DNA from: Streptomyces corallincola
GTDB taxonomy: Bacteria > Actinomycetota > Actinomycetes > Streptomycetales > Streptomycetaceae
Reading direction: 5' to 3'
DNA: 64,000 nt
NCBI RefSeq assembly: GCF_019104725.1
Contig: NZ_JAHRXF010000010.1
Location: forward strand, 1 to 64,000
Every line of letters starts with the position of its first letter. Positions within the stretch are counted from its first letter, which is position 1. Made by a program: the position numbers and the translations under genes. Under the pieces are notes generated by a model that saw only the letters and a list, made by a program, of their open reading frames with translations, was not told where the DNA came from and made no database searches. Below, in pieces: positions 1-64,000 of this stretch.

Positions 1-253
1 AGTGAGACTTTAGCGGATTCCCGGCGCCCGAGCTAATCGGGCTCCGTCCTTTCGAACGGGGATTCCTCAATTCACGAATACACGTGCCAAAGGCAACGAC
101 ACCGGGGTGCCGAAGAGTGGCTGGTACTTGCGGATTGGCTGTCCGGGGACCGACCGGAGTCGGCGCTCACGTCGGACAGCTCGGAGAACATTACGGAGCG
201 GCCCCGGGGTGTGTCAAACCACCGGCGGGCAACGGCTCGTGGCCGGGCCGGGG
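1..253. other. Left-edge stretch without a recognisable gene
   Basis: No open frame here has a family signature. The bases lie downstream of proC, which is read leftward and stops at 254. The only structure I see is a short hairpin, GCCCGA at 26-31 with TCGGGC at 37-42, which could help end transcription from proC. The rest may be upstream region of a gene left of the window, but the sequence does not show this. Confidence 0.4.
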
Positions 254-1066
254 TCAGTCCTTCTTGCCGGTGGCCAGGGCGCGGCTGCGGTCGCGGGCGG
301 CTTCCAGGGCGGCGATTAGGGCGGCGCGTACGCCGTGGTTCTCCAGCTCGCGGATGGCGTTGATCGTCGTACCCGCCGGGGAGGTGACGTTCTCGCGGAG
401 CTTGACGGGGTGTTCGCCGCTGTCGCGGAGCATGACGGCGGCGCCGATGGCGGACTGGACGATGAGCTCGTGGGCCTTGTCGCGGGGCAGGCCGAGGAGG
501 ATGCCCGCGTCGGTCATGGCCTCGACCAGATAGAAGAAGTACGCCGGGCCGGAGCCGGAGAGGGCGGTGCAGGCGTCCTGCTGGCTCTCGGGGACGCGGA
601 GGGTCTTGCCGACGGCGCCGAAGATCTCCTCGGCGGTGGCGAGATGGTCGGCGGTGGCGTGGGTACCGGCGGAGATCACCGACATGGCCTCGTCCACCAG
701 CGCGGGCGTGTTGGTCATGACGCGGACGACCGGGGTGCCGGTGCCGAGGCGTTCCTCGAAGAACGAGGTGGGGATACCGGCCGCGCCGCTGATGACCAGG
801 CGGTCGGCGGGGACGTGCGGGGCGAGTTCGTCGAGCAGGGTGCCCATGTCCTGGGGCTTGACGGTGAGGATCAGGGTGTCGGCGGCCTTGGCCGCCTCGG
901 TGTTGGTGACCGGGGTGACGCCGTGCCGGGCGCGGAGTTCCTCGGCGCGTTCCGGGCGGCGGGCGGTGACCAGGAGGTCGGCCGGGGTCCAGCCGCCCCG
1001 GATCATGCCGCTGAGCAGGGCTTCGCCGATCTTGCCGGTGCCGAGGACTGCGACTTTCTGGCTCAT
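254..1066 (-). CDS. proC: Pyrroline-5-carboxylate reductase
   Basis: Final step of proline synthesis: NAD(P)H-dependent reduction of 1-pyrroline-5-carboxylate in the cytoplasm. The N-terminus has the Rossmann pattern (AVLGTGKIGEALL). The C-terminal half has the ProC signature region (ALSGSGPAYFF, then TSPAGTT), the dimerisation and substrate-binding part. Length 270 aa is normal. I chose the ATG at 1066 because a GAGGA ribosome site lies just upstream; an ATG three codons earlier (1075) overlaps that site. The frame stays open far upstream but that part is a shadow of the ABC permease. It lies 59 bp downstream of the ABC transporter pair on the same strand and may receive read-through; no functional link is evident. 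Confidence 0.93.
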   Translation of the reverse strand: MSQKVAVLGTGKIGEALLSGMIRGGWTPADLLVTARRPERAEELRARHGVTPVTNTEAAKAADTLILTVKPQDMGTLLDELAPHVPADRLVISGAAGIPTSFFEERLGTGTPVVRVMTNTPALVDEAMSVISAGTHATADHLATAEEIFGAVGKTLRVPESQQDACTALSGSGPAYFFYLVEAMTDAGILLGLPRDKAHELIVQSAIGAAVMLRDSGEHPVKLRENVTSPAGTTINAIRELENHGVRAALIAALEAARDRSRALATGKKD

Positions 1067-1125
1067 GCGGTTCATCCTCGCACCGGTGGCGCGGCGGGCG
1101 GGGCGTTGTCCGGCGGTCGGACGGG

Positions 1126-1908
1126 TCAGGGGGTGCGGCGGCGGAGGGTGGCCGCGCCGAGGGCGAGGACGAGGGCCGCGCATCCGCCGACGATCAGGGC
1201 GTCGCGGAGGAAGGCGCTGGTCGGGTCGGTGTGGTGGACGACCTGGTTCATGCCGTCCACGGCGTAGGACAGGGGCAGGACGTCGGAGACGGCCTCCAGG
1301 ACGGGGTGCATGGCGGAGCGCGGGGTGAACAGGCCGCACAGGAGGAGCTGGGGGAAGATCACCGCCGGCATGAACTGGACCGCCTGGAACTCGGAGGCGG
1401 CGAAGGCGGAGACGAAGAGGCCGAGGGCGGTGCCGAGCAGGGCGTCCAGGAGGGCGACGAGCAGCAGCAGCCAGGGTGAGCCCGCCACGTCGAGGCCGAG
1501 CGGCCAGACGGCGAGCGCGGTGGCGAGGGTGGACTGGAGGACGGCCACGGCGCCGAAGGCGAGGGCGTATCCGGCGATGAGGTCGGCCTTGCCGAGGGGC
1601 AGGGCGAGGAGGCGTTCGAGGGTGCCGGAGGCGCGTTCGCGGAGGGTGGCGATGGAGGTGACCAGGAACATCGTGATCAGCGGGAAGATCCCGAGGAGGG
1701 AGGCGCCGATGGTGTCGAAGGCGCGGTCGCTGTCGAAGACGTAGCGGAGCAGGAGCAGCATCGCGCAGGGGACGAGGAGCATCAGGGCGATGGTGCGCGG
1801 GTCGTGGCGGAGCTGGCGCAGGACGCGGGCGGCGGTGGCGAGGGTGCGGGTCGGGCTGAACGCGGGCCGGGTGGTCGCGGTCGGGGTGGCGGGGTGGGTG
1901 GTGGTCAT
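1126..1908 (-). CDS. ABC-2 type transporter permease
   Basis: Membrane subunit of an ABC exporter, 260 aa. Hydrophobic segments begin about residue 40 (after RTIALMLL) and there are about six helices, as in the ABC2 membrane family used for drug, polysaccharide or lipid export. A conserved ABC-2 core reads FLVTSIATLRERASGTLERL. It starts inside the stop of the ATPase gene (four-base ATGA overlap at 1905-1908), so the two are translationally coupled and form one transporter. Substrate unknown. This architecture resembles DrrAB-like self-resistance or antimicrobial exporters, but that is inference. Confidence 0.85.
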   Translation of the reverse strand: MTTTHPATPTATTRPAFSPTRTLATAARVLRQLRHDPRTIALMLLVPCAMLLLLRYVFDSDRAFDTIGASLLGIFPLITMFLVTSIATLRERASGTLERLLALPLGKADLIAGYALAFGAVAVLQSTLATALAVWPLGLDVAGSPWLLLLVALLDALLGTALGLFVSAFAASEFQAVQFMPAVIFPQLLLCGLFTPRSAMHPVLEAVSDVLPLSYAVDGMNQVVHHTDPTSAFLRDALIVGGCAALVLALGAATLRRRTP

Positions 1909-2699
1909 CGGAGGGTCTCCTGGGTGCGGGCGGGTGCCCGGCCCTCGTCGGTGAGACGGAGGAAGGCGGCTTCAACGGTGTCGGTGCCGGTACGGGCGCG
2001 GAGGGCGGCCGGGGTGTCGTCGGCGAGGAGGCGGCCGTCGCGGAGCAGGAGCAGGCGGTGGCAGCGCTCGGCCTCGTCCATGACGTGGGAGGAGACGAGG
2101 AGGGTGGTGCCGCGGGCGGCGAGGTCGTGGAAGAGGTGCCAGAGGTCGCGTCGGAGTACGGGGTCGAGGCCGACGGTGGGTTCGTCCAGGACGAGGAGTT
2201 CGGGGGTGCCGAGGAGGGCGACGGCGAGGGAGACGCGGTTGCGCTGGCCGCCGGAGAGGGTCCCGGCGAGGGCGTCGGCGTGCGGGGTGAGGTCCACTTC
2301 GGCGAGTACGCGGGTGGTGTCCGCGCGGCGGTCGGCGGTGGGGCGGTCGGCCAGGAGGATCGCGGCGAAGTAGTCGAGGTTCTGGCGGACGGTGAGGTCG
2401 TCGTAGACGGACGGCGCCTGGGTGACGTAGCCGATGCGGCTGCGCAGGGCGGGGTGGCCCGCGGGGTGGCCGAGGACGGTCAGGGTGCCGGTCGGGCGGG
2501 CCTGGGTGCCGACGACTGCCCGCATGAGGGTGGATTTGCCGCAGCCCGAGGGGCCGAGGAGGCCGGTGACGCGGCCCTTCGGGACGGTGAAGGTGAGGTG
2601 GTCCAGGACGGTGCGGGCGCCCCGGGTGACGGTGAGGGCGTCGGCGTGGAGGGCGGGGGGTGGTGGGGGCGTGGGTGGGGTCGGCACTTTATTCATCAC
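1905..2699 (-). CDS. ABC transporter ATP-binding protein
   Basis: ATPase subunit of the exporter, 264 aa. Visible: Walker A (GPSGCGKST), signature (LSGGQRNRVSLA), Walker B (LLVLDEPTVGLD) and the switch histidine (SSHVMDEAE). The start is GTG at 2699 followed at once by ATG at 2696; both lie inside a 22-bp perfect palindrome (2689-2710). A -35-like TTGACG and -10-like AATTAT put transcription at about the start codon, so the mRNA is probably leaderless. No regulator gene is adjacent, so the controlling repressor is unknown. It forms a two-gene operon with the permease. Confidence 0.9.
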   Translation of the reverse strand: MMNKVPTPPTPPPPPALHADALTVTRGARTVLDHLTFTVPKGRVTGLLGPSGCGKSTLMRAVVGTQARPTGTLTVLGHPAGHPALRSRIGYVTQAPSVYDDLTVRQNLDYFAAILLADRPTADRRADTTRVLAEVDLTPHADALAGTLSGGQRNRVSLAVALLGTPELLVLDEPTVGLDPVLRRDLWHLFHDLAARGTTLLVSSHVMDEAERCHRLLLLRDGRLLADDTPAALRARTGTDTVEAAFLRLTDEGRAPARTQETLR

Positions 2700-2710
2700 G
2701 TGATGAATAA
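2689..2710. promoter_or_regulatory. 22-bp perfect palindrome, probable operator
   Basis: The left half TTATTCATCAC is followed directly by its reverse complement GTGATGAATAA. It is AT-rich in very GC-rich surroundings. It covers the likely -10, the likely transcription start and the first codons of the ABC ATPase gene. A dimeric repressor (TetR, GntR or PadR type) bound here would block both transcription and initiation. The cognate regulator is not identifiable in the window. Confidence 0.75.
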
Positions 2711-2736
2711 TTGGCCGGACGGGGTCCCGTCGTCAA
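2707..2736 (-). promoter_or_regulatory. Promoter of the ABC exporter operon
   Basis: On the minus strand, TTGACG (2736-2731), an 18-base spacer, then AATTAT (2712-2707), four of six to TATAAT. Seven bases separate the -10 from the GTG at 2699, so the transcript would begin at or next to the start codon. The -35 sits in the loop of the upstream gene's terminator hairpin. Confidence 0.55.
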
Positions 2737-2749
2737 GGGGCGGGACCCC
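2721..2749 (-). terminator. Hairpin terminator of the methyltransferase gene
   Basis: GGGGTCCCG (2721-2729) pairs perfectly with CGGGACCCC (2741-2749) around an 11-base loop. It lies 49 bp beyond the stop of the methyltransferase gene. There is no T-tract, which is usual for Streptomyces. Confidence 0.6.
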
Positions 2750-2797
2750 GCCGGTGGCCGTGCCGTGGCGCCGCGCGGTGGCTCAGGGGGTGGTGGC

Positions 2798-3604
2798 TCA
2801 GGGGGTGGTGGCGAGGGCGAGGAACACGTCGTACGTCTCCTCCACGACGCCGTCCGGGAAGATGCGGAGGAGCTGGTCGCGCTCGGTCTCCAGGAAGGCG
2901 GCGCGGCGGGCTTCGGGGGCGACGAGGAAGCCGGAGTGGCTGCCGATGTTCGCCAGGTGCGTGTCGAGCGGGACGCGACGGCTCCAGCGGATCTCGCGGA
3001 GCCGGAAGTCCAGCCGTCCGCTGGGGTCGGCGTGCTCGATGCGGGCGGCGGGTTTGCGCTTCTCGGCGGCCATGTCGAGGTCGAAGAAGCGGGCGATGCG
3101 GTCGGACTGGGCGGAGATCCAGTCGAGTTCCAGGGCGTCGGCGTTCCACCAGAGGGCGAGGGCGCCGCCGGGGCGGAGTACGCGGATCGCCTCCGGTACC
3201 GAGCGGGTGGTGTCCGTCCAGTGCCATGCCTGGGCGTAGGTGAGGAGGTCGGCGGAGCCGGTCCTCAGGGGGAGTTCGTTTCCGTTGCCCCGCACCAGGG
3301 GGATGTGGGGGTTTCTGCGGCGGAACTCGGCGGCCATGCCGGTGCCGGGTTCCACGGCGAGCACCTTCGCCCCGCGGGTGTCCAACTGGGCGGTGGAGAT
3401 GCCGGTGCCCGCGCCCACGTCCACCGCTCGGGCGCCCTTCAGGGGGCGGCCACTGAGTTCCTCGACGGCTTCGAAGAGGGGGGTCGGGTAGGAGGGGCGG
3501 TTGTCGGCGTACTGCGCCGCGGCTCCGTTGAAGGAGTGCGCCCTGAGGGCGGCCGAGGGGTAGGCCGGTTCTGAGGGGTGGGTGGGGTCCGGGGTGGTGG
3601 TCAT
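2798..3604 (-). CDS. Class I SAM-dependent methyltransferase
   Basis: Probable methyltransferase, 268 aa, UbiE/Methyltransf_11 type. Motif I is AVDVGAGTGIST near residue 65. It is followed by acidic residues expected for ribose binding (AVEPGTGMAAEF), then a YAQAWHW segment and LRPGGALALWW (motif III region). Substrate unknown. A CACCAT hexamer six bases before the ATG (3616-3611 on the minus strand) suggests a leaderless or nearly leaderless transcript. A 15-bp duplication at the 3' end carries a second in-frame TGA five codons after the first. It stands alone between two terminator-like hairpins. Confidence 0.82.
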   Translation of the reverse strand: MTTTPDPTHPSEPAYPSAALRAHSFNGAAAQYADNRPSYPTPLFEAVEELSGRPLKGARAVDVGAGTGISTAQLDTRGAKVLAVEPGTGMAAEFRRRNPHIPLVRGNGNELPLRTGSADLLTYAQAWHWTDTTRSVPEAIRVLRPGGALALWWNADALELDWISAQSDRIARFFDLDMAAEKRKPAARIEHADPSGRLDFRLREIRWSRRVPLDTHLANIGSHSGFLVAPEARRAAFLETERDQLLRIFPDGVVEETYDVFLALATTP

Positions 3605-3686
3605 GGGGCAATGGTGCGGGAGGTTGGTAAGGCGGGGGCAATGTTCCCGGGGCGGGGGGAGTCTCCGCGAGCCCGCGCTCCGCTCG

Positions 3687-3705
3687 GGGCGCGGGGACCG
3701 CGCGG
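3687..3705 (-). repeat. Degenerate copy of the GCGCAGTTCCCC-type repeat
   Basis: Read on the minus strand this is close to CGCGCGGTTCCCCGCGCCCC (one T missing), the same element found three times at 17498-17627. It lies in the gap between two leftward genes and can form a GC-rich hairpin. Confidence 0.4.
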
Positions 3706-3711
3706 CCGGGG

Positions 3712-4185
3712 TCAGGGCTTGGGGGTGCGCTTGGCGGGGTTGCCGGTGCGGCGGGTGGTGCGGCGGGCGTGATGGGCGCGGGCCTCGTCGTATTCGGCGC
3801 GGTGGAGACGCTCGCCGGGGGCCTCGGTCGCGCAGCGGAGCGCGTGGGCGAGGAGGGAGCCCACGAAGCCGATGGCCAGGAGGCCGCGGAGGGACGCCTG
3901 GCGGGCGGGGTCGGGGCGCTGGGAGAAGTTCTGCCAGGTGGTGCGGAAGGCGAGCGCGGTGCAGACCGCGAACATGACCACGACGAGGGCGACGACGAAG
4001 GTGCCGGTGTCGGCGATGCGGAGGCCCTGGTAGGCGAAGCGCAGCACGAGGCAGGAGACGGCCGCTGCCGCGAGGGCGCCCACGGCGACTCCGGCGCGGC
4101 GGGCCGCGTAGCCGTGGTCGTGGTTCACCCAGGACGTGCCGAAGAAGCGCAGGGGCTCGGGGCGCGGTCCGGTTTCGTCGCTCAC
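3712..4185 (-). CDS. Small integral membrane protein, function unknown
   Basis: 157 aa with three predicted membrane helices: about residues 31-50 (VAVGALAAAAVSCLVLRFAY), 59-78 (TFVVALVVVMFAVCTALAF) and about 103-117 (LLAIGFVGSLLAHAL). The tail is basic (HHARRTTRRTGNPAKRTPKP), suggesting a cytoplasmic C-terminus. I do not recognise the family beyond a Streptomyces conserved hypothetical. A CATAAT hexamer (4197-4192) sits six bases before the GTG start, a classic leaderless arrangement, which fixes the start. Confidence 0.7.
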   Translation of the reverse strand: MSDETGPRPEPLRFFGTSWVNHDHGYAARRAGVAVGALAAAAVSCLVLRFAYQGLRIADTGTFVVALVVVMFAVCTALAFRTTWQNFSQRPDPARQASLRGLLAIGFVGSLLAHALRCATEAPGERLHRAEYDEARAHHARRTTRRTGNPAKRTPKP

Positions 4186-4191
4186 GGTTCG

Positions 4192-4197
4192 ATTATG
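4192..4197 (-). promoter_or_regulatory. -10 box of a leaderless gene (CATAAT)
   Basis: CATAAT, five of six to consensus, six bases before the GTG at 4185. No clear -35; the expected -35 position lies within the hairpin at 4201-4227. Confidence 0.55.
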
Positions 4198-4200
4198 GCG

Positions 4201-4227
4201 CCCGCGCCGACGTGCGGTCGGCGCGGG
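4201..4227 (-). terminator. Hairpin terminator of the SH3-domain gene
   Basis: CCCGCGCCGAC (4201-4211) and GTCGGCGCGGG (4217-4227) form a perfect 11-bp stem with loop GTGCG. It lies 92 bp beyond the SH3 gene stop and overlaps the promoter region of the next gene. Confidence 0.6.
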
Positions 4228-4318
4228 CCGGGATGTGCGGACTGCGGGGCCGTGTGCGGGGGTCCCCCCGGCCCGGAGACGCGATGCCGCGAACCGGTGG
4301 ACCCCTCCGGTCGCGGTC

Positions 4319-4618
4319 CTAGTCGCAGCGGTCCGTCACGTAGCCGTCGCTGCCCGTGTGGACGTAGGCGTCGGAGACGTATTCGCCGTTGGCGATGTTG
4401 TCCCAGATGGGGGTGGTGCCGTAGGGGCCGGTGACGGTGGTGCCGGGGGACTGGCAGCGGAGGGTGACCTTGGCGCCCTCGGGGAGGACGCGGACGACGC
4501 GGTAGCCGGTGCCGGGGCCGCTGCGGACGTTGAGGCGGACGCCGGGTGCGACGTCGTAGGTGCGGACGGCGGAGGCCGTCATGGGCGCGGGCGGTGCGGC
4601 GACGGATTCTGCGGACAT
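4319..4618 (-). CDS. SH3-domain (SH3b) small protein
   Basis: 99 aa. The core reads RLNVRSGPGTGYRVVRVLPEG, the bacterial SH3 (SH3b) pattern, followed by two cysteines (TLRCQS and the C-terminal DRCD) that could form a disulfide as in secreted Streptomyces SH3 proteins. Those proteins usually have a signal peptide, but here the N-terminus (MSAESVAAPPAPMTAS) is short and not hydrophobic. The ATG at 4618 is preceded by a strong GGGGGAG site, so the lack of a signal is probably real. Single gene; function unknown, possibly cell-wall or peptide binding. Confidence 0.72.
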   Translation of the reverse strand: MSAESVAAPPAPMTASAVRTYDVAPGVRLNVRSGPGTGYRVVRVLPEGAKVTLRCQSPGTTVTGPYGTTPIWDNIANGEYVSDAYVHTGSDGYVTDRCD

Positions 4619-4732
4619 GTGAAGACTCCCCCTGTGGGGCCCCGTGTCCCGCACGGGGCCGTGGTGCGACTCGCTGGCCGGAGGCTAACGCACGCCGCCT
4701 CTGCCTCGTACGGGTTATCGACTAGGCTCCGT

Positions 4733-4738
4733 CGCGTC
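4733..4738 (+). promoter_or_regulatory. -10 box of the PQQ-kinase gene
   Basis: TAGGCT about 37 bases before the ATG at 4776, which would give a leader of about 30 bases carrying the GGGGG ribosome site. No convincing -35. Confidence 0.35.
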
Positions 4739-4775
4739 GCGCGCGCGGACGGAACAGGGCACGGGGGTACTCCAC

Positions 4776-6944
4776 ATGGCGCCAGCGGGGAGCGTCGGAG
4801 CGGGCGCGGAGGCGGGACTTCCCGAGTACGCGGGCCACTACCGGCTTCAGTCGCGCCTGGGCTCGGGCGGCATGGGCGTCGTCCATCTGGCCCGCAGCAC
4901 CTCCGGGATGCGCGTGGCGGTGAAGGTCGTGCACGCGGAGTACGCGCGGGACCCGGAGTTCCGGGGGCGGTTCCGGCAGGAGGTGGCCGCCGCGCGGCGG
5001 GTGAGCGGTGCGTTCACCGCGCCCGTGGTGGACGCGGACCCGGAGGCCGAACGCCCCTGGATGGCCACGCTGTTCATCCCCGGTCCGACGCTCGCGCAGC
5101 AGGTGAAGGCCAACGGCCCCTTGGACGCGGAGCAGTTGAGGCGGCTGATGGCCGGACTCGCCGAGGCACTGCGGGACATCCACCGCGCCGGTGTGGTGCA
5201 CCGCGATCTCAAGCCGAGCAACGTCCTGCTCGCCGAGGACGGTCCGAAGGTCATCGACTTCGGGATCTCCCGGCCCAAGGACAGTGAACTGCGCACCGAG
5301 ACAGGCAAGTTGATCGGTACACCGCCGTTCATGGCACCGGAGCAGTTCCGGCGCCCCCGTGAAGTGGGGCCCGCCGCCGACCTGTTCGCGCTCGGGTCGG
5401 TGCTGGTGCACGCGGCGACCGGGCGGGGGCCGTTCGACTCGGACAGCCCGTACGTCGTCGCGTACCAGGTGGTGCACGACGAGCCGGACGTCACGGGGCT
5501 GCCGGACAGCCTCGTACCGCTGGTGCTGCGGTGTCTGGCCAAGGAGCCGGAGGACCGGCCGACGCCGGACGAGCTGATGCGTGAACTGCGGTCCTCCGCA
5601 GCCTCGTTGGACACCCAGCCGTTCATACCGGCCCAGCGGATCGGGGTGCTGGACGAGCGGACGGACACGGCCGCGCCCACGGACTCCGGCACCGAATCCC
5701 CCGACGGCGCTCCGCCCGGCTCCCCCGCCGACGGCGCTCCGCCCGCGCCCCGCAGGCGCCCCTCGCGCCGCACCCTCGTCGTCACCGCGAGCGCCGTCGC
5801 CGTGCTGGCGGGCGGTGTGCTCACCCCGCTGGCCCGGCCCGACGACGCGCCCGCGCCCCGTACGAGTGCCACGCCGACGGCCTCCGCGCCCGCCGCTTCC
5901 GGCGGCTGGCGGGGCAAGCCGCTCGCGGGCGGCACGGGGGTGCCGGTGTGCGGGACCGGCGGCGGGCGGCTGTTCTGCGCGCGGGCCGGGCAGGTCGTCG
6001 CGCTGGACCCGGCGGACGGCCGGGTGGTGTGGCGGCGGGCGTTTCCCGGCGCGCGGTGGGACGGGCCGCCGGTGGTGTCGGGGGGTCTGCTGCACCTGGT
6101 CGCGGCCGGCACCGGGCACCTGGAGGCGCTGGACCCGGCGTCGGGGCGTACCCGGTGGCGGCAGGCGCTGCCCGGGGACAGCGGGGTGGCGTACGCGGCC
6201 GGGTCGCTGCTGCTGACCCGCGCGGACGGCACGGTCACCGGGGTGGACGGCGCGTCCGGCAGGACCCTGTGGCACCGGCGGCTGCCGGGCGGGGTACGGC
6301 CGGAGGTGTCGGCGTTCGCGGGCGGCGGCACCGCGTACGCCACGCGGGTCGCGGGCGACGGCGGCGAGAGCCGGGTGGCCGCGCTGGACCCGGCGACGGG
6401 CGAGGTCCGCTGGGACGCGGCGCTGAAGGGCACCCTGTCCCCGGCCGGGGCGGGGGACGGGGCGGTCGTGTTCCTGGCCGCCGATCCGGTGTACGGGGAC
6501 ACGGGAGCCGTCGTACGGCGGGACGCGTCCGGTACGGCGACGCGGACGGCGCTGCCCGCGCCCCGGCAGGGCGCCCAGGCGGCGGTGCACGGGGACGTGG
6601 TCTATCTGCTGGGTTCCGACGGGGCGCTGGACGCCATCGACAGCCGGGCGGGGCGGCGGCTGTGGCATCTGGAGACGGCGGTCAGTTACGGGTCCGCGCC
6701 AGTCACCGACGGGCGGTACGTGTATCTCTCGGCCGGGGACGGGCGGTTGCTCGCGGTGGGCGCGCGGGACGGGCGGCTGGTGGGGCAGACGCGGGCCCGG
6801 CCGGGTCCGTCCGGTCGGGGTGCCCCGGCCACGCTGCCCGCGCCGCTGCTGGGCGACGAACACGGGGGCGGACAGCGGGTGTTCGGCACCGCGCCGGACG
6901 GCACGGTGTTCGCCGAGGACACGCGGGACCCCGCCTCCTGGTGA
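4776..6944 (+). CDS. Membrane Ser/Thr protein kinase with PQQ-type propeller
   Basis: Hanks-type kinase, 722 aa. Kinase domain about residues 22-280: glycine loop GSGGMGVV (29-36), catalytic lysine K50, HRDLKPSN with Asp144, DFG at 161-163, then GTPPFMAPEQ. A Pro/Ala-rich linker and one membrane helix (about 330-350, LVVTASAVAVLAGGVL) lead to a C-terminal domain of repeated blades (VVALDPADGRVVWRR, LEALDPASGRTRWRQ, VAALDPATGEVRWD), a PQQ-like beta-propeller outside the cell. Such kinases are thought to sense an external ligand or cell-wall state. No substrate gene is linked. The ATG follows a GGGGG ribosome site. Confidence 0.93.
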   Translation: MAPAGSVGAGAEAGLPEYAGHYRLQSRLGSGGMGVVHLARSTSGMRVAVKVVHAEYARDPEFRGRFRQEVAAARRVSGAFTAPVVDADPEAERPWMATLFIPGPTLAQQVKANGPLDAEQLRRLMAGLAEALRDIHRAGVVHRDLKPSNVLLAEDGPKVIDFGISRPKDSELRTETGKLIGTPPFMAPEQFRRPREVGPAADLFALGSVLVHAATGRGPFDSDSPYVVAYQVVHDEPDVTGLPDSLVPLVLRCLAKEPEDRPTPDELMRELRSSAASLDTQPFIPAQRIGVLDERTDTAAPTDSGTESPDGAPPGSPADGAPPAPRRRPSRRTLVVTASAVAVLAGGVLTPLARPDDAPAPRTSATPTASAPAASGGWRGKPLAGGTGVPVCGTGGGRLFCARAGQVVALDPADGRVVWRRAFPGARWDGPPVVSGGLLHLVAAGTGHLEALDPASGRTRWRQALPGDSGVAYAAGSLLLTRADGTVTGVDGASGRTLWHRRLPGGVRPEVSAFAGGGTAYATRVAGDGGESRVAALDPATGEVRWDAALKGTLSPAGAGDGAVVFLAADPVYGDTGAVVRRDASGTATRTALPAPRQGAQAAVHGDVVYLLGSDGALDAIDSRAGRRLWHLETAVSYGSAPVTDGRYVYLSAGDGRLLAVGARDGRLVGQTRARPGPSGRGAPATLPAPLLGDEHGGGQRVFGTAPDGTVFAEDTRDPASW

Positions 6945-6948
6945 GGGC

Positions 6949-6973
6949 GGGCCCGCGCCGGACGCGCGGGCCC
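6949..6973. terminator. Bidirectional terminator between kinase and ilvD
   Basis: GGGCCCGCGC (6949-6958) and GCGCGGGCCC (6964-6973) form a perfect 10-bp stem with a five-base loop. It lies between two convergent genes. Confidence 0.6.
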
Positions 6974-7038
6974 GGAGGTCACGGTGCGTCAACCGGTGCC
7001 GGGGCGCGGCGGGTTGCCGTGTCCCCGGCTCGCTTTCC

Positions 7039-8892
7039 TCAGCCCAGCTTGCCGACGTCCCGGACGGCGCCCCGGTCCGCGCTGGTGGCCATCGCCGCGT
7101 AGGCACGCAGGGCGGCGGTCACCTTGCGCTCGCGGTTCGCCGGGGCGTACACGCCGTTCAACTCCCGCTCGCGGCGGGTGAGTTCGGCGTCCTCGACGAG
7201 GAGTTCGACGGAGCGGCCGGGGATGTCGATGCGGATGCGGTCGCCGTCGCGGACCAGGGCGATGGTGCCGCCGGAGGCCGCTTCCGGGGAGGCGTGGCCG
7301 ATGGAGAGGCCCGAAGTGCCGCCGGAGAAGCGGCCGTCGGTGATCAGCGCGCAGGTCTTTCCGAGGCCCCGGCCCTTGAGGTACGAGGTCGGGTAGAGCA
7401 TCTCCTGCATGCCGGGGCCGCCCTTGGGGCCCTCGTAGCGGATGACGACCACGTCGCCGTCCTTGACCTCCTGGGTGAGGATGCGCCGGACGGCCTCCTC
7501 CTGGGACTCGCAGACGACGGCCGGGCCCTCGAAGGTCCAGATCGACTCGTCCACCCCGGCGGTCTTGACGACGCAGCCGTCCACGGCGAGGTTGCCGCGC
7601 AGTACGGCGAGGCCGCCGTCCTTGGAGTAGGCGTGCTCGGCGGAGCGGATGCAGCCGCCCTCGGCGTCGTCGTCCAGGGTGTCCCAGCGCTCGGACTGGG
7701 AGAACGCCTCGGCGGAGCGGACGCAGCCGGGCGCCGCGTGCCACAGGTCCACCGCCTCGGGCGAGGGCGAGCCGCCGCGCACGTCCCAGGTCTTGAGCCA
7801 GTCGGCCAGCGAGGGGCTGTGCACGGCGTGCACGTCCTCGTTGAGCAGACCGGCGCGGTGCAGTTCGCCGAGCAGGGCGGGGATGCCTCCGGCGCGGTGC
7901 ACGTCCTCCATGTAGTACGTGCGGTTCTTCGCCACGTTGGGCGCGACCTTGGCCAGGCACGGGACGCGGCGGGAGACGGCGTCGATCTGGTCGAGGCCGA
8001 AGGGGACGCCCGCCTCCTCGGCGGCGGCCAGCAGGTGCAGGATCGTGTTGGTGGAGCCGCCCATCGCGATGTCCAGCGCCATCGCGTTCTCGAACGCCGC
8101 GAAGGTGGCGACGCCCCGCGGCAGCACCGAGTCGTCGTCCTGCTCGTAGTACCGGCGGGTCAGGTCCATCACCGTGCGGGCCGCGTCCTCGTAGAGGCGG
8201 CGGCGGGCGGTGTGGGTGGCGAGGACCGAGCCGTTGCCCGGCAGGGAGAGGCCGATGGCCTCGGTGAGGCAGTTCATCGAGTTGGCGGTGAACATGCCGG
8301 AACAGCTGCCGCAGGTCGGGCAGGCGTTCTCCTCGATGCGGAGGATGTCCTCGTCGCTGATCTTGTCGTTGACCGCGTCGGAGATCGCGTCCACCAGGTC
8401 CAGGGTGCGGACCGTGCCGTCCACCAGGGTGGCCCGGCCGGACTCCATCGGGCCGCCGGAGACGAAGACCGTGGGGATGTTCAGCCGCAGGGCGGCCATC
8501 AGCATGCCCGGCGTGATCTTGTCGCAGTTGGAGATGCAGACCAGGGCGTCGGCGCAGTGCGCCTCAACCATGTACTCCACCGAGTCGGCGATCAGGTCGC
8601 GGGAGGGCAGGGAGTACAGCATGCCGCCGTGGCCCATCGCGATGCCGTCGTCCACGGCGATGGTGTTGAACTCGCGCGGGATGCCCCCGGCCTCCTTGAT
8701 CGCCTCGCTGACGATCCGGCCGACCGGCTGGAGGTGGGTGTGTCCGGGGACGAACTCGGTGAAGGAGTTGGCGACGGCGATGACGGGCTTCCGGCCGATG
8801 TCCGCACCGGGTACACCGGAGGCGCGCATCAGGGCGCGGGCGCCCGCCATGTTGCGGCCGTGGGTGACTGTGCGGGACCTCAGCTCGGGCAT
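7039..8892 (-). CDS. ilvD: Dihydroxy-acid dehydratase
   Basis: Dehydrates 2,3-dihydroxy-isovalerate and 2,3-dihydroxy-3-methylvalerate to the 2-oxo acids of valine and isoleucine synthesis. 617 aa, normal for the long-type enzyme. Iron-sulfur and signature motifs are visible: [12 protein letters not shown], then [16 protein letters not shown], and near the C-terminus [13 protein letters not shown]. The start [10 protein letters not shown] at 8892 has a GAAGGAGCG ribosome site; the frame is open further upstream but only as a shadow. It stands alone, with 247 bp upstream to the TetR gene. A TACGCT hexamer at 8949-8944 could be its -10. Confidence 0.96.
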
Positions 8893-9139
8893 CGTCGTTC
8901 GCTCCTTCGAAGACCGTGCGCCAGAGAGTTCTGACTGCTGACGAGCGTACGCCGCCGCTCCAAGGGGCGGACACGGATGTCCGGAATGCGGGACGGGTGG
9001 TCCACGTACCGCGACGTCGGGGGTACGGGGCGGACGGATGTTCGGGGGGTGCCGGTGGAGTCCGAAGCGTCCGGTGGGCGACCCGGGGCCGGGCCGCGTA
9101 CGGCTCGCGTCCGTGCGCGGCCGGGGTCTCCGGCGGCGG

Positions 9140-9745
9140 CTACGGCTCGGTGAGGTGGCGCTGCACCACGGGGGCGATCCGGGCCACGATCTCCTCGGGG
9201 TCCGCCGAGGCGAGCGGCTCCAGTCCGACCACGTACCGCAGCATGGCCGTGCCGATGAGCTGGGCGGCGGCGAGCTCGGCGCGGAGTTCGGCGTCGGGGA
9301 GGTCCACCTGGGCGGCGATCCGGCGCAGCAGCTGCGCGGCGACCAGGCGGCGGAAGACGGCAGCGGCCGTCTCGTTGTTGACGGCGGAGCGCAGGATGGC
9401 GAGGAGCGGGGCGCGGGTCGCCGGGTTCTCCCAGACACCCAGGATGAAGCGGGTCAGCCGCTCCCCCAGCGCGTCCCGCGGGCCCTCGGCCACCGCGCCC
9501 GGCGCTTCGAGGGCGGGGGCGAAGGCGACCTCGACGGCGGCGCCGAAGACCTGTTCCTTCGTGCCGTAGTAGTGGTGGACCAGCGCGGAGTCCACTCCGG
9601 CTGCCTTGGCGATGCCGCGCACCGAGGTCTTCTCGTACCCGTGCGCGGAGAACTCGGCGCGGGCGGCGGCGAGGATGCGGTCCCGGGTGTCGGCGGACTC
9701 GGCGCGCGGCGGGCGGCCCCGGCGGCGGGCGGGGGTGCCGGTCAC
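9140..9745 (-). CDS. TetR family transcriptional regulator
   Basis: 201 aa. The N-terminal helix-turn-helix is clear: [20 protein letters not shown], then [20 protein letters not shown]. The C-terminal ligand and dimer domain is of the kind annotated TetR_C_17-like ([15 protein letters not shown]). The GTG start at 9745 overlaps the stop of the TIM-barrel gene by four bases, so the two are co-translated. The long open frame upstream is shadow. Its target is unknown; it may regulate its own operon or genes elsewhere. Confidence 0.88.
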
Positions 9746-10776
9746 CGGCGGGGCACCGGGACGCCGGGCGCGAGGTGCTGGCGGGTGAAGGCCAGCGCCT
9801 CCGCGAGGTCGGCCTCGCGTTCGGCGCCGGACATGGCGCGGCGGGTGTTGACCTCGATGACCACGTGCCCGTCGTACCCGGTGCGGGCGAGGTGGCCGAG
9901 GAGTTCCGCGCAGGGCTGGGTGCCCCGGCCGGGGACGAGGTGTTCGTCCTTGGCGGAGCCGCGTCCGTCCGCGAGGTGGACGTGGCCGAGCCGGTCGCCC
10001 ATCCGCGCGGTCATGTCCAGGGCGCTGGTGCGGGCGGTCGCGGTGTGGCTGAGGTCGATGGTGAAGTGCCGGTAGTCGTCGCGGGTGACGTCCCAGTCGG
10101 GGGCGTAGGCGAGGAGTTCGCGGTCGCGGTAGCGCCAGGGGTACATGTTCTCGACGGCGAACCGCACATCGGTCTCGTCGGCCATCCGCCAGATCCCGGT
10201 GACGAAGTCGCGGGCGTACTGCCGCTGCCAGCGGAACGGCGGGTGCACGACGACGGTGGAGGCGCCGAGCTTCTCGGCGGCGGCGCGGGCCCGCTGGAGC
10301 TTGGTCCACGGGTCGGTGGACCAGACGCGCTGGGTGATCAGCAGGCACGGCGCGTGCACGGCGAGGATCGGCACGCCGTGGTGGTCGGAGAGGCGGCGCA
10401 GGGCCTCGATGTCCTGGCTGACCGGGTCGGTCCACACCATGACCTCGACGCCGTCGTAGCCGAGGCGGGCGGCGATCTCGAAGGCGGTGGCCGTGGACTC
10501 CGGGTAGACGGAGGCGGTGGAGAGGGCGACGGGGACGCGGCCGGAGCCGGGGCCGCAGGGGGCTTCCTCGTCGCGCCCGGCGGGTGCGGCCGGTGCGTCC
10601 TCGGGCTCGGTGCGGGGGCGGGCCGGGGTGGTCCCGGCCTCCGTCCGTCCGGCGGACACGTCCCGGGGGCCGGTGGGGACGTTCCTTGGTTCGGGCACGT
10701 CCGTCACCTTACGGGGTCGGCCGGGGCGGCCGGGCGGCGTCGGGCGGCCGTCGTGCGGGGGTGTGAGCTTCGCCAT
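9742..10776 (-). CDS. Sugar phosphate isomerase/epimerase-like TIM-barrel protein
   Basis: AP-endonuclease-2/xylose-isomerase-like TIM barrel (Pfam AP_endonuc_2 type). Metal-site landmarks: AVHAPC, VVHPPF, VENMYP, DLSHTA, HVHLADG and VVIEVN. Length is 344 aa from the ATG at 10776 (MAKLTPP). The first 90 or so residues are a Pro/Arg-rich low-complexity stretch, so the GTG at 10707 is a serious alternative, and an ATG at 10824 is possible. Substrate unknown. It follows the Ppx gene closely and overlaps the TetR gene by four bases, so the three probably form one operon. Confidence 0.82.
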
Positions 10777-10842
10777 GCGGGTCCCGTGGTCCTCCCTGCG
10801 CCCTCGCGCGTACCGACTTCGCACCCGGCGCGCGGGGAACCG

Positions 10843-11775
10843 CTACGCGCTCCCCATGTGATCCAGGCGTCGCAGGATCACGCCTTCCCTGAGCGCCCAC
10901 GGACAGACCTCCAGGCTCTCCACGCCGAAGAGATCCATCGCGGCCTCGGCGACCAGCGCCCCGGCGAGGAGCTGTCCGGCGCGGCCCTCGGAGACGCCGG
11001 GCAGCTCGGCGCGCTGCCGTACGGTCATCCCGGCGAGCCGGGGCACCCACGCCTCCAGGGACTCCCGCTTCAGCTCGCGCTGGACATAGAGGCCCTCGGT
11101 GCTGCGGGCGGCACCGGCTATCCGGGCGAGCTGCTTGAACGTCTTGGAGGTGGCGACCACGTGGTCCGGGGTCCCGGCGCGGCTGAACTCCCCGACGGTG
11201 CGGGCGATCTCGGCGCGCACGTGCCGCCGCAGGGCGCGTACGTCGTCGGGGGCGGGCGGGTCGCCGGGCAGCCGCCCCGCGGTGAGGCGTCCGGCGCCGA
11301 GCGGCAGCGAGACGGCGATGTCGGGCTCCTCGTCCATGCCGTACGCGATCTCCAGCGAGCCGCCGCCGATGTCCAGGACCAGCAGCTTGCCCGCCGACCA
11401 GCCGAACCAGCGGCGGACGGCGAGGAAGGTGAGCCGGGCCTCCTCGGCGCCGGTGAGCACCTGGAGCCGTACCCCCGTCTCGGACTCGACGCGGGCGAGG
11501 ACGTCGTCGGCGTTGGTGGCCTCGCGCACGGCGGAGGTGGCGAACGGGAGGAGGTCCTCGACGCCCTTGTCCTCGGCGGCCTGGAGGGCTTCGCGCACGA
11601 CGGCGATCAGCCGGTCCACCCCGTCGGCGCCGATCGCGCCGCGGGCGTCGAGCAGCTGGGCGAGCCGCAGATCGGCCTTGTGCGAGTGCGCGGGCAGCGG
11701 GCGGGCGCCGGGGTGGGCGTCCACCACCAGCAGGTGCACCGTGTTGGAACCCACGTCCAGGACTCCGAGTCTCAT
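10843..11775 (-). CDS. ppx: Ppx/GppA family phosphatase (exopolyphosphatase-like)
   Basis: 310 aa, the short Ppx/GppA form found in actinobacteria. Actin-like ATPase-fold motifs: [17 protein letters not shown] at the N-terminus, TSAVREATN, and [15 protein letters not shown]. Known enzymes cut terminal phosphate from polyphosphate or from pppGpp; short actinobacterial paralogs differ in which they prefer, so the exact substrate is uncertain. A TAGCGT hexamer (11789-11784) eight bases before the ATG suggests a very short leader. It is the first gene of a probable ppx-TIM barrel-tetR operon and is divergent from the Cys-rich gene at 11848. Confidence 0.88.
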
Positions 11776-11835
11776 GGACGGAAACGCTACTGCCATCTCC
11801 CCGGTGCGCGGTCCCCGGAGCGGGGCGGGGACGCA

Positions 11836-11841
11836 TACCCT
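11836..11841 (+). promoter_or_regulatory. -10 box of a leaderless gene (TACCCT)
   Basis: TACCCT six bases before the GTG at 11848. The 72-bp divergent gap also holds the opposite-strand -10 (TAGCGT) of ppx. Confidence 0.5.
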
Positions 11842-11847
11842 GGACGC

Positions 11848-12732
11848 GTGCCAAAGACGAAAAAGGCGAAGGACGCGAAAGCCGCCAAGGGTGCCAAGGG
11901 CGCCTCGGGTGCCAAAGACGTCAAGTACGACAAGATGTCCGGCAAGGGTGCGGGGCGGGCGGGCGGCGGTGCCCCGGCGGGGGACGAGAAGGGGCTCGAC
12001 TTCCCGCGTGCCTGGGTGGAGTTCCCCGACCCGGCCGACGACGAACAGGTCTTCCGCTGCGACCTGACCTGGCTGACCTCCCGCTGGAGTTGCGTCTTCG
12101 GCAGCGGCTGCCAGGGCATCCAGGCGGGCCGCGCGGACGACGGCTGCTGCACGCTGGGCGCCCACTTCTCCGACGAGGACGACGAGCGCCGGGTCGCGGA
12201 GCACGTGGCCCGGCTCACCCCGGACATCTGGCAGAACCACGCCGAGGGCACCCGGAACGGCTGGGTCTCCGAGGACGAGGAGGGCTCCCGGCAGACCCGG
12301 CCCTTCCAGGGCTCCTGCGTCTTCCAGAACCGGCCCGGTTTCGCGGGCGGCGTGGGCTGCTCGCTGCACATCCTCGCGCTGAAGGAGGGCCGCGAGCCGC
12401 TGGAGACCAAGCCCGACGTCTGCTGGCAGCTCCCGGTCCGGCGCACCTACGACTGGATCGACCGCCCCGACGACACCCGCGTGCTCCAGATCTCCATCGG
12501 TGAGTACGACCGGCGCGGCTGGGGTCCCGGCGGCCACGACCTGCACTGGTGGTGCACCTCCGCCACCTCCGCCCACGGCGCCGGTGACCCGGTCTACGTC
12601 TCCTACCGCCCCGAACTCATCGAGCTGATGGGCAAGGAGGGCTACGACCGCCTGACCGAGCTGTGCGAACAGCGGCTGGCGTCGCAGCTCCCGCTGGTCG
12701 CCCCGCACCCGGCGGACCCGCCGCGGGCGTAG
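11848..12732 (+). CDS. Cys-rich conserved actinobacterial protein, function unknown
   Basis: 294 aa. The first 40 residues are a Lys/Ala/Gly-rich tail ([17 protein letters not shown]) like those of nucleic-acid-binding or flexible basic tails. The body has about a dozen Cys in clusters: [48 protein letters not shown] and CEQR. With several His this looks like a metal (Fe-S or Zn) site, as in DUF3109-like proteins, but I cannot name the family. No signal peptide or membrane helix. The GTG at 11848 is set by a TACCCT hexamer six bases upstream. It converges on the sigma-like fusion gene. Confidence 0.75.
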
Positions 12733-12753
12733 GGCCCCGCGGGAGCGGACGGA

Positions 12754-12801
12754 GCGCGGGAGGGGCGGGGGCGAGCGGCCCGCCCTTCGCCGTTCCCGCG
12801 C
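12754..12801. terminator. Nested GC-rich hairpin between convergent genes
   Basis: GCGCGGGA (12754-12761) pairs with TCCCGCGC (12794-12801). Inside it GGGCGGG (12763-12769) pairs with CCCGCCC (12779-12785). It lies in the gap between two convergent genes and would serve both. Confidence 0.45.
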
Positions 12802-12852
12802 GCCTCGGCCCTCCGCCGTTTCCGCGCCCTGCCACCCTTCGCCCTGCGGCGG

Positions 12853-14607
12853 CTAACTGCCCGTGGGCGACGGGGTGTCGTCCGGGGGCGGCGGGGACGA
12901 CGGCTCCTCCGGGGTGCTCGGGGGCGGGTCGGTCGGGGTGTCGGTGGGCGGGGTGGTGGGGGTGGTCGGGGGCGGGGACTCGCTGGTCGGCGGGGGTGTG
13001 GACGACTCGGTCGGCGGGGGTGTCGTCGGGTGGGCCGGGGTGCTCGGGACGGGGTGCGGGACGGAGCGGGTGGGGGTCCTGCCGTGGCCGTCGATGGTGA
13101 CGACCGAACCGGCCGGGGCGACGGCGACGCGGGCGCGCCAGTGGCCGGAGGGTTCCCGGAGGTGATCGACACGCACCTTGACCGTCTCGCTGGCGCCCGG
13201 CTCCAGGGTTCCGTGGGAGCGGCTGAGACGGAGCCAGGGCGCCGCGGTGGCCGCCGACCACTCCACCGGGCCGGAACCGGAGGCGCTGAGGGTGATCAGG
13301 GTGGTGTCGCCGTCGCTGACGGCGCCGACCGTGAGGCGGCCCGCGTTCTTCCGGTCGCCGCCGCCCACGGAGACGACCGCCACGGAGACGTCGGAGCGCC
13401 CGGTGCCGTCGCTCGCCGGGGTGCCGGGGCGCGTACCGGCGTTGCCCGCGTTCTGGTAGCCGCCGGTGTCACCGGCGAGGGCGTCGGGGTCGCGCGCCTC
13501 GCTCGCGGTGGGCGGATGGGCCTCGCCCTCCCCCAGCGGCTCGCCCCGGTAGGCGGCCCACAGGGCGAGCACGGGTGCGGCGACGACGGTGGCGACGACG
13601 GTCGTGGTGACGGCCCGCGCCCGCATCCGCTCGCGGCGCGCTGCGCGGTCCTTGGGGTCCATCGGGAAGCCGCGCCGGTCGAACCGGGGCGCGTCGGCGC
13701 CCCGCGGGCGGGCGTGGTGCGCGGGTACGGTGCCGAGCGCCGCGCGGGGTGCTTCGAGCACGGGCAGTTCGGCGGGGGTGACGGTGGCGCCGGGCCAGCG
13801 GCCGGGCACCGCGCGTTCGGCGGTACGGCGGCAGCGCGGGCAGTCGTCCACGTGCCGGACGAGTTCGCGGCGGAGCGCGGCGCTGAGCACCATGCGGCTG
13901 TCGCCGGTGAGGTGGGCGACGGCCGGGCAGCCGCCGGTCTCGACCACGGCGAGGGCGGCGCGGGTGCGTTCGACCTCGCAGGCGGCGGCGGAGAGCAGTT
14001 CGCGGGTGGCGCCGGGTTCCATGCCGAGGACGGCGGCGACCTCGTGCGCGGCGAGCCGGTGGCGGACGGCGAGTTCGAGCGCCTCGCGCTGCTCGGGGGT
14101 GGTGCCGGCCGCCTCCGGCCAGGCGAGCAGGGCGAGTTCGCGGCGCCGTTCCTCCGCCGTCGCGGTGCCCGGGGCCGCCGCGTCCTCGGGGGTGCCGGGG
14201 CCGTCGGGGCCGGTACCGGCCGGGCGTCCGGCCGCGTGGGTGGCCCGGCGTCTCCGCCGGGCCTCGGCGAGGCCGCGCAGACACGCCCAGCGGGCCAGCG
14301 CGTAGAGCCAGGCCCTGTGGTCGGCGGGGTCGCCGGGGGCGCGGTGCGCGCGCCGTTCGGCCAGCCGCAGCACCTCCGCGAGGGCGGTGGTGGCGGCGTC
14401 GTGGTCGCAGAGCACGGACAGGCAGTAGGTGAACAGACCGTCCAGGTACGGCTCGTGGCGGGGGGCCGGGCGACGGGCGACGTTGCGGGCGGCGGCACGG
14501 TCGCGCGACTCGCGTGCGTCGCGTGTCTCGCGCGGGTCGCGGGCCTGGCGCGACGCCCGGTGCGTGCCGCCGGAGCGGGTCGTGGTCTGGGGACTGCTGC
14601 TCATCAC
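12853..14607 (-). CDS. Sigma-like / zinc-finger / BACON-domain membrane fusion protein
   Basis: 584 aa with unusual architecture. Residues about 52-118 look like ECF sigma region 2 (YLDGLFTYCLSVLCDHDAA, then DHRAWLYALARW). Residues about 155-225 look like region 4 (PEQREALELAVRHRLAAHEV, AAVLGMEPGATRELL). A zinc anti-sigma type motif follows: H252, C256, C259 (HVDDCPRC). One helix spans about 333-353. Outside lies a BACON-type domain (about 410-505, EWSAATAAPWLRLSRSHGTL) and a Pro/Thr/Ser-rich tail. It resembles ECF groups with fused anti-sigma and sensor parts (ECF52-like, from memory). The start GTG at 14607, directly before an ATG at 14604, follows TACGGT by seven bases, so it is likely leaderless. 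Confidence 0.82.
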   Translation of the reverse strand: MMSSSPQTTTRSGGTHRASRQARDPRETRDARESRDRAAARNVARRPAPRHEPYLDGLFTYCLSVLCDHDAATTALAEVLRLAERRAHRAPGDPADHRAWLYALARWACLRGLAEARRRRRATHAAGRPAGTGPDGPGTPEDAAAPGTATAEERRRELALLAWPEAAGTTPEQREALELAVRHRLAAHEVAAVLGMEPGATRELLSAAACEVERTRAALAVVETGGCPAVAHLTGDSRMVLSAALRRELVRHVDDCPRCRRTAERAVPGRWPGATVTPAELPVLEAPRAALGTVPAHHARPRGADAPRFDRRGFPMDPKDRAARRERMRARAVTTTVVATVVAAPVLALWAAYRGEPLGEGEAHPPTASEARDPDALAGDTGGYQNAGNAGTRPGTPASDGTGRSDVSVAVVSVGGGDRKNAGRLTVGAVSDGDTTLITLSASGSGPVEWSAATAAPWLRLSRSHGTLEPGASETVKVRVDHLREPSGHWRARVAVAPAGSVVTIDGHGRTPTRSVPHPVPSTPAHPTTPPPTESSTPPPTSESPPPTTPTTPPTDTPTDPPPSTPEEPSSPPPPDDTPSPTGS

Positions 14608-14614
14608 CCGTGCG

Positions 14615-14620
14615 ACCGTA
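14615..14620 (-). promoter_or_regulatory. -10 box of the sigma/BACON fusion gene (TACGGT)
   Basis: TACGGT on the minus strand, seven bases before the GTG at 14607. This predicts a leaderless message. Confidence 0.5.
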
Positions 14621-14792
14621 GGCCCCTTTCGTGCGGTGGTCGGCGAACCTTGAGTCCTTTTCCTTCGTACGGGTGAAACGATCCCTCGATAGGGGACACG
14701 GGTCGGCCGTACGGTGGCGCGATCCGGGGGTGAAGTGGCCGATACCGGTCGGTTGTGGACGGGAGCGGAACGGCGTTGTCAGTGGCGGGGGC

Positions 14793-14798
14793 TACGGT
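14793..14798 (+). promoter_or_regulatory. -10 box of radA (TACGGT)
   Basis: TACGGT, six-base spacer, then the ATG of radA at 14805. This predicts a leaderless radA message. Confidence 0.5.
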
Positions 14799-14804
14799 TT
14801 CCGC

Positions 14805-16214
14805 ATGGCTGCCCGTACCAAGACCACCAAGGACCGTCCGTCCTACCGCTGCACGGAGTGCGGCTGGCAGACGGCCAAGTGGCTCGGCCGCTGCCCCGAG
14901 TGCCAGGCGTGGGGCACGGTCGAGGAGTACGGCACGCCCGCCGTCCGCACCACGGCGCCCGGCCGGGTCACCTCCTCCGCGCTGCCCATCGGCCAGGTGG
15001 ACGGACGGCAGGCCACCGCCCGCTCCACCGGCGTGCCCGAGCTGGACCGGGTGCTCGGCGGCGGCCTGGTCCCCGGCGCGGTCGTGCTGCTCGCGGGTGA
15101 GCCGGGCGTCGGCAAGTCCACGCTGCTGCTGGACGTGGCGGCCAAGGCGGCGAGCGACGAGCACCGCACGCTGTACGTGACGGGCGAGGAGTCCGCGAGC
15201 CAGGTGAGGCTGCGCGCCGACCGCATCGGCGCCCTCGCCGACGACCTGTATCTGGCGGCCGAGACCGATCTCTCCGCCGTGCTGGGCCACTTGGACGCGG
15301 TGAAGCCGTCCCTGCTGGTCCTGGACTCGGTGCAGACGGTGGCCTCCCCGGAGATCGACGGCGCCCCCGGCGGCATGGCCCAGGTCCGGGAGGTGGCGGG
15401 CGCGCTGATCCGCGCCTCCAAGGACCGCGGGATGTCCACCCTGCTGGTCGGCCACGTCACCAAGGACGGCGCCATCGCGGGCCCCCGGCTGCTGGAGCAT
15501 CTGGTGGACGTGGTGCTGCACTTCGAGGGCGACCGGCACGCCCGGCTCCGCCTGGTGCGCGGGGTGAAGAACCGGTACGGCGCGACGGACGAGGTCGGCT
15601 GCTTCGAGTTGCACGACGAGGGCATCACCGGGCTCACCGACCCCAGCGGCCTGTTCCTGACCCGCCGGGACGAACCCGTGCCGGGCACCTGTCTGACCGT
15701 CACCCTGGAGGGCCGCCGCCCGCTGGTGGCCGAGGTGCAGGCGCTCACCGTGGACTCCCAGATCCCCTCCCCGCGCCGGACCACCTCCGGGCTGGAGACC
15801 TCGCGGGTGTCGATGATGCTGGCGGTGCTGGAGCAGCGCGGCCGGATCAGCGCGCTCGGCAAGCGGGACATCTACTCCGCGACGGTGGGCGGGGTGAAGC
15901 TGTCCGAACCGGCCGCCGACCTCGCCATCGCGCTGGCCCTCGCCTCGGCCGCGAGCGACACCCCGCTGCCGAAGAACCTCGTGGCGATCGGTGAGGTGGG
16001 CCTCGCGGGCGAGGTGAGACGCGTCACCGGGGTGCAGCGGCGGCTGGCGGAGGCGGCCCGGCTCGGCTTCACGCACGCGCTCGTACCCGGCGATCCGGGC
16101 AAGGTCCCGGCCGGTATGAAGGTGCTGGAAGTGGCCGACATGGGGGACGCGCTGCGGGTCCTGCCGCGCGCACCTCGCCGGGAGGCCCCACGGGAGGCGG
16201 AGGACCGCCGGTAG
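14805..16214 (+). CDS. radA: DNA repair protein RadA
   Basis: 469 aa, normal. An N-terminal C4 zinc finger (C16, C19, C30, C33: CTEC and CPEC) is followed by a RecA-like ATPase with Walker A GEPGVGKST and Walker B LLVLDS, then the RadA-specific KNRYG motif (KNRFG in most), then a Lon-protease-like C-terminal domain (AEVQALTVDSQIPSPRR and AIGEVGLAGEVRRV). RadA is a helicase/branch-migration factor in recombination. The neighbouring disA fits known physical and genetic links of RadA with the c-di-AMP synthase. The start ATG at 14805 is set by the TACGGT box. Confidence 0.97.
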   Translation: MAARTKTTKDRPSYRCTECGWQTAKWLGRCPECQAWGTVEEYGTPAVRTTAPGRVTSSALPIGQVDGRQATARSTGVPELDRVLGGGLVPGAVVLLAGEPGVGKSTLLLDVAAKAASDEHRTLYVTGEESASQVRLRADRIGALADDLYLAAETDLSAVLGHLDAVKPSLLVLDSVQTVASPEIDGAPGGMAQVREVAGALIRASKDRGMSTLLVGHVTKDGAIAGPRLLEHLVDVVLHFEGDRHARLRLVRGVKNRYGATDEVGCFELHDEGITGLTDPSGLFLTRRDEPVPGTCLTVTLEGRRPLVAEVQALTVDSQIPSPRRTTSGLETSRVSMMLAVLEQRGRISALGKRDIYSATVGGVKLSEPAADLAIALALASAASDTPLPKNLVAIGEVGLAGEVRRVTGVQRRLAEAARLGFTHALVPGDPGKVPAGMKVLEVADMGDALRVLPRAPRREAPREAEDRR

Positions 16215-16217
16215 ACT
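16212..16217 (+). promoter_or_regulatory. Possible internal promoter for disA
   Basis: TAGACT, whose TAG is also the radA stop codon. Transcription from it would give disA a leader of about 70 bases in addition to read-through from radA. No clear -35. Confidence 0.3.
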
Positions 16218-16294
16218 TTGCCCAGGTCTCGCCCGTCCGTACGACCGCGTACGCGCGACGGCGGCGTTGAGAGAACCCCGACCGGAGGAGAGCA

Positions 16295-17419
16295 GTGGCA
16301 GCCAACGAGCGGGCGGCAGCTCCCGGAAAGTCCGGTGGGAGCACCGGTGCCGATGCCCGGATGCGCGCCTCCCTGAGCGCCGTCGCTCCGGGTACGCCGC
16401 TGCGGGACGGCCTGGAGCGGATTCTGCGCGGCAACACCGGCGGCCTGATCGTGCTGGGTTCCGACCGGACGGTCGAGGCCATGTGCACCGGCGGGTTCGT
16501 GCTGGACGTGGAGTTCGCCGCGACCCGGCTGCGCGAACTGTGCAAGCTCGACGGCGGGATCGTGCTCTCCTCCGACCTGTCGAAGATCCTGCGCGCGGGC
16601 GTGCAGCTGGTGCCGGACCCGACGATCCCCACCGAGGAGACCGGCACCCGGCACCGCACCGCCGACCGCGTCTCCAAGCAGGTCGGTTTCCCCGTGGTCT
16701 CCGTCTCCCAGTCGATGCGGCTCATCGCGCTCTACGTGGACGGGCAGCGACGCGTGCTGGAGGACTCGGCGGCGATCCTCTCCCGGGCCAACCAGGCGCT
16801 GGCCACGCTGGAGCGGTACAAACTCCGGCTCGACGAGGTCGCGGGCACGCTGTCCGCGCTGGAGATCGAGGACCTCGTCACCGTCCGGGACGTGTCCGCC
16901 GTCGCCCAGCGTCTGGAGATGGTCCGGCGCATCGCCGCCGAGATCGCGGAGTACGTGGTCGAACTCGGTACCGACGGGCGGCTGTTGTCCCTCCAGCTGG
17001 AGGAACTCATCGCGGGTGTCGAGCCCGACCGCTCCCTCGTCGTCCGGGACTACGTCCCCGAGCCCACCGCCAAGCGGTCCCGCACGGTGGAGGAGGCGTT
17101 GTCCGAGCTGGACGCGCTGAGTCACGGGGAGCTGCTCGAACTCGGCACGGTGGCGCGGGCGCTGGGCTACACCGGGTCGCCCGAGACCCTCGACTCCGCG
17201 GTGTCGCCCCGCGGGTTCCGGTTGCTGGCGAAGGTGCCCCGGCTTCCCGGTGCCGTCATCGACCGGCTTGTCGAGCACTTCGGGGGGTTGCAGAAGTTGC
17301 TCGCGGCCAGCGTCGATGATCTTCAGGCTGTGGATGGGGTGGGCGAGGCGCGTGCGCGCAGCGTCCGCGAGGGGCTCTCGCGTCTGGCGGAGTCCTCCAT
17401 CCTGGAACGGTACGTGTAG
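16295..17419 (+). CDS. disA: Diadenylate cyclase DisA (c-di-AMP synthase)
   Basis: 374 aa. The DAC domain occupies about residues 30-150, with the two active-site motifs DGGIVLS (DGA motif) and GTRHRTADR (RHR motif). A helical linker and a C-terminal helix-hairpin-helix DNA-binding domain follow ([20 protein letters not shown]). It makes c-di-AMP from two ATP and, in Bacillus, scans DNA for branched structures; in Streptomyces c-di-AMP affects development and osmotic balance. The GTG start has a GGAGGAG site six bases upstream. It is probably co-transcribed with radA. Confidence 0.96.
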
Positions 17420-17497
17420 CTCCGCCGGCTTCCGGAGTACGGTCCCTCGGCGGCACATCACCGTCCCGACTCCGGCCGCGGGTCCGCCGTGGCCGGT

Positions 17498-17627
17498 CGC
17501 GCAGTTCCCCGCGCCCCTTTGGGCCGGACTGCGCACCGGCGCTCACGGGTGCGGGTCCGCTTCCACCTTCCGCGCAGTTCCCCGCGCCCCTGAAAACCCC
17601 TCCGGCCGCGCGGTTCCCCGCGCCCCT
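17498..17627. repeat. Three copies of a 21-bp Streptomyces intergenic repeat
   Basis: CGCGCAGTTCCCCGCGCCCC plus T occurs at 17498-17518 and 17571-17591, and with one change (A to G) at 17607-17627. All three are in the same orientation between the convergent disA and surface-protein genes. From memory this element is scattered in gaps of many Streptomyces genomes. The copies may act as a terminator region; each can pair GCGCGG with CCGCGC. Confidence 0.7.
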
Positions 17628-17651
17628 GGGGGGCATGCCGCTCGGCCGGTT

Positions 17652-18479
17652 CTAGTCGGCGGCCAGGACGAAGGACGTCTGCTGTTTGCCGTACGTGCCC
17701 GCGTCCAGTTCCAGGAGGTAGGTGCCGGGAGGGGCCTTCTTGGGGGACTTGGTCGGGCAGGTCTTGGTGCTGGAGTCGCGGTCCCAGGAGGTGGTGTAGG
17801 TGATGGACCGGCCGGAGGGGACGCGGAAGGAGAGGGAGGAGGGGCCCTTGGGGCAGTCGGCGGAGGACCAGAAGGTGTCGTCGTCGGCGGTGACGACCGT
17901 GAGCACCGCCCGCTTGGGGCCGAGGTCGATCGCGCAGTCCCCGGAACCCGAGTTCTTGACGGTGATCCTGAACCGGGGCTTCTGGTCGGGCGAGTAGGAG
18001 TTCCGCTCGCTGCTCAGCGTCAGCGACACCTTGCCGGAGGCGCAGTCGGCGAGGGACGAGGAGGCGGGCAGCGTGTCACCGGACCCCACAGCCGTACCGG
18101 CACCGCCACCGGAACCGGCGCTCGTACCCGTACCCGTACCGGAGTTGGAGCCGGAGCCCGAACCGCCGTTCCCCGCACCGGAGTCCGCGCCGCCCGAGCC
18201 ACCGGAGCCGCCCGAGCCGCCGGAACCCCCGCCCGACTCGTCGCGCCCGCCGGGGTGTTGGCTGATCGCGGAGCCCGAGGGAGTGGGACCCGGTGTGATC
18301 GTGGAGGCGGGATTCTTGCCGTCGGCGCCGTCGTGCGGCTTCTTGCCCGCGCCGCCGCCGGAGACCACGATCCAGGCGATCAGCAGCGCCAACACGGCCA
18401 GCACGGACACGATGACGACCCTCCGACGCCAGTAGATGGAGGAGGGAAGCGGCCCGACCGGATTGCGCAGAGATCCCAC
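17652..18479 (-). CDS. Membrane-anchored Gly/Ser-rich extracellular protein
   Basis: 275 aa. A short basic N-terminus (SSIYWRRR) precedes one helix (about 21-40, VVIVSVLAVLALLIAWIVVS). A long Gly/Ser-rich linker with GGSGGSGGS-type repeats follows, then a C-terminal beta-sandwich-like domain (about 150-275; SLTLSSERNSYSPDQKPRF, ITVKNSGSGDCAIDLG) with four Cys that may form disulfides. This is the pattern of Streptomyces hypothetical surface proteins; partner and function unknown. The GTG at 18479 lies seven bases after TAAGGT, so it is likely leaderless. Confidence 0.75.
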   Translation of the reverse strand: MGSLRNPVGPLPSSIYWRRRVVIVSVLAVLALLIAWIVVSGGGAGKKPHDGADGKNPASTITPGPTPSGSAISQHPGGRDESGGGSGGSGGSGGSGGADSGAGNGGSGSGSNSGTGTGTSAGSGGGAGTAVGSGDTLPASSSLADCASGKVSLTLSSERNSYSPDQKPRFRITVKNSGSGDCAIDLGPKRAVLTVVTADDDTFWSSADCPKGPSSLSFRVPSGRSITYTTSWDRDSSTKTCPTKSPKKAPPGTYLLELDAGTYGKQQTSFVLAAD

Positions 18480-18486
18480 GGCGCAA

Positions 18487-18492
18487 ACCTTA
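18487..18492 (-). promoter_or_regulatory. -10 box of the Gly-rich surface protein gene (TAAGGT)
   Basis: TAAGGT on the minus strand, seven bases before the GTG at 18479. Confidence 0.5.
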
Positions 18493-18669
18493 CGAGAGAT
18501 CGTCGCGCCGACTCGCGTCACATGCCGCCCCGGCGACAACTTTTCCGGATCATCATCACGGCAACTGCCGCCAGCGGAGCGCATGTTCACACTCCGACAC
18601 GGCCCGCGACGCTCCGCGACCGTGCGGACGCCCGCCAACACCGCCCGGCCGTGGCAGGATCGGAAGGCC

Positions 18670-19545
18670 ATGACTGAGACCCTTCACGACCCCGTGATCG
18701 ACTGGTTCGACAGCAACGCCCGCGACCTCCCCTGGCGCCGCCCGGAGGCGGGGCCCTGGGGCGTGATGGTCAGCGAGTTCATGCTCCAGCAGACCCCGGT
18801 CAGCCGCGTCCTGCCCGTGTACGAGCAGTGGCTCGCCCGCTGGCCGCGCCCGGCGGACCTCGCCGCCGAGGCACCCGGCGAGGCGGTGCGCGCCTGGGGA
18901 CGGCTCGGCTACCCGCGCCGCGCGCTGCGCCTGCACGGCGCGGCCGTCGCCATAACGGAACGGCACGGCGGCGACGTACCCACCGACCACGCCCAGCTCC
19001 TCGCGCTGCCCGGCATCGGGGAGTACACGGCGGCGGCCGTCGCGTCCTTCGCGTACGGGCAGCGGCACCCGGTGCTGGACACCAACGTGCGCCGGGTGTT
19101 CGCCCGTGCGGTGACCGGTGTGCGGTACCCCCCGAACGCCACCACCGCGGCCGAGCGGCGTCTCGCCCGCGAGCTGCTCCCCGAGGACGAGGGGACGGCC
19201 GCGCGCTGGGCCGCGGCCTCGATGGAGCTGGGCGCGCTGGTGTGCACGGCGAAGAACGAGAGCTGCCACCGCTGCCCGATCGCCGCGCTGTGCGCGTGGC
19301 GGCTCGCGGGCAAGCCGGAGCACGACGGACCGCCGCGCCGGGGCCAGACGTACGCCGGGACCGACCGTCAGGTGCGCGGCAAGCTGCTCGCCGTCCTGCG
19401 CGACGCGCACGTACCGGTGCCGCAGTCGGCGCTGGACCGGGTGTGGCACGAGCCGGTGCAGCGGGCCCGCGCGCTGGACGGGCTGGTCGGCGACGGCCTG
19501 GTCGAACCGCTGCCGGGCGGGCTGTACCGCCTCCCCGTGGGCTGA
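18670..19545 (+). CDS. mutY: A/G-specific adenine glycosylase
   Basis: 291 aa. Removes adenine mispaired with 8-oxoguanine. MutY features: FMLQQTPVSRVLPVY, the helix-hairpin-helix LPGIGEYTAAAVASFAYGQ with catalytic Asp in VLDTNVRRVF, and a C-x6-C-x2-C-x5-C iron-sulfur site (CTAKNESCHRCPIAALC). The C-terminal domain that reads 8-oxoG is short compared with the 350-aa E. coli enzyme, as in other actinobacterial MutY. The ATG at 18670 follows GGAAGG. It is divergent from the surface protein gene. Confidence 0.94.
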   Translation: MTETLHDPVIDWFDSNARDLPWRRPEAGPWGVMVSEFMLQQTPVSRVLPVYEQWLARWPRPADLAAEAPGEAVRAWGRLGYPRRALRLHGAAVAITERHGGDVPTDHAQLLALPGIGEYTAAAVASFAYGQRHPVLDTNVRRVFARAVTGVRYPPNATTAAERRLARELLPEDEGTAARWAAASMELGALVCTAKNESCHRCPIAALCAWRLAGKPEHDGPPRRGQTYAGTDRQVRGKLLAVLRDAHVPVPQSALDRVWHEPVQRARALDGLVGDGLVEPLPGGLYRLPVG

Positions 19546-19869
19546 CCCGCCGTCCCGGCCCGCCGAACCCCGGTGGACGCGCCCGCCCCGGTGGGATGAC
19601 ACGGCGTCAGGCCCCATGTCATGGGCGGCTGTCACCCGCACCGCCCGGCAAATGTCCCCGTAACCGGACACAACCACCGCCGCCTTACCCCGTACCTACA
19701 TCCGTTACACAACCGACGGACAGCCGAGGGGCGTCCGCCGTCTGCCGCGCACCACCCCGTGACAAGCGGTCCGTAGCTTCAGTCCTCGTGCCGGGCAGAC
19801 CACCGGGACGGCAGGACATCGGCAGGGCGGCCCGGAGCCGTGGTGCGCGGGGATGCGGAGGCGGTTGAC
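19546..19869. promoter_or_regulatory. sigE upstream region
   Basis: 324 bp with no gene. It must carry the sigE promoter, which in S. coelicolor is activated by phosphorylated CseB. I see a direct repeat ACACAACC at 19668-19675 and 19707-19714 that could be an OmpR-type site, and a TAGCTT near 19766 that could be a -10. An imperfect dyad (ATGACACGGCGTCA at about 19597, ATGTCAT at about 19617) may be the end of mutY transcription. None of this is proven. Confidence 0.4.
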
Positions 19870-20415
19870 ATGGAGCAGCAGGGCGGCGAGGTGCTCGCGT
19901 TCGAGGAGTACGTGCGGACCCGGCAGGACGCGCTGCTGCGCAGTGCCCGCCGGCTGGTGCCGGACCCCGTGGACGCGCAGGACCTGCTCCAGACCGCGCT
20001 GGTGCGCACGTACGGCCGCTGGGAGGGCATCGCGGACAAGCGGCTCGCGGACGCCTATCTGCGCCGGGTCATGATCAACACCCGGACGGAGTGGTGGCGG
20101 GCCCGCAAGCTGGAGGAGATCCCCACCGAGCAGCTGCCCGACGCATGCGTGGACGACGCCGCCGAGCAGCACGCGGACCGCGCCCTGCTGATGGACGTCA
20201 TGAAGGTACTGGCGCCCAAGCAGCGCAGTGTCGTGGTGCTGCGACACTGGGAGCAGATGTCCACGGAGGAGACGGCAGCCGCCCTCGGCATGTCCGCGGG
20301 CACGGTCAAGAGCACGCTGCACCGGGCGCTGGCCCGGCTCCGTGAGGAGCTGGAGGCGCGCGAGAGGGACGCACGCGCGCTGGAGCATGAGGAGCGGGAG
20401 CGTTGCGCGGCCTGA
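19870..20415 (+). CDS. sigE: ECF RNA polymerase sigma factor SigE
   Basis: 181 aa, SigE of the Streptomyces cell-envelope stress response. Region 2 is FEEYVRTRQDALLRSARRL, VDAQDLLQTALVRTYGRW; region 4 is LAPKQRSVVVLRHWEQMS, STEETAAALGMSAGTVKSTL. It directs transcription of cell-wall genes when the envelope is damaged. There is no anti-sigma gene: activity is set by transcription through CseB/CseC, with CseA as a negative modulator. I used the ATG at 19870; a GTG six codons on (19888, GEVLAFEEY region) matches the shorter S. coelicolor form. The 3' end overlaps cseA by 13 bases. Confidence 0.96.
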   Translation: MEQQGGEVLAFEEYVRTRQDALLRSARRLVPDPVDAQDLLQTALVRTYGRWEGIADKRLADAYLRRVMINTRTEWWRARKLEEIPTEQLPDACVDDAAEQHADRALLMDVMKVLAPKQRSVVVLRHWEQMSTEETAAALGMSAGTVKSTLHRALARLREELEARERDARALEHEERERCAA

Positions 20416-21056
20416 CAGGGTCCGGGCCCGGCGGGGTCCGGGGCAGGGTGCAGGCGGTGATCGTGGCCTTGGCCGGGATCGCCGCCCTGGCGCTGTTCGT
20501 CGCCGCGTGCGGCACCGGGGGCACCGGGGCACGGGACGAGGGCCCGGCGCACGCCTCGGCCGTGGCGGGCGCGGTCCCCTCCCCGCCGCCGAGCCCGTCC
20601 GAGAGCTACCGGCGGGTGGACGCGGTCGCGCTGATCAAGAAGGACCCGGCGGTCTCGGAGACCGTCAAGCGCGAGCTGAAGCCGTGCAGCGGCCACGACT
20701 ACCCGGTGGACGTCTCCTACGGCCATCTCACCGGCTCCACCGCGGACGACGTCGTCGTCAACGTCCTGACCTGCGCGGACGCGGTGGGCATCGGGTCGTA
20801 CGTCTACCAGGACGTGGACGGTGTCTACCGGAACGTCTTCCACACCGAGGAGTCCCCGGTGTACGCGGAGATCGACCAGGACACCCTGACCGTCACCAAG
20901 CAGGTCTACAAGAAGGACGATCCGATCACCGCCCCCTCCGGGGAGGACGTGATCACCTACGACTGGAAGGGCGGCCGGTTCGTGGAGGGACGCGTCGTCC
21001 ACACCGACTACGGCAGCGCGGCCGGAGCCGACCCCTCACCCGAGCCGAGCGGCTGA
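20403..21056 (+). CDS. cseA: CseA, lipoprotein modulating SigE
   Basis: 217 aa. The N-terminal signal (VQAVIVALAGIAALALFVAAC) ends in a lipobox at about residue 37, so it is a lipoprotein on the outer face of the membrane. In S. coelicolor CseA lowers sigE expression, possibly by acting on CseC. The body contains a YPVDVSYGHLTGSTADD region and no enzyme motif. The best-placed start is TTG at 20403, just after a GGAGCGGGAG site inside the end of sigE; a GTG at 20448 would still keep the signal peptide. A 10-bp GC palindrome (20422-20431) near the sigE end may be the partial terminator reported for this operon. Confidence 0.9.
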   Translation: MRGLTGSGPGGVRGRVQAVIVALAGIAALALFVAACGTGGTGARDEGPAHASAVAGAVPSPPPSPSESYRRVDAVALIKKDPAVSETVKRELKPCSGHDYPVDVSYGHLTGSTADDVVVNVLTCADAVGIGSYVYQDVDGVYRNVFHTEESPVYAEIDQDTLTVTKQVYKKDDPITAPSGEDVITYDWKGGRFVEGRVVHTDYGSAAGADPSPEPSG

Positions 21057-21133
21057 CCCCCGCCGCGCGCCCCCGACACCCCCGTACCGCGCCCCCGCAC
21101 CCCCTTCGGCACCGAGGAGTTGAGAGCACCGGG

Positions 21134-21838
21134 ATGGCAGACCAGACCCATGTCCTGTTCGTCGAGGACGACGACGTGATCCGCGAGGCCACCCAGCTCG
21201 CCCTGGAGCGGGACGGTTTCGCGGTGACGGCGATGCCCGACGGGCTGTCGGGCCTGGCCGCGTTCCGCGCCGACCGGCCGGACATCGCGCTGCTGGACGT
21301 GATGGTGCCGGGCCTGGACGGGGTCAGCCTGTGCCGCCGTATCCGCGACGAGTCCACCGTGCCGGTGATCATGCTGTCCGCGCGCGCCGACGCCATCGAC
21401 GTGGTCCTCGGCCTGGAGGCGGGCGCCGACGACTACGTGACCAAGCCGTTCGACGGCGCTGTGCTGGTCGCCCGCATCCGGGCGGTGCTCCGCCGCTTCG
21501 GGCACGCGGGCGGCGCCGGACGGGCCGAGCGGGACCCGGTCGAGCCGGACGGCGGGCCGCTGGTCTTCGGGGACCTGGAGATCGACACCGAGGGCATGGA
21601 GGTGCGCCGGGCCGGGGAGCCGGTGGCACTGACCCCGACCGAGATGCGGCTGCTGCTGGAGTTCTCCGCCGCGCCGGGCACGGTGCTCTCCCGCGACAAG
21701 CTGCTGGAGCGGGTCTGGGAGTACGGCTGGGGCGGGGACACCCGTGTCGTGGACGTGCATGTGCAGCGGCTGCGGCAGAAGATCGGCCAGGACCGCATCG
21801 AGACGGTCCGCGGCTTCGGCTACAAACTCAAGGCGTGA
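21134..21838 (+). CDS. cseB: Response regulator CseB
   Basis: 234 aa, OmpR/PhoB type. The receiver domain has the acidic pair EDDD near the start, the phosphorylation site in ALLDVMVPGLDG and the conserved lysine in DDYVTKPFD. The C-terminal winged helix reads ALTPTEMRLLLEF, RVWEYGWGGDTRVVDVHVQR. When phosphorylated by CseC it activates sigE. It has its own ATG at 21134 and overlaps cseC by four bases. Confidence 0.96.
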   Translation: MADQTHVLFVEDDDVIREATQLALERDGFAVTAMPDGLSGLAAFRADRPDIALLDVMVPGLDGVSLCRRIRDESTVPVIMLSARADAIDVVLGLEAGADDYVTKPFDGAVLVARIRAVLRRFGHAGGAGRAERDPVEPDGGPLVFGDLEIDTEGMEVRRAGEPVALTPTEMRLLLEFSAAPGTVLSRDKLLERVWEYGWGGDTRVVDVHVQRLRQKIGQDRIETVRGFGYKLKA

Positions 21839-23229
21839 GCGGGGCACGGATGCGGCGGACGGTCCGGGAACCGGGAGCGGGGCCGAGGCGCGCCGGGCCG
21901 CGCCCCGAGCGGGCGGGCCGGGTGCGGCACGCGGGGCTGCGCACCGGGCTGCGCTGGAAGCTGAGCGCGGCCATCGCGCTGGTCGCCGGTCTGGTCGCCT
22001 TCGGGCTGAGCCTGGTCGTGCACAACGCGGCCCGCGTCTCCATGCTGGACAACGCCCGTGACCTGGCCAACGAGCGGGTGCAGATCGCCCAGCGGAACTA
22101 CGAGCTGTCCGGCCGCCCCAACTTCCCCGGCGTCAAGATCGACGACCCGGACCTCCCGGCGCCGCTGCGCGCGAAGGTCGAGGAGGGGCGCCGGGCCAGT
22201 TATGTCAGCGACCACGGCGACGGCGCCCCGGACATCTGGGCGGCGGTGCCGGTCAAGGACGGGCACGTGCTGTCCCTGCACACCAACTTCCCCGACCGCT
22301 CGACCGACGTGATGAAGGACCTCGACCAGGCGCTGCTGATCGGCTCCATCGCGGTCGTCCTGGGCGGCAGCGCGCTGGGCGTGCTGATCGGCGGCCAGCT
22401 CTCCCGGCGCCTCCGCAAGGCGGCCACGGCCGCGAACCGCGTCGCCAGGGGCGAGACGGACGTACGGGTGCGGGAGTCCATCGGCGGTGTCGTGCGCGAC
22501 GAGACCGACGACCTGGCGCGGGCGGTGGACGCGATGGCGGAGGCGCTCCAGCAACGGCTGGAGGCGGAACGGCGGGTGACCGCCGACATCGCGCACGAGC
22601 TGCGCACCCCGGTGACCGGGCTGCTCACCGCGGCCGAGCTGCTGCCGCCCGGCCGCCCCACGGAACTCGTGCTGGACCGGGCGAAGGCGCTGCGCACGCT
22701 GGTCGAGGACGTGCTGGAGGTGGCCCGTCTCGACGGCGCCTCGGAGCGCGCGGAACTCCAGGACATCCTGCTCGGCGAGTTCGTCGCCCGCCGGGTGACC
22801 GCGCGGGACCCGGACATCGCCGTACGGGTGGTGCACGAGTCGGAGGTGACGACCGACCCCCGGCGTCTTGAGCGGGTGCTGATCAACCTGCTCGCCAACG
22901 CGTCCCGGCACGGGCGTCCGCCGGTCGAGGTGACCGTGGAGGGCCGGGTGGTCCGGGTCCGCGACCACGGCCCCGGCTTCCCGGAGGACCTGCTGGCCGA
23001 CGGACCGAGCCGGTTCCGCACCGGCTCCGCCGACCGCGCCGGTCAGGGCCACGGCCTCGGCCTCACCATCGCCGCCGGTCAGGCCCGCGTGCTCGGCGCC
23101 CGCCTCACCTTCCGCAACATCCGCCCCCTGGGCGCCTCCCCCGACCTCCCCGCCGAGGGCGCGGTGGCCGTCCTGTGGCTCCCGGAGCACGCGCCCACGG
23201 ACACGGGGTCGCACCCGGTGCTGCCGTAG
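21835..23229 (+). CDS. cseC: Sensor histidine kinase CseC
   Basis: 464 aa. Two helices (about residues 42-62, and about 165-185, LLIGSIAVVLGGSALGVLIG) flank an extracytoplasmic sensor domain of about 100 residues. Then come HAMP, the phospho-acceptor site DIAHELRTPVTGL, the N-box NLLANASRHG and the G-boxes DHGPGFPEDL and GQGHGLGL. It senses cell-wall damage such as that caused by vancomycin or lysozyme in S. coelicolor and phosphorylates CseB. The GTG start at 21835 overlaps the cseB stop (GTGA); an ATG at 21850 is possible. Confidence 0.95.
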   Translation: MSGARMRRTVREPGAGPRRAGPRPERAGRVRHAGLRTGLRWKLSAAIALVAGLVAFGLSLVVHNAARVSMLDNARDLANERVQIAQRNYELSGRPNFPGVKIDDPDLPAPLRAKVEEGRRASYVSDHGDGAPDIWAAVPVKDGHVLSLHTNFPDRSTDVMKDLDQALLIGSIAVVLGGSALGVLIGGQLSRRLRKAATAANRVARGETDVRVRESIGGVVRDETDDLARAVDAMAEALQQRLEAERRVTADIAHELRTPVTGLLTAAELLPPGRPTELVLDRAKALRTLVEDVLEVARLDGASERAELQDILLGEFVARRVTARDPDIAVRVVHESEVTTDPRRLERVLINLLANASRHGRPPVEVTVEGRVVRVRDHGPGFPEDLLADGPSRFRTGSADRAGQGHGLGLTIAAGQARVLGARLTFRNIRPLGASPDLPAEGAVAVLWLPEHAPTDTGSHPVLP

Positions 23230-23244
23230 GGCGGGCCGGGGCGC

Positions 23245-23550
23245 TCACTGTCCGGGCGACCCGGCATGGTCGGTCCGGTCGGTCCCGCTCTGGGCCCGGA
23301 GGAGGACCCCGAAAGCGATGAGCAGGAGCAGTGCCCCGACCAGCGTCCACGTGCTGTCTCCGCGGAACGCGCCGAAGTAGAGCTGGCAGCCGATCGCACC
23401 GGCCATCAGCAGTTGCCCGGCGCCGTAGAGGCGTGTGGACCTGATCAGATGCCGGTTGCGCGGCAGGACCCAGCCGCGGGTGAGGGCCGCGATCCCGGAC
23501 GCGGCGAGGAGCAGGACCACGACGGCCAGCAGGACTTTGACGTACAGCAT
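23245..23550 (-). CDS. Small three-helix membrane protein, function unknown
   Basis: 101 aa from the ATG at 23550 (a GTG lies one codon upstream). Three hydrophobic segments: VKVLLAVVVLLLAASGIAAL, LYGAGQLLMAGAIGCQLYFG and WTLVGALLLLIAFGVLLRA. No conserved active-site pattern. It converges on cseC with a 15-bp gap, and has a GGAG ribosome site upstream. Not recognised beyond a Streptomyces hypothetical. Confidence 0.65.
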   Translation of the reverse strand: MLYVKVLLAVVVLLLAASGIAALTRGWVLPRNRHLIRSTRLYGAGQLLMAGAIGCQLYFGAFRGDSTWTLVGALLLLIAFGVLLRAQSGTDRTDHAGSPGQ

Positions 23551-23662
23551 CACGGCGGCTCTCCCTCCACGCCCGGCCCCTCACCCGGCGCAGACGTGAT
23601 CATGACACGCCGTCACCACCGAACGGCAGTGGCCGTACGACCCTCACACCCCCGCCCACGCC

Positions 23663-23698
23663 GAAGGCCCCCGGGGCGGACACCTGCCGGGGGCCTTC
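23663..23698 (-). terminator. Terminator of the MFS efflux gene
   Basis: GAAGGCCCCCGG (23663-23674) and CCGGGGGCCTTC (23687-23698) form a perfect 12-bp stem, 18 bp beyond the stop of the MFS gene. Confidence 0.75.
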
Positions 23699-23716
23699 TG
23701 GGTGGTGCGGGGAGGG

Positions 23717-25312
23717 TCAGACCGCCTCGACCAGCGGGACCGGAGCGGCGTCCGCGCTGTCGGCGGGCGCGTCCTTCTGGGGGCCGCCGCGCAGCGGGAC
23801 CTCCTTGACGAAGAACGCCGCGACCAGGACGACCACCGCGATCACGGAGCCGAGCAGGAACGCGGAGTGCGTACCGGCGGACACCGCGTGCTGGTACGCC
23901 TCGCGGGCGACGGCGGGCAGCCGCTTCAGGCCGGCCGCGTCGAGCTGGGTGGACCTGCCGAGGAACTGCGTGCCCCGGGCGCCGATCCGCTCGGCCATGA
24001 CGTCCTTGACCCGGCTGTTGAACAGCGCGCCCATGACGGCCACACCGAAGGACGAGCCGAGGGTACGGAACAGGGTGGCGGAGGACGAGGCGACGCCGAT
24101 GTCCTTCATCTCCACGCTGTTCTGCGCGACCAGCATGGTGATCTGCATCAGGCAGCCCATGCCCGCGCCGAGCACCGCCATGTAGACGCCGGAGGTGAGG
24201 CGGGTGGTCTCCACGTCCATGCGGGACAGCAGGTAGAGCCCCACGATCATGAGCACACCGCCCGCGATCGGGAAGACCTTGTACTTGCCGGTGCCGGTGG
24301 TGACCCGGCCCGCGACCATCGAGGTCACCAGCATCGCGCCGAGCAGCGGCAGGAGCAGCAGACCGGAGTTGGTCGCGGACGCGCCCTGCACGGACTGCTG
24401 GTAGAGCGGGAGGAACAGGACGGCACCGAACATCACGAAGCCGGTGACGAAGCCGATGACGGCCATCAGGGTGAAGTTCCGGCTGCGGAAGATGTGCAGC
24501 GGCAGCACCGGCTCGGCGGCGCGGGTCTGCCAGAACACGAACCCGGCGAGCGCGACCACACCAAGGACGATCAGGCCGACGATGCGGGCCGAGGACCACG
24601 GGTACTGCGTGCCGCCCCAGGTGGTGACGAGGACGATCGAGGTGATGCCGACGGTCAGCAGGGCCACGCCGAGGTAGTCGATACCGGCCTTGGACCGCTT
24701 CTTCGGCAGGTGCAGTACGGCGGTGACCAGCGCGAGCGCGACCACGCCGAGCGGCAGGTTGATGTAGAAGGCCCAGCGCCAGCCCCAGTTGTCGGTGATG
24801 GTGCCGCCGACCAGCGGACCGCCGATCATCGCCAGCGCCATGACGGCGGCCATCATGCCCTGGTACTTGCCGCGCTCGCGCGGCGGGATCAGGTCACCGA
24901 TGATCGCCATGACGCCGACCATCAGACCGCCCGCGCCGAGACCCTGCACGGCACGGAACCCGATGAGCTGGCCCATGTTCTGCGCGGCGCCGCTGAGCGC
25001 GGAGCCGATCAGGAAGATCACGATCGAGCTGAGGAAGGCGCCCTTGCGCCCGAACATGTCGCCGACCTTGCCCCAGACCGGGGTGGAGGCGGCGGTGGCG
25101 AGCGTGTAGGCGGTGACCACCCACGACAGGTGCTCCAGGCCGCCCAGGTCACCGACGATGGTCGGCATCGCCGTACCGACGATCATGTTGTCCAGCATCG
25201 CGAGCATCATCGCGATCATGAGCGCGAGCAGGACTACCCGTACGCTCCGAGGCCGCTTGCCGGACGCGTCGGGTATCGCCCGCTCCGCCCCGGCCGTCTG
25301 CGTGTCCGCCAT
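23717..25312 (-). CDS. DHA2-family MFS drug efflux transporter
   Basis: 531 aa with about 14 membrane helices, EmrB/QacA type proton-driven multidrug exporter. Motif C region is LLALMIAMMLAMLDNMIVG (with the Asp of DHA2 pumps) and motif A is WGKVGDMFGRKGAF. An ATG at 25312 overlaps a GGAGAGAG site; an upstream ATG at 25324 exists. The product runs divergently from a TetR gene, and a 26-bp operator overlaps its promoter, so drug-induced derepression is expected. A perfect hairpin follows its stop. Substrate unknown. Confidence 0.92.
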   Translation of the reverse strand: MADTQTAGAERAIPDASGKRPRSVRVVLLALMIAMMLAMLDNMIVGTAMPTIVGDLGGLEHLSWVVTAYTLATAASTPVWGKVGDMFGRKGAFLSSIVIFLIGSALSGAAQNMGQLIGFRAVQGLGAGGLMVGVMAIIGDLIPPRERGKYQGMMAAVMALAMIGGPLVGGTITDNWGWRWAFYINLPLGVVALALVTAVLHLPKKRSKAGIDYLGVALLTVGITSIVLVTTWGGTQYPWSSARIVGLIVLGVVALAGFVFWQTRAAEPVLPLHIFRSRNFTLMAVIGFVTGFVMFGAVLFLPLYQQSVQGASATNSGLLLLPLLGAMLVTSMVAGRVTTGTGKYKVFPIAGGVLMIVGLYLLSRMDVETTRLTSGVYMAVLGAGMGCLMQITMLVAQNSVEMKDIGVASSSATLFRTLGSSFGVAVMGALFNSRVKDVMAERIGARGTQFLGRSTQLDAAGLKRLPAVAREAYQHAVSAGTHSAFLLGSVIAVVVLVAAFFVKEVPLRGGPQKDAPADSADAAPVPLVEAV

Positions 25313-25338
25313 CTCTCTCCACACTCCCCCTGGCGCAC

Positions 25339-25364
25339 AAACTTACTTGTCGCCCGGCTAGTTT
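25339..25364. promoter_or_regulatory. TetR operator 1, at the MFS promoter
   Basis: 26 bp, from AAACTTACTTGTCG to CCCGGCTAGTTT. It is 23 of 26 identical to the reverse complement of the second site at 25390-25415. On the minus strand it contains TAAGTT, a likely -10 for the MFS gene. Confidence 0.7.
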
Positions 25365-25389
25365 TGCTGATGGTGAGAAGGTAGCCTTG

Positions 25390-25415
25390 CAACTAGCCGG
25401 TCGTCAAGTAAGTTT
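25390..25415. promoter_or_regulatory. TetR operator 2, at the tetR promoter
   Basis: 26 bp, from CAACTAGCCGGTCG to TCAAGTAAGTTT, an inverted copy of operator 1. TTGCAA (25387-25392) and TAAGTT (25408-25413) with a 15-base gap could be the -35 and -10 of the tetR gene. Placement lets one repressor control both divergent genes. Confidence 0.7.
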
Positions 25416-25439
25416 CCGCGGAGCCCGAGGAGTACGAGG

Positions 25440-26045
25440 ATGGGCGTCATCATGGACGGCACCAAGCAGCAGCGCCGCGGCAACACCCGCCAGCGCATCC
25501 AGGACGTCGCACTCGGACTCTTCGCCGAGCAGGGCTACGAGAAGACTTCGCTGCGCGAGATCGCCGAGCGCCTCGACGTGACCAAGGCGGCGCTCTACTA
25601 CCACTTCAAGACCAAGGAAGAGATCATCGTCAGTCTCTTCGACGACCTGACGATGCCCATCGAGGAGCTGATCGCCTGGGGCGCGGACCAGCCGCACACC
25701 CTGGCCACCAAGCAGGAGATCGTACGCCGCTACAGCGAGGCGCTCAACGAGGCGGAACCCCTGTTCCGGTTCATGCAGGAGAATCAGGCGACCGTGCGCG
25801 AGCTGCGCATCGGGGACTCCTTCAAGGACCGCATGCGCCGCCTGCGGGACATCATCATCGACCCGGACGCCCCGCTGGCCGACCAGGTCCGCTGCGTGAG
25901 CGCGCTGTTCACGCTGCACGCGGGGATGTTCGTCATGCAGGACATCGAGGGCAACCCCGAGAAGAAGCGGGAGGCGGTCCTGGAGGTGGCGGTGGACCTG
26001 GTCACCCAGGCCCACCAGGGCACGGTGCCGGAGGACCGGTCGTAG
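25440..26045 (+). CDS. TetR family repressor of the adjacent efflux pump
   Basis: 201 aa. The helix-turn-helix is NTRQRIQDVALGLFAEQGYE, KTSLREIAERLDVTKAALYY, HFKTKEEI. The C-terminal half is the ligand/dimer domain. The ATG at 25440 has a GAGGAG site; a second ATG at 25452 is an alternative. It is divergent from the DHA2 pump with twin inverted operators in the gap, so local autoregulated repression is the straightforward inference. Confidence 0.92.
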   Translation: MGVIMDGTKQQRRGNTRQRIQDVALGLFAEQGYEKTSLREIAERLDVTKAALYYHFKTKEEIIVSLFDDLTMPIEELIAWGADQPHTLATKQEIVRRYSEALNEAEPLFRFMQENQATVRELRIGDSFKDRMRRLRDIIIDPDAPLADQVRCVSALFTLHAGMFVMQDIEGNPEKKREAVLEVAVDLVTQAHQGTVPEDRS

Positions 26046-26109
26046 CGTCCCACCGGACTCCCGGCGTCCCGCCGGTGTCCGCGGCGAACGGCGAACAAGA
26101 GGCCACGAC

Positions 26110-26151
26110 GACGAGAGGGGCCGGTGCCCGAAGGCACCGGCCCCTCTCGTC
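26110..26151. terminator. Strong bidirectional terminator between tetR and clpC
   Basis: A perfect 19-bp stem (26110-26128 with 26133-26151) around a CGAA tetraloop; core GAGAGGGGCCGGTGCC. It lies between two convergent genes and should stop both. Confidence 0.85.
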
Positions 26152-26166
26152 ACGCCGTACGGGCGC

Positions 26167-28692
<2,526 letters not shown>

Positions 28693-28926
28693 CGTTAATC
28701 GCTCCTCAGAGCGGTCAGGCGGTGGGGGGACGATCCCCTCACTGTCCTTCCGCAGCTTAGTCCCGCAAGCGGGGACCGCTCATTCCAACTGCCGACACCG
28801 TCCGGATCGCCTCCGCTCTCGCGGAGCCGGAATCCCTCTCCCGACCCCCGTACGCCGACATCTGCCTCAACCCGATGGTGCGAGACGATGTTCCCGCAGG
28901 CCAGGCAGTTACCCCACTCGCCGCTA

Positions 28927-28940
28927 CGCCGATGGCGAAC
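28927..28940 (-). promoter_or_regulatory. ClgR box 1
   Basis: Minus strand GTTCGC-CATCG-GCG, an exact match to the ClgR consensus GTTCGC-N5-GCG, about 235 bp upstream of the clpC start. Confidence 0.65.
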
Positions 28941-29033
28941 GTGAGGCCGGACCTTTCCCCGCGTCGCCCCCTCCCACTAGGCATGTCTTACCCGCTGGGA
29001 CGGACACTCCATGCCGCGCACACCGGTTCCCTC

Positions 29034-29047
29034 CGCTATGGGCGAAC
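29034..29047 (-). promoter_or_regulatory. ClgR box 2
   Basis: Minus strand GTTCGC-CCATA-GCG, a second exact match, about 342 bp upstream of clpC and 107 bp from box 1. Confidence 0.65.
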
Positions 29048-29153
29048 AACCTTGCGCCTCTCCGGGCGCCGGAGCCCGCCGCGCGAGGCCACGGGAAGCG
29101 AGCACCGGGGCACTCAGCGTAACTCCGCGCCCTTCCGGACGGTTGCGCTTGGC

Positions 29154-29810
29154 ATGATTCGCCCGGCCCCCGCGACCTCACTCGTCCCACGCCCCCGCCG
29201 CCCGCCCGACGGGGCGTCCGGCGGGGCGCCCGGCGGGTCCGCCGTGGCGCGGGAGTGGTACGAGGAGGGGCTGGGCTGGCCGACGGCCCCGGGGCGTCCG
29301 CTCGGGCTGCTGACGGGGGTCCGCTTCGACGTGCTGGACGTACCGGCCGGGGCGGGGACGGCGGCGCTGCGCCATCTGCGGCCGGGCTCCCCGGTGGCCC
29401 TGGTGGCGGGGCGGATGTGCGTCCTGGTGGCGCCGGGCGGCGCGGAGGAGCTGCCGGGGCTGCTGGAGTGGCTGGAGTGGGCTCCGCTGGAGCCGGACGT
29501 ACGGGCGCTGGGCGCGGGCGGGCGGATGACGGCGCCCGCGGTTCCGGTGGACGGCGCGTGGGGCGCCGGTGCGCTGCCGGGCGCCGGACGCCCGCAGGGG
29601 GCCGCGGTGTGGTTGCGGCCCCCTGGTCGGGAACGCGGGGGTGAGTCCTCGCTGCCGGGGCTGCCGACGGTGGGGGTGCGTGGGGGCGGTGCCCCCGACC
29701 TCGTACGGCTCGTGGACACGGTGGCGCTGTGGTGCCACCGCGTCCGGCTCGGGCGCGCGGGCGGTGGGCCGCCCGCCTGCCGGGGGGATCAGCCGTTGGC
29801 CTTCTCGTAG
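29154..29810 (+). CDS. SCO3374-family protein, function unknown
   Basis: 218 aa from the ATG at 29154 (MIRPAPATSL); earlier codons in the frame look like non-coding upstream. It resembles the Streptomyces family named after SCO3374, found between clpC and lsr2, the same position as here. The middle reads GVRFDVLDVPAGAGTAALRH, ALVAGRMCVLVAPGGAEELP and LLEWLEWAPLEPD, suggesting a small alpha/beta domain like the DNA-primase/polymerase accessory (bifunctional Prim-Pol N) proteins, but this is weak. No signal or helix. Its 3' end overlaps the lsr2 3' end by 22 bases, tail to tail. Confidence 0.6.
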   Translation: MIRPAPATSLVPRPRRPPDGASGGAPGGSAVAREWYEEGLGWPTAPGRPLGLLTGVRFDVLDVPAGAGTAALRHLRPGSPVALVAGRMCVLVAPGGAEELPGLLEWLEWAPLEPDVRALGAGGRMTAPAVPVDGAWGAGALPGAGRPQGAAVWLRPPGRERGGESSLPGLPTVGVRGGGAPDLVRLVDTVALWCHRVRLGRAGGGPPACRGDQPLAFS

Positions 29811-30130
29811 GCCTCACGGATGGTCGCGGGGACGCGCCCGCGGTCGTTCACGTCGTAGCCGTTCTCCTTGGCCCAGGCGCGGATGGCCGCGGTGTCCTGG
29901 TTGCCGCCGCCGGAGGTGGCGCGTGCCGTCTTGCCCCGGCCGCCGGAGGAACGGCCACCGGTACGCCGGCCGCCCTTGACATAGCGGTCGAGAAGGTCGC
30001 GCAGCTTGTCCGCGTTGGCGGTCGTGAGGTCGATCTCGTAGGTCTTGCCGTCAAGGGCGAACGTCACGGTCTCGTCCGCCTCGCCGCCGTCGAGGTCATC
30101 GACAAGAAGGACCTGAACCTTCTGTGCCAC
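29789..30130 (-). CDS. lsr2: Lsr2 nucleoid-associated silencer
   Basis: 113 aa. The N-terminal dimerisation domain (AQKVQVLLVDDLDGGEADE, VTFALDGKTYEIDL) is joined by a Gly/Arg linker to a C-terminal DNA-binding domain with the RGR AT-hook-like motif (AWAKENGYDVNDRGRVPATI). Lsr2 silences AT-rich, often horizontally acquired DNA and specialised metabolite clusters in Streptomyces. The GTG at 30130 (VAQKVQV) has an AAGGAAT site; the ATG at 30145 lacks one. Its own upstream region is unusually AT-rich, which fits autoregulation. Confidence 0.95.
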   Translation of the reverse strand: MAQKVQVLLVDDLDGGEADETVTFALDGKTYEIDLTTANADKLRDLLDRYVKGGRRTGGRSSGGRGKTARATSGGGNQDTAAIRAWAKENGYDVNDRGRVPATIREAYEKANG

Positions 30131-30331
30131 CGCAATTCCTTTCATCGAAAACGTGTGGAGCAGAGGGTGCCGCGTCCCCGTTTCGCCGCCGCCTCTGTTA
30201 TATGCACTATGCAGTACGTCGGAAAGCAAACCGCTTTTGCCGTAAAAACACAAACCCCTGTGAGAGGCCAGAGCTCCGCCCCGGTCCGGAAAGATGCGCG
30301 TTTCGGACATAGGCGACCGGGGCAATGGCGC
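30131..30331 (-). promoter_or_regulatory. AT-rich lsr2 promoter region
   Basis: On the minus strand, -35-like TTTCCG (30225-30220), a 17-base spacer and TATAAC (30202-30197), five of six to TATAAT, giving a leader of about 60 bases. The stretch around 30195-30260 is markedly AT-rich (for example GTTATATGCACTATGCAG), the kind of DNA Lsr2 binds. Confidence 0.55.
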
Positions 30332-30865
30332 TCACAGATGCAGAAGCATCCGGCTGTTGCCCAGGGTGTTGGGTTTCACTCGTTCGAGACCCAGGAACTC
30401 CGCGACGCCCTCGTCATAGGAACGCATCAGCTCCGCGTACACATCGGCGTCAACGGGAGTCTCCCCGATCTCCACGAAGCCGTGCTTGCCGAAGAAGTCC
30501 ACTTCGAAGGTGAGACAGAAAACCCGGCGGACACCGAGCCAGCGCGCGGTCTCCAGCAGCTTCGCGAGGACGCGGTGGCCCACTCCGGTACCGGTGAGGC
30601 CGGGCTTCACCGCGAGAGTGCGCACTTCCGCGAGGTCTTCCCACATGACGTGCAGGGCACCGCAGCCGACGACCTCGGCGTTGTCGTCGCGTTCCGCGAC
30701 CCAGAACTCCTGGATGTCCTCGTAAAGCGTCACGGTGGCTTTGTCGAGCAGGATGCGTTCGCGGGCGTAGTCGTCGAGGAGGCGGCGTACGGCCGGGACA
30801 TCGGCGGTTCGGGCCCGCCGGACCGTGATGGCTTTTGCGATTGCCGCGGAAGGTTCTGCTGACAT
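30332..30865 (-). CDS. argA: Amino-acid N-acetyltransferase (short ArgA type)
   Basis: 177 aa, single GNAT domain. It closely resembles the short actinobacterial N-acetylglutamate synthase of M. tuberculosis: VVGCGALHVMWEDLAEVRTL, then the acetyl-CoA loop TGTGVGHRVL, VFCLTFEVDFFGKHGF and the C-terminal KPNTLGNSRMLLHL. It would acetylate glutamate (or glutamine) with acetyl-CoA as the first step of arginine synthesis. No arg genes are near. TAGCGT (30877-30872) six bases before the ATG predicts a leaderless message. A 9-bp gap separates it from the upstream BlaI-type gene's stop, on the opposite side of its start. Confidence 0.88.
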   Translation of the reverse strand: MSAEPSAAIAKAITVRRARTADVPAVRRLLDDYARERILLDKATVTLYEDIQEFWVAERDDNAEVVGCGALHVMWEDLAEVRTLAVKPGLTGTGVGHRVLAKLLETARWLGVRRVFCLTFEVDFFGKHGFVEIGETPVDADVYAELMRSYDEGVAEFLGLERVKPNTLGNSRMLLHL

Positions 30866-30871
30866 GGGCGG

Positions 30872-30877
30872 ACGCTA
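30872..30877 (-). promoter_or_regulatory. -10 box of argA (TAGCGT)
   Basis: TAGCGT, six-base spacer, ATG at 30865. It overlaps the stop codon of the BlaI-type gene (stop at 30875). Confidence 0.5.
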
Positions 30878-31303
30878 TCGCCCCGTACCCCCGCCGGACG
30901 AACCGGGGTTCTCGGTGGTCTCCGGCTCGGGAGAGCGTGTTTCGGGTCCCTGGACGATGCGCATGGCGTCCCGGAGAGCGGCGCGCTGTTCCTCGCTCAT
31001 CATGCCGAAGAAGGCGACGAGAGCGGCGGCCGGGTTGTCGCTCTGCGACCAGGCGTCGTTCATCAGGGCGGCGGCGTAGGCGGCGCGGGTGGAGACGGCC
31101 TCATATCGATAGGCGCGGCCTTCCGCCTCTCGGCGCACCCAGCCCTTCTGATGGAGATTGTCCAGAACGGTCATCACGGTGGTGTAGGCGATGGACCGGT
31201 CCCGCTGGATGTCCTCCAGGACTTCCCGGACGGTGACCGGACGGTTCCACTTCCACACCCGCGTCATGACCGCGTCTTCGAGTTCTCCCAGGGGGCGAGG
31301 CAC
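30875..31303 (-). CDS. BlaI/MecI-type winged-helix repressor
   Basis: 142 aa. Penicillinase-repressor pattern: LGELEDAVMTRVWKWNRPVT, VREVLEDI, then AYTTVMTVLDNLHQKGWVRR and the AYRYEAV turn. BlaI-type proteins are normally cleaved by a BlaR1-type metalloprotease; no such gene is adjacent. The C-terminal tail (EPETTENPGSSGGGTGR) is disordered. The GTG at 31303 lies seven bases after TATCGT. A 12-bp inverted repeat, GCAC-GATA-GTGC, spans that -10 (31309-31320) and could be its own operator. Confidence 0.88.
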   Translation of the reverse strand: MPRPLGELEDAVMTRVWKWNRPVTVREVLEDIQRDRSIAYTTVMTVLDNLHQKGWVRREAEGRAYRYEAVSTRAAYAAALMNDAWSQSDNPAAALVAFFGMMSEEQRAALRDAMRIVQGPETRSPEPETTENPGSSGGGTGR

Positions 31304-31308
31304 GCTCT

Positions 31309-31320
31309 GCACGATAGTGC
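31309..31320. promoter_or_regulatory. Leaderless promoter with possible BlaI-type operator
   Basis: GCAC and GTGC arms with GATA between. TATCGT (31316-31311 on the minus strand) is the likely -10 for the GTG at 31303, seven bases away, so a protein bound here would block the gene. Confidence 0.45.
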
Positions 31321-31404
31321 GCGAAGCATCCCGTCGCGTGCCGGACGTGCACGAGAGGGAAGAAAGGGGACGAAAGGACGTACGGGTCGGGAAAGGCGTA
31401 CGGG

Positions 31405-31584
31405 TCAGGACTCCTGGCCGACGGGGGCCTGCCGGGCGGACTCCGCGCGGGAGAGGGCCGCGTCCACGGCCGCGTCCTCCTTGGCCTTGGCCGCCCCGCC
31501 CTGGGTCTTCACGATGACCCGGACCACACCGATGAAGAAGAGGGCCATGACGACCGGGGGCACGAGCGCGGAGAGGTAGTCCAT
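31405..31584 (-). CDS. Small membrane protein of 59 aa, function unknown
   Basis: Translation starts MDYLSALVPPVVMALFFIGV, one helix (about 7-25) with a short outside N-terminus, followed by a charged Ala/Lys/Glu-rich cytoplasmic tail (KTQGGAAKAKEDAAVDAALS). The ATG at 31584 lies six bases after TACTCT on the minus strand, a leaderless arrangement that supports a real gene. Function unknown; single-helix proteins of this size often modulate a larger partner. Confidence 0.7.
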   Translation of the reverse strand: MDYLSALVPPVVMALFFIGVVRVIVKTQGGAAKAKEDAAVDAALSRAESARQAPVGQES

Positions 31585-31590
31585 GACGAC

Positions 31591-31596
31591 AGAGTA
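31591..31596 (-). promoter_or_regulatory. -10 box of the 59-aa gene (TACTCT)
   Basis: TACTCT, six-base spacer, ATG at 31584. Confidence 0.5.
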
Positions 31597-31678
31597 GCGA
31601 CGCCAACGGGCACGAATCGGGCGGGGTGGACGAACGGGCCGTCCGGCGGTTCGCGTGGACGGCGCCCTCGGGGTACGG

Positions 31679-31713
31679 CGACGGCCACCGCCGTGGGGGT
31701 GCGGTGGCCGTCG
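31679..31713 (-). terminator. Terminator after the 217-aa hypothetical gene
   Basis: CGACGGCCACCGC (31679-31691) and GCGGTGGCCGTCG (31701-31713) form a perfect 13-bp stem with a nine-base loop, 36 bp beyond the stop at 31750. Confidence 0.75.
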
Positions 31714-31749
31714 GTGCCGGTGGACGTGCGGCGATGCGGTGCGGTGCGG

Positions 31750-32403
31750 TCAGCCCGCCGCCAGTTCGCGGGAGGCCGGGGGGTCGGCGGGCTTGCGGCG
31801 CGGGAAGACCTCGCCGGGCGTGGGGATGGGGCGCTTGGGCGGGGCCGGGGGCTCGGCGGGCCGGGGCTGGGGGGTGCTCCCCGGCTTCGGCCGGGACCCC
31901 GGGGTGGCGCCGGTGTCGGCGGGTCCCGCCGTCACCCCGCCCCGCAGCCCGACCAGGCGGGAGCGGGAGTGCGGTACGGCGGGCGCCGGGACCGTGCGGG
32001 CGCCCTGGGCCAAGCGGGCCCGCATGTCCTGCTCGTTCAGGGTGCGGCAGCGGGCGAGCAGGGCCGCCGCCTCCGGGGTGCCGCGCAGGGCGCGCAGGGC
32101 GGCGAGGTCGTCGGGGGTGGGCCGGTGTCCGGCACCGAGCGCCTCGTCGAGGAGGGCGAGGTACCCGGCGGCCGTGCCGGGCAGGGCGGCGCGGTACCGG
32201 CCGAGGTCGGCCACGAGGAAGGCGCGCAGCCGTTCCCCCTCCCGCGTCGCCTCGTCCAGCGACCGCGCGAGGCGGTGACAGTCCTTGACGTCCTCGGCGG
32301 AGGCTCGGCGGGGGTTCAGGGCGAGGGCGAGGGCCCGGCGGAGCACGCGCAGCTCCTCCGCACCGAACGCCATGCCGCCGCGGGATCCGTGTGGCGTGGG
32401 CAT
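31750..32403 (-). CDS. Alpha-helical hypothetical protein
   Basis: 217 aa. The first 130 residues look helical and charged (ELRVLRRALALALNPRRASAEDV, LARSLDEATREGERLRAF). The C-terminal third is Pro/Arg-rich and likely disordered (RPKPGSTPQPRPAEPPAPPK). No signal, no helix, no known motif. I do not recognise it beyond a Streptomyces conserved hypothetical. TAGCGT lies six bases before the ATG at 32403, supporting that start; a second in-frame ATG (MAFGAEELR) is ten codons on. The gene is monocistronic: its own promoter is at 32410-32415 and a hairpin follows. Confidence 0.68.
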   Translation of the reverse strand: MPTPHGSRGGMAFGAEELRVLRRALALALNPRRASAEDVKDCHRLARSLDEATREGERLRAFLVADLGRYRAALPGTAAGYLALLDEALGAGHRPTPDDLAALRALRGTPEAAALLARCRTLNEQDMRARLAQGARTVPAPAVPHSRSRLVGLRGGVTAGPADTGATPGSRPKPGSTPQPRPAEPPAPPKRPIPTPGEVFPRRKPADPPASRELAAG

Positions 32404-32409
32404 GCGGCG

Positions 32410-32415
32410 ACGCTA
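32410..32415 (-). promoter_or_regulatory. -10 box of the 217-aa hypothetical gene (TAGCGT)
   Basis: TAGCGT, six-base spacer, ATG at 32403. The same hexamer with the same spacing drives argA. Confidence 0.5.
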
Positions 32416-32479
32416 TCGCTAATCGGACAAAAGCGACAGATCGGGATGGTGTGTTCGGGGCGTGTCGTGCAGATTCGCC

Positions 32480-32516
32480 CACCGGCACCGGGGCGTGGGT
32501 ACCGCCGGTGCCGGTG
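32480..32516 (-). terminator. Terminator of the NAD/CoA operon
   Basis: CACCGGCACCGG (32480-32491) and CCGGTGCCGGTG (32505-32516) form a perfect 12-bp stem, 6 bp beyond the coaX stop. Confidence 0.75.
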
Positions 32517-32522
32517 CCGTCC

Positions 32523-33320
<798 letters not shown>

Positions 33321-33325
33321 GGGCG

Positions 33326-34303
33326 TTACTCCGCCTCGCGCAGGTCCAGGCCGATGTCCAGGATCGGCGAGGAGTGGGTGAGGGCCCCGACCGCGAGGAA
33401 GTCCACGCCGGTGTCCGCGTAGGAGCGGGCGTTGGCGAGGGTGAGCCGCCCGGACGCCTCCAGCAGCGCGCGCCCGGCGACGATCCCGACGGCCTCCTCG
33501 CACTCGCCCGGCGTGAAGTTGTCCAGCAGGATCAGGTCGGCGCCCGCGTCCACGGCCTCGCGGAGCTGGTGCAGGGTGTCCACCTCGACCTCGATGGGCA
33601 GCTCGGGGAAGGTCTCCCGGACGGCCTTGAACGCCTCGGCGACCCCGCCCGCCGCGACCACGTGGTTGTCCTTGACCAGCGCCGCGTCCGACAGGGACAT
33701 GCGGTGGTTGGCGCCGCCGCCGCAGCGCACCGCGAACTTCTCCAGGGAGCGCAGGCCCGGCGTGGTCTTGCGGGTGTCCCGCACCCGGGTGCCGGTGCCC
33801 TGGAGGACGTCCGCCCAGGCGCGGGTGGCGGTGGCGATGCCGGAGAGGCGGCACAGCAGGTTGAGGGCGCTGCGCTCGGCGGTGAGCAGGTCGCGGGCGC
33901 GGGTGGTGACGGACAGCAGCCTCTGCCCGGCCTCGACCCGGTCGCCGTCCTCGACGTGCCGCTCGACCTCGAACTCGTCGGTGCAGGTCACCGAGAGCAC
34001 GGCCTCCGCGATCCGCAGGCCCGCGACCACACCGGCCTCGCGCGCGGTGAAGTCGCCGGTGGCGACGGCCTCCTGGGGGATGGTGGCGACCGTGGTGACG
34101 TCCACCCCGCCGTCCAGGTCCTCCTGTACGGCCAGGTTGGCGATGTCCTCGACCTCGATCGGGTCCAGCCCGGCGGCCTCCAGCAGTTCGGCGAGGGCGG
34201 GGTCGAGACCGCTCTCCAGGTACTCCTCGTCGCCGTCCGCACCGCAGGCGCAGCCGTCGCCGCAGCCGCCGTCGGTCACGAGGGGAAGGTCGTCGCTGCT
34301 CAC
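33326..34303 (-). CDS. nadC: Nicotinate-nucleotide pyrophosphorylase (carboxylating)
   Basis: 325 aa. Converts quinolinate and PRPP to nicotinate mononucleotide. Visible: VTTVATIPQEAVATGDF, RDTRKTTPGLRSLEKFAV, the GGGANHRMSLSD loop, LVKDNHV, and the C-terminal barrel ILLDNFTPGE. The N-terminus has a Cys-rich insert CGDGCACG not found in most NadC, perhaps conserved in Streptomyces (from memory). The GTG at 34303 has a CAGGAG site. It lies 67 bp after nadB and 5 bp before coaX. Confidence 0.95.
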   Translation of the reverse strand: MSSDDLPLVTDGGCGDGCACGADGDEEYLESGLDPALAELLEAAGLDPIEVEDIANLAVQEDLDGGVDVTTVATIPQEAVATGDFTAREAGVVAGLRIAEAVLSVTCTDEFEVERHVEDGDRVEAGQRLLSVTTRARDLLTAERSALNLLCRLSGIATATRAWADVLQGTGTRVRDTRKTTPGLRSLEKFAVRCGGGANHRMSLSDAALVKDNHVVAAGGVAEAFKAVRETFPELPIEVEVDTLHQLREAVDAGADLILLDNFTPGECEEAVGIVAGRALLEASGRLTLANARSYADTGVDFLAVGALTHSSPILDIGLDLREAE

Positions 34304-34370
34304 GTGTCTGCTCCTGGGGTGCGAAGTGGGGTCTGCGGGGTGGGGCGGGTGTGCGGTGCGGGCGCGGGTG

Positions 34371-36068
34371 TCAGGGGAGGGTCGGGGGGAAGTCCGCGGT
34401 GCCGGTGGTGCGCAGGGCCAGCGAGCGGTCGGGATCGAGTCGTACGACGACATGGCGGCGCCAGGCGGTGTCGTCGGCGTCGGGGCGGTCCTCGCGCCAG
34501 TGGCAGCCGCGGGTCTCCTCGCGCAGCAGGGCGGCGGCGACCAGGACGCGGGCCACGGACAGGAGGTTGGTGGCCTCCCAGGTGTCCACGCCGGGTTCGG
34601 CGGTCTTGCCGTCGTCGAGCGCGTCGCGGGCCGCCTCGTCCAGCCGCCGCAGCCGGTCGGCGGCCTCGGCGAGGGAGTCCGCCGAGCGCAGGACGCCCGC
34701 GCCCTCGGTCATGATCCGCTGGACGGCGAACCGGGTCTCCGGCGCGTGCAGCGGGTGCGCGGGCCGCTCGGGGGCGGGGACGGAGCCGGGCACGCGCGGG
34801 ACCAGCTCCCCCGCGGTACGGGCCGCCGCCAGGTCGGCGGCGATGCGCTCGGCGTAGACCAGCCCTTCCAGCAGGGAGTTGGAGGCGAGCCGGTTGGCGC
34901 CGTGCACACCGGTGCAGGCGACCTCGCCGCACGCGTACAGGCCGGGCACCGTCGTCCGGCCGCGCGCGTCGGTGCGGACGCCGCCGGAGGCGTAGTGCGC
35001 GGCCGGGGCGACCGGGACGGGCTCGGTGACCGGGTCGATGCCGTGCGCGCGGCAGGCGGCCAGGATGGTCGGGAAGCGGTGTTCCCACATGTCGGCGCCG
35101 AAGTGCCGGGCGTCGAGGTACATGTGCTCGGCGCCCTGCTCCAGCATCCGCCGCATGATGCCCTTGGCGACGATGTCGCGGGGCGCCAGCTCGGCCAGTT
35201 CGTGGGCGCCGACCATGAAGCGCACCCCGTCGGCGTCCACCAGGTGGGCGCCCTCGCCGCGCACCGCCTCGGACACCAGCGGCTGCTGGCCCTCCGCGTC
35301 GGCGCCCAGGAACAGCACGGTCGGGTGGAACTGCACGAACTCCAGGTCGCTGACCTCGGCACCGGCGCGCAGCGCGAGGGCGACACCGTCGCCGGTGGAG
35401 ACGGACGGGTTGGTGGTCGCGGAGAACACCTGGCCCATGCCGCCGGTCGCCAGCACCACGGCGGGCGCGTGCACCGCGCCCACCCCGTCGTGCCGCCCCT
35501 CACCCATGACGTGCAGGGTGACCCCGGCCGTACGGCCCTCCCCGTCGGTCAGCAGGTCCAGGACCAGCGCGTTCTCCACCGTGCGCAGGCCGCGCGCGCG
35601 GACCGCCTCGACCAGCGCGCGGGAGATCTCCGCACCGGTCGCGTCCCCGCCCGCGTGCGCGATGCGGCGCCGGTGGTGGCCGCCCTCGCGGGTGAGCTGG
35701 ATGGTGCCCCCGGCGTCCGTGTCGAAGTGGGCGCCGGTCGAGATGAGCCGTCGTACCGCGTCCGGGCCCTCGGTGACGAGGATGCGGACGGCCTCCTCGT
35801 CGCACAGGCCCGCGCCCGCGACCAGGGTGTCCGCGAGGTGCTGGGCGGGGGTGTCCCCGTCGCCGAGCGCGGCGGCGATGCCGCCCTGGGCCCAGCGGGT
35901 GGAGCCGTCGTCCAGGCGGGCCTTGGTGACGACGACCGTGCTCAGGCCCGCCGCCTCGCAGCGCAGCGCGGCGGTCAGACCGGCCACGCCGGAGCCGACG
36001 ACGACCACGTCGGCGTCGATCGACCAGCCGGGGGCGGGCGCGTGCAGGCGTATGCCGGTGCTGGTCAC
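34371..36068 (-). CDS. nadB: L-aspartate oxidase
   Basis: 565 aa flavoprotein of the succinate dehydrogenase/fumarate reductase family. Oxidises L-aspartate to iminoaspartate for NAD synthesis. FAD site at the N-terminus ([15 protein letters not shown]), then [32 protein letters not shown] and the second FAD region [20 protein letters not shown]. The start ATG overlaps the panC stop by four bases. nadA (quinolinate synthase) is not in the window and must lie elsewhere. Confidence 0.95.
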
Positions 36069-37114
36069 GAGGCGGCTCCGGGTGGTGCGAAGGTGAGCGG
36101 GAGGTTGTCGATCAGCCGGGTGGCGCCGACGCGGGCGGCGACCGCGAGGACGGCGTCGCCGGTGTGGCCGTCCGCGATCTCGGTGAAGTCGGACGGGTCG
36201 ATCAGGGCGACGTAGTCGAGGTGCAGCGGCGGGTCGAGGCGGGCGGCCTCGTCCAGCACCTGGCGGGCGGCGGCGCGCACGGCCGCCGGGCCGCCGGGCG
36301 CGGCCGTGGCGACCGCGTGCGCGTCGGCCGCCGCGCGGGACTCACCGAGCCTGCTGAGCGCCTCGGCGCGGGCCCGCGAGGACGGCACTTCGAGGGCGCG
36401 GGCGCGCAGCGCCTCCTGCGCCGCGTGCCGGTCGCGGCCCGCGAACAGGGCGCGGGACAGCGCGAGCGCGGTCGCCCGCTCCCCGGCGGAGAGGTAGCGG
36501 TTGCGGCTGGACAGGGCGAGTCCGTCGTCCTCGCGGACGGTGGGTACGGCGACGATCTCCACGCCGAAGTTCAGGTCGCGGACCATACGGCGGATCAGCG
36601 CGAGCTGCTGGGCGTCCTTCTGCCCGAACAGGGCGGCGTCGGGGCGGGTGAGGTGCAGCAGCTTGGCGACGACGGTGAGCATGCCGTCGAAGTGGCCGGG
36701 CCGGGACGCGCCCTCCAGGACGGTGCCCATCGGGCCCGCCGCGATGCGTACCTGCGGGTCGCCGCCGGGGTACACCTCGTCCACGGACGGCGCGAACACC
36801 ACATCGGCGCCCGCCCGTCCGGCGATTTCGAGGTCCGCGTCCAGGGTGCGGGGGTAGCGGTCGAGGTCCTCGCCCGCGCCGAACTGGAGCGGGTTGACGA
36901 AGACGGTGACCACGACCTCGCCGTCCGGGCCCGCGAGGGTACGGGCGGCTCGGACGAGGGTGGCGTGCCCCTCGTGCAGGGCGCCCATCGTCATGACGAC
37001 GGCCCGGCGGCCCCGGGGCGTGCGGGCGTGGAGGTCGGGGGCGGTGTGGAGAAGGGTGGGGGTGGTGCCGGGGGGTGGCGTGGTGCCGGGGGCGGGGTTC
37101 GGGGTGAGGTTCAT
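36065..37114 (-). CDS. panC: Pantothenate synthetase
   Basis: 349 aa. Condenses pantoate and beta-alanine with ATP. Motifs: [18 protein letters not shown] (HXGH region of the nucleotidyltransferase fold), [52 protein letters not shown] and SSRNRYLS (KMSKS-like). The N-terminus is Pro/Thr-rich and about 20 residues longer than usual, so the start could be internal. It overlaps nadB and the DUF2520 gene by four bases each. Confidence 0.95.
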
Positions 37115-38196
37115 CGGGGGTCCCCCTCGGGGCCGTCGGCGGGACCTTCGGTGGGGTCGGTGGGGTCGTCACCGGGGGGTGTGCCGGGGGAGCTGCCGGG
37201 GGCCTGGGGGTGGGGCGGACCGGAGTGGGGGGCGGCTCCGGGTCCGCCCTCTGGTCGGGGTCCGCCCTCGGGTCCGGGTCCGGGGGTGCGGCGGTCGCTC
37301 TCGGCCAGCACGCCGAGCAGGTCCTCGGCCAGTTCCGGCTTCAGCAGACCGGCGGCGAGGGCGCGGTCTGCGGTGGCGCGGGCCATCGCCAGGTATCCGG
37401 CGACGGTGGCCGGGGCGTGGCGGCGGAGTTCGGTGACGTGCGCGGCGACCGTACCGGCGTCGCCGCGTGCGACCGGGCCGGTGAGGGCGGCGTCGCCGGA
37501 GCGCAGCGCGTTGTCCAGGGCGGCGCCGAGGAGCGGGCCGAGCATGCGGTCGGGAGCGGAGACACCGGCGGTGCGCAGCAGTTCCATCGACTGGGCGACC
37601 AGGGTGACGAGGTGGTTGGCGCCGAGCGCGAGGGCCGCGTGGTAGAGCGGGCGGTTCTCCTCACCGATCCACTCGGGTTCGCCCCCCATCTCGATGACCA
37701 GTGCCTCGGCGGCCAGCCGCAGTTCCTCGGGGGCGGTCACCCCGAACGAGCATCCGGCGAGCCGCTGCACGTCCACGGGGGTGCCGGTGAAGGTCATCGC
37801 CGGGTGCAGGGCCAGCGGGAGCGCGCCCGCGCGCCGGGCGGGGTCGAGCACCCGGGCGCCGTACCGGCCCGAGGTGTGCGCGAGGAGCTGGCCGGGGCGG
37901 ACGGCGCCGGTCTCGGCGAGGCCCGCGACCAGGCCGGGCAGGGCGTCGTCCGGGACGGTGAGCAGGACGAGGTCGGCACGGCGGAGGACTTCGGCGGGGG
38001 GCACCAGGGGGACGTCCGGGAGCAGCTCCCCGGCCCGCCTGCGGGAGGCGTCGGAGACCCCGGAGACGGCGACCGGGCGGTGTCCGGCGAGCTGGAGGGA
38101 CGCGGCGAGCGCGGGGCCCACGCGTCCGGCGCCGACGACACCGACGGTGAGCCGCGCGGGGCGGTCCTGGGGATCTGGCTGGTGGACTGTACTCAC
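37111..38196 (-). CDS. Rossmann-like DUF2520 protein, possible ketopantoate reductase
   Basis: 361 aa. N-terminal NAD(P) fold ([19 protein letters not shown]), then [24 protein letters not shown], and a C-terminal helical DUF2520 domain ([19 protein letters not shown] region). A Pro/Gly-rich tail follows. It is related in plan to 6-phosphogluconate/ketopantoate reductase proteins such as PanG of other bacteria, and it heads the panC operon, so a ketopantoate reductase role is a reasonable guess. The GTG at 38196 has a GGAAGG site; TAGCGT (38263-38258) upstream gives a leader of about 55 bases. Confidence 0.8.
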
Positions 38197-38257
38197 GCGA
38201 CGGCGGCCTTCCCGTTCCAGTCCGCATCTGGGTACCGGACGATTTCTCGTCATGTTA

Positions 38258-38263
38258 ACGCTA
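38258..38263 (-). promoter_or_regulatory. -10 box of the NAD/CoA operon (TAGCGT)
   Basis: TAGCGT on the minus strand. Transcription would start at about 38251, so the start codon is GTG at 38196, not the ATG at 38253. Confidence 0.45.
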
Positions 38264-38378
38264 TCGGGTGCGGCGGGGCCCGGCGTCGTCCACAGGCCGG
38301 GGGCCGCGGTCGTACGAATGCCGCCGCCTGTGGAAACTCCGCTGCCCGCTCGTGACCGGGCAGGGCATCATCCAGGTC

Positions 38379-39632
38379 ATGAGCGATGCGAACGAGTCCG
38401 GCGGTACGACCGAACCGGGTCATGCGAAGGGGTCCGAGGACGTGAGCGGGCCGGAATCCGCGCCCGACGGCGCGACCGGGCCGGACGGGCGACCGTCCGC
38501 GGCCGAGCTGCTGCGCGAGCGGCGCGGGGTGGTCCAGCGGGAGGCGCGGCGCGTGCTGAACCGGCCCACGGCGCGGGCGTCGATACGGGACCGGCTGACC
38601 GGTCTCCTGGCGGCGGGCGAGGAGGCGTACGACCTGGACCGGCCGACCGATGTGTACGGCGACCGGATCGTGGGCGCGCTGGAGGAGCGGGTCGCTTCGC
38701 TGCTCGGCAAGGAGGCGGCCGTCTTCTTCCCGACCGGCACGATGGCGCAGCAGGTGGCGCTGCGCTGCTGGGCGGGGCGTACCGGGAACCCGGCAGTGGC
38801 ACTGCACGGACTGTCCCACCCCGAGGTGCACGAGCGGCAGGCGTTCTCCCAGGTGAGCGGGTTGCGCCCGGTGCGGCTGACGAGTGAGCCCCGGCAGCCG
38901 ACCGCCGAGGAGATACGGGACCTGCCGGAGCCGGTGGGCGCGGTGATGCTCGAACTCCCGCTGCGGGACGCGGGGTTCCTGCTGCCGACCTGGGAGGAAC
39001 TGACCGCGCTGGTCGATGCGGCGCGGGAGCGGGACGCGGTGGTGCACTTCGACGGTGCGCGGCTGTGGGAGACCACCGAGCACTTCGGGCGCCCGCTCGA
39101 CGAGATCGCCGACCTCGCGGACAGCGTCTACGTCTCCTTCTACAAGTCCCTCGACGGCCTCGGCGGCGCCGCCCTCGCCGGTCCCCGGACACTGGTGGAG
39201 GAGGCGCGCACCTGGCGGCACCGGTACGGCGGGATGGTCTTCCAGCAGTTCCCGACGGCCCTGTCCGCCCTGATCGGCCTGGACCGCGCCCTCCCCCGCC
39301 TGCCCGAGTACGTCCGCCACGCCCGCGTGGTCGCCACCGCCCTGCGCGAGGGCTTCACTGAGGCGGGCCTGCCCTGGTTCCGGATCAACCCCGAGACCCC
39401 GCACACCCACGAGTTCCAGGTCTGGCTTCCCCACCCGCCCGAGATCACCGCCGAGGCGGCCGTCCGCCAGGCCGAACAGACCTCCACCCTTCTCTTCGGC
39501 GGCTGGTGGGACAGCCCCGCCCCCGGTATCTCCCGCACCGAGGTCTCCCTCCAAGCGGAGGGCCTGGAGTGGTCCGCGGCGGAGGTCGGGGAGGCGGCGA
39601 GGGAGTACGCGCGGCTGCTGCGGGAGGTGTAG
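38379..39632 (+). CDS. Threonine aldolase-family PLP enzyme
   Basis: 417 aa, fold-type I PLP enzyme of the L-allo/low-specificity threonine aldolase (beta-eliminating lyase) group. Visible: [20 protein letters not shown] (start of the fold), [24 protein letters not shown] (PLP-binding Asp), [15 protein letters not shown] with the Schiff-base lysine. It should split threonine or a related beta-hydroxy amino acid to glycine and an aldehyde. The first 50 residues are low-complexity; the ATG at 38379 follows CAGGTC. It is monocistronic, divergent from the NAD/CoA operon. Confidence 0.88.
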
Positions 39633-39657
39633 CGGCCCTCGGGTCCCGGTCGGCCGC

Positions 39658-40329
39658 TCAGCCGTGGCCGCCCGCTCTGACCAGGCCCGTCTCGTAGGCC
39701 AGGACGACCACCTGGACGCGGTCGCGGAGGCCGAGCTTGGTGAGGATGCGGCCCACGTGGGTCTTGACGGTGGCTTCGGAGAGGACGAGGTGGGCGGCGA
39801 TCTCGCCGTTGGAGAGGCCCTGGGCGACGAGGATCATGACCTCGCGTTCGCGGTCGGTGAGGCGGCCGAGTTCCTGGTGGCGGGGTTCCGGATGGGCGGC
39901 GGGGAGCAGGGGGGCGAAGCGGTCGAGGAGGCGGCGGGTGGTGGAGGGGGCGACCACCGCGTCCCCGCTGTGCACGGAGCGGATCGCGGCGAGGAGTTCG
40001 CCGGGCGGCACGTCCTTGAGCATGAAGCCGGAGGCGCCCGCCTTCAGCCCGGAGAAGGCGTACTCGTCCAGGTCGAAGGTGGTCAGGATCAGCACCTTGG
40101 GCGGGTCGGGCTCCTCGCAGATGCGGCGGGTCGCCTCCACACCGTCCAGCTTGGGCATCCGGACGTCCATGAGGACGACGTCCACCTCGGTGGAGCGGAC
40201 CGCCTGGAGCGCCTCGACGCCGTCGCCCGCCTCCGCGACGACCTCCATGTCCGGCTGGGCGGCGAGCACCATCCGGAAACCGGTGCGCAGCAGCACCTGG
40301 TCATCGACGAGCATCACGCGGATCGCCAT
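39658..40329 (-). CDS. NarL/LuxR-type response regulator
   Basis: 223 aa. The receiver domain has VMLVDDQVLLRTGFR, the phospho-Asp in VVLMDVRMPKLDG and FMLKDVPP. The C-terminal LuxR helix-turn-helix is LTDREREVMILVAQGLSNGE, IAAHLVLSEATVKTHVGRIL. It pairs with the kinase gene 125 bp upstream on the same strand. Between them lies the six-copy repeat array, ending 12 bases from its ATG. A GGAAGAGG site precedes the ATG. Signal unknown. Confidence 0.95.
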   Translation of the reverse strand: MAIRVMLVDDQVLLRTGFRMVLAAQPDMEVVAEAGDGVEALQAVRSTEVDVVLMDVRMPKLDGVEATRRICEEPDPPKVLILTTFDLDEYAFSGLKAGASGFMLKDVPPGELLAAIRSVHSGDAVVAPSTTRRLLDRFAPLLPAAHPEPRHQELGRLTDREREVMILVAQGLSNGEIAAHLVLSEATVKTHVGRILTKLGLRDRVQVVVLAYETGLVRAGGHG

Positions 40330-40340
40330 CGGGTCCTCTT

Positions 40341-40432
40341 CCGTGCGTACAGGGGCCGTGCGTTACAGGGGTCGTGCGTACAAATGCCGTGTGTAGGAGT
40401 GCCGTGTGTACAAGTGCCGTGCGTGACAGGTG
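40341..40432. repeat. Six tandem 15/16-bp repeats between kinase and regulator
   Basis: Units on the plus strand: 40341-40355, 40356-40371, 40372-40386, 40387-40401, 40402-40416 and 40417-40432. Consensus CCGTGYGTACARGTG. Two units have an extra base (positions 2 and 6). The array is in the leader of the response-regulator gene, between the kinase stop (40455) and the regulator start (40329), so it is transcribed. It has no coding frame that I believe. Confidence 0.85.
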
Positions 40433-40454
40433 TCAACGAAAGGCGTGCGTCGGG

Positions 40455-41660
40455 TCAGTGAGCGGGTTTCAGCGGGAGCAGGGCGCTGATCCGGAATCCT
40501 CCGCCGGGGCGCGGTCCCGCGTCCAGGGTGCCGCCGACCATGCCGACCCGCTCGCGCATCCCGATCAGGCCGTGCCCCCTGCCGTCGGCGCCGCCCTCCT
40601 CGTACAGCTCGTGCGGGGCGCCCTGGCCGTCGTCCTCGACCAGCAGGCCGAGACCGTCGTCGAAGTAGACCAGCCGGACGCTGGCGCCCGCGTCGGGGCC
40701 GCCGTGCTTGCGGGTGTTGGTCAGCGCCTCCTGCACGATGCGGTACGCGGTCAGCTCCACGCCGCTGGGGAGCGGGCGCGGGGTGCCCTCGACCTTGAAG
40801 TCCACGGGGAGTCCCGAGGTGCGGCACTGCTGGACGAGGTCGTCGATCTGCTCGACGTCCGGCTGCGGGACGTACTCCCCGCCCTCCTGGTGCTCGCCGG
40901 TGCGCAGGACGCCGAGCAGGCGGCGCATCTCGGCGAGGGCCTGGCGGCCGGTGGAGGAGATCGTCTCCAGCGCCTTCCTGGCCTGGTCGGGGGCGGCGTC
41001 GAGGACGTAGGCGGCGCCGTCGGCCTGGACGACCATGACGGAGACGTTGTGCGCGACGACGTCGTGCAGCTCGCGGGCGATCCGGGCGCGCTCGGCGGCG
41101 ACGGCGACCTTGGACTGCGCCTCGCGCTCCTTCTCCAGCCGGGCGGCGCGCTCCTCCAGCTCGGCGAAGTACGCGCGCCGGGTGCGCAGGGAGTCGCCCA
41201 GCACCCAGGCCAGCGCGAACGGCACCGTCTGGAACACCGTGATCGCCACCTGCCCGGCGAAGCTGGTGTGCTGGGCGGGCCAGCGGATCTGGGCCAGCAG
41301 GGCGGCGACGAGTCCGCAGGCCAGGCCCAGCCGGGAGGCCCAGCGGGCGCCGTTCGCGGACACCGTGAAGATGATCACCAGCAGCGCGAAGTCCGCGACC
41401 ACCGGCTCGGTGTCCAGCACCAGTTGGGCGATCCCGGCGGCCAGCGCGAGCAGCAGCATCGGCTCCGGACACCGGCGCCGCAGCGCCACGACGACCCCGA
41501 GCGCGACGGAGACCGCGACACCCACCCCGCGCGACATGTGCGGGCCGGCCGTGGCACCGGAGTGCACCACGCTCGCGCAGGAGAGCCCGACGAGGACGAC
41601 GGCCCAGAAACCGTCCACCCAGCCGGGGTGTCCGCGGAGGAAGTCGTAGAGGCGCTGCAC
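40455..41660 (-). CDS. NarL-type sensor histidine kinase
   Basis: 401 aa. About five or six N-terminal helices (first VDGFWAVVLVGLSCASVVHS, last VTVFQTVPFALAWVLGD region) act as sensor. A short coiled coil (YFAELEERAARLEKEREAQS) leads to the HisKA_3 site RIARELHDVVAHNVSVMVVQ and HATPase domain (EALTNTRKHGGP, GHGLIGMRERV). GTG at 41660 lies seven bases after TACTCT, so the message is likely leaderless. It pairs with the response regulator at 39658; the system's signal is unknown. Confidence 0.93.
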   Translation of the reverse strand: MQRLYDFLRGHPGWVDGFWAVVLVGLSCASVVHSGATAGPHMSRGVGVAVSVALGVVVALRRRCPEPMLLLALAAGIAQLVLDTEPVVADFALLVIIFTVSANGARWASRLGLACGLVAALLAQIRWPAQHTSFAGQVAITVFQTVPFALAWVLGDSLRTRRAYFAELEERAARLEKEREAQSKVAVAAERARIARELHDVVAHNVSVMVVQADGAAYVLDAAPDQARKALETISSTGRQALAEMRRLLGVLRTGEHQEGGEYVPQPDVEQIDDLVQQCRTSGLPVDFKVEGTPRPLPSGVELTAYRIVQEALTNTRKHGGPDAGASVRLVYFDDGLGLLVEDDGQGAPHELYEEGGADGRGHGLIGMRERVGMVGGTLDAGPRPGGGFRISALLPLKPAH

Positions 41661-41667
41661 GTAACCC

Positions 41668-41673
41668 AGAGTA
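41668..41673 (-). promoter_or_regulatory. -10 box of the two-component operon (TACTCT)
   Basis: TACTCT, seven-base spacer, GTG at 41660. Confidence 0.5.
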
Positions 41674-41795
41674 GGGAAACCGGATGCGTGCAGGGGTCAA
41701 CCGGAGGGCCGATCCCTGGCCCCCGCGCGTACTCCCCAAGGTGGAGGGAGTGATCGGCGCCGGGGACCGCGCGCGACCGGAAAGGTCCACCGTCC

Positions 41796-41801
41796 TAGCC
41801 T
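41796..41801 (+). promoter_or_regulatory. -10 box of the MidA-type gene (TAGCCT)
   Basis: TAGCCT, six-base spacer, GTG at 41808. Confidence 0.5.
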
Positions 41802-41807
41802 GGCCCG

Positions 41808-42860
41808 GTGACGGACGACACCGCGTCGGCGGGTGCGCAGGCGGTACGGGGCTGGCGGGAGGCCGCTCGGGAGGCGCTGTACGGGGAGCGGGGGTTCTAC
41901 CGGCGGCCGGAGGGGCCCGCCGGTCACTTCCGTACGTCGGTGCACGCGTCGGCGCTGTTCGCGGGGGCGGTGGCCCGGCTGCTGTGCCGGGTGGACGACG
42001 CCCTCGGGCATCCGGCCGCGCTGGACTTCGTGGACATGGGCGCCGGGCGCGGGGAGCTGGCCGCCGGGGTGCTGGGCGCACTGCCCGCCGGGGTGGCCGC
42101 CCGGACGCGGCTGTACGCCGTGGAGGTCGCCGCACGCCCGGCGGGCCTGGACCGGCGGATCGGCTGGAGTGCGGAGCCGCCGGAGTCGGTCACCGGGCTG
42201 CTGTTCGCCAACGAGTGGCTGGACAACGTACCGGTGGACGTGGCCGAGGTGGACGCGGCGGGGGTGGCCCGGCAGGTGCTGGTCGCGCCGGACGGGACGG
42301 AGCAGCCGGGGGCACCGGTGTCCGGGGCGGACGCCGCGTGGCTGGCGCGGTGGTGGCCGCTGCCGCCGGAGGAGGGGCTGCGGGCGGAGATCGGGCACCC
42401 CCGCGATCTCGCCTGGGCGGCGGCGGTGGGCCGGGTCGCGCGCGGCCTCGCGGTCGCCGTGGACTACGCCCACACGGCGGCGGCCCGCCCCCCGTTCGGC
42501 ACCCTGACCGGCTTCCGCGCCGGACAGGAGACGGCTCCCGTGCCCGACGGCTCCTGCGACATCACGGCGCACGTGGCGCTGGACGCGTGCGCGGAAGCGG
42601 CGCGCACGGCCGCCCCCACGGCGCACTCCCCCGCGCCCGCGCCCCCCACCGCACGCCTCCACACCCAGCGCGCCGCCCTGCACGCCCTCGGCGTCACCCC
42701 GGCCCGCCCCCCGCTGGCCCTGGCCACCACCGACCCCACCGCCTACCTACGCGCCCTCACCACCACCGGCGAAGCGGCCGAACTGACCGACCCGGCGGGC
42801 CTCGGCGGCTTCACGTGGCTGGTCCAGGGCGTGGGCGTCGGAGACCCGCTCGGGCCGTGA
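41808..42860 (+). CDS. MidA/NDUFAF7-type SAM-dependent methyltransferase
   Basis: 350 aa. DUF185/MidA family: [18 protein letters not shown] is SAM motif I, then [17 protein letters not shown] (the NEWLD signature of the family), then [10 protein letters not shown] and GTLTGFR. In mitochondria NDUFAF7 dimethylates an arginine of NDUFS2 (the NuoD subunit of complex I). The convergent neighbour here is a nuoD homolog, which supports that kind of link. GTG at 41808 follows TAGCCT by six bases. The C-terminal third is Ala/Pro-rich. It ends 67 bp from nuoD. Confidence 0.85.
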
Positions 42861-42878
42861 CGCCCCCGGGAAGAGCCC

Positions 42879-42915
42879 GCCGGGCCCCCGGCCCCTGCCC
42901 GGCCTCCGGCCCGGC
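42879..42915. terminator. Hairpin between MidA-type gene and nuoD
   Basis: GCCGGGCC (42879-42886) and GGCCCGGC (42908-42915) form an 8-bp stem with a 21-base loop in a convergent gap. Confidence 0.4.
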
Positions 42916-42927
42916 CCCCCGCCCCGG

Positions 42928-44076
42928 CTACTTGTCGATGTCCCCCACCACGAAGAACATCGACCCCAGGATCGCCACCATGTCCGCGACCAGCGTGCCC
43001 GGGAGGAGTTCCGCGAGGGCCTGGACGTTGTTGTAGGAGGCGGAGCGGAGCTTGAGGCGGTACGGGGTCTTCTCGCCCTTGCTGACGAGGTAGTAGCCGT
43101 TGATGCCGAGGGGGTTCTCGGTCCACGCGTAGGTGTGGCCCTCGGGGGCCTTGAGGACCTTGGGGAGGCGCTGGTTGATCGGGCCGGGCGGGAGCTGCGC
43201 GATCCGGTCCAGGCAGGCGTCGGCCAGGGCGAGCGCGACATGGGTCTGCTCCAGCAGGCACTCGAAGCGGGCCAGGCAGTCGCCCTCGCTCCGGGTGACC
43301 ACGCGCAGGGTGTCCTGGAGCTCGCCGTACGCCAGGTACGGCTCGTCGCGGCGCAGGTCGAGGTCCACGCCGGAGGCGCGCGCGATGGGGCCGCTCACGC
43401 CGTAGGCGTGCACCGCCCCGGCGGAGAGGGCGCCCACGCCCCGCGTGCGCCCCCGGAAGATCTCGTTGCCGAGGACGAGGTCGTCGAAGACGTCCATGCG
43501 GGAGCGGACGGCGGCGACGGCGGCGCGGGCGCGGCCGGTCCAGCCGTCGGGGAGGTCCTCCTTGAGGCCGCCGACCCGGTTGAACATGTAGTGCATACGC
43601 CCGCCGGACACCTCCTCCATGACGTTCTGGAGCACCTCGCGCTCCCGGAACGCGTAGAACACCGGGGTGATCCCGCCGAGTTCGAGCGGGTAGGAGCCGA
43701 GGAACATCAGGTGGTTCAGCACCCGGTTCAGCTCGGCGAGCAGGGTACGGGTCCACACCGCGCGCCCGGGCACCTCCATGCCGAGCATCCGCTCGACCGC
43801 GAGGACCACACCGAGTTCGTTGGAGAACGCCGACAGCCAGTCGTGGCGGTTGGCCAGCATGATGATCTGCCGGTAGTCCCGCGCCTCGAACAGCTTCTCC
43901 GCGCCCCGGTGCATGTAGCCGATCACCGGCTCCGCGCTGCGGATGCGCTCGCCGTCCAGGACCAGCCTGAGCCGCAGCACGCCATGTGTGGACGGGTGCT
44001 GCGGACCGATGTTCAGCACCATGTCGGTGCTCTCGGCCGCGCCGCCGACACCGACCGTGGTCTCCGTCGCAGTCAT
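42928..44076 (-). CDS. nuoD: Orphan NADH-quinone oxidoreductase subunit D
   Basis: 382 aa, related to the 49-kDa subunit of complex I. Conserved: [36 protein letters not shown] (with the Arg methylated in the mitochondrial homolog), [24 protein letters not shown], and the C-terminal [20 protein letters not shown]. It is shorter than the usual Streptomyces NuoD (about 440 aa, from memory). No other nuo gene is near. It is probably a second NuoD with a specialised role. An ATG at 44076 has a GGGGAGA site. Confidence 0.9.
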
Positions 44077-44095
44077 GGACCCAGTCTCCCCTACG

Positions 44096-44101
44096 TAGGC
44101 T
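44096..44101 (+). promoter_or_regulatory. -10 box of the PH-domain gene pair (TAGGCT)
   Basis: TAGGCT, six-base spacer, ATG at 44108. It lies within the 31-bp gap to the divergent nuoD. Confidence 0.5.
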
Positions 44102-44107
44102 GGCCGC

Positions 44108-44683
44108 ATGGAGACGGGGAGAGCGGGCGGGGCGGGCACCGACGGCACCCAGGGCGACGGCGGCACCCACGACGGCGACGACGGCACCCAGGGCGACGGC
44201 GGCGGTACCTGCACCGGCGCCGAACCGGTGTGGCGGGCGCTGCCACCGGGCCTGCTGCGGATGCGGCGGCTGCTCCTCGCCCTGTGGACCGTGCTCCTCG
44301 CACTCCTCGCGGGCGTGCTGCCCGGTCTGTTCGCGGGCCCGGCGTGGGCGGCCTCCGCCCTGCTGCCGTGCGCGCTGGGCGGCTGGGCCTGGTGGCTGCT
44401 CGGCCGCAACTGGCGTTCCTGGCGCTACGCCGAGCGCGCCGACGACCTGCTGATCAGCCGGGGCGTGCTGTGGCACGAGGAGACCGTGGTGCCGTACGGG
44501 CGGATGCAGCTCGTGGAGGTGACCTCGGGGCCGGTGCAGCGGCGGTTCGGGCTGGCCGGGATTCAGCTGCACACGGCCGCCGCGGCGACCGACGCGGCGA
44601 TTCCGGGGCTCGTACCGGAGGAGGCGGAGCGGCTGCGCGACCGGCTCACCGAGCTGGGCGAGGCCCGATCGGCGGGACTGTGA
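44108..44683 (+). CDS. Bacterial PH-domain membrane protein (YdbS-like)
   Basis: 191 aa. Gly/Asp-rich start ([18 protein letters not shown]), two helices (about 62-80 and 83-101, [20 protein letters not shown] and [16 protein letters not shown]), then a DUF304/bPH2 domain ([40 protein letters not shown]). The repeat-type pair YdbS/YdbT in Bacillus defends against certain antibiotics. Its gene overlaps the next one by four bases (GTGA), and together they correspond to ydbS-ydbT. Leaderless: TAGGCT six bases before the ATG. Confidence 0.85.
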
Positions 44684-46071
44684 ACACGCCGGGCACGACC
44701 CCGGACGCGGCCCCGGAACCGGGCGCGGCCCCACTCCCGCCGGACGACGCCGTATCCGCACCCGAGGCCGCAGCCGCACCCGGCCCCGCACCCCAGACCT
44801 TCCCCGGACGCCGCCTCCACCCCTTCACCCCCTTCCGCCGTGCCTGGGCGCCCGTCGCCGTACTCGTCGGATGGGCCGGGCACGATCCGAGCGGGGCGCA
44901 GCGCCAGTTGGAGCGGCTGACCGGGTCGATGCTGCTGGCCGGGCTGGCCGTGCTGATACCGGCCGCCGCGCTCTACGGCTTCCTGTCCTGGTGGTTCACG
45001 CGTTTCGCGGTCACCGACAGCGAACTGCGCATCCGTACCGGCCTGTTGTTCCGGCGGACGGCGCACATCCGGCTGGAGCGCATCCAGGCGGTGGACGTGA
45101 CCCGGCCGCTGGTGGCGCGGATCGCGGGCGTGGCGAAGCTGCGGATAGACGTGGTCGGCGCGGCGAAGAAGGACGAGCTGTCCTTCCTGGGCGAGCGGGA
45201 GGCGCGCGCGCTGCGGGCCGAACTCCTCGCGCGCGCGGCCGGGTTCGCGCCGGACGCGGCCCGCACGGTCGGGGAGGCGCCCGCCCACCGCCTGCTGCGG
45301 GTGCCGCCGCGCTCGCTGGCCCTCGCCCTGGCACTGACCGGCGCCACCTGGGCGTCGCTGCTGGCCGCCCTCGTCGTACCGCCGCTGCTGTGGTTCCTCA
45401 CGCACAGCCTATGGACGGTGCTCGGGGTCGCGCTGCCGCTGCTCGGCGGGGCGGGCGCGCGCAGCGCGGGGCGGTACGTCGCGGAGTACGACTGGACGGT
45501 GTCCGACTCCCCGGACGGGCTGCGGATCGACCACGGGCTGCTGGACCGTACGCACGAGACGGTGCCGCGGGGCCGGGTGCAGACGGTACGGATCGTGGAG
45601 CCGCTGCTGTGGCGGCGGCTGGGCTGGGTGCGGGTGGAGCTGGACGTCGCCGGGTCGGCCAACTCCGTGCTGGTGCCGGTGGCGCCGCGCGCGGTGGCCG
45701 AGGAGGTGGTCGCGCGGGTGCTGCCGGGGGTGACCGTCCCGGCGGTGCTGTCCCGGCCGCCGCGCCGGGCGGGCCGCGTACTGCCGGTGTGGTGGCGCGG
45801 GCACGGGCTCGCGGTGACCGGCACCGTGTTCGCCGCCCGGCACGGTCTGCTGCGCCGCCGCCTCTCCCTGGTCCCGCACGCCAAGGTGCAGAGCGTCCGG
45901 CTGACGCGGGGGCCCTGGCAGCGCCTGTGGCGGCTGGCGTCGGTCCACGTGGACTCGGGCGCGGGCCGTACGGTCACCGCGGGACTCCGGGACGCGGCGG
46001 AGGCCGCGCTGCTGCTGCGCGAGCAGGCGGAACGCTCCCGTACGGGACGCAGGCGCGCGGGGAGTTCCTGA
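44680..46071 (+). CDS. Bacterial PH-domain membrane protein (YdbT-like)
   Basis: 463 aa. Ala/Pro-rich start, then helices (MLLAGLAVLIPAAALYGFLS), and DUF304/bPH2 domains: SELRIRTGLLFRRTAHIRLE, RIQAVDVTRPLVARIAGVAK; PDGLRIDHGLLDRTHETVPR, GRVQTVRIVEPLLWRRLGW; and a third AARHGLLRRRLSLVPHAKVQ. Pairs of hydrophobic helices separate the copies (LALALALTGATWASLLAALV). Start GTG at 44680 inside the stop of the first gene. The pair may form a membrane complex; role in Streptomyces is unknown. Confidence 0.85.
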   Translation: MNTPGTTPDAAPEPGAAPLPPDDAVSAPEAAAAPGPAPQTFPGRRLHPFTPFRRAWAPVAVLVGWAGHDPSGAQRQLERLTGSMLLAGLAVLIPAAALYGFLSWWFTRFAVTDSELRIRTGLLFRRTAHIRLERIQAVDVTRPLVARIAGVAKLRIDVVGAAKKDELSFLGEREARALRAELLARAAGFAPDAARTVGEAPAHRLLRVPPRSLALALALTGATWASLLAALVVPPLLWFLTHSLWTVLGVALPLLGGAGARSAGRYVAEYDWTVSDSPDGLRIDHGLLDRTHETVPRGRVQTVRIVEPLLWRRLGWVRVELDVAGSANSVLVPVAPRAVAEEVVARVLPGVTVPAVLSRPPRRAGRVLPVWWRGHGLAVTGTVFAARHGLLRRRLSLVPHAKVQSVRLTRGPWQRLWRLASVHVDSGAGRTVTAGLRDAAEAALLLREQAERSRTGRRRAGSS

Positions 46072-46105
46072 CCCCCCGGCGCGGCCCCGGACGCGCGGAA
46101 CCCGG

Positions 46106-46141
46106 GAGACCCGTGAGACCTGGGAGACCTGGGAGACCCGG
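46106..46141. repeat. Four tandem copies of a 9-bp repeat
   Basis: GAGACCYGG-type units start at 46106, 46115, 46124 and 46133 (first unit ends GT). It lies in the 98-bp gap between two convergent genes. Function not evident. Confidence 0.6.
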
Positions 46142-46169
46142 AAACCCCTACGCCTCCACGCCCCGCCTC

Positions 46170-47273
46170 TCAGGACGCGGCGCTGCGCAGCCCCTGTACG
46201 TCGATCTGCTCGGTCTCGTCATGGGCCGTCAGGTCGATGACCTGGCCCACACCGCGTGCCGCCTCGTCGGCGGGCTCGTCCAGGGCACCGGCCTCGTGCA
46301 GGGCCAGCGCCTCGGCGCCGACCACGTCCGCGAGGTCCTCGTGCTGGACGGACTCCAGCGCGGCGGACGCCGTCTCCTGCTGGGTGCCGAAGAAGTCGAA
46401 GCGGCCCTCGACGGCGGGCCGCCGTACGGGCGCGGGGACGACGGCGACGGCGGTCGGCACGGCGTAGTGGCCGCCGGGCGGGCGAACCGGCGCGGCCTCG
46501 GGCGCGGGGGTGGCGGCGACCGCGTGCGGGTGCCCGTCGGCCGCCTCGGACTTCCCCCGCGACTCGTCCTCCCGGACGGCCGCGGTGTCCCCGCCGCCGT
46601 CCGCGCGCGTCCGCCGACCGGCCGTGCGGTGCCCGGTGCGGGCGGACGCGCCGTCGGGGTCGAGCCGGGACAGCGCGGCGGCTGCCCGCCGGTAGAGCGG
46701 GGCGCCCCCGGCGGAGAACGCGCCCCCGGCCGGGGACCCGTCGGCGGTGGGCGCCGGTACGGCGGGCTCGGGTTCCGGGCGGCGGGCGGGCGGCAGCGCG
46801 GGCCTGCTGGAGGGCTCGGCGGCCTCGATCTCCAGCAGCCGGCGCCCCTCCAGGGCGCTGGCCCGCTCGGTCTCGGCGGTGGCGTACCGGCGCAGCAGGG
46901 CGGCGTGTTCGTTGCGCAGCCCGGCGAGTTCGGCGCGCTTGGCGCGCAGCCGTCCCTCCAGCCTGCCGCGCACCTCGCGGAACTCGTCGAGGTCGGTCTC
47001 CAGTTCCGCGACCCGTTCCTCGAAGCGCCACTCGTCACTGGCCCGCGCCCGGGTCAGGTCCGCTACCTGCTTGCCCGCCTGGGAGTCCCAGCGGCGCAGC
47101 ACGACCGCGCCGACGACGGCGGTCAGCGCGGCGGCGGCGGCGAGCAGGCGCAGCGCTACGGCGTCGGTGAACACCCAGGGGCCCAGCGCGCACACGACGG
47201 AGACCCCGGCGATGGCCGAGGCGGGCAACAGCCGGTGCAGAGGCGGCGAATGGCGGTGGCGTCCACGTGGCAT
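46170..47273 (-). CDS. Two-helix coiled-coil hypothetical protein
   Basis: 367 aa. Two helices near the N-terminus (LLPASAIAGVSVVCALGPWV, ALRLLAAAAALTAVVGAVVL), a coiled coil of about 85 residues (about 65-150; EERVAELETDLDEFREVRGR, LEGRLRAKRAELAGLRNEHA), and a long disordered Ala/Pro region. The C-terminus has conserved-looking FDFFGTQQETASAALESVQH and VIDLTAHDETEQIDVQGL. I do not recognise the family beyond a secreted/membrane Streptomyces hypothetical. TAAGTT lies seven bases before the ATG at 47273, supporting this start. Confidence 0.7.
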   Translation of the reverse strand: MPRGRHRHSPPLHRLLPASAIAGVSVVCALGPWVFTDAVALRLLAAAAALTAVVGAVVLRRWDSQAGKQVADLTRARASDEWRFEERVAELETDLDEFREVRGRLEGRLRAKRAELAGLRNEHAALLRRYATAETERASALEGRRLLEIEAAEPSSRPALPPARRPEPEPAVPAPTADGSPAGGAFSAGGAPLYRRAAAALSRLDPDGASARTGHRTAGRRTRADGGGDTAAVREDESRGKSEAADGHPHAVAATPAPEAAPVRPPGGHYAVPTAVAVVPAPVRRPAVEGRFDFFGTQQETASAALESVQHEDLADVVGAEALALHEAGALDEPADEAARGVGQVIDLTAHDETEQIDVQGLRSAAS

Positions 47274-47280
47274 GGCCAGA

Positions 47281-47286
47281 AACTTA
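47281..47286 (-). promoter_or_regulatory. -10 box of the coiled-coil gene (TAAGTT)
   Basis: TAAGTT, seven-base spacer, ATG at 47273. Confidence 0.5.
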
Positions 47287-47465
47287 CCGCGCGTAGGCGG
47301 ACGGCGAACCCCCGCCCCGCAAAAACACCGGGTCCTCACAGGGTTCACGGGGCACCGGCCGCCCCGCGCCGCCCGCCGCCGGGACGGCCCCGTGCCCACC
47401 GGAACGCCGCCGCCAGGGAGGGCGCACACGGCCGTACGCCCGCACAACGCACCGGTGGGGAGGGG

Positions 47466-48596
47466 TCAACGGTCGCTCAGCCGACCGCTCAGCCACTGGA
47501 GGGCGGCCGGGATCTCGCGGCGCCACGTGTTGAAGTTGTGACCTCCGCTGTCGAGGATGATCGAGGAGATCCGGGTGCGGTTGGTCGCCTGGACGCGCTG
47601 GATGAAGCGCTGCGTCTGCGCGTAGTCCTGCTCGCCGACCCGGCTGCTGGTGACGAGCAGCGAGGTGTTCGGCGCCGGTTCGTGCTGGAGCAGCCACCAC
47701 AGGTCGTTGTGGTCGCGCAGCGAGCGGTTCCCGTGGAAGAGGTCGCCCGTGGTCGGGTCCAGCGGGGTCGTGTAGTACGGCGAGAGTCCCACGGCGGCGG
47801 AGTAGACGCCGGGGTGACGCATCGCCAGCTTCAGCGCGCAGTAGCCGCCGGTGGAGTCCCCGATGACACCCCAGCTGCCGGGCCGCTTGCCGACCCGGTA
47901 GTGCGCGAGGACCGCGTCGGGGAGGTCCTGGGCGAAGAAGGTCTCGGTCCGCGGCCCGCCGGGCACGTCCACGCACTCGGTGTCGCGCGGCGGCGCGACG
48001 GTGGGCCGCATCATCACCAGGATCATCGGCTGCGCCCGCCCGTCCTTGGCGAGTTCCCGCGCGGTGCCCGGATAGTGCAGCTTCGACACCAGCGCCTCGG
48101 AGGTGCCGGGGTAACCGGTGAGGACGACGGCCGCCGGGAAGGTCCGGGTGCGGAAGCGGGGCTGGAAGTACTCCGGCGGCAGATAGACGTAGGCGGGCGT
48201 GGCGATGTGGGTGCGGCGGCCCACTATGTCCACCTTCTGGATCTGGCCCGCCTGCTGCGGCGGGGCCCCGGACGTGCCCCGCACGCTCGCGGTGGACACC
48301 ACCTGGAGCGGCCCGCCGCCCGCCGCGAGCTCGGTGGAGTGGTTGACGACGACGCCCTGGTCGGTCTCCTGGCCGAACAGGTCGGCCCAGCTGCCGTAGA
48401 AGCCGAACGCCTGGTTGGCGGCGACGCCCACGCAGGCGAACAGGGCGAACTGGGTGGCGAGGAGCAGTCCGACGCGTCCGCCGACGGCCCGCCAGGTGCG
48501 ACGGGCCAGCCGTGGCCACAGCCACACCGTCGCCCCGAACAGCACGACGGCGCACACGACCGCCAGCACCAGCAGTTTGTTGCTCGTGAGACCCAT
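47466..48596 (-). CDS. Membrane-anchored alpha/beta-hydrolase (esterase D type)
   Basis: 376 aa. Two N-terminal helices (LLVLAVVCAVVLFGATVWLW, VGLLLATQFALFACVGVAAN), then an extracytoplasmic esterase-D/antigen-85-like hydrolase. The nucleophile elbow is GDSTGGYCALKLA (G-D-S-T-G), with PYYTTPLDP and the final SGGHNFNTWRREIP providing the histidine. This is the group that includes mycolyltransferase-like and cell-surface esterases. The ATG at 48596 follows a GGCAGGAAA site. It is divergent from an MprF-like gene. Confidence 0.87.
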   Translation of the reverse strand: MGLTSNKLLVLAVVCAVVLFGATVWLWPRLARRTWRAVGGRVGLLLATQFALFACVGVAANQAFGFYGSWADLFGQETDQGVVVNHSTELAAGGGPLQVVSTASVRGTSGAPPQQAGQIQKVDIVGRRTHIATPAYVYLPPEYFQPRFRTRTFPAAVVLTGYPGTSEALVSKLHYPGTARELAKDGRAQPMILVMMRPTVAPPRDTECVDVPGGPRTETFFAQDLPDAVLAHYRVGKRPGSWGVIGDSTGGYCALKLAMRHPGVYSAAVGLSPYYTTPLDPTTGDLFHGNRSLRDHNDLWWLLQHEPAPNTSLLVTSSRVGEQDYAQTQRFIQRVQATNRTRISSIILDSGGHNFNTWRREIPAALQWLSGRLSDR

Positions 48597-48823
48597 GCTG
48601 TTTCCTGCCTGCGCTCTCCGCTCCCGGCAGCCTTCACGACATCGTCGCGCTGGCTTGCCGGAGGCTTTCCATTGCCTTTGACCCGACTTTCCGGAGGGGA
48701 GTGAACCTCTCTGGCCGAGACACCGTCCTAGAGGGCGCAATGTCGCCGGATGCCGGGATGGCACCGGATTCAAGGTCTCTCGCAGAACCACGGGATGCGA
48801 TGTCTGTCAGGATAGATGGGGAA
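48597..48823. other. Divergent gap between esterase and MprF-like genes
   Basis: 227 bp. It must hold both promoters. I see GATAGATGGGGAAATG just before the MprF-like start but no consensus -10 with proper spacing. An ATG at 48701 in the same frame would give a longer protein but lacks a good ribosome site. Confidence 0.3.
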
Positions 48824-50632
48824 ATGTCCGACGAGGTTCCGCGCCGATCCGACCGGGCGCGCCGGATGCTGAGCGGTCCACGCCCCGAGGTCGTCCCGAC
48901 CCTCATCGCCCGTGCGTGCGCCCTCGTGGGACTCCTCGACATCGCGGCCGGTGTCTTCCCGCGCTTCCGGCACAGCCGGATGCACGCGTTGGCCGAGGTG
49001 CTGCCCGGTTCCTTCGGGCCGTTCGCCGCCGCGCTCTCGCTGAGCGCCGGTGTCCTGCTGCTCCTCCTCGCGCACGGTCTGCGGCGCCGCAAGCGGCGGG
49101 CCTGGCGGGCGGCGGTCCTGCTGCTCCCGCTGGGCGCGGTGGGCGAGTTCGTGTACCGGCACTCGCTGATCGGCACGCTGATCTCGGTCGTGCTGCTGAT
49201 CCCGCTGGTGCGGCACCGGGCCGAGTTCGCGGCGCTGCCCGACCCGCGCAGCCGGTGGCGGGCGCTGGCCAACCTCGTCCTGATGGCGGCGGGTTCGGTG
49301 GCCCTGGGCCTGATCATCGTCAGCGTCCACCCGCACCGGATGGTCGGGAACCCGAGCCTGGCCGACCGGCTCACCCACGTCGTGTACGGCATGTTCGGCG
49401 TGGAGGGCCCGGTCGCCTACGCGGGCCGCACGTCCTGGACGGTCGCCTTCTCGCTGGGCGCCCTCGGCTGGCTGACCGCCGTCACCACCGTCTACCTCGC
49501 CTTCCGGCCCGAGCACCCGGCCGCCCGGCTCACCGCCGAGGACGAGACCCGGCTGCGCGAACTGCTGGCCAAGCACGGCCGCCGCGACTCCCTCGGCCAC
49601 TTCGCGCTCCGCCGGGACAAGGCGGTCGTCTTCTCCCCCAGCGGCAAGGCCGCCGTCACCTACCGCGTCGTCTCCGGCGTGATGCTGGCCAGCGGCGACC
49701 CCATCGGGGACGTGGAGGCGTGGCCGGGCGCCATCGAGCGGTTCATGGACGAGGCCAAGGCGCACTCCTGGACCCCAGCCGTCATGGGCTGCTCGGAGAC
49801 CGGCGGCGAGGTGTGGACCCGCGAGACCGGGCTCGACGCGCTGGAGCTGGGCGACGAGGCGGTGGTCGAGGTCGCGGATTTCTCCCTCGCCGGACGCGCG
49901 ATGCGCAATGTGCGCCAGATGGTCAAGCGCATCGAACGGGCCGGCTACGAGACCCGCGTACGGCGGGTGCGTGACCTGGGCGACGCCGAGCTGGAACGGG
50001 TCAGGCGGGCCGCCGAGGACTGGCGCGGCACCGACACCGAGCGCGGCTTCTCGATGGCGCTCGGCCGGGTCGGTGACCCCTCCGACGGGGACTGCCTGAT
50101 CGCCACCGCCCACCGGTACGACGACGGGTCCGGCCCGTACGGCGACCTGAGAGCGATCCTGCACTTCGTGCCCTGGGGGCCGGACGGCGCCTCCCTGGAC
50201 CTGATGCGCCGCGACCGCTCGGCCGACCCCGGCATGAACGAACTGCTGATCGCCGCCGCCCTCCGGGACGCCCCGAAGTTCGGCATCACCCGTGTCTCCC
50301 TCAACTTCGCCATGTTCCGCTCCGCCCTGGCACGCGGCGAGAAGATCGGCGCCGGTCCGGTGCTGCGGGCGTGGCGCGGGCTGCTGGTGTTCCTCTCCCG
50401 CTGGTTCCAGATCGAGTCCCTGTACAAGTTCAACGCCAAGTTCCAGCCCCGCTGGGAACCCCGCTTCGTCGTCTACCGCGCCTCCGCCGACCTGCCCCGC
50501 ATCGGCCTCGCCGCCATGCAGGCCGAAGGCTTCGTCACGCTGGCCCTCCCCCGCTTCCTCCGCCTCCGCTCCCGCCGCACGGCGGCTCCGTGCCCGCACG
50601 GACAGCAGGGCCAGGACATGCGGGCGGCGTGA
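48824..50632 (+). CDS. MprF-like phosphatidylglycerol lysyltransferase-domain protein
   Basis: 602 aa. About six N-terminal helices (VVPTLIARACALVGLLDIAA, FAAALSLSAGVLLLLLAHGL, LANLVLMAAGSVALGLIIVS), then a cytoplasmic DUF2156 tandem-GNAT domain from about 230: DSLGHFALRRDKAVVFSPSG, YRVVSGVMLASGDPIGD, RGFSMALGRVGDPSDGDCL, LLMRRDRSADPGMNELL region and ITRVSLNFAMFRSALARGE. These enzymes pass lysine from Lys-tRNA to phosphatidylglycerol and give resistance to cationic peptides. Two genes downstream start folate synthesis. Start uncertain: ATG 48824 chosen, earlier ATG 48701. Confidence 0.86.
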   Translation: MSDEVPRRSDRARRMLSGPRPEVVPTLIARACALVGLLDIAAGVFPRFRHSRMHALAEVLPGSFGPFAAALSLSAGVLLLLLAHGLRRRKRRAWRAAVLLLPLGAVGEFVYRHSLIGTLISVVLLIPLVRHRAEFAALPDPRSRWRALANLVLMAAGSVALGLIIVSVHPHRMVGNPSLADRLTHVVYGMFGVEGPVAYAGRTSWTVAFSLGALGWLTAVTTVYLAFRPEHPAARLTAEDETRLRELLAKHGRRDSLGHFALRRDKAVVFSPSGKAAVTYRVVSGVMLASGDPIGDVEAWPGAIERFMDEAKAHSWTPAVMGCSETGGEVWTRETGLDALELGDEAVVEVADFSLAGRAMRNVRQMVKRIERAGYETRVRRVRDLGDAELERVRRAAEDWRGTDTERGFSMALGRVGDPSDGDCLIATAHRYDDGSGPYGDLRAILHFVPWGPDGASLDLMRRDRSADPGMNELLIAAALRDAPKFGITRVSLNFAMFRSALARGEKIGAGPVLRAWRGLLVFLSRWFQIESLYKFNAKFQPRWEPRFVVYRASADLPRIGLAAMQAEGFVTLALPRFLRLRSRRTAAPCPHGQQGQDMRAA

Positions 50633-50690
50633 CACCCCGGCCGGACCCCGCCCCCGCCCCGCCCCCGAGCCGGGGCGAGCACCCCTCACC

Positions 50691-50696
50691 TACGCT
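50691..50696 (+). promoter_or_regulatory. -10 box of folP (TACGCT)
   Basis: TACGCT, six-base spacer, ATG at 50703: a leaderless folP message is predicted. Confidence 0.55.
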
Positions 50697-50702
50697 GAAG
50701 GC

Positions 50703-51599
50703 ATGAGCACCCTCCGCGGCCGGGGCCACCCGCCGGGCCTGCCCACCTGGAACCGCTGCGCGGTCATGGGCGTGGTCAACGTGACACCGGACTCCTTCTC
50801 CGACGGCGGCCACTGGTTCGACACCACGAGCGCCGTCAAGCACGGCCTCGACCTCGCCGCGCGGGGCGCCGACATGGTGGACGTGGGCGGCGAGTCCACC
50901 CGCCCCGGCGCCACCCGGGTGGACGAGGCCGAGGAACTGCGCCGCGTGATCCCCGTCGTACGCGGTCTCGCCGCCGAGGGCGTCACCGTCTCCGTGGACA
51001 CGATGCGCGCCTCCGTCGCGGAGCAGGCCCTGACCGCCGGGGCGGCCCTGGTCAACGACGTGAGCGGCGGCCTCGCGGACCCGGCGATGATCCCGGTCGT
51101 GGCCGCCGCGGGCACCCCCTTCGTGGTGATGCACTGGCGCGGCTTCCTGACCGGCGACACGGTCCGGGGCGGCTACGCGGACGTCGTCACCGAGGTCGTG
51201 GACGAACTGCGCGCCCGCGTGGACGCCGTACTCGCGGGCGGGGTCGCCCCGGACCGCCTGATCCTCGACCCCGGTCTCGGCTTCTCCAAGGACGCCGAAC
51301 ACGACCTGGCCCTCCTCGCCCACCTGGACCGGCTGCGCGCCCTCGGCCACCCGGTGCTGGTGGCCGCCTCCCGCAAGCGGTTCCTGGGCCGCGTACTCGC
51401 CGGACCCGGCGGCGCGCCCCCGCCCGCCCGCGAACGGGACGCGGCCACGGCCGCCGTCTCCGCCCTCGCGGCGCACGCGGGCGCGTGGGCGGTGCGCGTG
51501 CACGAGGTACGGGCCACGGCGGACGCGGTACGGGTCGCGCGCGCCGTGGAAGAAGCGCGCACGGAACAGTCCACGCCCGGCGCGGAAGGAGACCGGTGA
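50703..51599 (+). CDS. folP: Dihydropteroate synthase
   Basis: 298 aa. Joins 4-aminobenzoate to 6-hydroxymethyl-dihydropterin pyrophosphate; target of sulfonamides. Motifs: MGVVNVTPDSFSDGG (loop 1), ADMVDVGGESTRPGA (loop 2), VNDVSGG, RLILDPGLGFSKDAEHDL and VLVAASRKRFLG. ATG at 50703 is fixed by the -10 box. The next gene starts inside its stop, so folP and the NTF2-like gene are coupled. Confidence 0.96.
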   Translation: MSTLRGRGHPPGLPTWNRCAVMGVVNVTPDSFSDGGHWFDTTSAVKHGLDLAARGADMVDVGGESTRPGATRVDEAEELRRVIPVVRGLAAEGVTVSVDTMRASVAEQALTAGAALVNDVSGGLADPAMIPVVAAAGTPFVVMHWRGFLTGDTVRGGYADVVTEVVDELRARVDAVLAGGVAPDRLILDPGLGFSKDAEHDLALLAHLDRLRALGHPVLVAASRKRFLGRVLAGPGGAPPPARERDAATAAVSALAAHAGAWAVRVHEVRATADAVRVARAVEEARTEQSTPGAEGDR

Positions 51600-52153
51600 G
51601 CGCCCCTCACATCGACGTGGAAGAGGTGGAGGCCGCCAACACCGCCTTCTACGAGGCGATGGAACGCGGAGACTTCGACGAGGTCTCCTCCCTCTGGCTG
51701 ACCCCGGCCGACCTGGGCGTGGACGAGACGTACCACGACCCGGCGGACACCGGGGTGATCTCCTGCGTGCACCCCGGCTGGCCGGTGCTGACCGGGCGCG
51801 GCGAGGTGCTCAGGTCGTACGCGCTGATCATGGCGAACACCGACTACATCCAGTTCTTCCTGACCGACGTGCACGTGTCGGTCACCGGGGACACCGCGCT
51901 GGTCACCTGCACGGAGAACATCCTCAGCGGCGGCCCGCCCCCGGAGGACGGCGACGAGCTGGGCCCGCTGCTCGGCCAGCTGGTCGTGGCGACCAACGTG
52001 TTCCGGCGTACGCCCGCGGGCTGGAAGCTGTGGTCGCACCACGCGTCGCCGGTGATGACGGAGTCCGACGAGGACGACGACGAGGACGGGGACGACGAAG
52101 AGGGCGGAAACGGCCCGAACGGCGTCGAACCGGACGGTGGTTCGCTCGCCTGA
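51596..52153 (+). CDS. NTF2-like (SnoaL/DUF4440) family protein in the folate operon
   Basis: 185 aa. Core cone-shaped fold signature: VEAANTAFYEAMERGDFDEV, SSLWL, then CVHPGWPVLTGRGEVLRSYA and NTDYIQFFLTDVHVSVTGDT. The acidic tail (DEDDDEDGDDEEGG) is disordered. NTF2-like proteins bind small ligands or catalyse simple reactions; a role in folate synthesis is suggested only by position: the GTG overlaps the folP stop by four bases, and folB is 249 bp downstream. Confidence 0.85.
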   Translation: MSAPHIDVEEVEAANTAFYEAMERGDFDEVSSLWLTPADLGVDETYHDPADTGVISCVHPGWPVLTGRGEVLRSYALIMANTDYIQFFLTDVHVSVTGDTALVTCTENILSGGPPPEDGDELGPLLGQLVVATNVFRRTPAGWKLWSHHASPVMTESDEDDDEDGDDEEGGNGPNGVEPDGGSLA

Positions 52154-52324
52154 CCGCGCCGCCGCGACCGGACGGGGCAGAAGTGGTTCGAATCACCTAC
52201 TCGGGGGTATGTGCGGCTACCGGCCAAGGCGCGACCGGGTTCCCCCCGGGGAACGCCGGGGCCGGTGCCCGGACCGGCACCGGACGACCGGCCCCCGCGC
52301 CCCGGCCCCGGACGGACCCGCAGG

Positions 52325-52330
52325 TAGATT
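52325..52330 (+). promoter_or_regulatory. Possible promoter for folB-folK (TAGATT)
   Basis: TAGATT in the 249-bp gap before folB would give a leader of about 66 bases. The same gap holds a GC hairpin (GTTCCCC at 52239-52245, GGGGAAC at 52248-52254) that could end transcription from folP. Confidence 0.35.
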
Positions 52331-52402
52331 CGACCGAGGCCGACGACGCTGTCCGCACGCGGTGACGTACGGCCGTTCCCGACGATTGCAGGAGTGATTC
52401 GC

Positions 52403-52762
52403 GTGGATCGTGTCGAGCTGCGCGGCCTGAAGGCCCGCGGGCATCACGGGGTCTTCCCCAGGGAGCGCGAGGAGGGCCAGACGTTCGTCGTCGATCTCGT
52501 CCTCGGTCTGGACACCCGCCCGGCCGCGGCCGACGACGACCTGACGAAGACCGTGCACTACGGGGTCGTGGCCGAGGAGGTCGTGGCCGTGGTCGAGGGG
52601 GAGCCGGTCAACCTGATCGAGACCCTGGCGGAACGCATCGCGCGGATCTGCCTGAAGCACGAGGGGGTCGAGGAGGTCGAGGTCCGCGTCCACAAGCCGG
52701 ACGCCCCGATCACCGTCCCCTTCGACGACGTGACCGTCACCATCACCCGGAGCCGAGCATGA
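52403..52762 (+). CDS. folB: Dihydroneopterin aldolase
   Basis: 119 aa. Cleaves 7,8-dihydroneopterin to 6-hydroxymethyl-dihydropterin. Motifs: VELRGLKARGHHGVFPRERE, TKTVHYGVVAEEV (the catalytic tyrosine region), and NLIETLAERIARICL (with the conserved Glu), then VRVHKPDAPI. GTG at 52403 has a GGAG site; a start at 52394 is possible. It overlaps folK by four bases (ATGA). Confidence 0.95.
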   Translation: MDRVELRGLKARGHHGVFPREREEGQTFVVDLVLGLDTRPAAADDDLTKTVHYGVVAEEVVAVVEGEPVNLIETLAERIARICLKHEGVEEVEVRVHKPDAPITVPFDDVTVTITRSRA

Positions 52763-53370
52763 CCCGATCCTTCCTCCAGGGTCACAGCGACCCCACCGTC
52801 CAGCCCGTCCCCGCCTCCGTGGTCGAGCAGGTGGACGCGGCCGACACCACCCTGAGCAACCCCAAGCGCGCCGTCATCGCCCTCGGCGCCAACCTCGGCA
52901 ACCGCCTGGAGACCCTCCAGGGCGCCGTGGACGCGCTGGAGGACACCCCCGGCGTCCGCGTCAAGGCGGTCTCCCCCGTCTACGAGACCGAGCCGTGGGG
53001 CGTCGAACCGGGCAGCCAGCCCGCGTACCTGAACGCGGTCGTGGTGCTGAAGACCACCCTGCCGCCGTCCTCGCTGCTGGAGCGGGCGCACGCGGTGGAG
53101 GAGGCGTTCCACCGGGTCCGCGAGGAGCGCTGGGGCCCGCGCACCCTGGACGTGGACATCGTCGCGTACGCGGGTGTCGCCTCCGACGATCCCGGTCTGA
53201 CGCTGCCCCATCCGCGCGCCCACGAGCGGGCGTTCGTGCTCGCGCCGTGGCACGACGTGGACCCCGCGGCGGAGCTGCCCGGCCGGGGTGCGGTGGCCGA
53301 ACTGCTGTCCTCCGTCACCCGTGCGGGTGTGGCTGCCCGTCAGGACCTGGAACTCCGGCTGCCCGAGTAG
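52759..53370 (+). CDS. folK: 6-Hydroxymethyl-dihydropterin pyrophosphokinase
   Basis: 203 aa. Motifs: VIALGANLGNRLETLQ (HPPK N-terminal), SPVYETEPWG, AYLNAVVVLKT, RWGPRTLDVDIVAY (metal-binding D-x-D) and LPHPRAHERAFVLAPW. The first 40 residues are an extra flexible segment (TVQPVPASVVEQVDAAD), longer than E. coli FolK. Together FolE (54 kb), FolB, FolK and FolP give the full pterin branch in this window. Confidence 0.95.
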   Translation: MTRSFLQGHSDPTVQPVPASVVEQVDAADTTLSNPKRAVIALGANLGNRLETLQGAVDALEDTPGVRVKAVSPVYETEPWGVEPGSQPAYLNAVVVLKTTLPPSSLLERAHAVEEAFHRVREERWGPRTLDVDIVAYAGVASDDPGLTLPHPRAHERAFVLAPWHDVDPAAELPGRGAVAELLSSVTRAGVAARQDLELRLPE

Positions 53371-53374
53371 TCGT

Positions 53375-53380
53375 TAAGGT
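53375..53380 (+). promoter_or_regulatory. Possible promoter for the DUF3180 gene (TAAGGT)
   Basis: TAAGGT just after the folK stop; transcription would give a leader of about 40 bases with a GAAGGGA ribosome site. Confidence 0.3.
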
Positions 53381-53426
53381 CGGGACGACACCGTCCGGAT
53401 CGGTCCGGGGGAGCTGAAGGGACACC

Positions 53427-53915
53427 GTGAAACAACTGCGTATCAGGGTGCTGGCCGGAGTGTTCGTGGTGGCCGGGATTCTGTCCTGGGCCGCCGCCCG
53501 GCTGTGGAACTCGTTCGGGACCCTGCCCAGTGTGCCGCTGGCCGCACCCATCGTGCTCGCCCTGATCGCGGTGATCCTGCTCGCCACCGCGCTGTCACTG
53601 CGCGCCCGCTTCCGCGCCCAGCGCGAACGCAGCCCCGGCGCCAAGGGCGTCGATCCCCTGATGGCCGCCCGCGCGGTCGTCTTCGGCCAGGCCAGCGCCC
53701 TGGTCGCCGCCCTGGTCGCCGGGATGTACGGCGGCACCGGCGTCTTCCTGCTGGAGCTGCTCGACCTCCCCGCCCGGCGGGACCAGGCCGTCTACGCCGC
53801 CTTCTCCGTCGTCACCGGTGTCGCGGTGATAGCGGCGGCCCTCTTCCTGGAGCGCGTCTGCCGACTCCCGGAGGACGACGACCAGGACACGCCGGGTCCC
53901 CAGCAGCCCGCCTGA
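53427..53915 (+). CDS. DUF3180 membrane protein
   Basis: 162 aa with four helices: RVLAGVFVVAGILSWAAARL, LAAPIVLALIAVILLATALS, VFGQASALVAALVAGMYGG and AVYAAFSVVTGVAVIAAALF. DUF3180 proteins follow folK in most actinobacteria, suggesting a link with folate or with its membrane export or uptake; no function is proved. GTG at 53427 has GAAGGGA. It is 13 bp from the convergent folE stop. Confidence 0.9.
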   Translation: MKQLRIRVLAGVFVVAGILSWAAARLWNSFGTLPSVPLAAPIVLALIAVILLATALSLRARFRAQRERSPGAKGVDPLMAARAVVFGQASALVAALVAGMYGGTGVFLLELLDLPARRDQAVYAAFSVVTGVAVIAAALFLERVCRLPEDDDQDTPGPQQPA

Positions 53916-53928
53916 CCCCCCGCGCGGG

Positions 53929-54534
53929 TCAGCGCGCCAGGATCAGGCTCATCGCCTCCGCGCGGGTCGTCGCGTCCCGCAGCTGCCCCCGGACGGCGGA
54001 GGTGGTGGTCTTGGCGCCGGGCTTGCGGATGCCGCGTACGGACATGCACATGTGCTCGGCCTCGATGACGACGATCGCGCCCCGCGCCTCCAGGATGCGG
54101 ACCAGGGAGTCCGCGATCTGGGTGGTGAGCCGTTCCTGCACCTGCGGGCGGCGCGCGAACACCTCGACCAGCCGGGCCAGCTTCGAGAGACCGGTGATCT
54201 TGCCGGACTCGGCCGGGATGTAGCCGACGTGCGCCACGCCGTGGAACGGCAGCAGATGATGCTCGCAGAGGGAGACGATCTCGATGTCCCTCACCAGGAC
54301 CATCTCGTCGTGCCCCAGGTCGAAGGTGGTCGTCAGCACGTCCTCCGGCCGCTGGCGGAGCCCCGCGAGCAGTTCCCGGTACGCCCGCGCCACCCGCGCC
54401 GGGGTCTCCAGCAGCCCCTCGCGCTCCGGGTCCTCGCCGACCGCGATCAGCAGCTCGCGCACGGCGTTCTCGGCGCGCTTCTCGTCGAACTCGCCGATGG
54501 CTCCGTCGCCTGCCAGCGTCACGGGGTCGGTCAT
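53929..54534 (-). CDS. folE: GTP cyclohydrolase I
   Basis: 201 aa. First step of folate (and pterin) synthesis: GTP to dihydroneopterin triphosphate. Motifs: [20 protein letters not shown] (zinc and catalytic residues), [40 protein letters not shown] and the C-terminal SAVRGQLRD. It is separated from ftsH by a strong terminator, so it has its own promoter in the 45 bp between. Confidence 0.96.
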
Positions 54535-54579
54535 CTCTGGTGCCTCGTTCCTGTACGTCGTACCGCGCGCATACGGAGA

Positions 54580-54619
54580 ATGCCGCGACCCCCAGGCTAG
54601 AACCTGGGGGTCGCGGCAT
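54580..54619 (-). terminator. Strong terminator between ftsH and folE
   Basis: ATGCCGCGACCCCCAGG (54580-54596) pairs perfectly with 54603-54619 (17-bp stem, six-base loop). It should stop ftsH transcription, so folE needs its own start. Confidence 0.85.
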
Positions 54620-54648
54620 GCATTCCGGCCCTGAGCAGCAGGGACGGG

Positions 54649-56685
54649 TCAGCTCTCCGGCCGCTCCTCGGGCGTCTGGTCCGCCGGGGCGGACTCGACG
54701 GCCGGGGACTTGACCGTGGAGATCGCCGCGGTCGTGCCGTTCGCGCCGTTGGTCAGTGCCAGCTCCTTCGGGGAGAGCACCGGCGGGCGGGTGGACGGCG
54801 TCCGGTGGGACGAACCGGTCCACGCGGGCCGCGGCGGACGCCGGTGGATGGTCGCGAAGATCTGCGCGATCTCCTCCTTGCCCAGCGTCTCCTTCTCCAG
54901 GAGGGCCAGGACCAGGTTGTCGAGGACGTCACGGTTCTCGACCAGGATCTCCCACGCCTCGTTGTGCGCGGTCTCGATCAGCTTCTTGACCTCTTCGTCC
55001 ACCAGCGCGGCGACCTCTTCCGAGTAGTCGCGCTGGTGCGCCATCTCCCGGCCGAGGAACGGCTCGCTGTTGTCGCCGCCGAACTTGATGGCGCCGAGCC
55101 GCTCGGTCATGCCGTACTGGGTGACCATCGCGCGGGCCAGGTTGGTGGCCTTCTCGATGTCGTTGGCGGCGCCGGTGGTCGGGTCGTGGAAGACCAGTTC
55201 CTCCGCCGCACGGCCGCCCAGCATGTAGGCGAGCTGGTCGAGCATCTCGTTGCGCGTGGTCGAGTACTTGTCCTCGTCCGGGAGCACCATCGTGTAACCG
55301 AGGGCGCGCCCGCGGGACAGGATGGTGATCTTGTGGACGGGGTCGGAGTTCGGTGAGGCCGCCGCGACCAGGGCGTGTCCGCCCTCGTGGTACGCGGTGA
55401 TCTTCTTCTCCTTGTCCGACATGATCCGGGTCCGCTTCTGCGGGCCCGCGACAACGCGGTCGATCGCCTCGTCCAGCGCCTTGTTGTCGATCAGCTTCTG
55501 GTCGCTGCGCGCGGTGAGCAGCGCCGCCTCGTTGAGGACGTTCGCCAGGTCGGCACCGGTCATGCCGGGCGTCCGGCGGGCGACGGCGGCCAGGTCCACG
55601 TCGGGGGCGACGGGCTTGCCCTTCTGGTGGACCTTCAGGATCTCCATCCGGCCCTGCAGGTCCGGCGGGTCCACCGCGATCTGCCGGTCGAACCGGCCCG
55701 GACGCAGCAGCGCCGGGTCGAGGATGTCCGGCCGGTTGGTCGCGGCGATGAGGATCACGCCGCCCTTGACGTCGAAGCCGTCCATCTCCACGAGGAGCTG
55801 GTTCAGCGTCTGCTCGCGCTCGTCGTGCCCACCGCCGAGACCGGCGCCGCGGTGACGGCCGACCGCGTCGATCTCGTCCACGAAGACGATCGCCGGGGCG
55901 TTCGCCTTGGCCTGCTCGAACAGGTCACGGACCCGGGAGGCACCGACACCGACGAACATCTCGACGAAGTCGGAACCGGAGATCGAGTAGAACGGCACCC
56001 CGGCCTCACCGGCGACGGCACGCGCGAGGAGCGTCTTGCCGGTACCGGGACGGCCGTAGAGCAGCACGCCCTTGGGGATCTTGGCGCCGACCGCCTGGAA
56101 CTTGGCGGGTTCCTGGAGGAACTCCTTGATCTCGTGGAGTTCCTCGACCGCCTCGGCGCAACCGGCGACGTCGCTGAACGTCGTCTTCGGCGTGTCCTTG
56201 GTGATGAGCTTCGCCTTGGACTTGCCGAAGTTCATGACCCGCGAACCGCCACCCTGCATCTGATTCATCAGGAACAGGAAGACGACGACGATGAGCACGA
56301 AGGGAAGCAGCGACAGCAGCACGCCGAGGAAAGCGTTCTGCTTGGTCGGCGAGACGGTGTAGCCGTCCGGGATCTGCTTGTTCTGGTATTTGGTCTGCAG
56401 GTTCTCGGCGATGTTCACGCCCTGGTCGCCGATGTAGCTCGCCTGGATCTTCGAGCTGCCCTCGACCTTCACGCCGTCCTTCAGCGTGACCTGCACGGTC
56501 TGCTGGTCACCGGTGGTGACCTTGGCCGACTGAACCTTGTTGTCGTTGATCGCTGCCACGACCTGGCCGGTGTCCACCGTCTTGTAGCCGCCGGACGAGC
56601 CGACGACCTGCATCAACACGACCACGGCAAGGACGGCCAGCACGATCCACATGACAGGCCCACGGAAGTATCGCTTCACGTCCAT
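54649..56685 (-). CDS. ftsH: ATP-dependent zinc metalloprotease FtsH
   Basis: 678 aa from the ATG at 56685 ([10 protein letters not shown]). Two helices (about 11-27, [17 protein letters not shown], and about 112-133, [20 protein letters not shown]) flank an extracytoplasmic loop. AAA+ domain: Walker A reads [14 protein letters not shown], Walker [15 protein letters not shown] region [19 protein letters not shown]. Zinc site HEGGH (AYHEGGHAL) and the downstream Asp (NDIEKAT region). It degrades membrane and some soluble proteins. The Walker A has Arg where nearly all FtsH have Pro (GPPGTGKT). An earlier start is open but unlikely. It lies downstream of hpt and upstream of folE. Confidence 0.95.
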
Positions 56686-56891
56686 CCACACGGAGCGGAG
56701 CCGCCCCGTCCCTCCTGCCACAGTGAGTTTGATAAGACAGTTCTTCTGACGGTACCCCAGCATTGTCGCGCGAAGCCGCACGGAGCGTCCTCGACGGCCG
56801 GTAATCCCGTCTCTGCTTGCTCCAACGGTGCGAGGCCCGCCGGGGTTCCCGATCCCGCCGGGTCAACTCGCCCTGTTGGCCCAGCGCCCCG

Positions 56892-57452
56892 TCAGCCGCC
56901 GTAGACATGGGGCGCGAGCGTCCCCACGAACGGCAGGTTCCGGTACTTCTCCGCGTAGTCGAGGCCGTAGCCGACGACGAACTCGTTGGGGATGTCGAAC
57001 CCGGCCCACTCCACGTCGATGGCGACCTTCGCGGCGTCCGGCTTGCGCAGCAGGGTGCACACCTTGAGGCTCGCCGGTTCGCGCGAGCCGAGGTTGTTGA
57101 TCAGCCAGGACAGCGTCAGACCGGAGTCGATGATGTCCTCGACGATCAGGACGTGCCGCCCCTTGATGTCGGTGTCCAGGTCCTTGAGGATGCGGACCAC
57201 CCCGGAGGACTGGGTGCCCGCGCCGTACGAGGACACCGCCATCCAGTCCATCGTGACGGGGGTGGACAGCACTCGGGCGAGGTCCGCCATGACCATCACC
57301 GCGCCCTTGAGGACGCCGACGATGAGCAGGTCCTTGCCCGCGTACTCCGCGTCGATCTTCGCGGCCAGCTCAACCAGCTTGGCGTCGATCTCTTCCTTGG
57401 TGATGAGCACCTTTTCGAGGTCGGCACCCATGTCTTTCGCGTCCACCCGCAT
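56892..57452 (-). CDS. hpt: Hypoxanthine phosphoribosyltransferase
   Basis: 186 aa. Salvages hypoxanthine and guanine with PRPP. Motifs: [18 protein letters not shown], the PRPP loop [14 protein letters not shown], and [20 protein letters not shown] near the C-terminus. The ATG at 57452 follows a GAAAGTG-type weak site; GTG 57455 is equally possible. It sits between tilS and ftsH in the order tilS-hpt-ftsH seen in many bacteria. A hairpin (57477-57500) separates it from tilS. Confidence 0.95.
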
Positions 57453-57476
57453 CACTTTCGGTCGTCCCGCACTTCC

Positions 57477-57500
57477 GGTGGCCGCGTCGCCGCGGCCACC
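57477..57500 (-). terminator. Hairpin between tilS and hpt
   Basis: GGTGGCCGCG (57477-57486) and CGCGGCCACC (57491-57500) form a perfect 10-bp stem with a TCGC tetraloop. It lies in the 96-bp gap and may reduce read-through from tilS to hpt. Confidence 0.6.
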
Positions 57501-57548
57501 GGGCCGCCCGTGGCGCCGTCCGGAGCCGTGCTCCGGAAAGTCCGCGGG

Positions 57549-58613
57549 TCAGCCTTGCCGAATCACCAGTCTGCCACCCTGCCGCTGCGCGACGACGCGG
57601 CCCGGAAGGTTGATGGCCCCCTGGCCCCGCCAGCCGGTGATCAGCCGGTCCACTTCCTCGATGTGCCGGGCGAACAGCGAACCGGCCGGGGCGCCCGCCT
57701 CGATGGCCGCGCGGCGCAGGATGCGGCGCCGTACGGCGGGCGGGAGGGCGTACAGCTTGGCGCACTCCAGCAGGCCCGTGGCGTCGCGGACGGTGGGCTC
57801 GGCCTGCCCGGCCCAGGCGTCCAGGGCGTCGGCGTCGTCGCGGGAGAGCTGGGCGGTGCGGGCCAGCGCCTCGACGACGCCCTTGCCGAGGGCCTTCTCC
57901 AGCGCGGGCAGGCCCTCGTGGCGCAGCCGGGACCGGGTGTAGGCGGGGTCGGTGTTGTGCGGGTCGTCCCAGACGGGCAGGGACTGGGCCATGCACGCGG
58001 TGCGGGCGGTCTGCCGGTCCAGTTGGAGGAAGGGGCGCCGGTAACGGCCGCCGGCCCCCGAGACCGCGGCCATGCCGGACAGCGAGCGGATGCCGGAGCC
58101 GCGGGCGAGGCCCAGGAGCACGGTCTCGGCCTGGTCGTCGCGGGTGTGGCCGAGGAGCACGGCGGCGGCGCCGTGGCGTTCGGCGGCGGCGTCCAGCGCG
58201 GCGTAGCGGGCGTCGCGGGCGGCGGCCTCCGGGCCGCCCGTGCGGCCCACGGTCACGCGGACGGACTCGACCGGGTCGAGGCCGAGGCGGCGCATCCGCA
58301 GGGCGACCTCCTCGGCACGCGTGTCGGAGCCGGTCTGGAGGCCGTGATCGACGGTGACACCACCGGCGCGGAGGCCGAGCCGGGGCGCCTCGAACGCGAG
58401 GGCGGAGGCGAGGGCCGTGGAGTCGGCGCCGCCGGAGCAGGCGACGAGGACCAGGGGGGCGTGCGGGGGCGGGGCGCCCCGGCGGGGGGCGGGCGCCGTG
58501 CCGCGCGGTGCGGGGGGCGCCGCCGCGGGGGCGGGGTGGTACTGGTCGAGGATGTCGTTGAGGACGCGGCGTACCGCCAGGCGTATCGCCGCGACCGCGG
58601 GATGGGGACCCAT
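57549..58613 (-). CDS. tilS: tRNA(Ile)-lysidine synthetase
   Basis: 354 aa. Adds lysine to C34 of the CAU-anticodon tRNA-Ile, changing it to read AUA. The PP-loop motif is [18 protein letters not shown]; then [37 protein letters not shown] and [10 protein letters not shown]. The N-terminus has a Pro/Ala-rich insert ([15 protein letters not shown]). MGPHP at 58613 has an AAGGGA site; ATG 58631 is an alternative. It begins the tilS-hpt-ftsH group. Confidence 0.94.
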
Positions 58614-58808
58614 GTGTCCGGTTCCCTTCATGAAGTTTTCGGGGGCTGATCCCGACGTCGGTCACGCAGAGTGTGTAGATGGTGACAGAAGCGGGCCGTT
58701 CCCCGAGCATTGCACGCCTACGCATGCCCGGCGGTCCCTCGGACGGGTGATTGAGGGGGCGTCCGACTGCCGTCCCCGGGGCGCCGGTTCACGGCGCCCC
58801 GGGGACGG

Positions 58809-59945
58809 TCACGACTCCGCCGTGCGGTGCACCCGCGCGACCCAGTCCGCGGGTTTCCCGATCTCGGCCTTGGTGGGCAGGGTGTTGGGCGAGGTCCACA
58901 CCCGGTTGAAGCCGTCCATGCCGACCTCCTCGACCACCGCGCGGACGAACCGCTCGCCGTCGCGGTACTGGCGCAGCTTGGCGTCCAGGCCGAGGAGCCT
59001 GCGCAGCGCGAGGTCGAGCCGGGAGGCGCCCTTGGCGCGGCGCTGCTGGAACTTCTCGCGGATCTCCGCGACGGACGGCACGACGGAGGGTCCGACCCCG
59101 TCCATGACGAAGTCGGCGTGGCCCTCCAGCAGCGACATCACGGCAGTGAGGCGGCCGAGGATCTCCCGCTGGGAGGGGGTCTGCACGAGTTCGACCAGCG
59201 AGCGCCCGCCGTCGTCCTCCTCGCCCTCGGGACGGCCCCCGGCGAGGGTCTGCGCGGCCTCCCGTACGCGTTCCAGGACGGTCATGGGGTCCACGTCGGT
59301 CTCGGCGAGGAAGGACTGGATCTCGCCCTCCAGGTGGTCGCGGAGCCAGGGGACGGCGGTGAACTGGGTGCGGTGGGTCTCCTCGTGCAGGCAGACCCAG
59401 AGCCGGAAGTCGTGGGGCTGTACGTCGAGTTCGCGCTCCACGTGGACGATGTTGGGCGCGACGAGGAGCAGCCGTCCGCCGTTCGGGCCGCCGCCCGCGG
59501 GGAGTTCCCGGGTGGCGGGGGCGAACGTCTCGTACTGGCCGAGGACGCGGGAGGACAGGAACGACAGCAGCATGCCGAGTTCCACGCCGGTGACCTTGCC
59601 GCCGACTGCGCCGAGGACGGCGTTGCCCGCGCCGGGGCCGCGCCGTTCCTCCATCTTGTCCAGCAGCGGCTTGAGGAGTTCGCGGAACCCGGCGACGTTG
59701 GCGCGGACCCAGCCGGGCCGGTCCACGACCAGCACCGGGGTGTCGTGGCTCTCGTCGGTCTCCATGCGGGTGAAGCCCCGTACGTGCTCCTCGGAGGACT
59801 TCGCGTGCCGCCGCAGTTCGGCCACGACGGCCCGGGCCTCCTCCCGGCTGACCTCGGGGCCGGGTCGTACGAGCCGAGTCGCGGTCGCCACCGCGAGGTT
59901 CCAATCGACCATTCCCTGTGAAGCGGTGCCACCGAAGCTCGTCAT
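58809..59945 (-). CDS. Zinc-dependent metalloprotease, DUF2342
   Basis: 378 aa. Contains the zinc-metalloprotease signature HEETHRTQF (HExxH) with LEGEIQSFLAE downstream and a conserved MVDWNLAVATATRLVRPGPE opening typical of the DUF2342 family (first noted near coenzyme F420 genes). No signal peptide: cytoplasmic. Substrate unknown. TACCGT lies six bases before the ATG at 59945, supporting a leaderless start. It is upstream of tilS on the same strand with a gap of about 195 bp. Confidence 0.88.
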   Translation of the reverse strand: MTSFGGTASQGMVDWNLAVATATRLVRPGPEVSREEARAVVAELRRHAKSSEEHVRGFTRMETDESHDTPVLVVDRPGWVRANVAGFRELLKPLLDKMEERRGPGAGNAVLGAVGGKVTGVELGMLLSFLSSRVLGQYETFAPATRELPAGGGPNGGRLLLVAPNIVHVERELDVQPHDFRLWVCLHEETHRTQFTAVPWLRDHLEGEIQSFLAETDVDPMTVLERVREAAQTLAGGRPEGEEDDGGRSLVELVQTPSQREILGRLTAVMSLLEGHADFVMDGVGPSVVPSVAEIREKFQQRRAKGASRLDLALRRLLGLDAKLRQYRDGERFVRAVVEEVGMDGFNRVWTSPNTLPTKAEIGKPADWVARVHRTAES

Positions 59946-59951
59946 GCGTCA

Positions 59952-59957
59952 ACGGTA
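59952..59957 (-). promoter_or_regulatory. -10 box of the DUF2342 gene (TACCGT)
   Basis: TACCGT, six-base spacer, ATG at 59945. Confidence 0.5.
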
Positions 59958-60020
59958 CGTGGACCGGCGCCGCACGGCACCGGACCGTCGCGTAAGCGGT
60001 CCGGAGCCCCGGTACGGGGT

Positions 60021-61625
60021 TCAGCGGCAGCCGCAGCCCGCCAGGGCCGTCGCCGCGTGGTCCAGGGCGCTCTGGGCGGCCTGGGGGTCGGTGGTGCCGG
60101 AGGCCATGAAGGCGAAGGCGAGCAGGTGCCCGTCGGTGTCCACGACGGTCCCGGCGAGGGTGTTGACGCCGGTCAGGGTGCCGGTCTTGGCGCGGACCAG
60201 ACCGGCGGCGCCGTCACCGCCGTAGCGGCTGGACAGGGTGCCGGTGAAGGCGGCGACGGGCAGGCCGGTGAGGACCGTGCGGAGGCCGGGCCTGGCCGGG
60301 TCTGCGGCCTCGACGAGCAGCGCGGTGAGCAGTCCGGCGCTGAGCCGGTCGGCGCGGTCCAGGCCGCTGCCGTCGTGGAAGGAGGCGCCGGTGACGGGCA
60401 GGCCGAGCCGCTTCAGCTGGTCCTGGACGGCCCGCGCGCCGCCCGCGAAGCTCGCGGCGCGCCCGGTGCCGAGGGCGGTCTGCCGGGCGAGCGCCTCCGC
60501 GATGTCGTTGTCGCTGTTGGTCAGCATCCGCTCGACGACGGCGCTCAGCGGCGGTGAGACGACGCTGGCGAGGGTGCGGGCACGGGTGGTGGCCCGGGAG
60601 GGGCCGGGCGCGGTGGTGGTGACGCCGTGCCGCTCGAGGAATCCGGCGAAACGTCCCGCCGCGTCGGCGGCCGGGTCGGCGACCCGCGTCACCGGCCCGC
60701 TGCTCGACCCGTCGGTACGCCCCTCGTCGGCGCTGAGCGCGCTGACCGGGGCGATGTTGTCGTTGACGCCGATGGGGTGCAGGGCGTCACCGGCGTAGAG
60801 CGTGGTGTCGTACGACAGCTTGACCTCGCGGATGCCCCGGTCGGTGAGGGCGGCGGCGGTGCGGGTGGCGAGGGTGCGCAGGCTGGCCCAGCCGCCGGAG
60901 GAGGCGTGCGCGGTGAGGGTGGGGTCGCCGCCGCCGACCAGGACGAGTTCGCCGGTGTCGGGCTCGTAGACGGTGCGGGTGGTGAGGCGGTGGTCGGGGC
61001 CGAGGGCGCTGAGCGCGGCGACGGCGGTGGCGATCTTGGTGGTGGAGGCGGGGGTGAGCGGGGTGCCGGTGCCACTGCCGTAGAGCCGCCGTCCGGTGGC
61101 GACGTCCACGACGGAGGCAGCGCGGGCGTCGCCGAGCGCGGGCGAGGCCAGCAGGGGCTTCAGGACGTCCCCGAGCGGCTTGGCGCCGGGCGGGGCCTTC
61201 TTGGTGCCGACGGTGCCGGTGGCGGCGCCCGCCGCCGCCAGCACGGGCGGGGCGCTGGCGGCGGGCCGGGGCTCACCTGCGGCCGTACCGGAGCCGGAGG
61301 TGCCGGTACGGGGCGTGCGGGAGCCGGGGTGGTCCAGGGCGGCGGCGCGGTCGCGCTCGGCGATCCGGCGGCCGGTGGCGTCCCAGGGACCGGCGGCGGA
61401 GGCGACGCCGACGGCGAGGGCGAGTCCGGCGGCCGAGGCGGCGGCGGTGTACTGAAGGGTCGTCAGGGGCCCGCGCCGGGGCAGTCGGCCGAGTTGTCCG
61501 CGCACCGCCGCGAGGGGCGGCCCGGCGGCCCGCGCGGCCCGTGCCAGCAGGGGGCGCACGGTGTGCGCGAGGCGCTCCGCGTGCGGCCTCGCGGCCTGCC
61601 AAGGCCACTGTTCCGGCACGATCAC
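60021..61625 (-). CDS. dacB: D-alanyl-D-alanine carboxypeptidase, PBP4 type
   Basis: 534 aa. Peptidase S13 family. One helix at about 55-79 (LQYTAAASAAGLALAVGVAS) anchors it; the catalytic part is outside. SxxK: S194-T-T-K197 (TPASTTKIAT). SxN: TNSDNDIAEAL. KTG: RAKTGTLTGVNTLAG. It trims peptidoglycan stem peptides. The GTG at 61625 has a strong GAAAGGGG site. The first 50 residues before the helix are an Arg-rich cytoplasmic tail. It is divergent from ppa. Confidence 0.92.
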   Translation of the reverse strand: MIVPEQWPWQAARPHAERLAHTVRPLLARAARAAGPPLAAVRGQLGRLPRRGPLTTLQYTAAASAAGLALAVGVASAAGPWDATGRRIAERDRAAALDHPGSRTPRTGTSGSGTAAGEPRPAASAPPVLAAAGAATGTVGTKKAPPGAKPLGDVLKPLLASPALGDARAASVVDVATGRRLYGSGTGTPLTPASTTKIATAVAALSALGPDHRLTTRTVYEPDTGELVLVGGGDPTLTAHASSGGWASLRTLATRTAAALTDRGIREVKLSYDTTLYAGDALHPIGVNDNIAPVSALSADEGRTDGSSSGPVTRVADPAADAAGRFAGFLERHGVTTTAPGPSRATTRARTLASVVSPPLSAVVERMLTNSDNDIAEALARQTALGTGRAASFAGGARAVQDQLKRLGLPVTGASFHDGSGLDRADRLSAGLLTALLVEAADPARPGLRTVLTGLPVAAFTGTLSSRYGGDGAAGLVRAKTGTLTGVNTLAGTVVDTDGHLLAFAFMASGTTDPQAAQSALDHAATALAGCGCR

Positions 61626-61704
61626 CAGCCCCTTTCGCCATCACGGACCTGCGTGAGGGACACTTAACCACCAGAACTGTGTGTTGATCATGGAGGAGCC
61701 ACCG

Positions 61705-62196
61705 GTGGAGTTCGACGTCACGATCGAGATCCCGAAGGGTTCGCGCAACAAGTACGAGGTGGACCACGAGACCGGTCGGATTCGCCTGGACCGGCGTCTC
61801 TTCACCTCGACCGCCTACCCGACCGACTACGGATTCGTCGAGAACACCCTCGGCGAGGACGGCGACCCGCTGGACGCGCTGGTCATCCTGGACGAGCCGA
61901 CGTTCCCCGGCTGCCTGATCCGCTGCCGCGCGATCGGCATGTTCCGGATGACGGACGAGGCCGGCGGCGACGACAAGCTGCTGTGCGTGCCCAGCACCGA
62001 CCCGCGGGTGGAGCACCTGCGCGACATCCACCACGTGTCGGAGTTCGACCGCCTGGAGATCCAGCACTTCTTCGAGGTCTACAAGGACCTGGAGCCCGGC
62101 AAGTCGGTCGAGGGCGCCGACTGGGTCGGCCGCACCGAGGCCGAGGCCGAGATCGAGCGGTCCTACAAGCGCTTCAAGGACCAGGGCGGCCACTGA
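61705..62196 (+). CDS. ppa: Inorganic pyrophosphatase
   Basis: 163 aa. Family I enzyme: hydrolyses PPi and so pulls biosynthesis forward. Motifs: [40 protein letters not shown] and [13 protein letters not shown] (DGDPLD catalytic region). GTG at 61705 with a GGAGGAG site 6 bases away; an upstream in-frame ATG overlaps that site. It is divergent from dacB and has its own terminator. Confidence 0.97.
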
Positions 62197-62219
62197 CCCC
62201 CGCCCCGGTCCAGTGACAC

Positions 62220-62253
62220 GGGCCGTCGTCCCCTTCCGGGGGACGGCGGCCCG
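62220..62253 (+). terminator. Terminator of ppa
   Basis: GGGCCGTCGTCCCC pairs with GGGGACGGCGGCCC (one G-U pair) around a short loop, followed by GTTT. It lies 24 bp beyond the stop. Confidence 0.8.
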
Positions 62254-62318
62254 TTTCACGTGCGCGTTCACGCGCATACTGAGGATTTACGGAATGTGTC
62301 GTTCAGGGAGCGGAGCCA

Positions 62319-63977
62319 GTGGCGGACACGGAGGACCGCAAGCCCCGGTCGGACGAGGCGCGGACCACGTACGACCCGGAGATCACGTCGGAGTTCGCGC
62401 TGCCGCAGGGCATGTCGGTCGCGCGGGGCGGCGGCGAGCCGGAGACCACCTCCGAGTTCGCGGTGCCGCAGGGGTTCCAGGTGCCGGAGGCACCCCCCGC
62501 CGAGCAGGAGGGGTCGGCGTTCAGCCTGCCCAGCACCTACAGCGCCCGCGAGACGACGGTCTCGTTCACCCCGGCGACCGGTTTCCCGGCGGTCAGCCTG
62601 GTCAAGGACGCGCCCTGGCAGGACCGGATGCGCACCATGCTGCGGATGTCGGTCACGGAGCGCCCCGCGCCGGAGCCGGTGCAGCGCACTGACGAGGGCC
62701 CGGCCGTGCCCCGCGTGCTGGACCTGACCCTGCGTATCGGTGAGCTGCTGCTCGCGGGCGGCGAGGGCGCGGAGGACGTGGAGGCCGCGATGTTCGCGGT
62801 GTGCCGCTCCTACGGGCTGGACCGGTGCGAGCCCACGGTCACCTTCACGCTGCTGTCGATCTCCCACCAGCCGTCCCTGGTGGACGACCCGGTGACCGCC
62901 TCCCGTACGGTCCGCAGGCGCGGTACGGACTACAACCGGCTCGCGGCCGTGTTCCGGCTGGTGGACGACCTCACCGACCCCGAGACCACGCTGTCCCTGG
63001 AGGACGCCTACCGGCGGCTGGCGGAGATCCGCCGCAACCGGCACCCCTACCCCGGCTGGGGGCTGACCCTGGCGAGCGGGCTGCTCGCGGGCGCGGCCTC
63101 GATGCTGGTCGGCGGTGACGTGCTGGTGTTCATCGCGGCGGCTGTCGGCGCGATGCTCGGTGACCGGCTGGCCTGGCTGTGCGCGGGGCGCGGACTGCCG
63201 GAGTTCTACCAGTTCACGGTGGCCGCGATGCCTCCGGCCGCCATCGGGGTGGCGTTCGCGGTGACCCATGTGGACGTCCAGGCGTCCGCCGTCGTCACCG
63301 GTGGTCTGTTCGCGCTGCTGCCGGGGCGGGCGCTGGTCGCGGGCGTGCAGGACGGTCTGACCGGCTTCTACATCACCGCGGCGGCACGGCTGCTGGAGGT
63401 CATGTACTTCTTCGTCGGCATCGTCACCGGTGTGCTGCTGATCCTGTACTTCGGGGTGAAGCTCGGCGGACGGCTCAACCCGGACGCGGCTCTCGGCACC
63501 TCCGACCGGCCGTTCGTCCAGCTCGTCGCGGCCATGCTGCTGTCGCTGACGTTCGCCGTGCTGCTCCAGCAGGAGCGCGGGACGGTGCTCGCGGTGACCC
63601 TGAACGGCGGGGTCGCCTGGTGTGTCTACGGCGCGATGCACGACGTGGGCAAGATCTCACCGGTGGCGTCCACCGCTGTGGCCGCCGGGCTGGTGGGTCT
63701 CTTCGGGCAACTGCTGTCGCGCTACCGGTTCGCTTCCGCGCTGCCCTACACGACGGCCGCGATCGGGCCGCTGCTGCCGGGTTCGGCCACCTACTTCGGG
63801 CTGCTCAACATGGCGCAGAACGAGGTGGACAAGGGGCTCGTCTCGCTCGCCAAGGCGGCCTCGCTGGCGATGGCGATCGCCATCGGCGTCAACCTGGGCT
63901 CGGAGATCTCCCGGCTGACCCTGCGGGTCGGTTCGGCGGGCAAGCGCCGGGCCGCCAAGCGGACCAGGGGCTTCTGA
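62319..63977 (+). CDS. ThrE-type threonine/serine exporter
   Basis: 552 aa. The N-terminal cytoplasmic half (to about 250) has an odd duplicated motif near its start, TSEFALPQG and TSEFAVPQG, 19 residues apart. The ThrE N-domain follows: LDLTLRIGELLLAGGEGAED, VEAAMFAVCRSYGLDRCEPT. About ten helices follow (LTLASGLLAGAASMLVGGDV, ALPYTTAAIGPLLPGSATYF). It should export threonine or serine. GTG at 62319 has a GGAGCGGAG site. Its stop at 63977 is 23 bp from the window's end. Confidence 0.88.
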   Translation: MADTEDRKPRSDEARTTYDPEITSEFALPQGMSVARGGGEPETTSEFAVPQGFQVPEAPPAEQEGSAFSLPSTYSARETTVSFTPATGFPAVSLVKDAPWQDRMRTMLRMSVTERPAPEPVQRTDEGPAVPRVLDLTLRIGELLLAGGEGAEDVEAAMFAVCRSYGLDRCEPTVTFTLLSISHQPSLVDDPVTASRTVRRRGTDYNRLAAVFRLVDDLTDPETTLSLEDAYRRLAEIRRNRHPYPGWGLTLASGLLAGAASMLVGGDVLVFIAAAVGAMLGDRLAWLCAGRGLPEFYQFTVAAMPPAAIGVAFAVTHVDVQASAVVTGGLFALLPGRALVAGVQDGLTGFYITAAARLLEVMYFFVGIVTGVLLILYFGVKLGGRLNPDAALGTSDRPFVQLVAAMLLSLTFAVLLQQERGTVLAVTLNGGVAWCVYGAMHDVGKISPVASTAVAAGLVGLFGQLLSRYRFASALPYTTAAIGPLLPGSATYFGLLNMAQNEVDKGLVSLAKAASLAMAIAIGVNLGSEISRLTLRVGSAGKRRAAKRTRGF

Positions 63978-64000
63978 GGTCCCCCGGCCCGGCGGCCGGA

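Follow-up and report, generated by a model that had tools for sequence, protein, structure and literature searches.

Does the gene at positions 12853 to 14607 on the minus strand of the window, a 64,000-nucleotide stretch of the Streptomyces corallincola genome, encode a working sigma factor? The sigma part of its product is highly conserved, yet it has lost residues on which gene activation by sigma factors ordinarily depends, and the protein may therefore signal in some other way. The open reading frame runs from 14607 to 12853 without internal stops, starts with a GTG directly followed by an ATG, and encodes 584 amino acids. At least 501 stretches of our genome collection encode a relative, and 119 of the 121 Streptomycetaceae genomes sampled gave a match; together with dN/dS values well below 1 in every measured part, these numbers place the reading frame beyond chance. 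The 17 genera of the family were all represented, and across the class 64 of 394 genomes contained a match. From the collection, 80 loci were kept, 79 of which contained the reading frame; 70 of these were complete and were aligned with the window protein (71 sequences, 65 of which make up alignment A3). An artefact or a pseudogene was ruled out by the 70 complete orthologues and by dN/dS below 1.

The protein begins with a tail of 51 residues, followed by a sigma region-2-like domain (residues 52 to 124; 14236 to 14454, minus strand like all parts of the gene), a variable linker, a sigma region-4-like domain (residues 158 to 222; 13942 to 14136) and a zinc anti-sigma (ZAS) domain (residues 223 to 265; 13813 to 13941). 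Residues 1 to 17 of the tail (MMSSSP-x-TTxRT-x-GAHRA) are well kept in Streptomyces and lie outside all domains found. The ZAS domain has the class I feature Hx3Cx2C with an upstream ligand. H252, C256 and C259 stand where the original prediction had placed them, and C227, which had gone unmentioned, supplies the fourth ligand. This set (C-x24-H-x3-C-x2-C) is invariant in 71/71 aligned Streptomyces-type sequences and, at positions that carry letters, in each of the 119 Streptomycetaceae rows; the zf-HC2 model scored below its Pfam cut-off on the window protein (14.6 bits versus 22.2; E 0.037). A juxtamembrane motif, FDRRGFP (residues 309 to 315; 13663 to 13683), lies ahead of the single membrane helix (residues 333 to 353; 13549 to 13611), which falls within a helix spanning residues 318 to 354 in the AlphaFold2 (AF2) model. 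Beyond a linker modeled at low confidence follows an extracytoplasmic BACON/Ig-like domain (residues 408 to 509; 13081 to 13386), for which BACON_2 scored 25.7 bits against a Pfam cut-off of 25 (E 1.1e-5, residues 426 to 483) and matched at E of at most 1 in 71/71 members of alignment A2 (best E 3.7e-10). The modeled BACON part resembled an accessory domain of a GH115 protein (4zmh_B; VIA-align Z 10.5, 94 residues, 2.6 Å), and a search of PDB sequences by the family profile also returned 4zmh for this part (E 1.2e-5), along with chance-like ETV6 fusions. The predicted Pro/Thr tail exists as a variable Pro/Thr/Ser-rich stretch (residues 513 to 584; 12856 to 13071), but it follows the BACON domain and ends in the free C terminus, and so does not sit between the membrane and BACON.

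Across the 70 orthologues and the window protein, mean column conservation was 98% in the membrane helix, 95% in the sigma4-like domain, 90% in the sigma2-like domain, 89% in the ZAS domain, 80% in the BACON region and 62% in the tail. Median pairwise dN/dS, calculated from 2480 pairs with 0.15 < dS < 0.8 (2477 for the membrane helix), was 0.028 in the membrane helix, 0.107 in the sigma4-like domain, 0.11 in the juxtamembrane part, 0.22 in the sigma2-like domain, 0.243 in the ZAS domain and 0.42 in BACON. Constraint is thus tightest on the sigma4-like, juxtamembrane and membrane parts, and purifying selection on the protein is strong. The pattern [FYW]x3G[FWRYL]P occurs between ZAS and membrane in 80/80 Streptomyces sequences, 39/39 from other genera of the family, both radA-linked relatives from other families (loci L120 and L130) and 15/29 distant relatives, and arises by chance in 1.1% of shuffles; it was absent from both an NPCBM fusion (L160) and a CAP fusion (L161) of the same genome. 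The membrane helix of the window protein carries AAP-x-x-A-LW, and the corresponding signature AP-x-x-[AVLI]-LW was found in 79/80 Streptomyces sequences, 29/39 from other Streptomycetaceae genera and 0/31 outside the family.

The sigma2-sigma4 fold is predicted to be retained, with region 4 the weaker match. AF2 gave a first model of 471 residues (pLDDT 70.9, pTM 0.36) and a second, of the cytoplasmic part, of 224 residues (pLDDT 75.6, pTM 0.57). Residues 45 to 124 take the ECF region-2 fold, and the top VIA-align rows were ECF sigma chains with Z 9 to 10 over about 72 to 75 residues at 2 to 3 Å; for helical folds a Z below about 13 can reflect a common arrangement, and here the sigma chains rank above the unrelated rows. 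For region 4, 3hug_G reached Z 6.8 and 2h27_D Z 5.5, and an evidently unrelated chain first turned up in the same list at Z 5.9. Foldseek returned 6dv9_F at 3.8e-4 for the longer model and no match at E of at most 0.001 for the cytoplasmic model, for which 6dv9_F was again the best (4.5e-3). With the family profile, the PDB sequence search yielded a single response regulator for the sigma part (E 0.13). SigK from an anti-sigma complex (4nqw_A) aligned with the model across both domains (118 residues, 6.5 Å), versus 23.6 to 27.7 Å for the RNA polymerase (RNAP)-complex chains spanning both sigma domains, which hints at a closed, anti-sigma-bound-like arrangement at a model confidence too low to lean on. 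The sigma region 2- and 4-like parts of the original prediction are thus borne out by the fold, less firmly for region 4.

Family models recognized the sigma part poorly. In a Pfam scan at E up to 10, neither Sigma70_r2 nor Sigma70_r4 matched the window protein, so that an ECF assignment by region-2 and region-4 models above cut-off fails; the only sigma-related match was PhyR_sigma-like (E 0.24), also found at E of at most 1 in 52/71 members of A2. In the HMM search that the original prediction had proposed, BACON_2 passed, with zf-HC2 below its cut-off and Sigma70_r2 and Sigma70_r4 unmatched. The NCBIfam model PRK12513 matched residues 56 to 197 at E 1.5e-5 (24.8 bits; cut-off 206), and weakly (E of at most 1) 70/71 family members; TIGR02937 likewise fell short (12 versus 42.9 bits). 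Sigma70_r4_2 appeared in 32/71 members of A2 (best E 0.0024), and Sigma70_r2 was not among the best 25 of the 31 families listed for A2. Searching the genome in all six frames gave 44 Sigma70_r2 matches, of which the one in the window, at 19912 to 20109, belongs to SigE and not to the gene at 12853 to 14607. By comparison, L120 and L130 pass the Pfam cut-offs for both sigma regions, as does another relative, L125, and L127, L129 and L136 pass Sigma70_r2. Other proteins argue against a simple reading of Pfam scores: L160 and L161 pass region 2 and fail region 4, L121 passes region 2 though it lacks the region-2.2 Asp, and L123 passes region 4 and fails region 2.

We therefore compared individual residues among 80 Streptomyces sequences, 39 from other Streptomycetaceae genera, L120 and L130, 29 fusions that are more distantly related, and 15 ECF sigma factors encoded in the same genome. 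The last set comes from 22 sigma sequences taken from among the 44 Sigma70_r2 matches, less seven judged by eye to be group 3, and is biased toward canonical sequences because it was picked through Sigma70_r2. The counts are of sequences, not of independent events; the 80 Streptomyces rows include a duplicate (L063 and L148 come from a single contig) and one locus labeled Kitasatospora (L079). The region-2.2 Asp was present in 0/80 Streptomyces and 1/39 other-genus sequences, versus 2/2 for L120 and L130, 8/29 distant relatives and 15/15 ECFs of the genome, and the region-2.2 Gln in 0/80, 0/39, 1/2, 2/29 and 13/15, respectively. Within the family the core-binding motif is thus reduced to one Asp and no Gln among 119 sequences, with an acidic residue after the Asp position in 107 (79/80 and 28/39; 2/2, 27/29 and 12/15 in the other sets). 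Since this acidic neighbor is retained, binding to core RNAP is doubtful rather than disproved.

Equivalences to Mycobacterium tuberculosis sigma H residues were assigned manually, guided by motifs and by the positions that PMC6411747 names. As described there, alanine at R186 or S182 of sigma H causes a substantial loss and alanine at N88 causes transcription defects, and sigma A and ECFs have conserved residues in common where they contact the beta-prime coiled coil (PMC6411747). Asn at the N88 equivalent was found in 0/80 Streptomyces sequences (all 80 have Trp), 0/39 from other genera, 2/2 for L120 and L130, 2/29 distant relatives and 11/15 ECFs of the genome. The position is not strict: Arg occupies it in 4/15 ECFs of the genome and His in 11/39 other-genus sequences, and sigma C and sigma D of M. 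tuberculosis have His there (PMC6411747); with Asn, Arg or His allowed, the counts become 0/80, 11/39, 2/2, 6/29 and 15/15. Arg or Lys at the R186 equivalent occurred in 0/80, 13/39, 2/2, 15/29 and 10/14, and Ser at the S182 equivalent in 0/80, 5/39, 0/2, 0/29 and 8/14; the latter position does not separate L120 and L130 from the family, because they too lack the Ser. Mean net charge over residues 198 to 210, the −35 recognition helix, was −0.09 in Streptomyces and −0.10 in the other genera, versus +2 for L120 and L130, +0.59 for the distant relatives and +2.64 for the ECFs of the genome. The Trp equivalent to sigma H W81 was retained in 80/80 and 39/39. Misalignment was considered as the source of the missing residues; L120 aligns with the window protein gaplessly between conserved anchors in both regions, so that a register error is unlikely. 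Four cysteines of the sigma-like module (C62, C67, C109 and C210) are present in 80/80 Streptomyces rows; C62 and C109 also occur in 39/39 other-genus rows, in 18/29 and 23/29 distant relatives, and in 0/15 and 2/15 ECFs of the genome.

The original prediction had taken the protein for a self-contained surface-to-transcription switch, to be abandoned if the N terminus had no sigma fold or lacked residues needed for core RNAP binding. The fold is kept and, as judged by sequence, part of those residues is missing, which leaves the claim of a working sigma factor unsupported. We favor, with a probability of roughly 0.58, a fused ECF sigma-ZAS membrane protein whose sigma2-sigma4 module would no longer be a promoter-recognizing initiation factor and would have been kept as a protein-binding pseudo-sigma. 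Its computed support comprises the architecture, the fold, the full set of zinc ligands, purifying selection, and the absence of RNAP- and DNA-contact signatures, which other families have kept in their relatives at this locus. A divergent but working self-inhibited ECF, held at the membrane by ZAS and freed by a surface signal through proteolysis or conformational change to serve RNAP at unusual promoters, appears unlikely; this is how ECF52 has been proposed to work and how the original prediction saw the protein. The predicted fold, the acidic region-2.2 residue and the retained Trp speak for it; against it stand the loss of the Asp, the Gln and the recognition-helix charge relative to intact-looking relatives at the same locus, and Pfam sigma matches that end at PhyR_sigma-like. 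Class I anti-sigma domains bind at regions 2.1/2.2 and at −35-contact residues, overlapping the RNAP- and DNA-contact sites (PMC7406223). Because of this overlap, the changes in the sigma module may instead reflect altered binding in cis to ZAS.

The original prediction rightly compared the protein with ECF52, an actinobacterial group in which SCO4117 of S. coelicolor combines sigma, zinc finger, transmembrane segment, Pro-rich region and carbohydrate-binding module in one protein (PMC5826349, PMC8999054). The plan of sigma, zinc finger, membrane segment, Pro-rich part and surface module is common to both; it also favors a working sigma factor, given that truncation work on ECF52 supports the idea that its sigma part is active once released (PMC5826349, PMC8999054). 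However, the surface module is NPCBM in ECF52 and BACON in the window protein, and the Pro-rich part precedes the module in ECF52 and follows BACON at the C terminus here. Membership in ECF52 was ruled out, as NPCBM was unmatched in the Pfam scan of the window protein. The same genome has an apparent ECF52 orthologue in L160 (NPCBM at E 3.5e-26), which, unlike the window protein, keeps the region-2.2 Asp, passes Sigma70_r2 and lacks the FDxxGFP motif. ECF53 and ECF48 are also described as sigma factors fused C-terminally to a zinc finger and transmembrane segment (PMC8999054).

A probable counterpart of the BACON fusion has already been noticed as a sigma gene, in that Table 3 of a 2024 paper on S. 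venezuelae lists RS15920 with the domains "r4, BACON" and no r2 (PMC11256431). From its domains and gene order, RS15920 is the probable orthologue of the window gene: an ECF gene sits six tags further on, ahead of a 254-amino-acid gene and a two-component system, an arrangement like that of sigE-cse in the window (PMC11256431). That this probable orthologue is counted among sigma genes weighs toward a working sigma factor. The table also contains "r2, CAP" and "r2, r4, NPCBM" genes (PMC11256431), and the three S. venezuelae fusions look like counterparts of the window gene, L161 and L160. L161 (2303 to 4153, plus strand) is a fusion of sigma, Hx3Cx2C and membrane helix whose surface domain is CAP (SCP/PR-1; PF00188, E 2.5e-24), and its counterpart is probably RS02075, the "r2, CAP" gene (PMC11256431). 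The ECF gene six tags from the BACON gene, RS15950, with its 254-amino-acid and two-component neighbors fits SigE-CseABC; the paper itself sees no resemblance to sigma E in any of the three ECFs it studied (PMC11256431). Expression of RS15920 was raised in three ECF deletion mutants, that of RS15950 and two others (PMC11256431). Our literature searches returned no functional study of RS15920, and the accessible text of PMC11256431 discusses neither its function nor its degeneracy.

The family is closely tied to radA, which was present at 79/80 collection loci, 39/39 other-genus loci and 9/9 divergent Streptomyces loci (one contig being counted twice), versus 1/29 distant-relative loci; disA was present at 79/80 collection loci. 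We also surveyed 60 radA-upstream stretches, some of them shortened by contig ends, from 143 non-Streptomyces genomes with radA. Besides L120 and L130, which had been found by profile, only two of the 60 stretches outside Streptomycetaceae contained a related gene, and thus the link to radA is not general; one of the two (L248) is from the same genus as L130, and the other (L252) covers the sigma4-ZAS part only. In a FastTree tree, the Streptomycetaceae formed one clade at a support of 0.905, and a node with support 1.0 united it with L120, L127, L139, L136, L129, L125 and L130, all seven of which have the region-2.2 Asp. The simplest reading of these sequences is that the sigma module decayed along the lineage leading to Streptomycetaceae and that other lineages independently lost some of the same features; a loss further back, followed by regain, is less likely. 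The timing rests on one tree, since other distant lineages (21/29) also lack the region-2.2 Asp.

In the window, radA (14805 to 16214, plus strand; TIGR00416, E 9.2e-153) is the divergent neighbor and locus marker, followed on the same strand by disA, for diadenylate cyclase (16295 to 17419; NF010009, E 1.3e-158). A MutY-like protein among the neighbors scored below its equivalog cut-off. On the other side lie a conserved Cys-rich protein (12067 to 12732, plus strand) and a gene of the Ppx/GppA family. Among ten neighboring reading frames, those at 12067 to 12732 and 17652 to 18671 had no model matches in NCBIfam or Pfam at the limits used. The Cys-rich protein lies near radA in 39/60 radA-upstream stretches of other actinobacteria and is thus a widely conserved radA neighbor. 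None of the neighbors named by models is a separate sigma or anti-sigma partner gene adjoining the fusion, in agreement with the original prediction. In an alternative built on this locus, the sigma4-like helix-turn-helix would be a membrane-bound DNA-binding or scaffold module, the sigma2-like part structural, and the role local (the radA-disA locus, c-di-AMP or wall synthesis), with no RNAP or sigma partners. The tighter constraint on the sigma4-like than on the sigma2-like domain, the close radA-disA link within the family and the "r4, BACON" annotation, the only domains recognized in the S. venezuelae table (PMC11256431), fit this alternative, but the near-zero net charge of the recognition helix and the limited reach of the radA link make it improbable.

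Under the preferred pseudo-sigma reading, a single-pass membrane protein would descend from a fused ECF sigma/ZAS anti-sigma protein whose sigma2-sigma4 module ceased promoter-recognizing initiation on the branch to Streptomycetaceae. The pseudo-sigma would pack against its own ZAS in the cytoplasm, and BACON would read the state of the envelope or wall; the FDxxGFP segment and the almost invariant membrane helix could relay a change, by conformational change or intramembrane proteolysis. The output would be altered binding by the pseudo-sigma or ZAS, most simply to another ECF sigma factor or its regulator. This would be sigma mimicry, as PhyR does to NepR: the sigma-like domain of PhyR binds the anti-sigma factor NepR, so that in both cases a sigma fold would serve protein binding, and PhyR chains are among the fold matches of the AF2 model (Z 6 to 7). 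PhyR differs in being a response regulator with a receiver domain, which the full-length Pfam scan did not find in the window protein. A more specific version, a partner switch within one membrane protein, has the pseudo-sigma occupying ZAS in cis until an envelope signal read by BACON frees one of the two, ZAS or the pseudo-sigma, for action in trans on a genuine ECF such as SigE; we regard it as speculative and rather unlikely. SigE, fifth gene on from the fusion (19840 to 20415, plus strand; TIGR02983 over cut-off) and followed by frames over cut-off for the CseB and CseC models, is a candidate partner by position alone. SigE is not known to have a dedicated anti-sigma factor.

Membrane proteins that fuse a sigma factor to an anti-sigma domain have been described before but have received little study. 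If the preferred reading holds, a sigma factor would have been repurposed family-wide as a signaling or mimic module in Gram-positive bacteria, which would caution against counting every Streptomyces sigma-like reading frame as a sigma factor. For mutation, the FDxxGFP segment and the almost invariant membrane helix offer direct handles, and the radA-linked relatives with intact-looking sigma domains a ready comparison.

At 14776 to 14805, TTGTCAGTG-N8-TACGGT ends six bases 5′ of the radA ATG; we take it to resemble the PafBC/RecA-NDp DNA-damage promoter of actinobacteria, and it would presumably make radA leaderless. In 71 aligned Streptomyces upstream regions, an intergenic block at 14666 to 14697 (CGTACGGGTGAAACGATCCCTC...GGGGAC) is largely conserved, with many columns at 90% or above. 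Immediately 5′ of the start of the fusion gene, CCTACGGTC is conserved too, and the gene may therefore also be leaderless.
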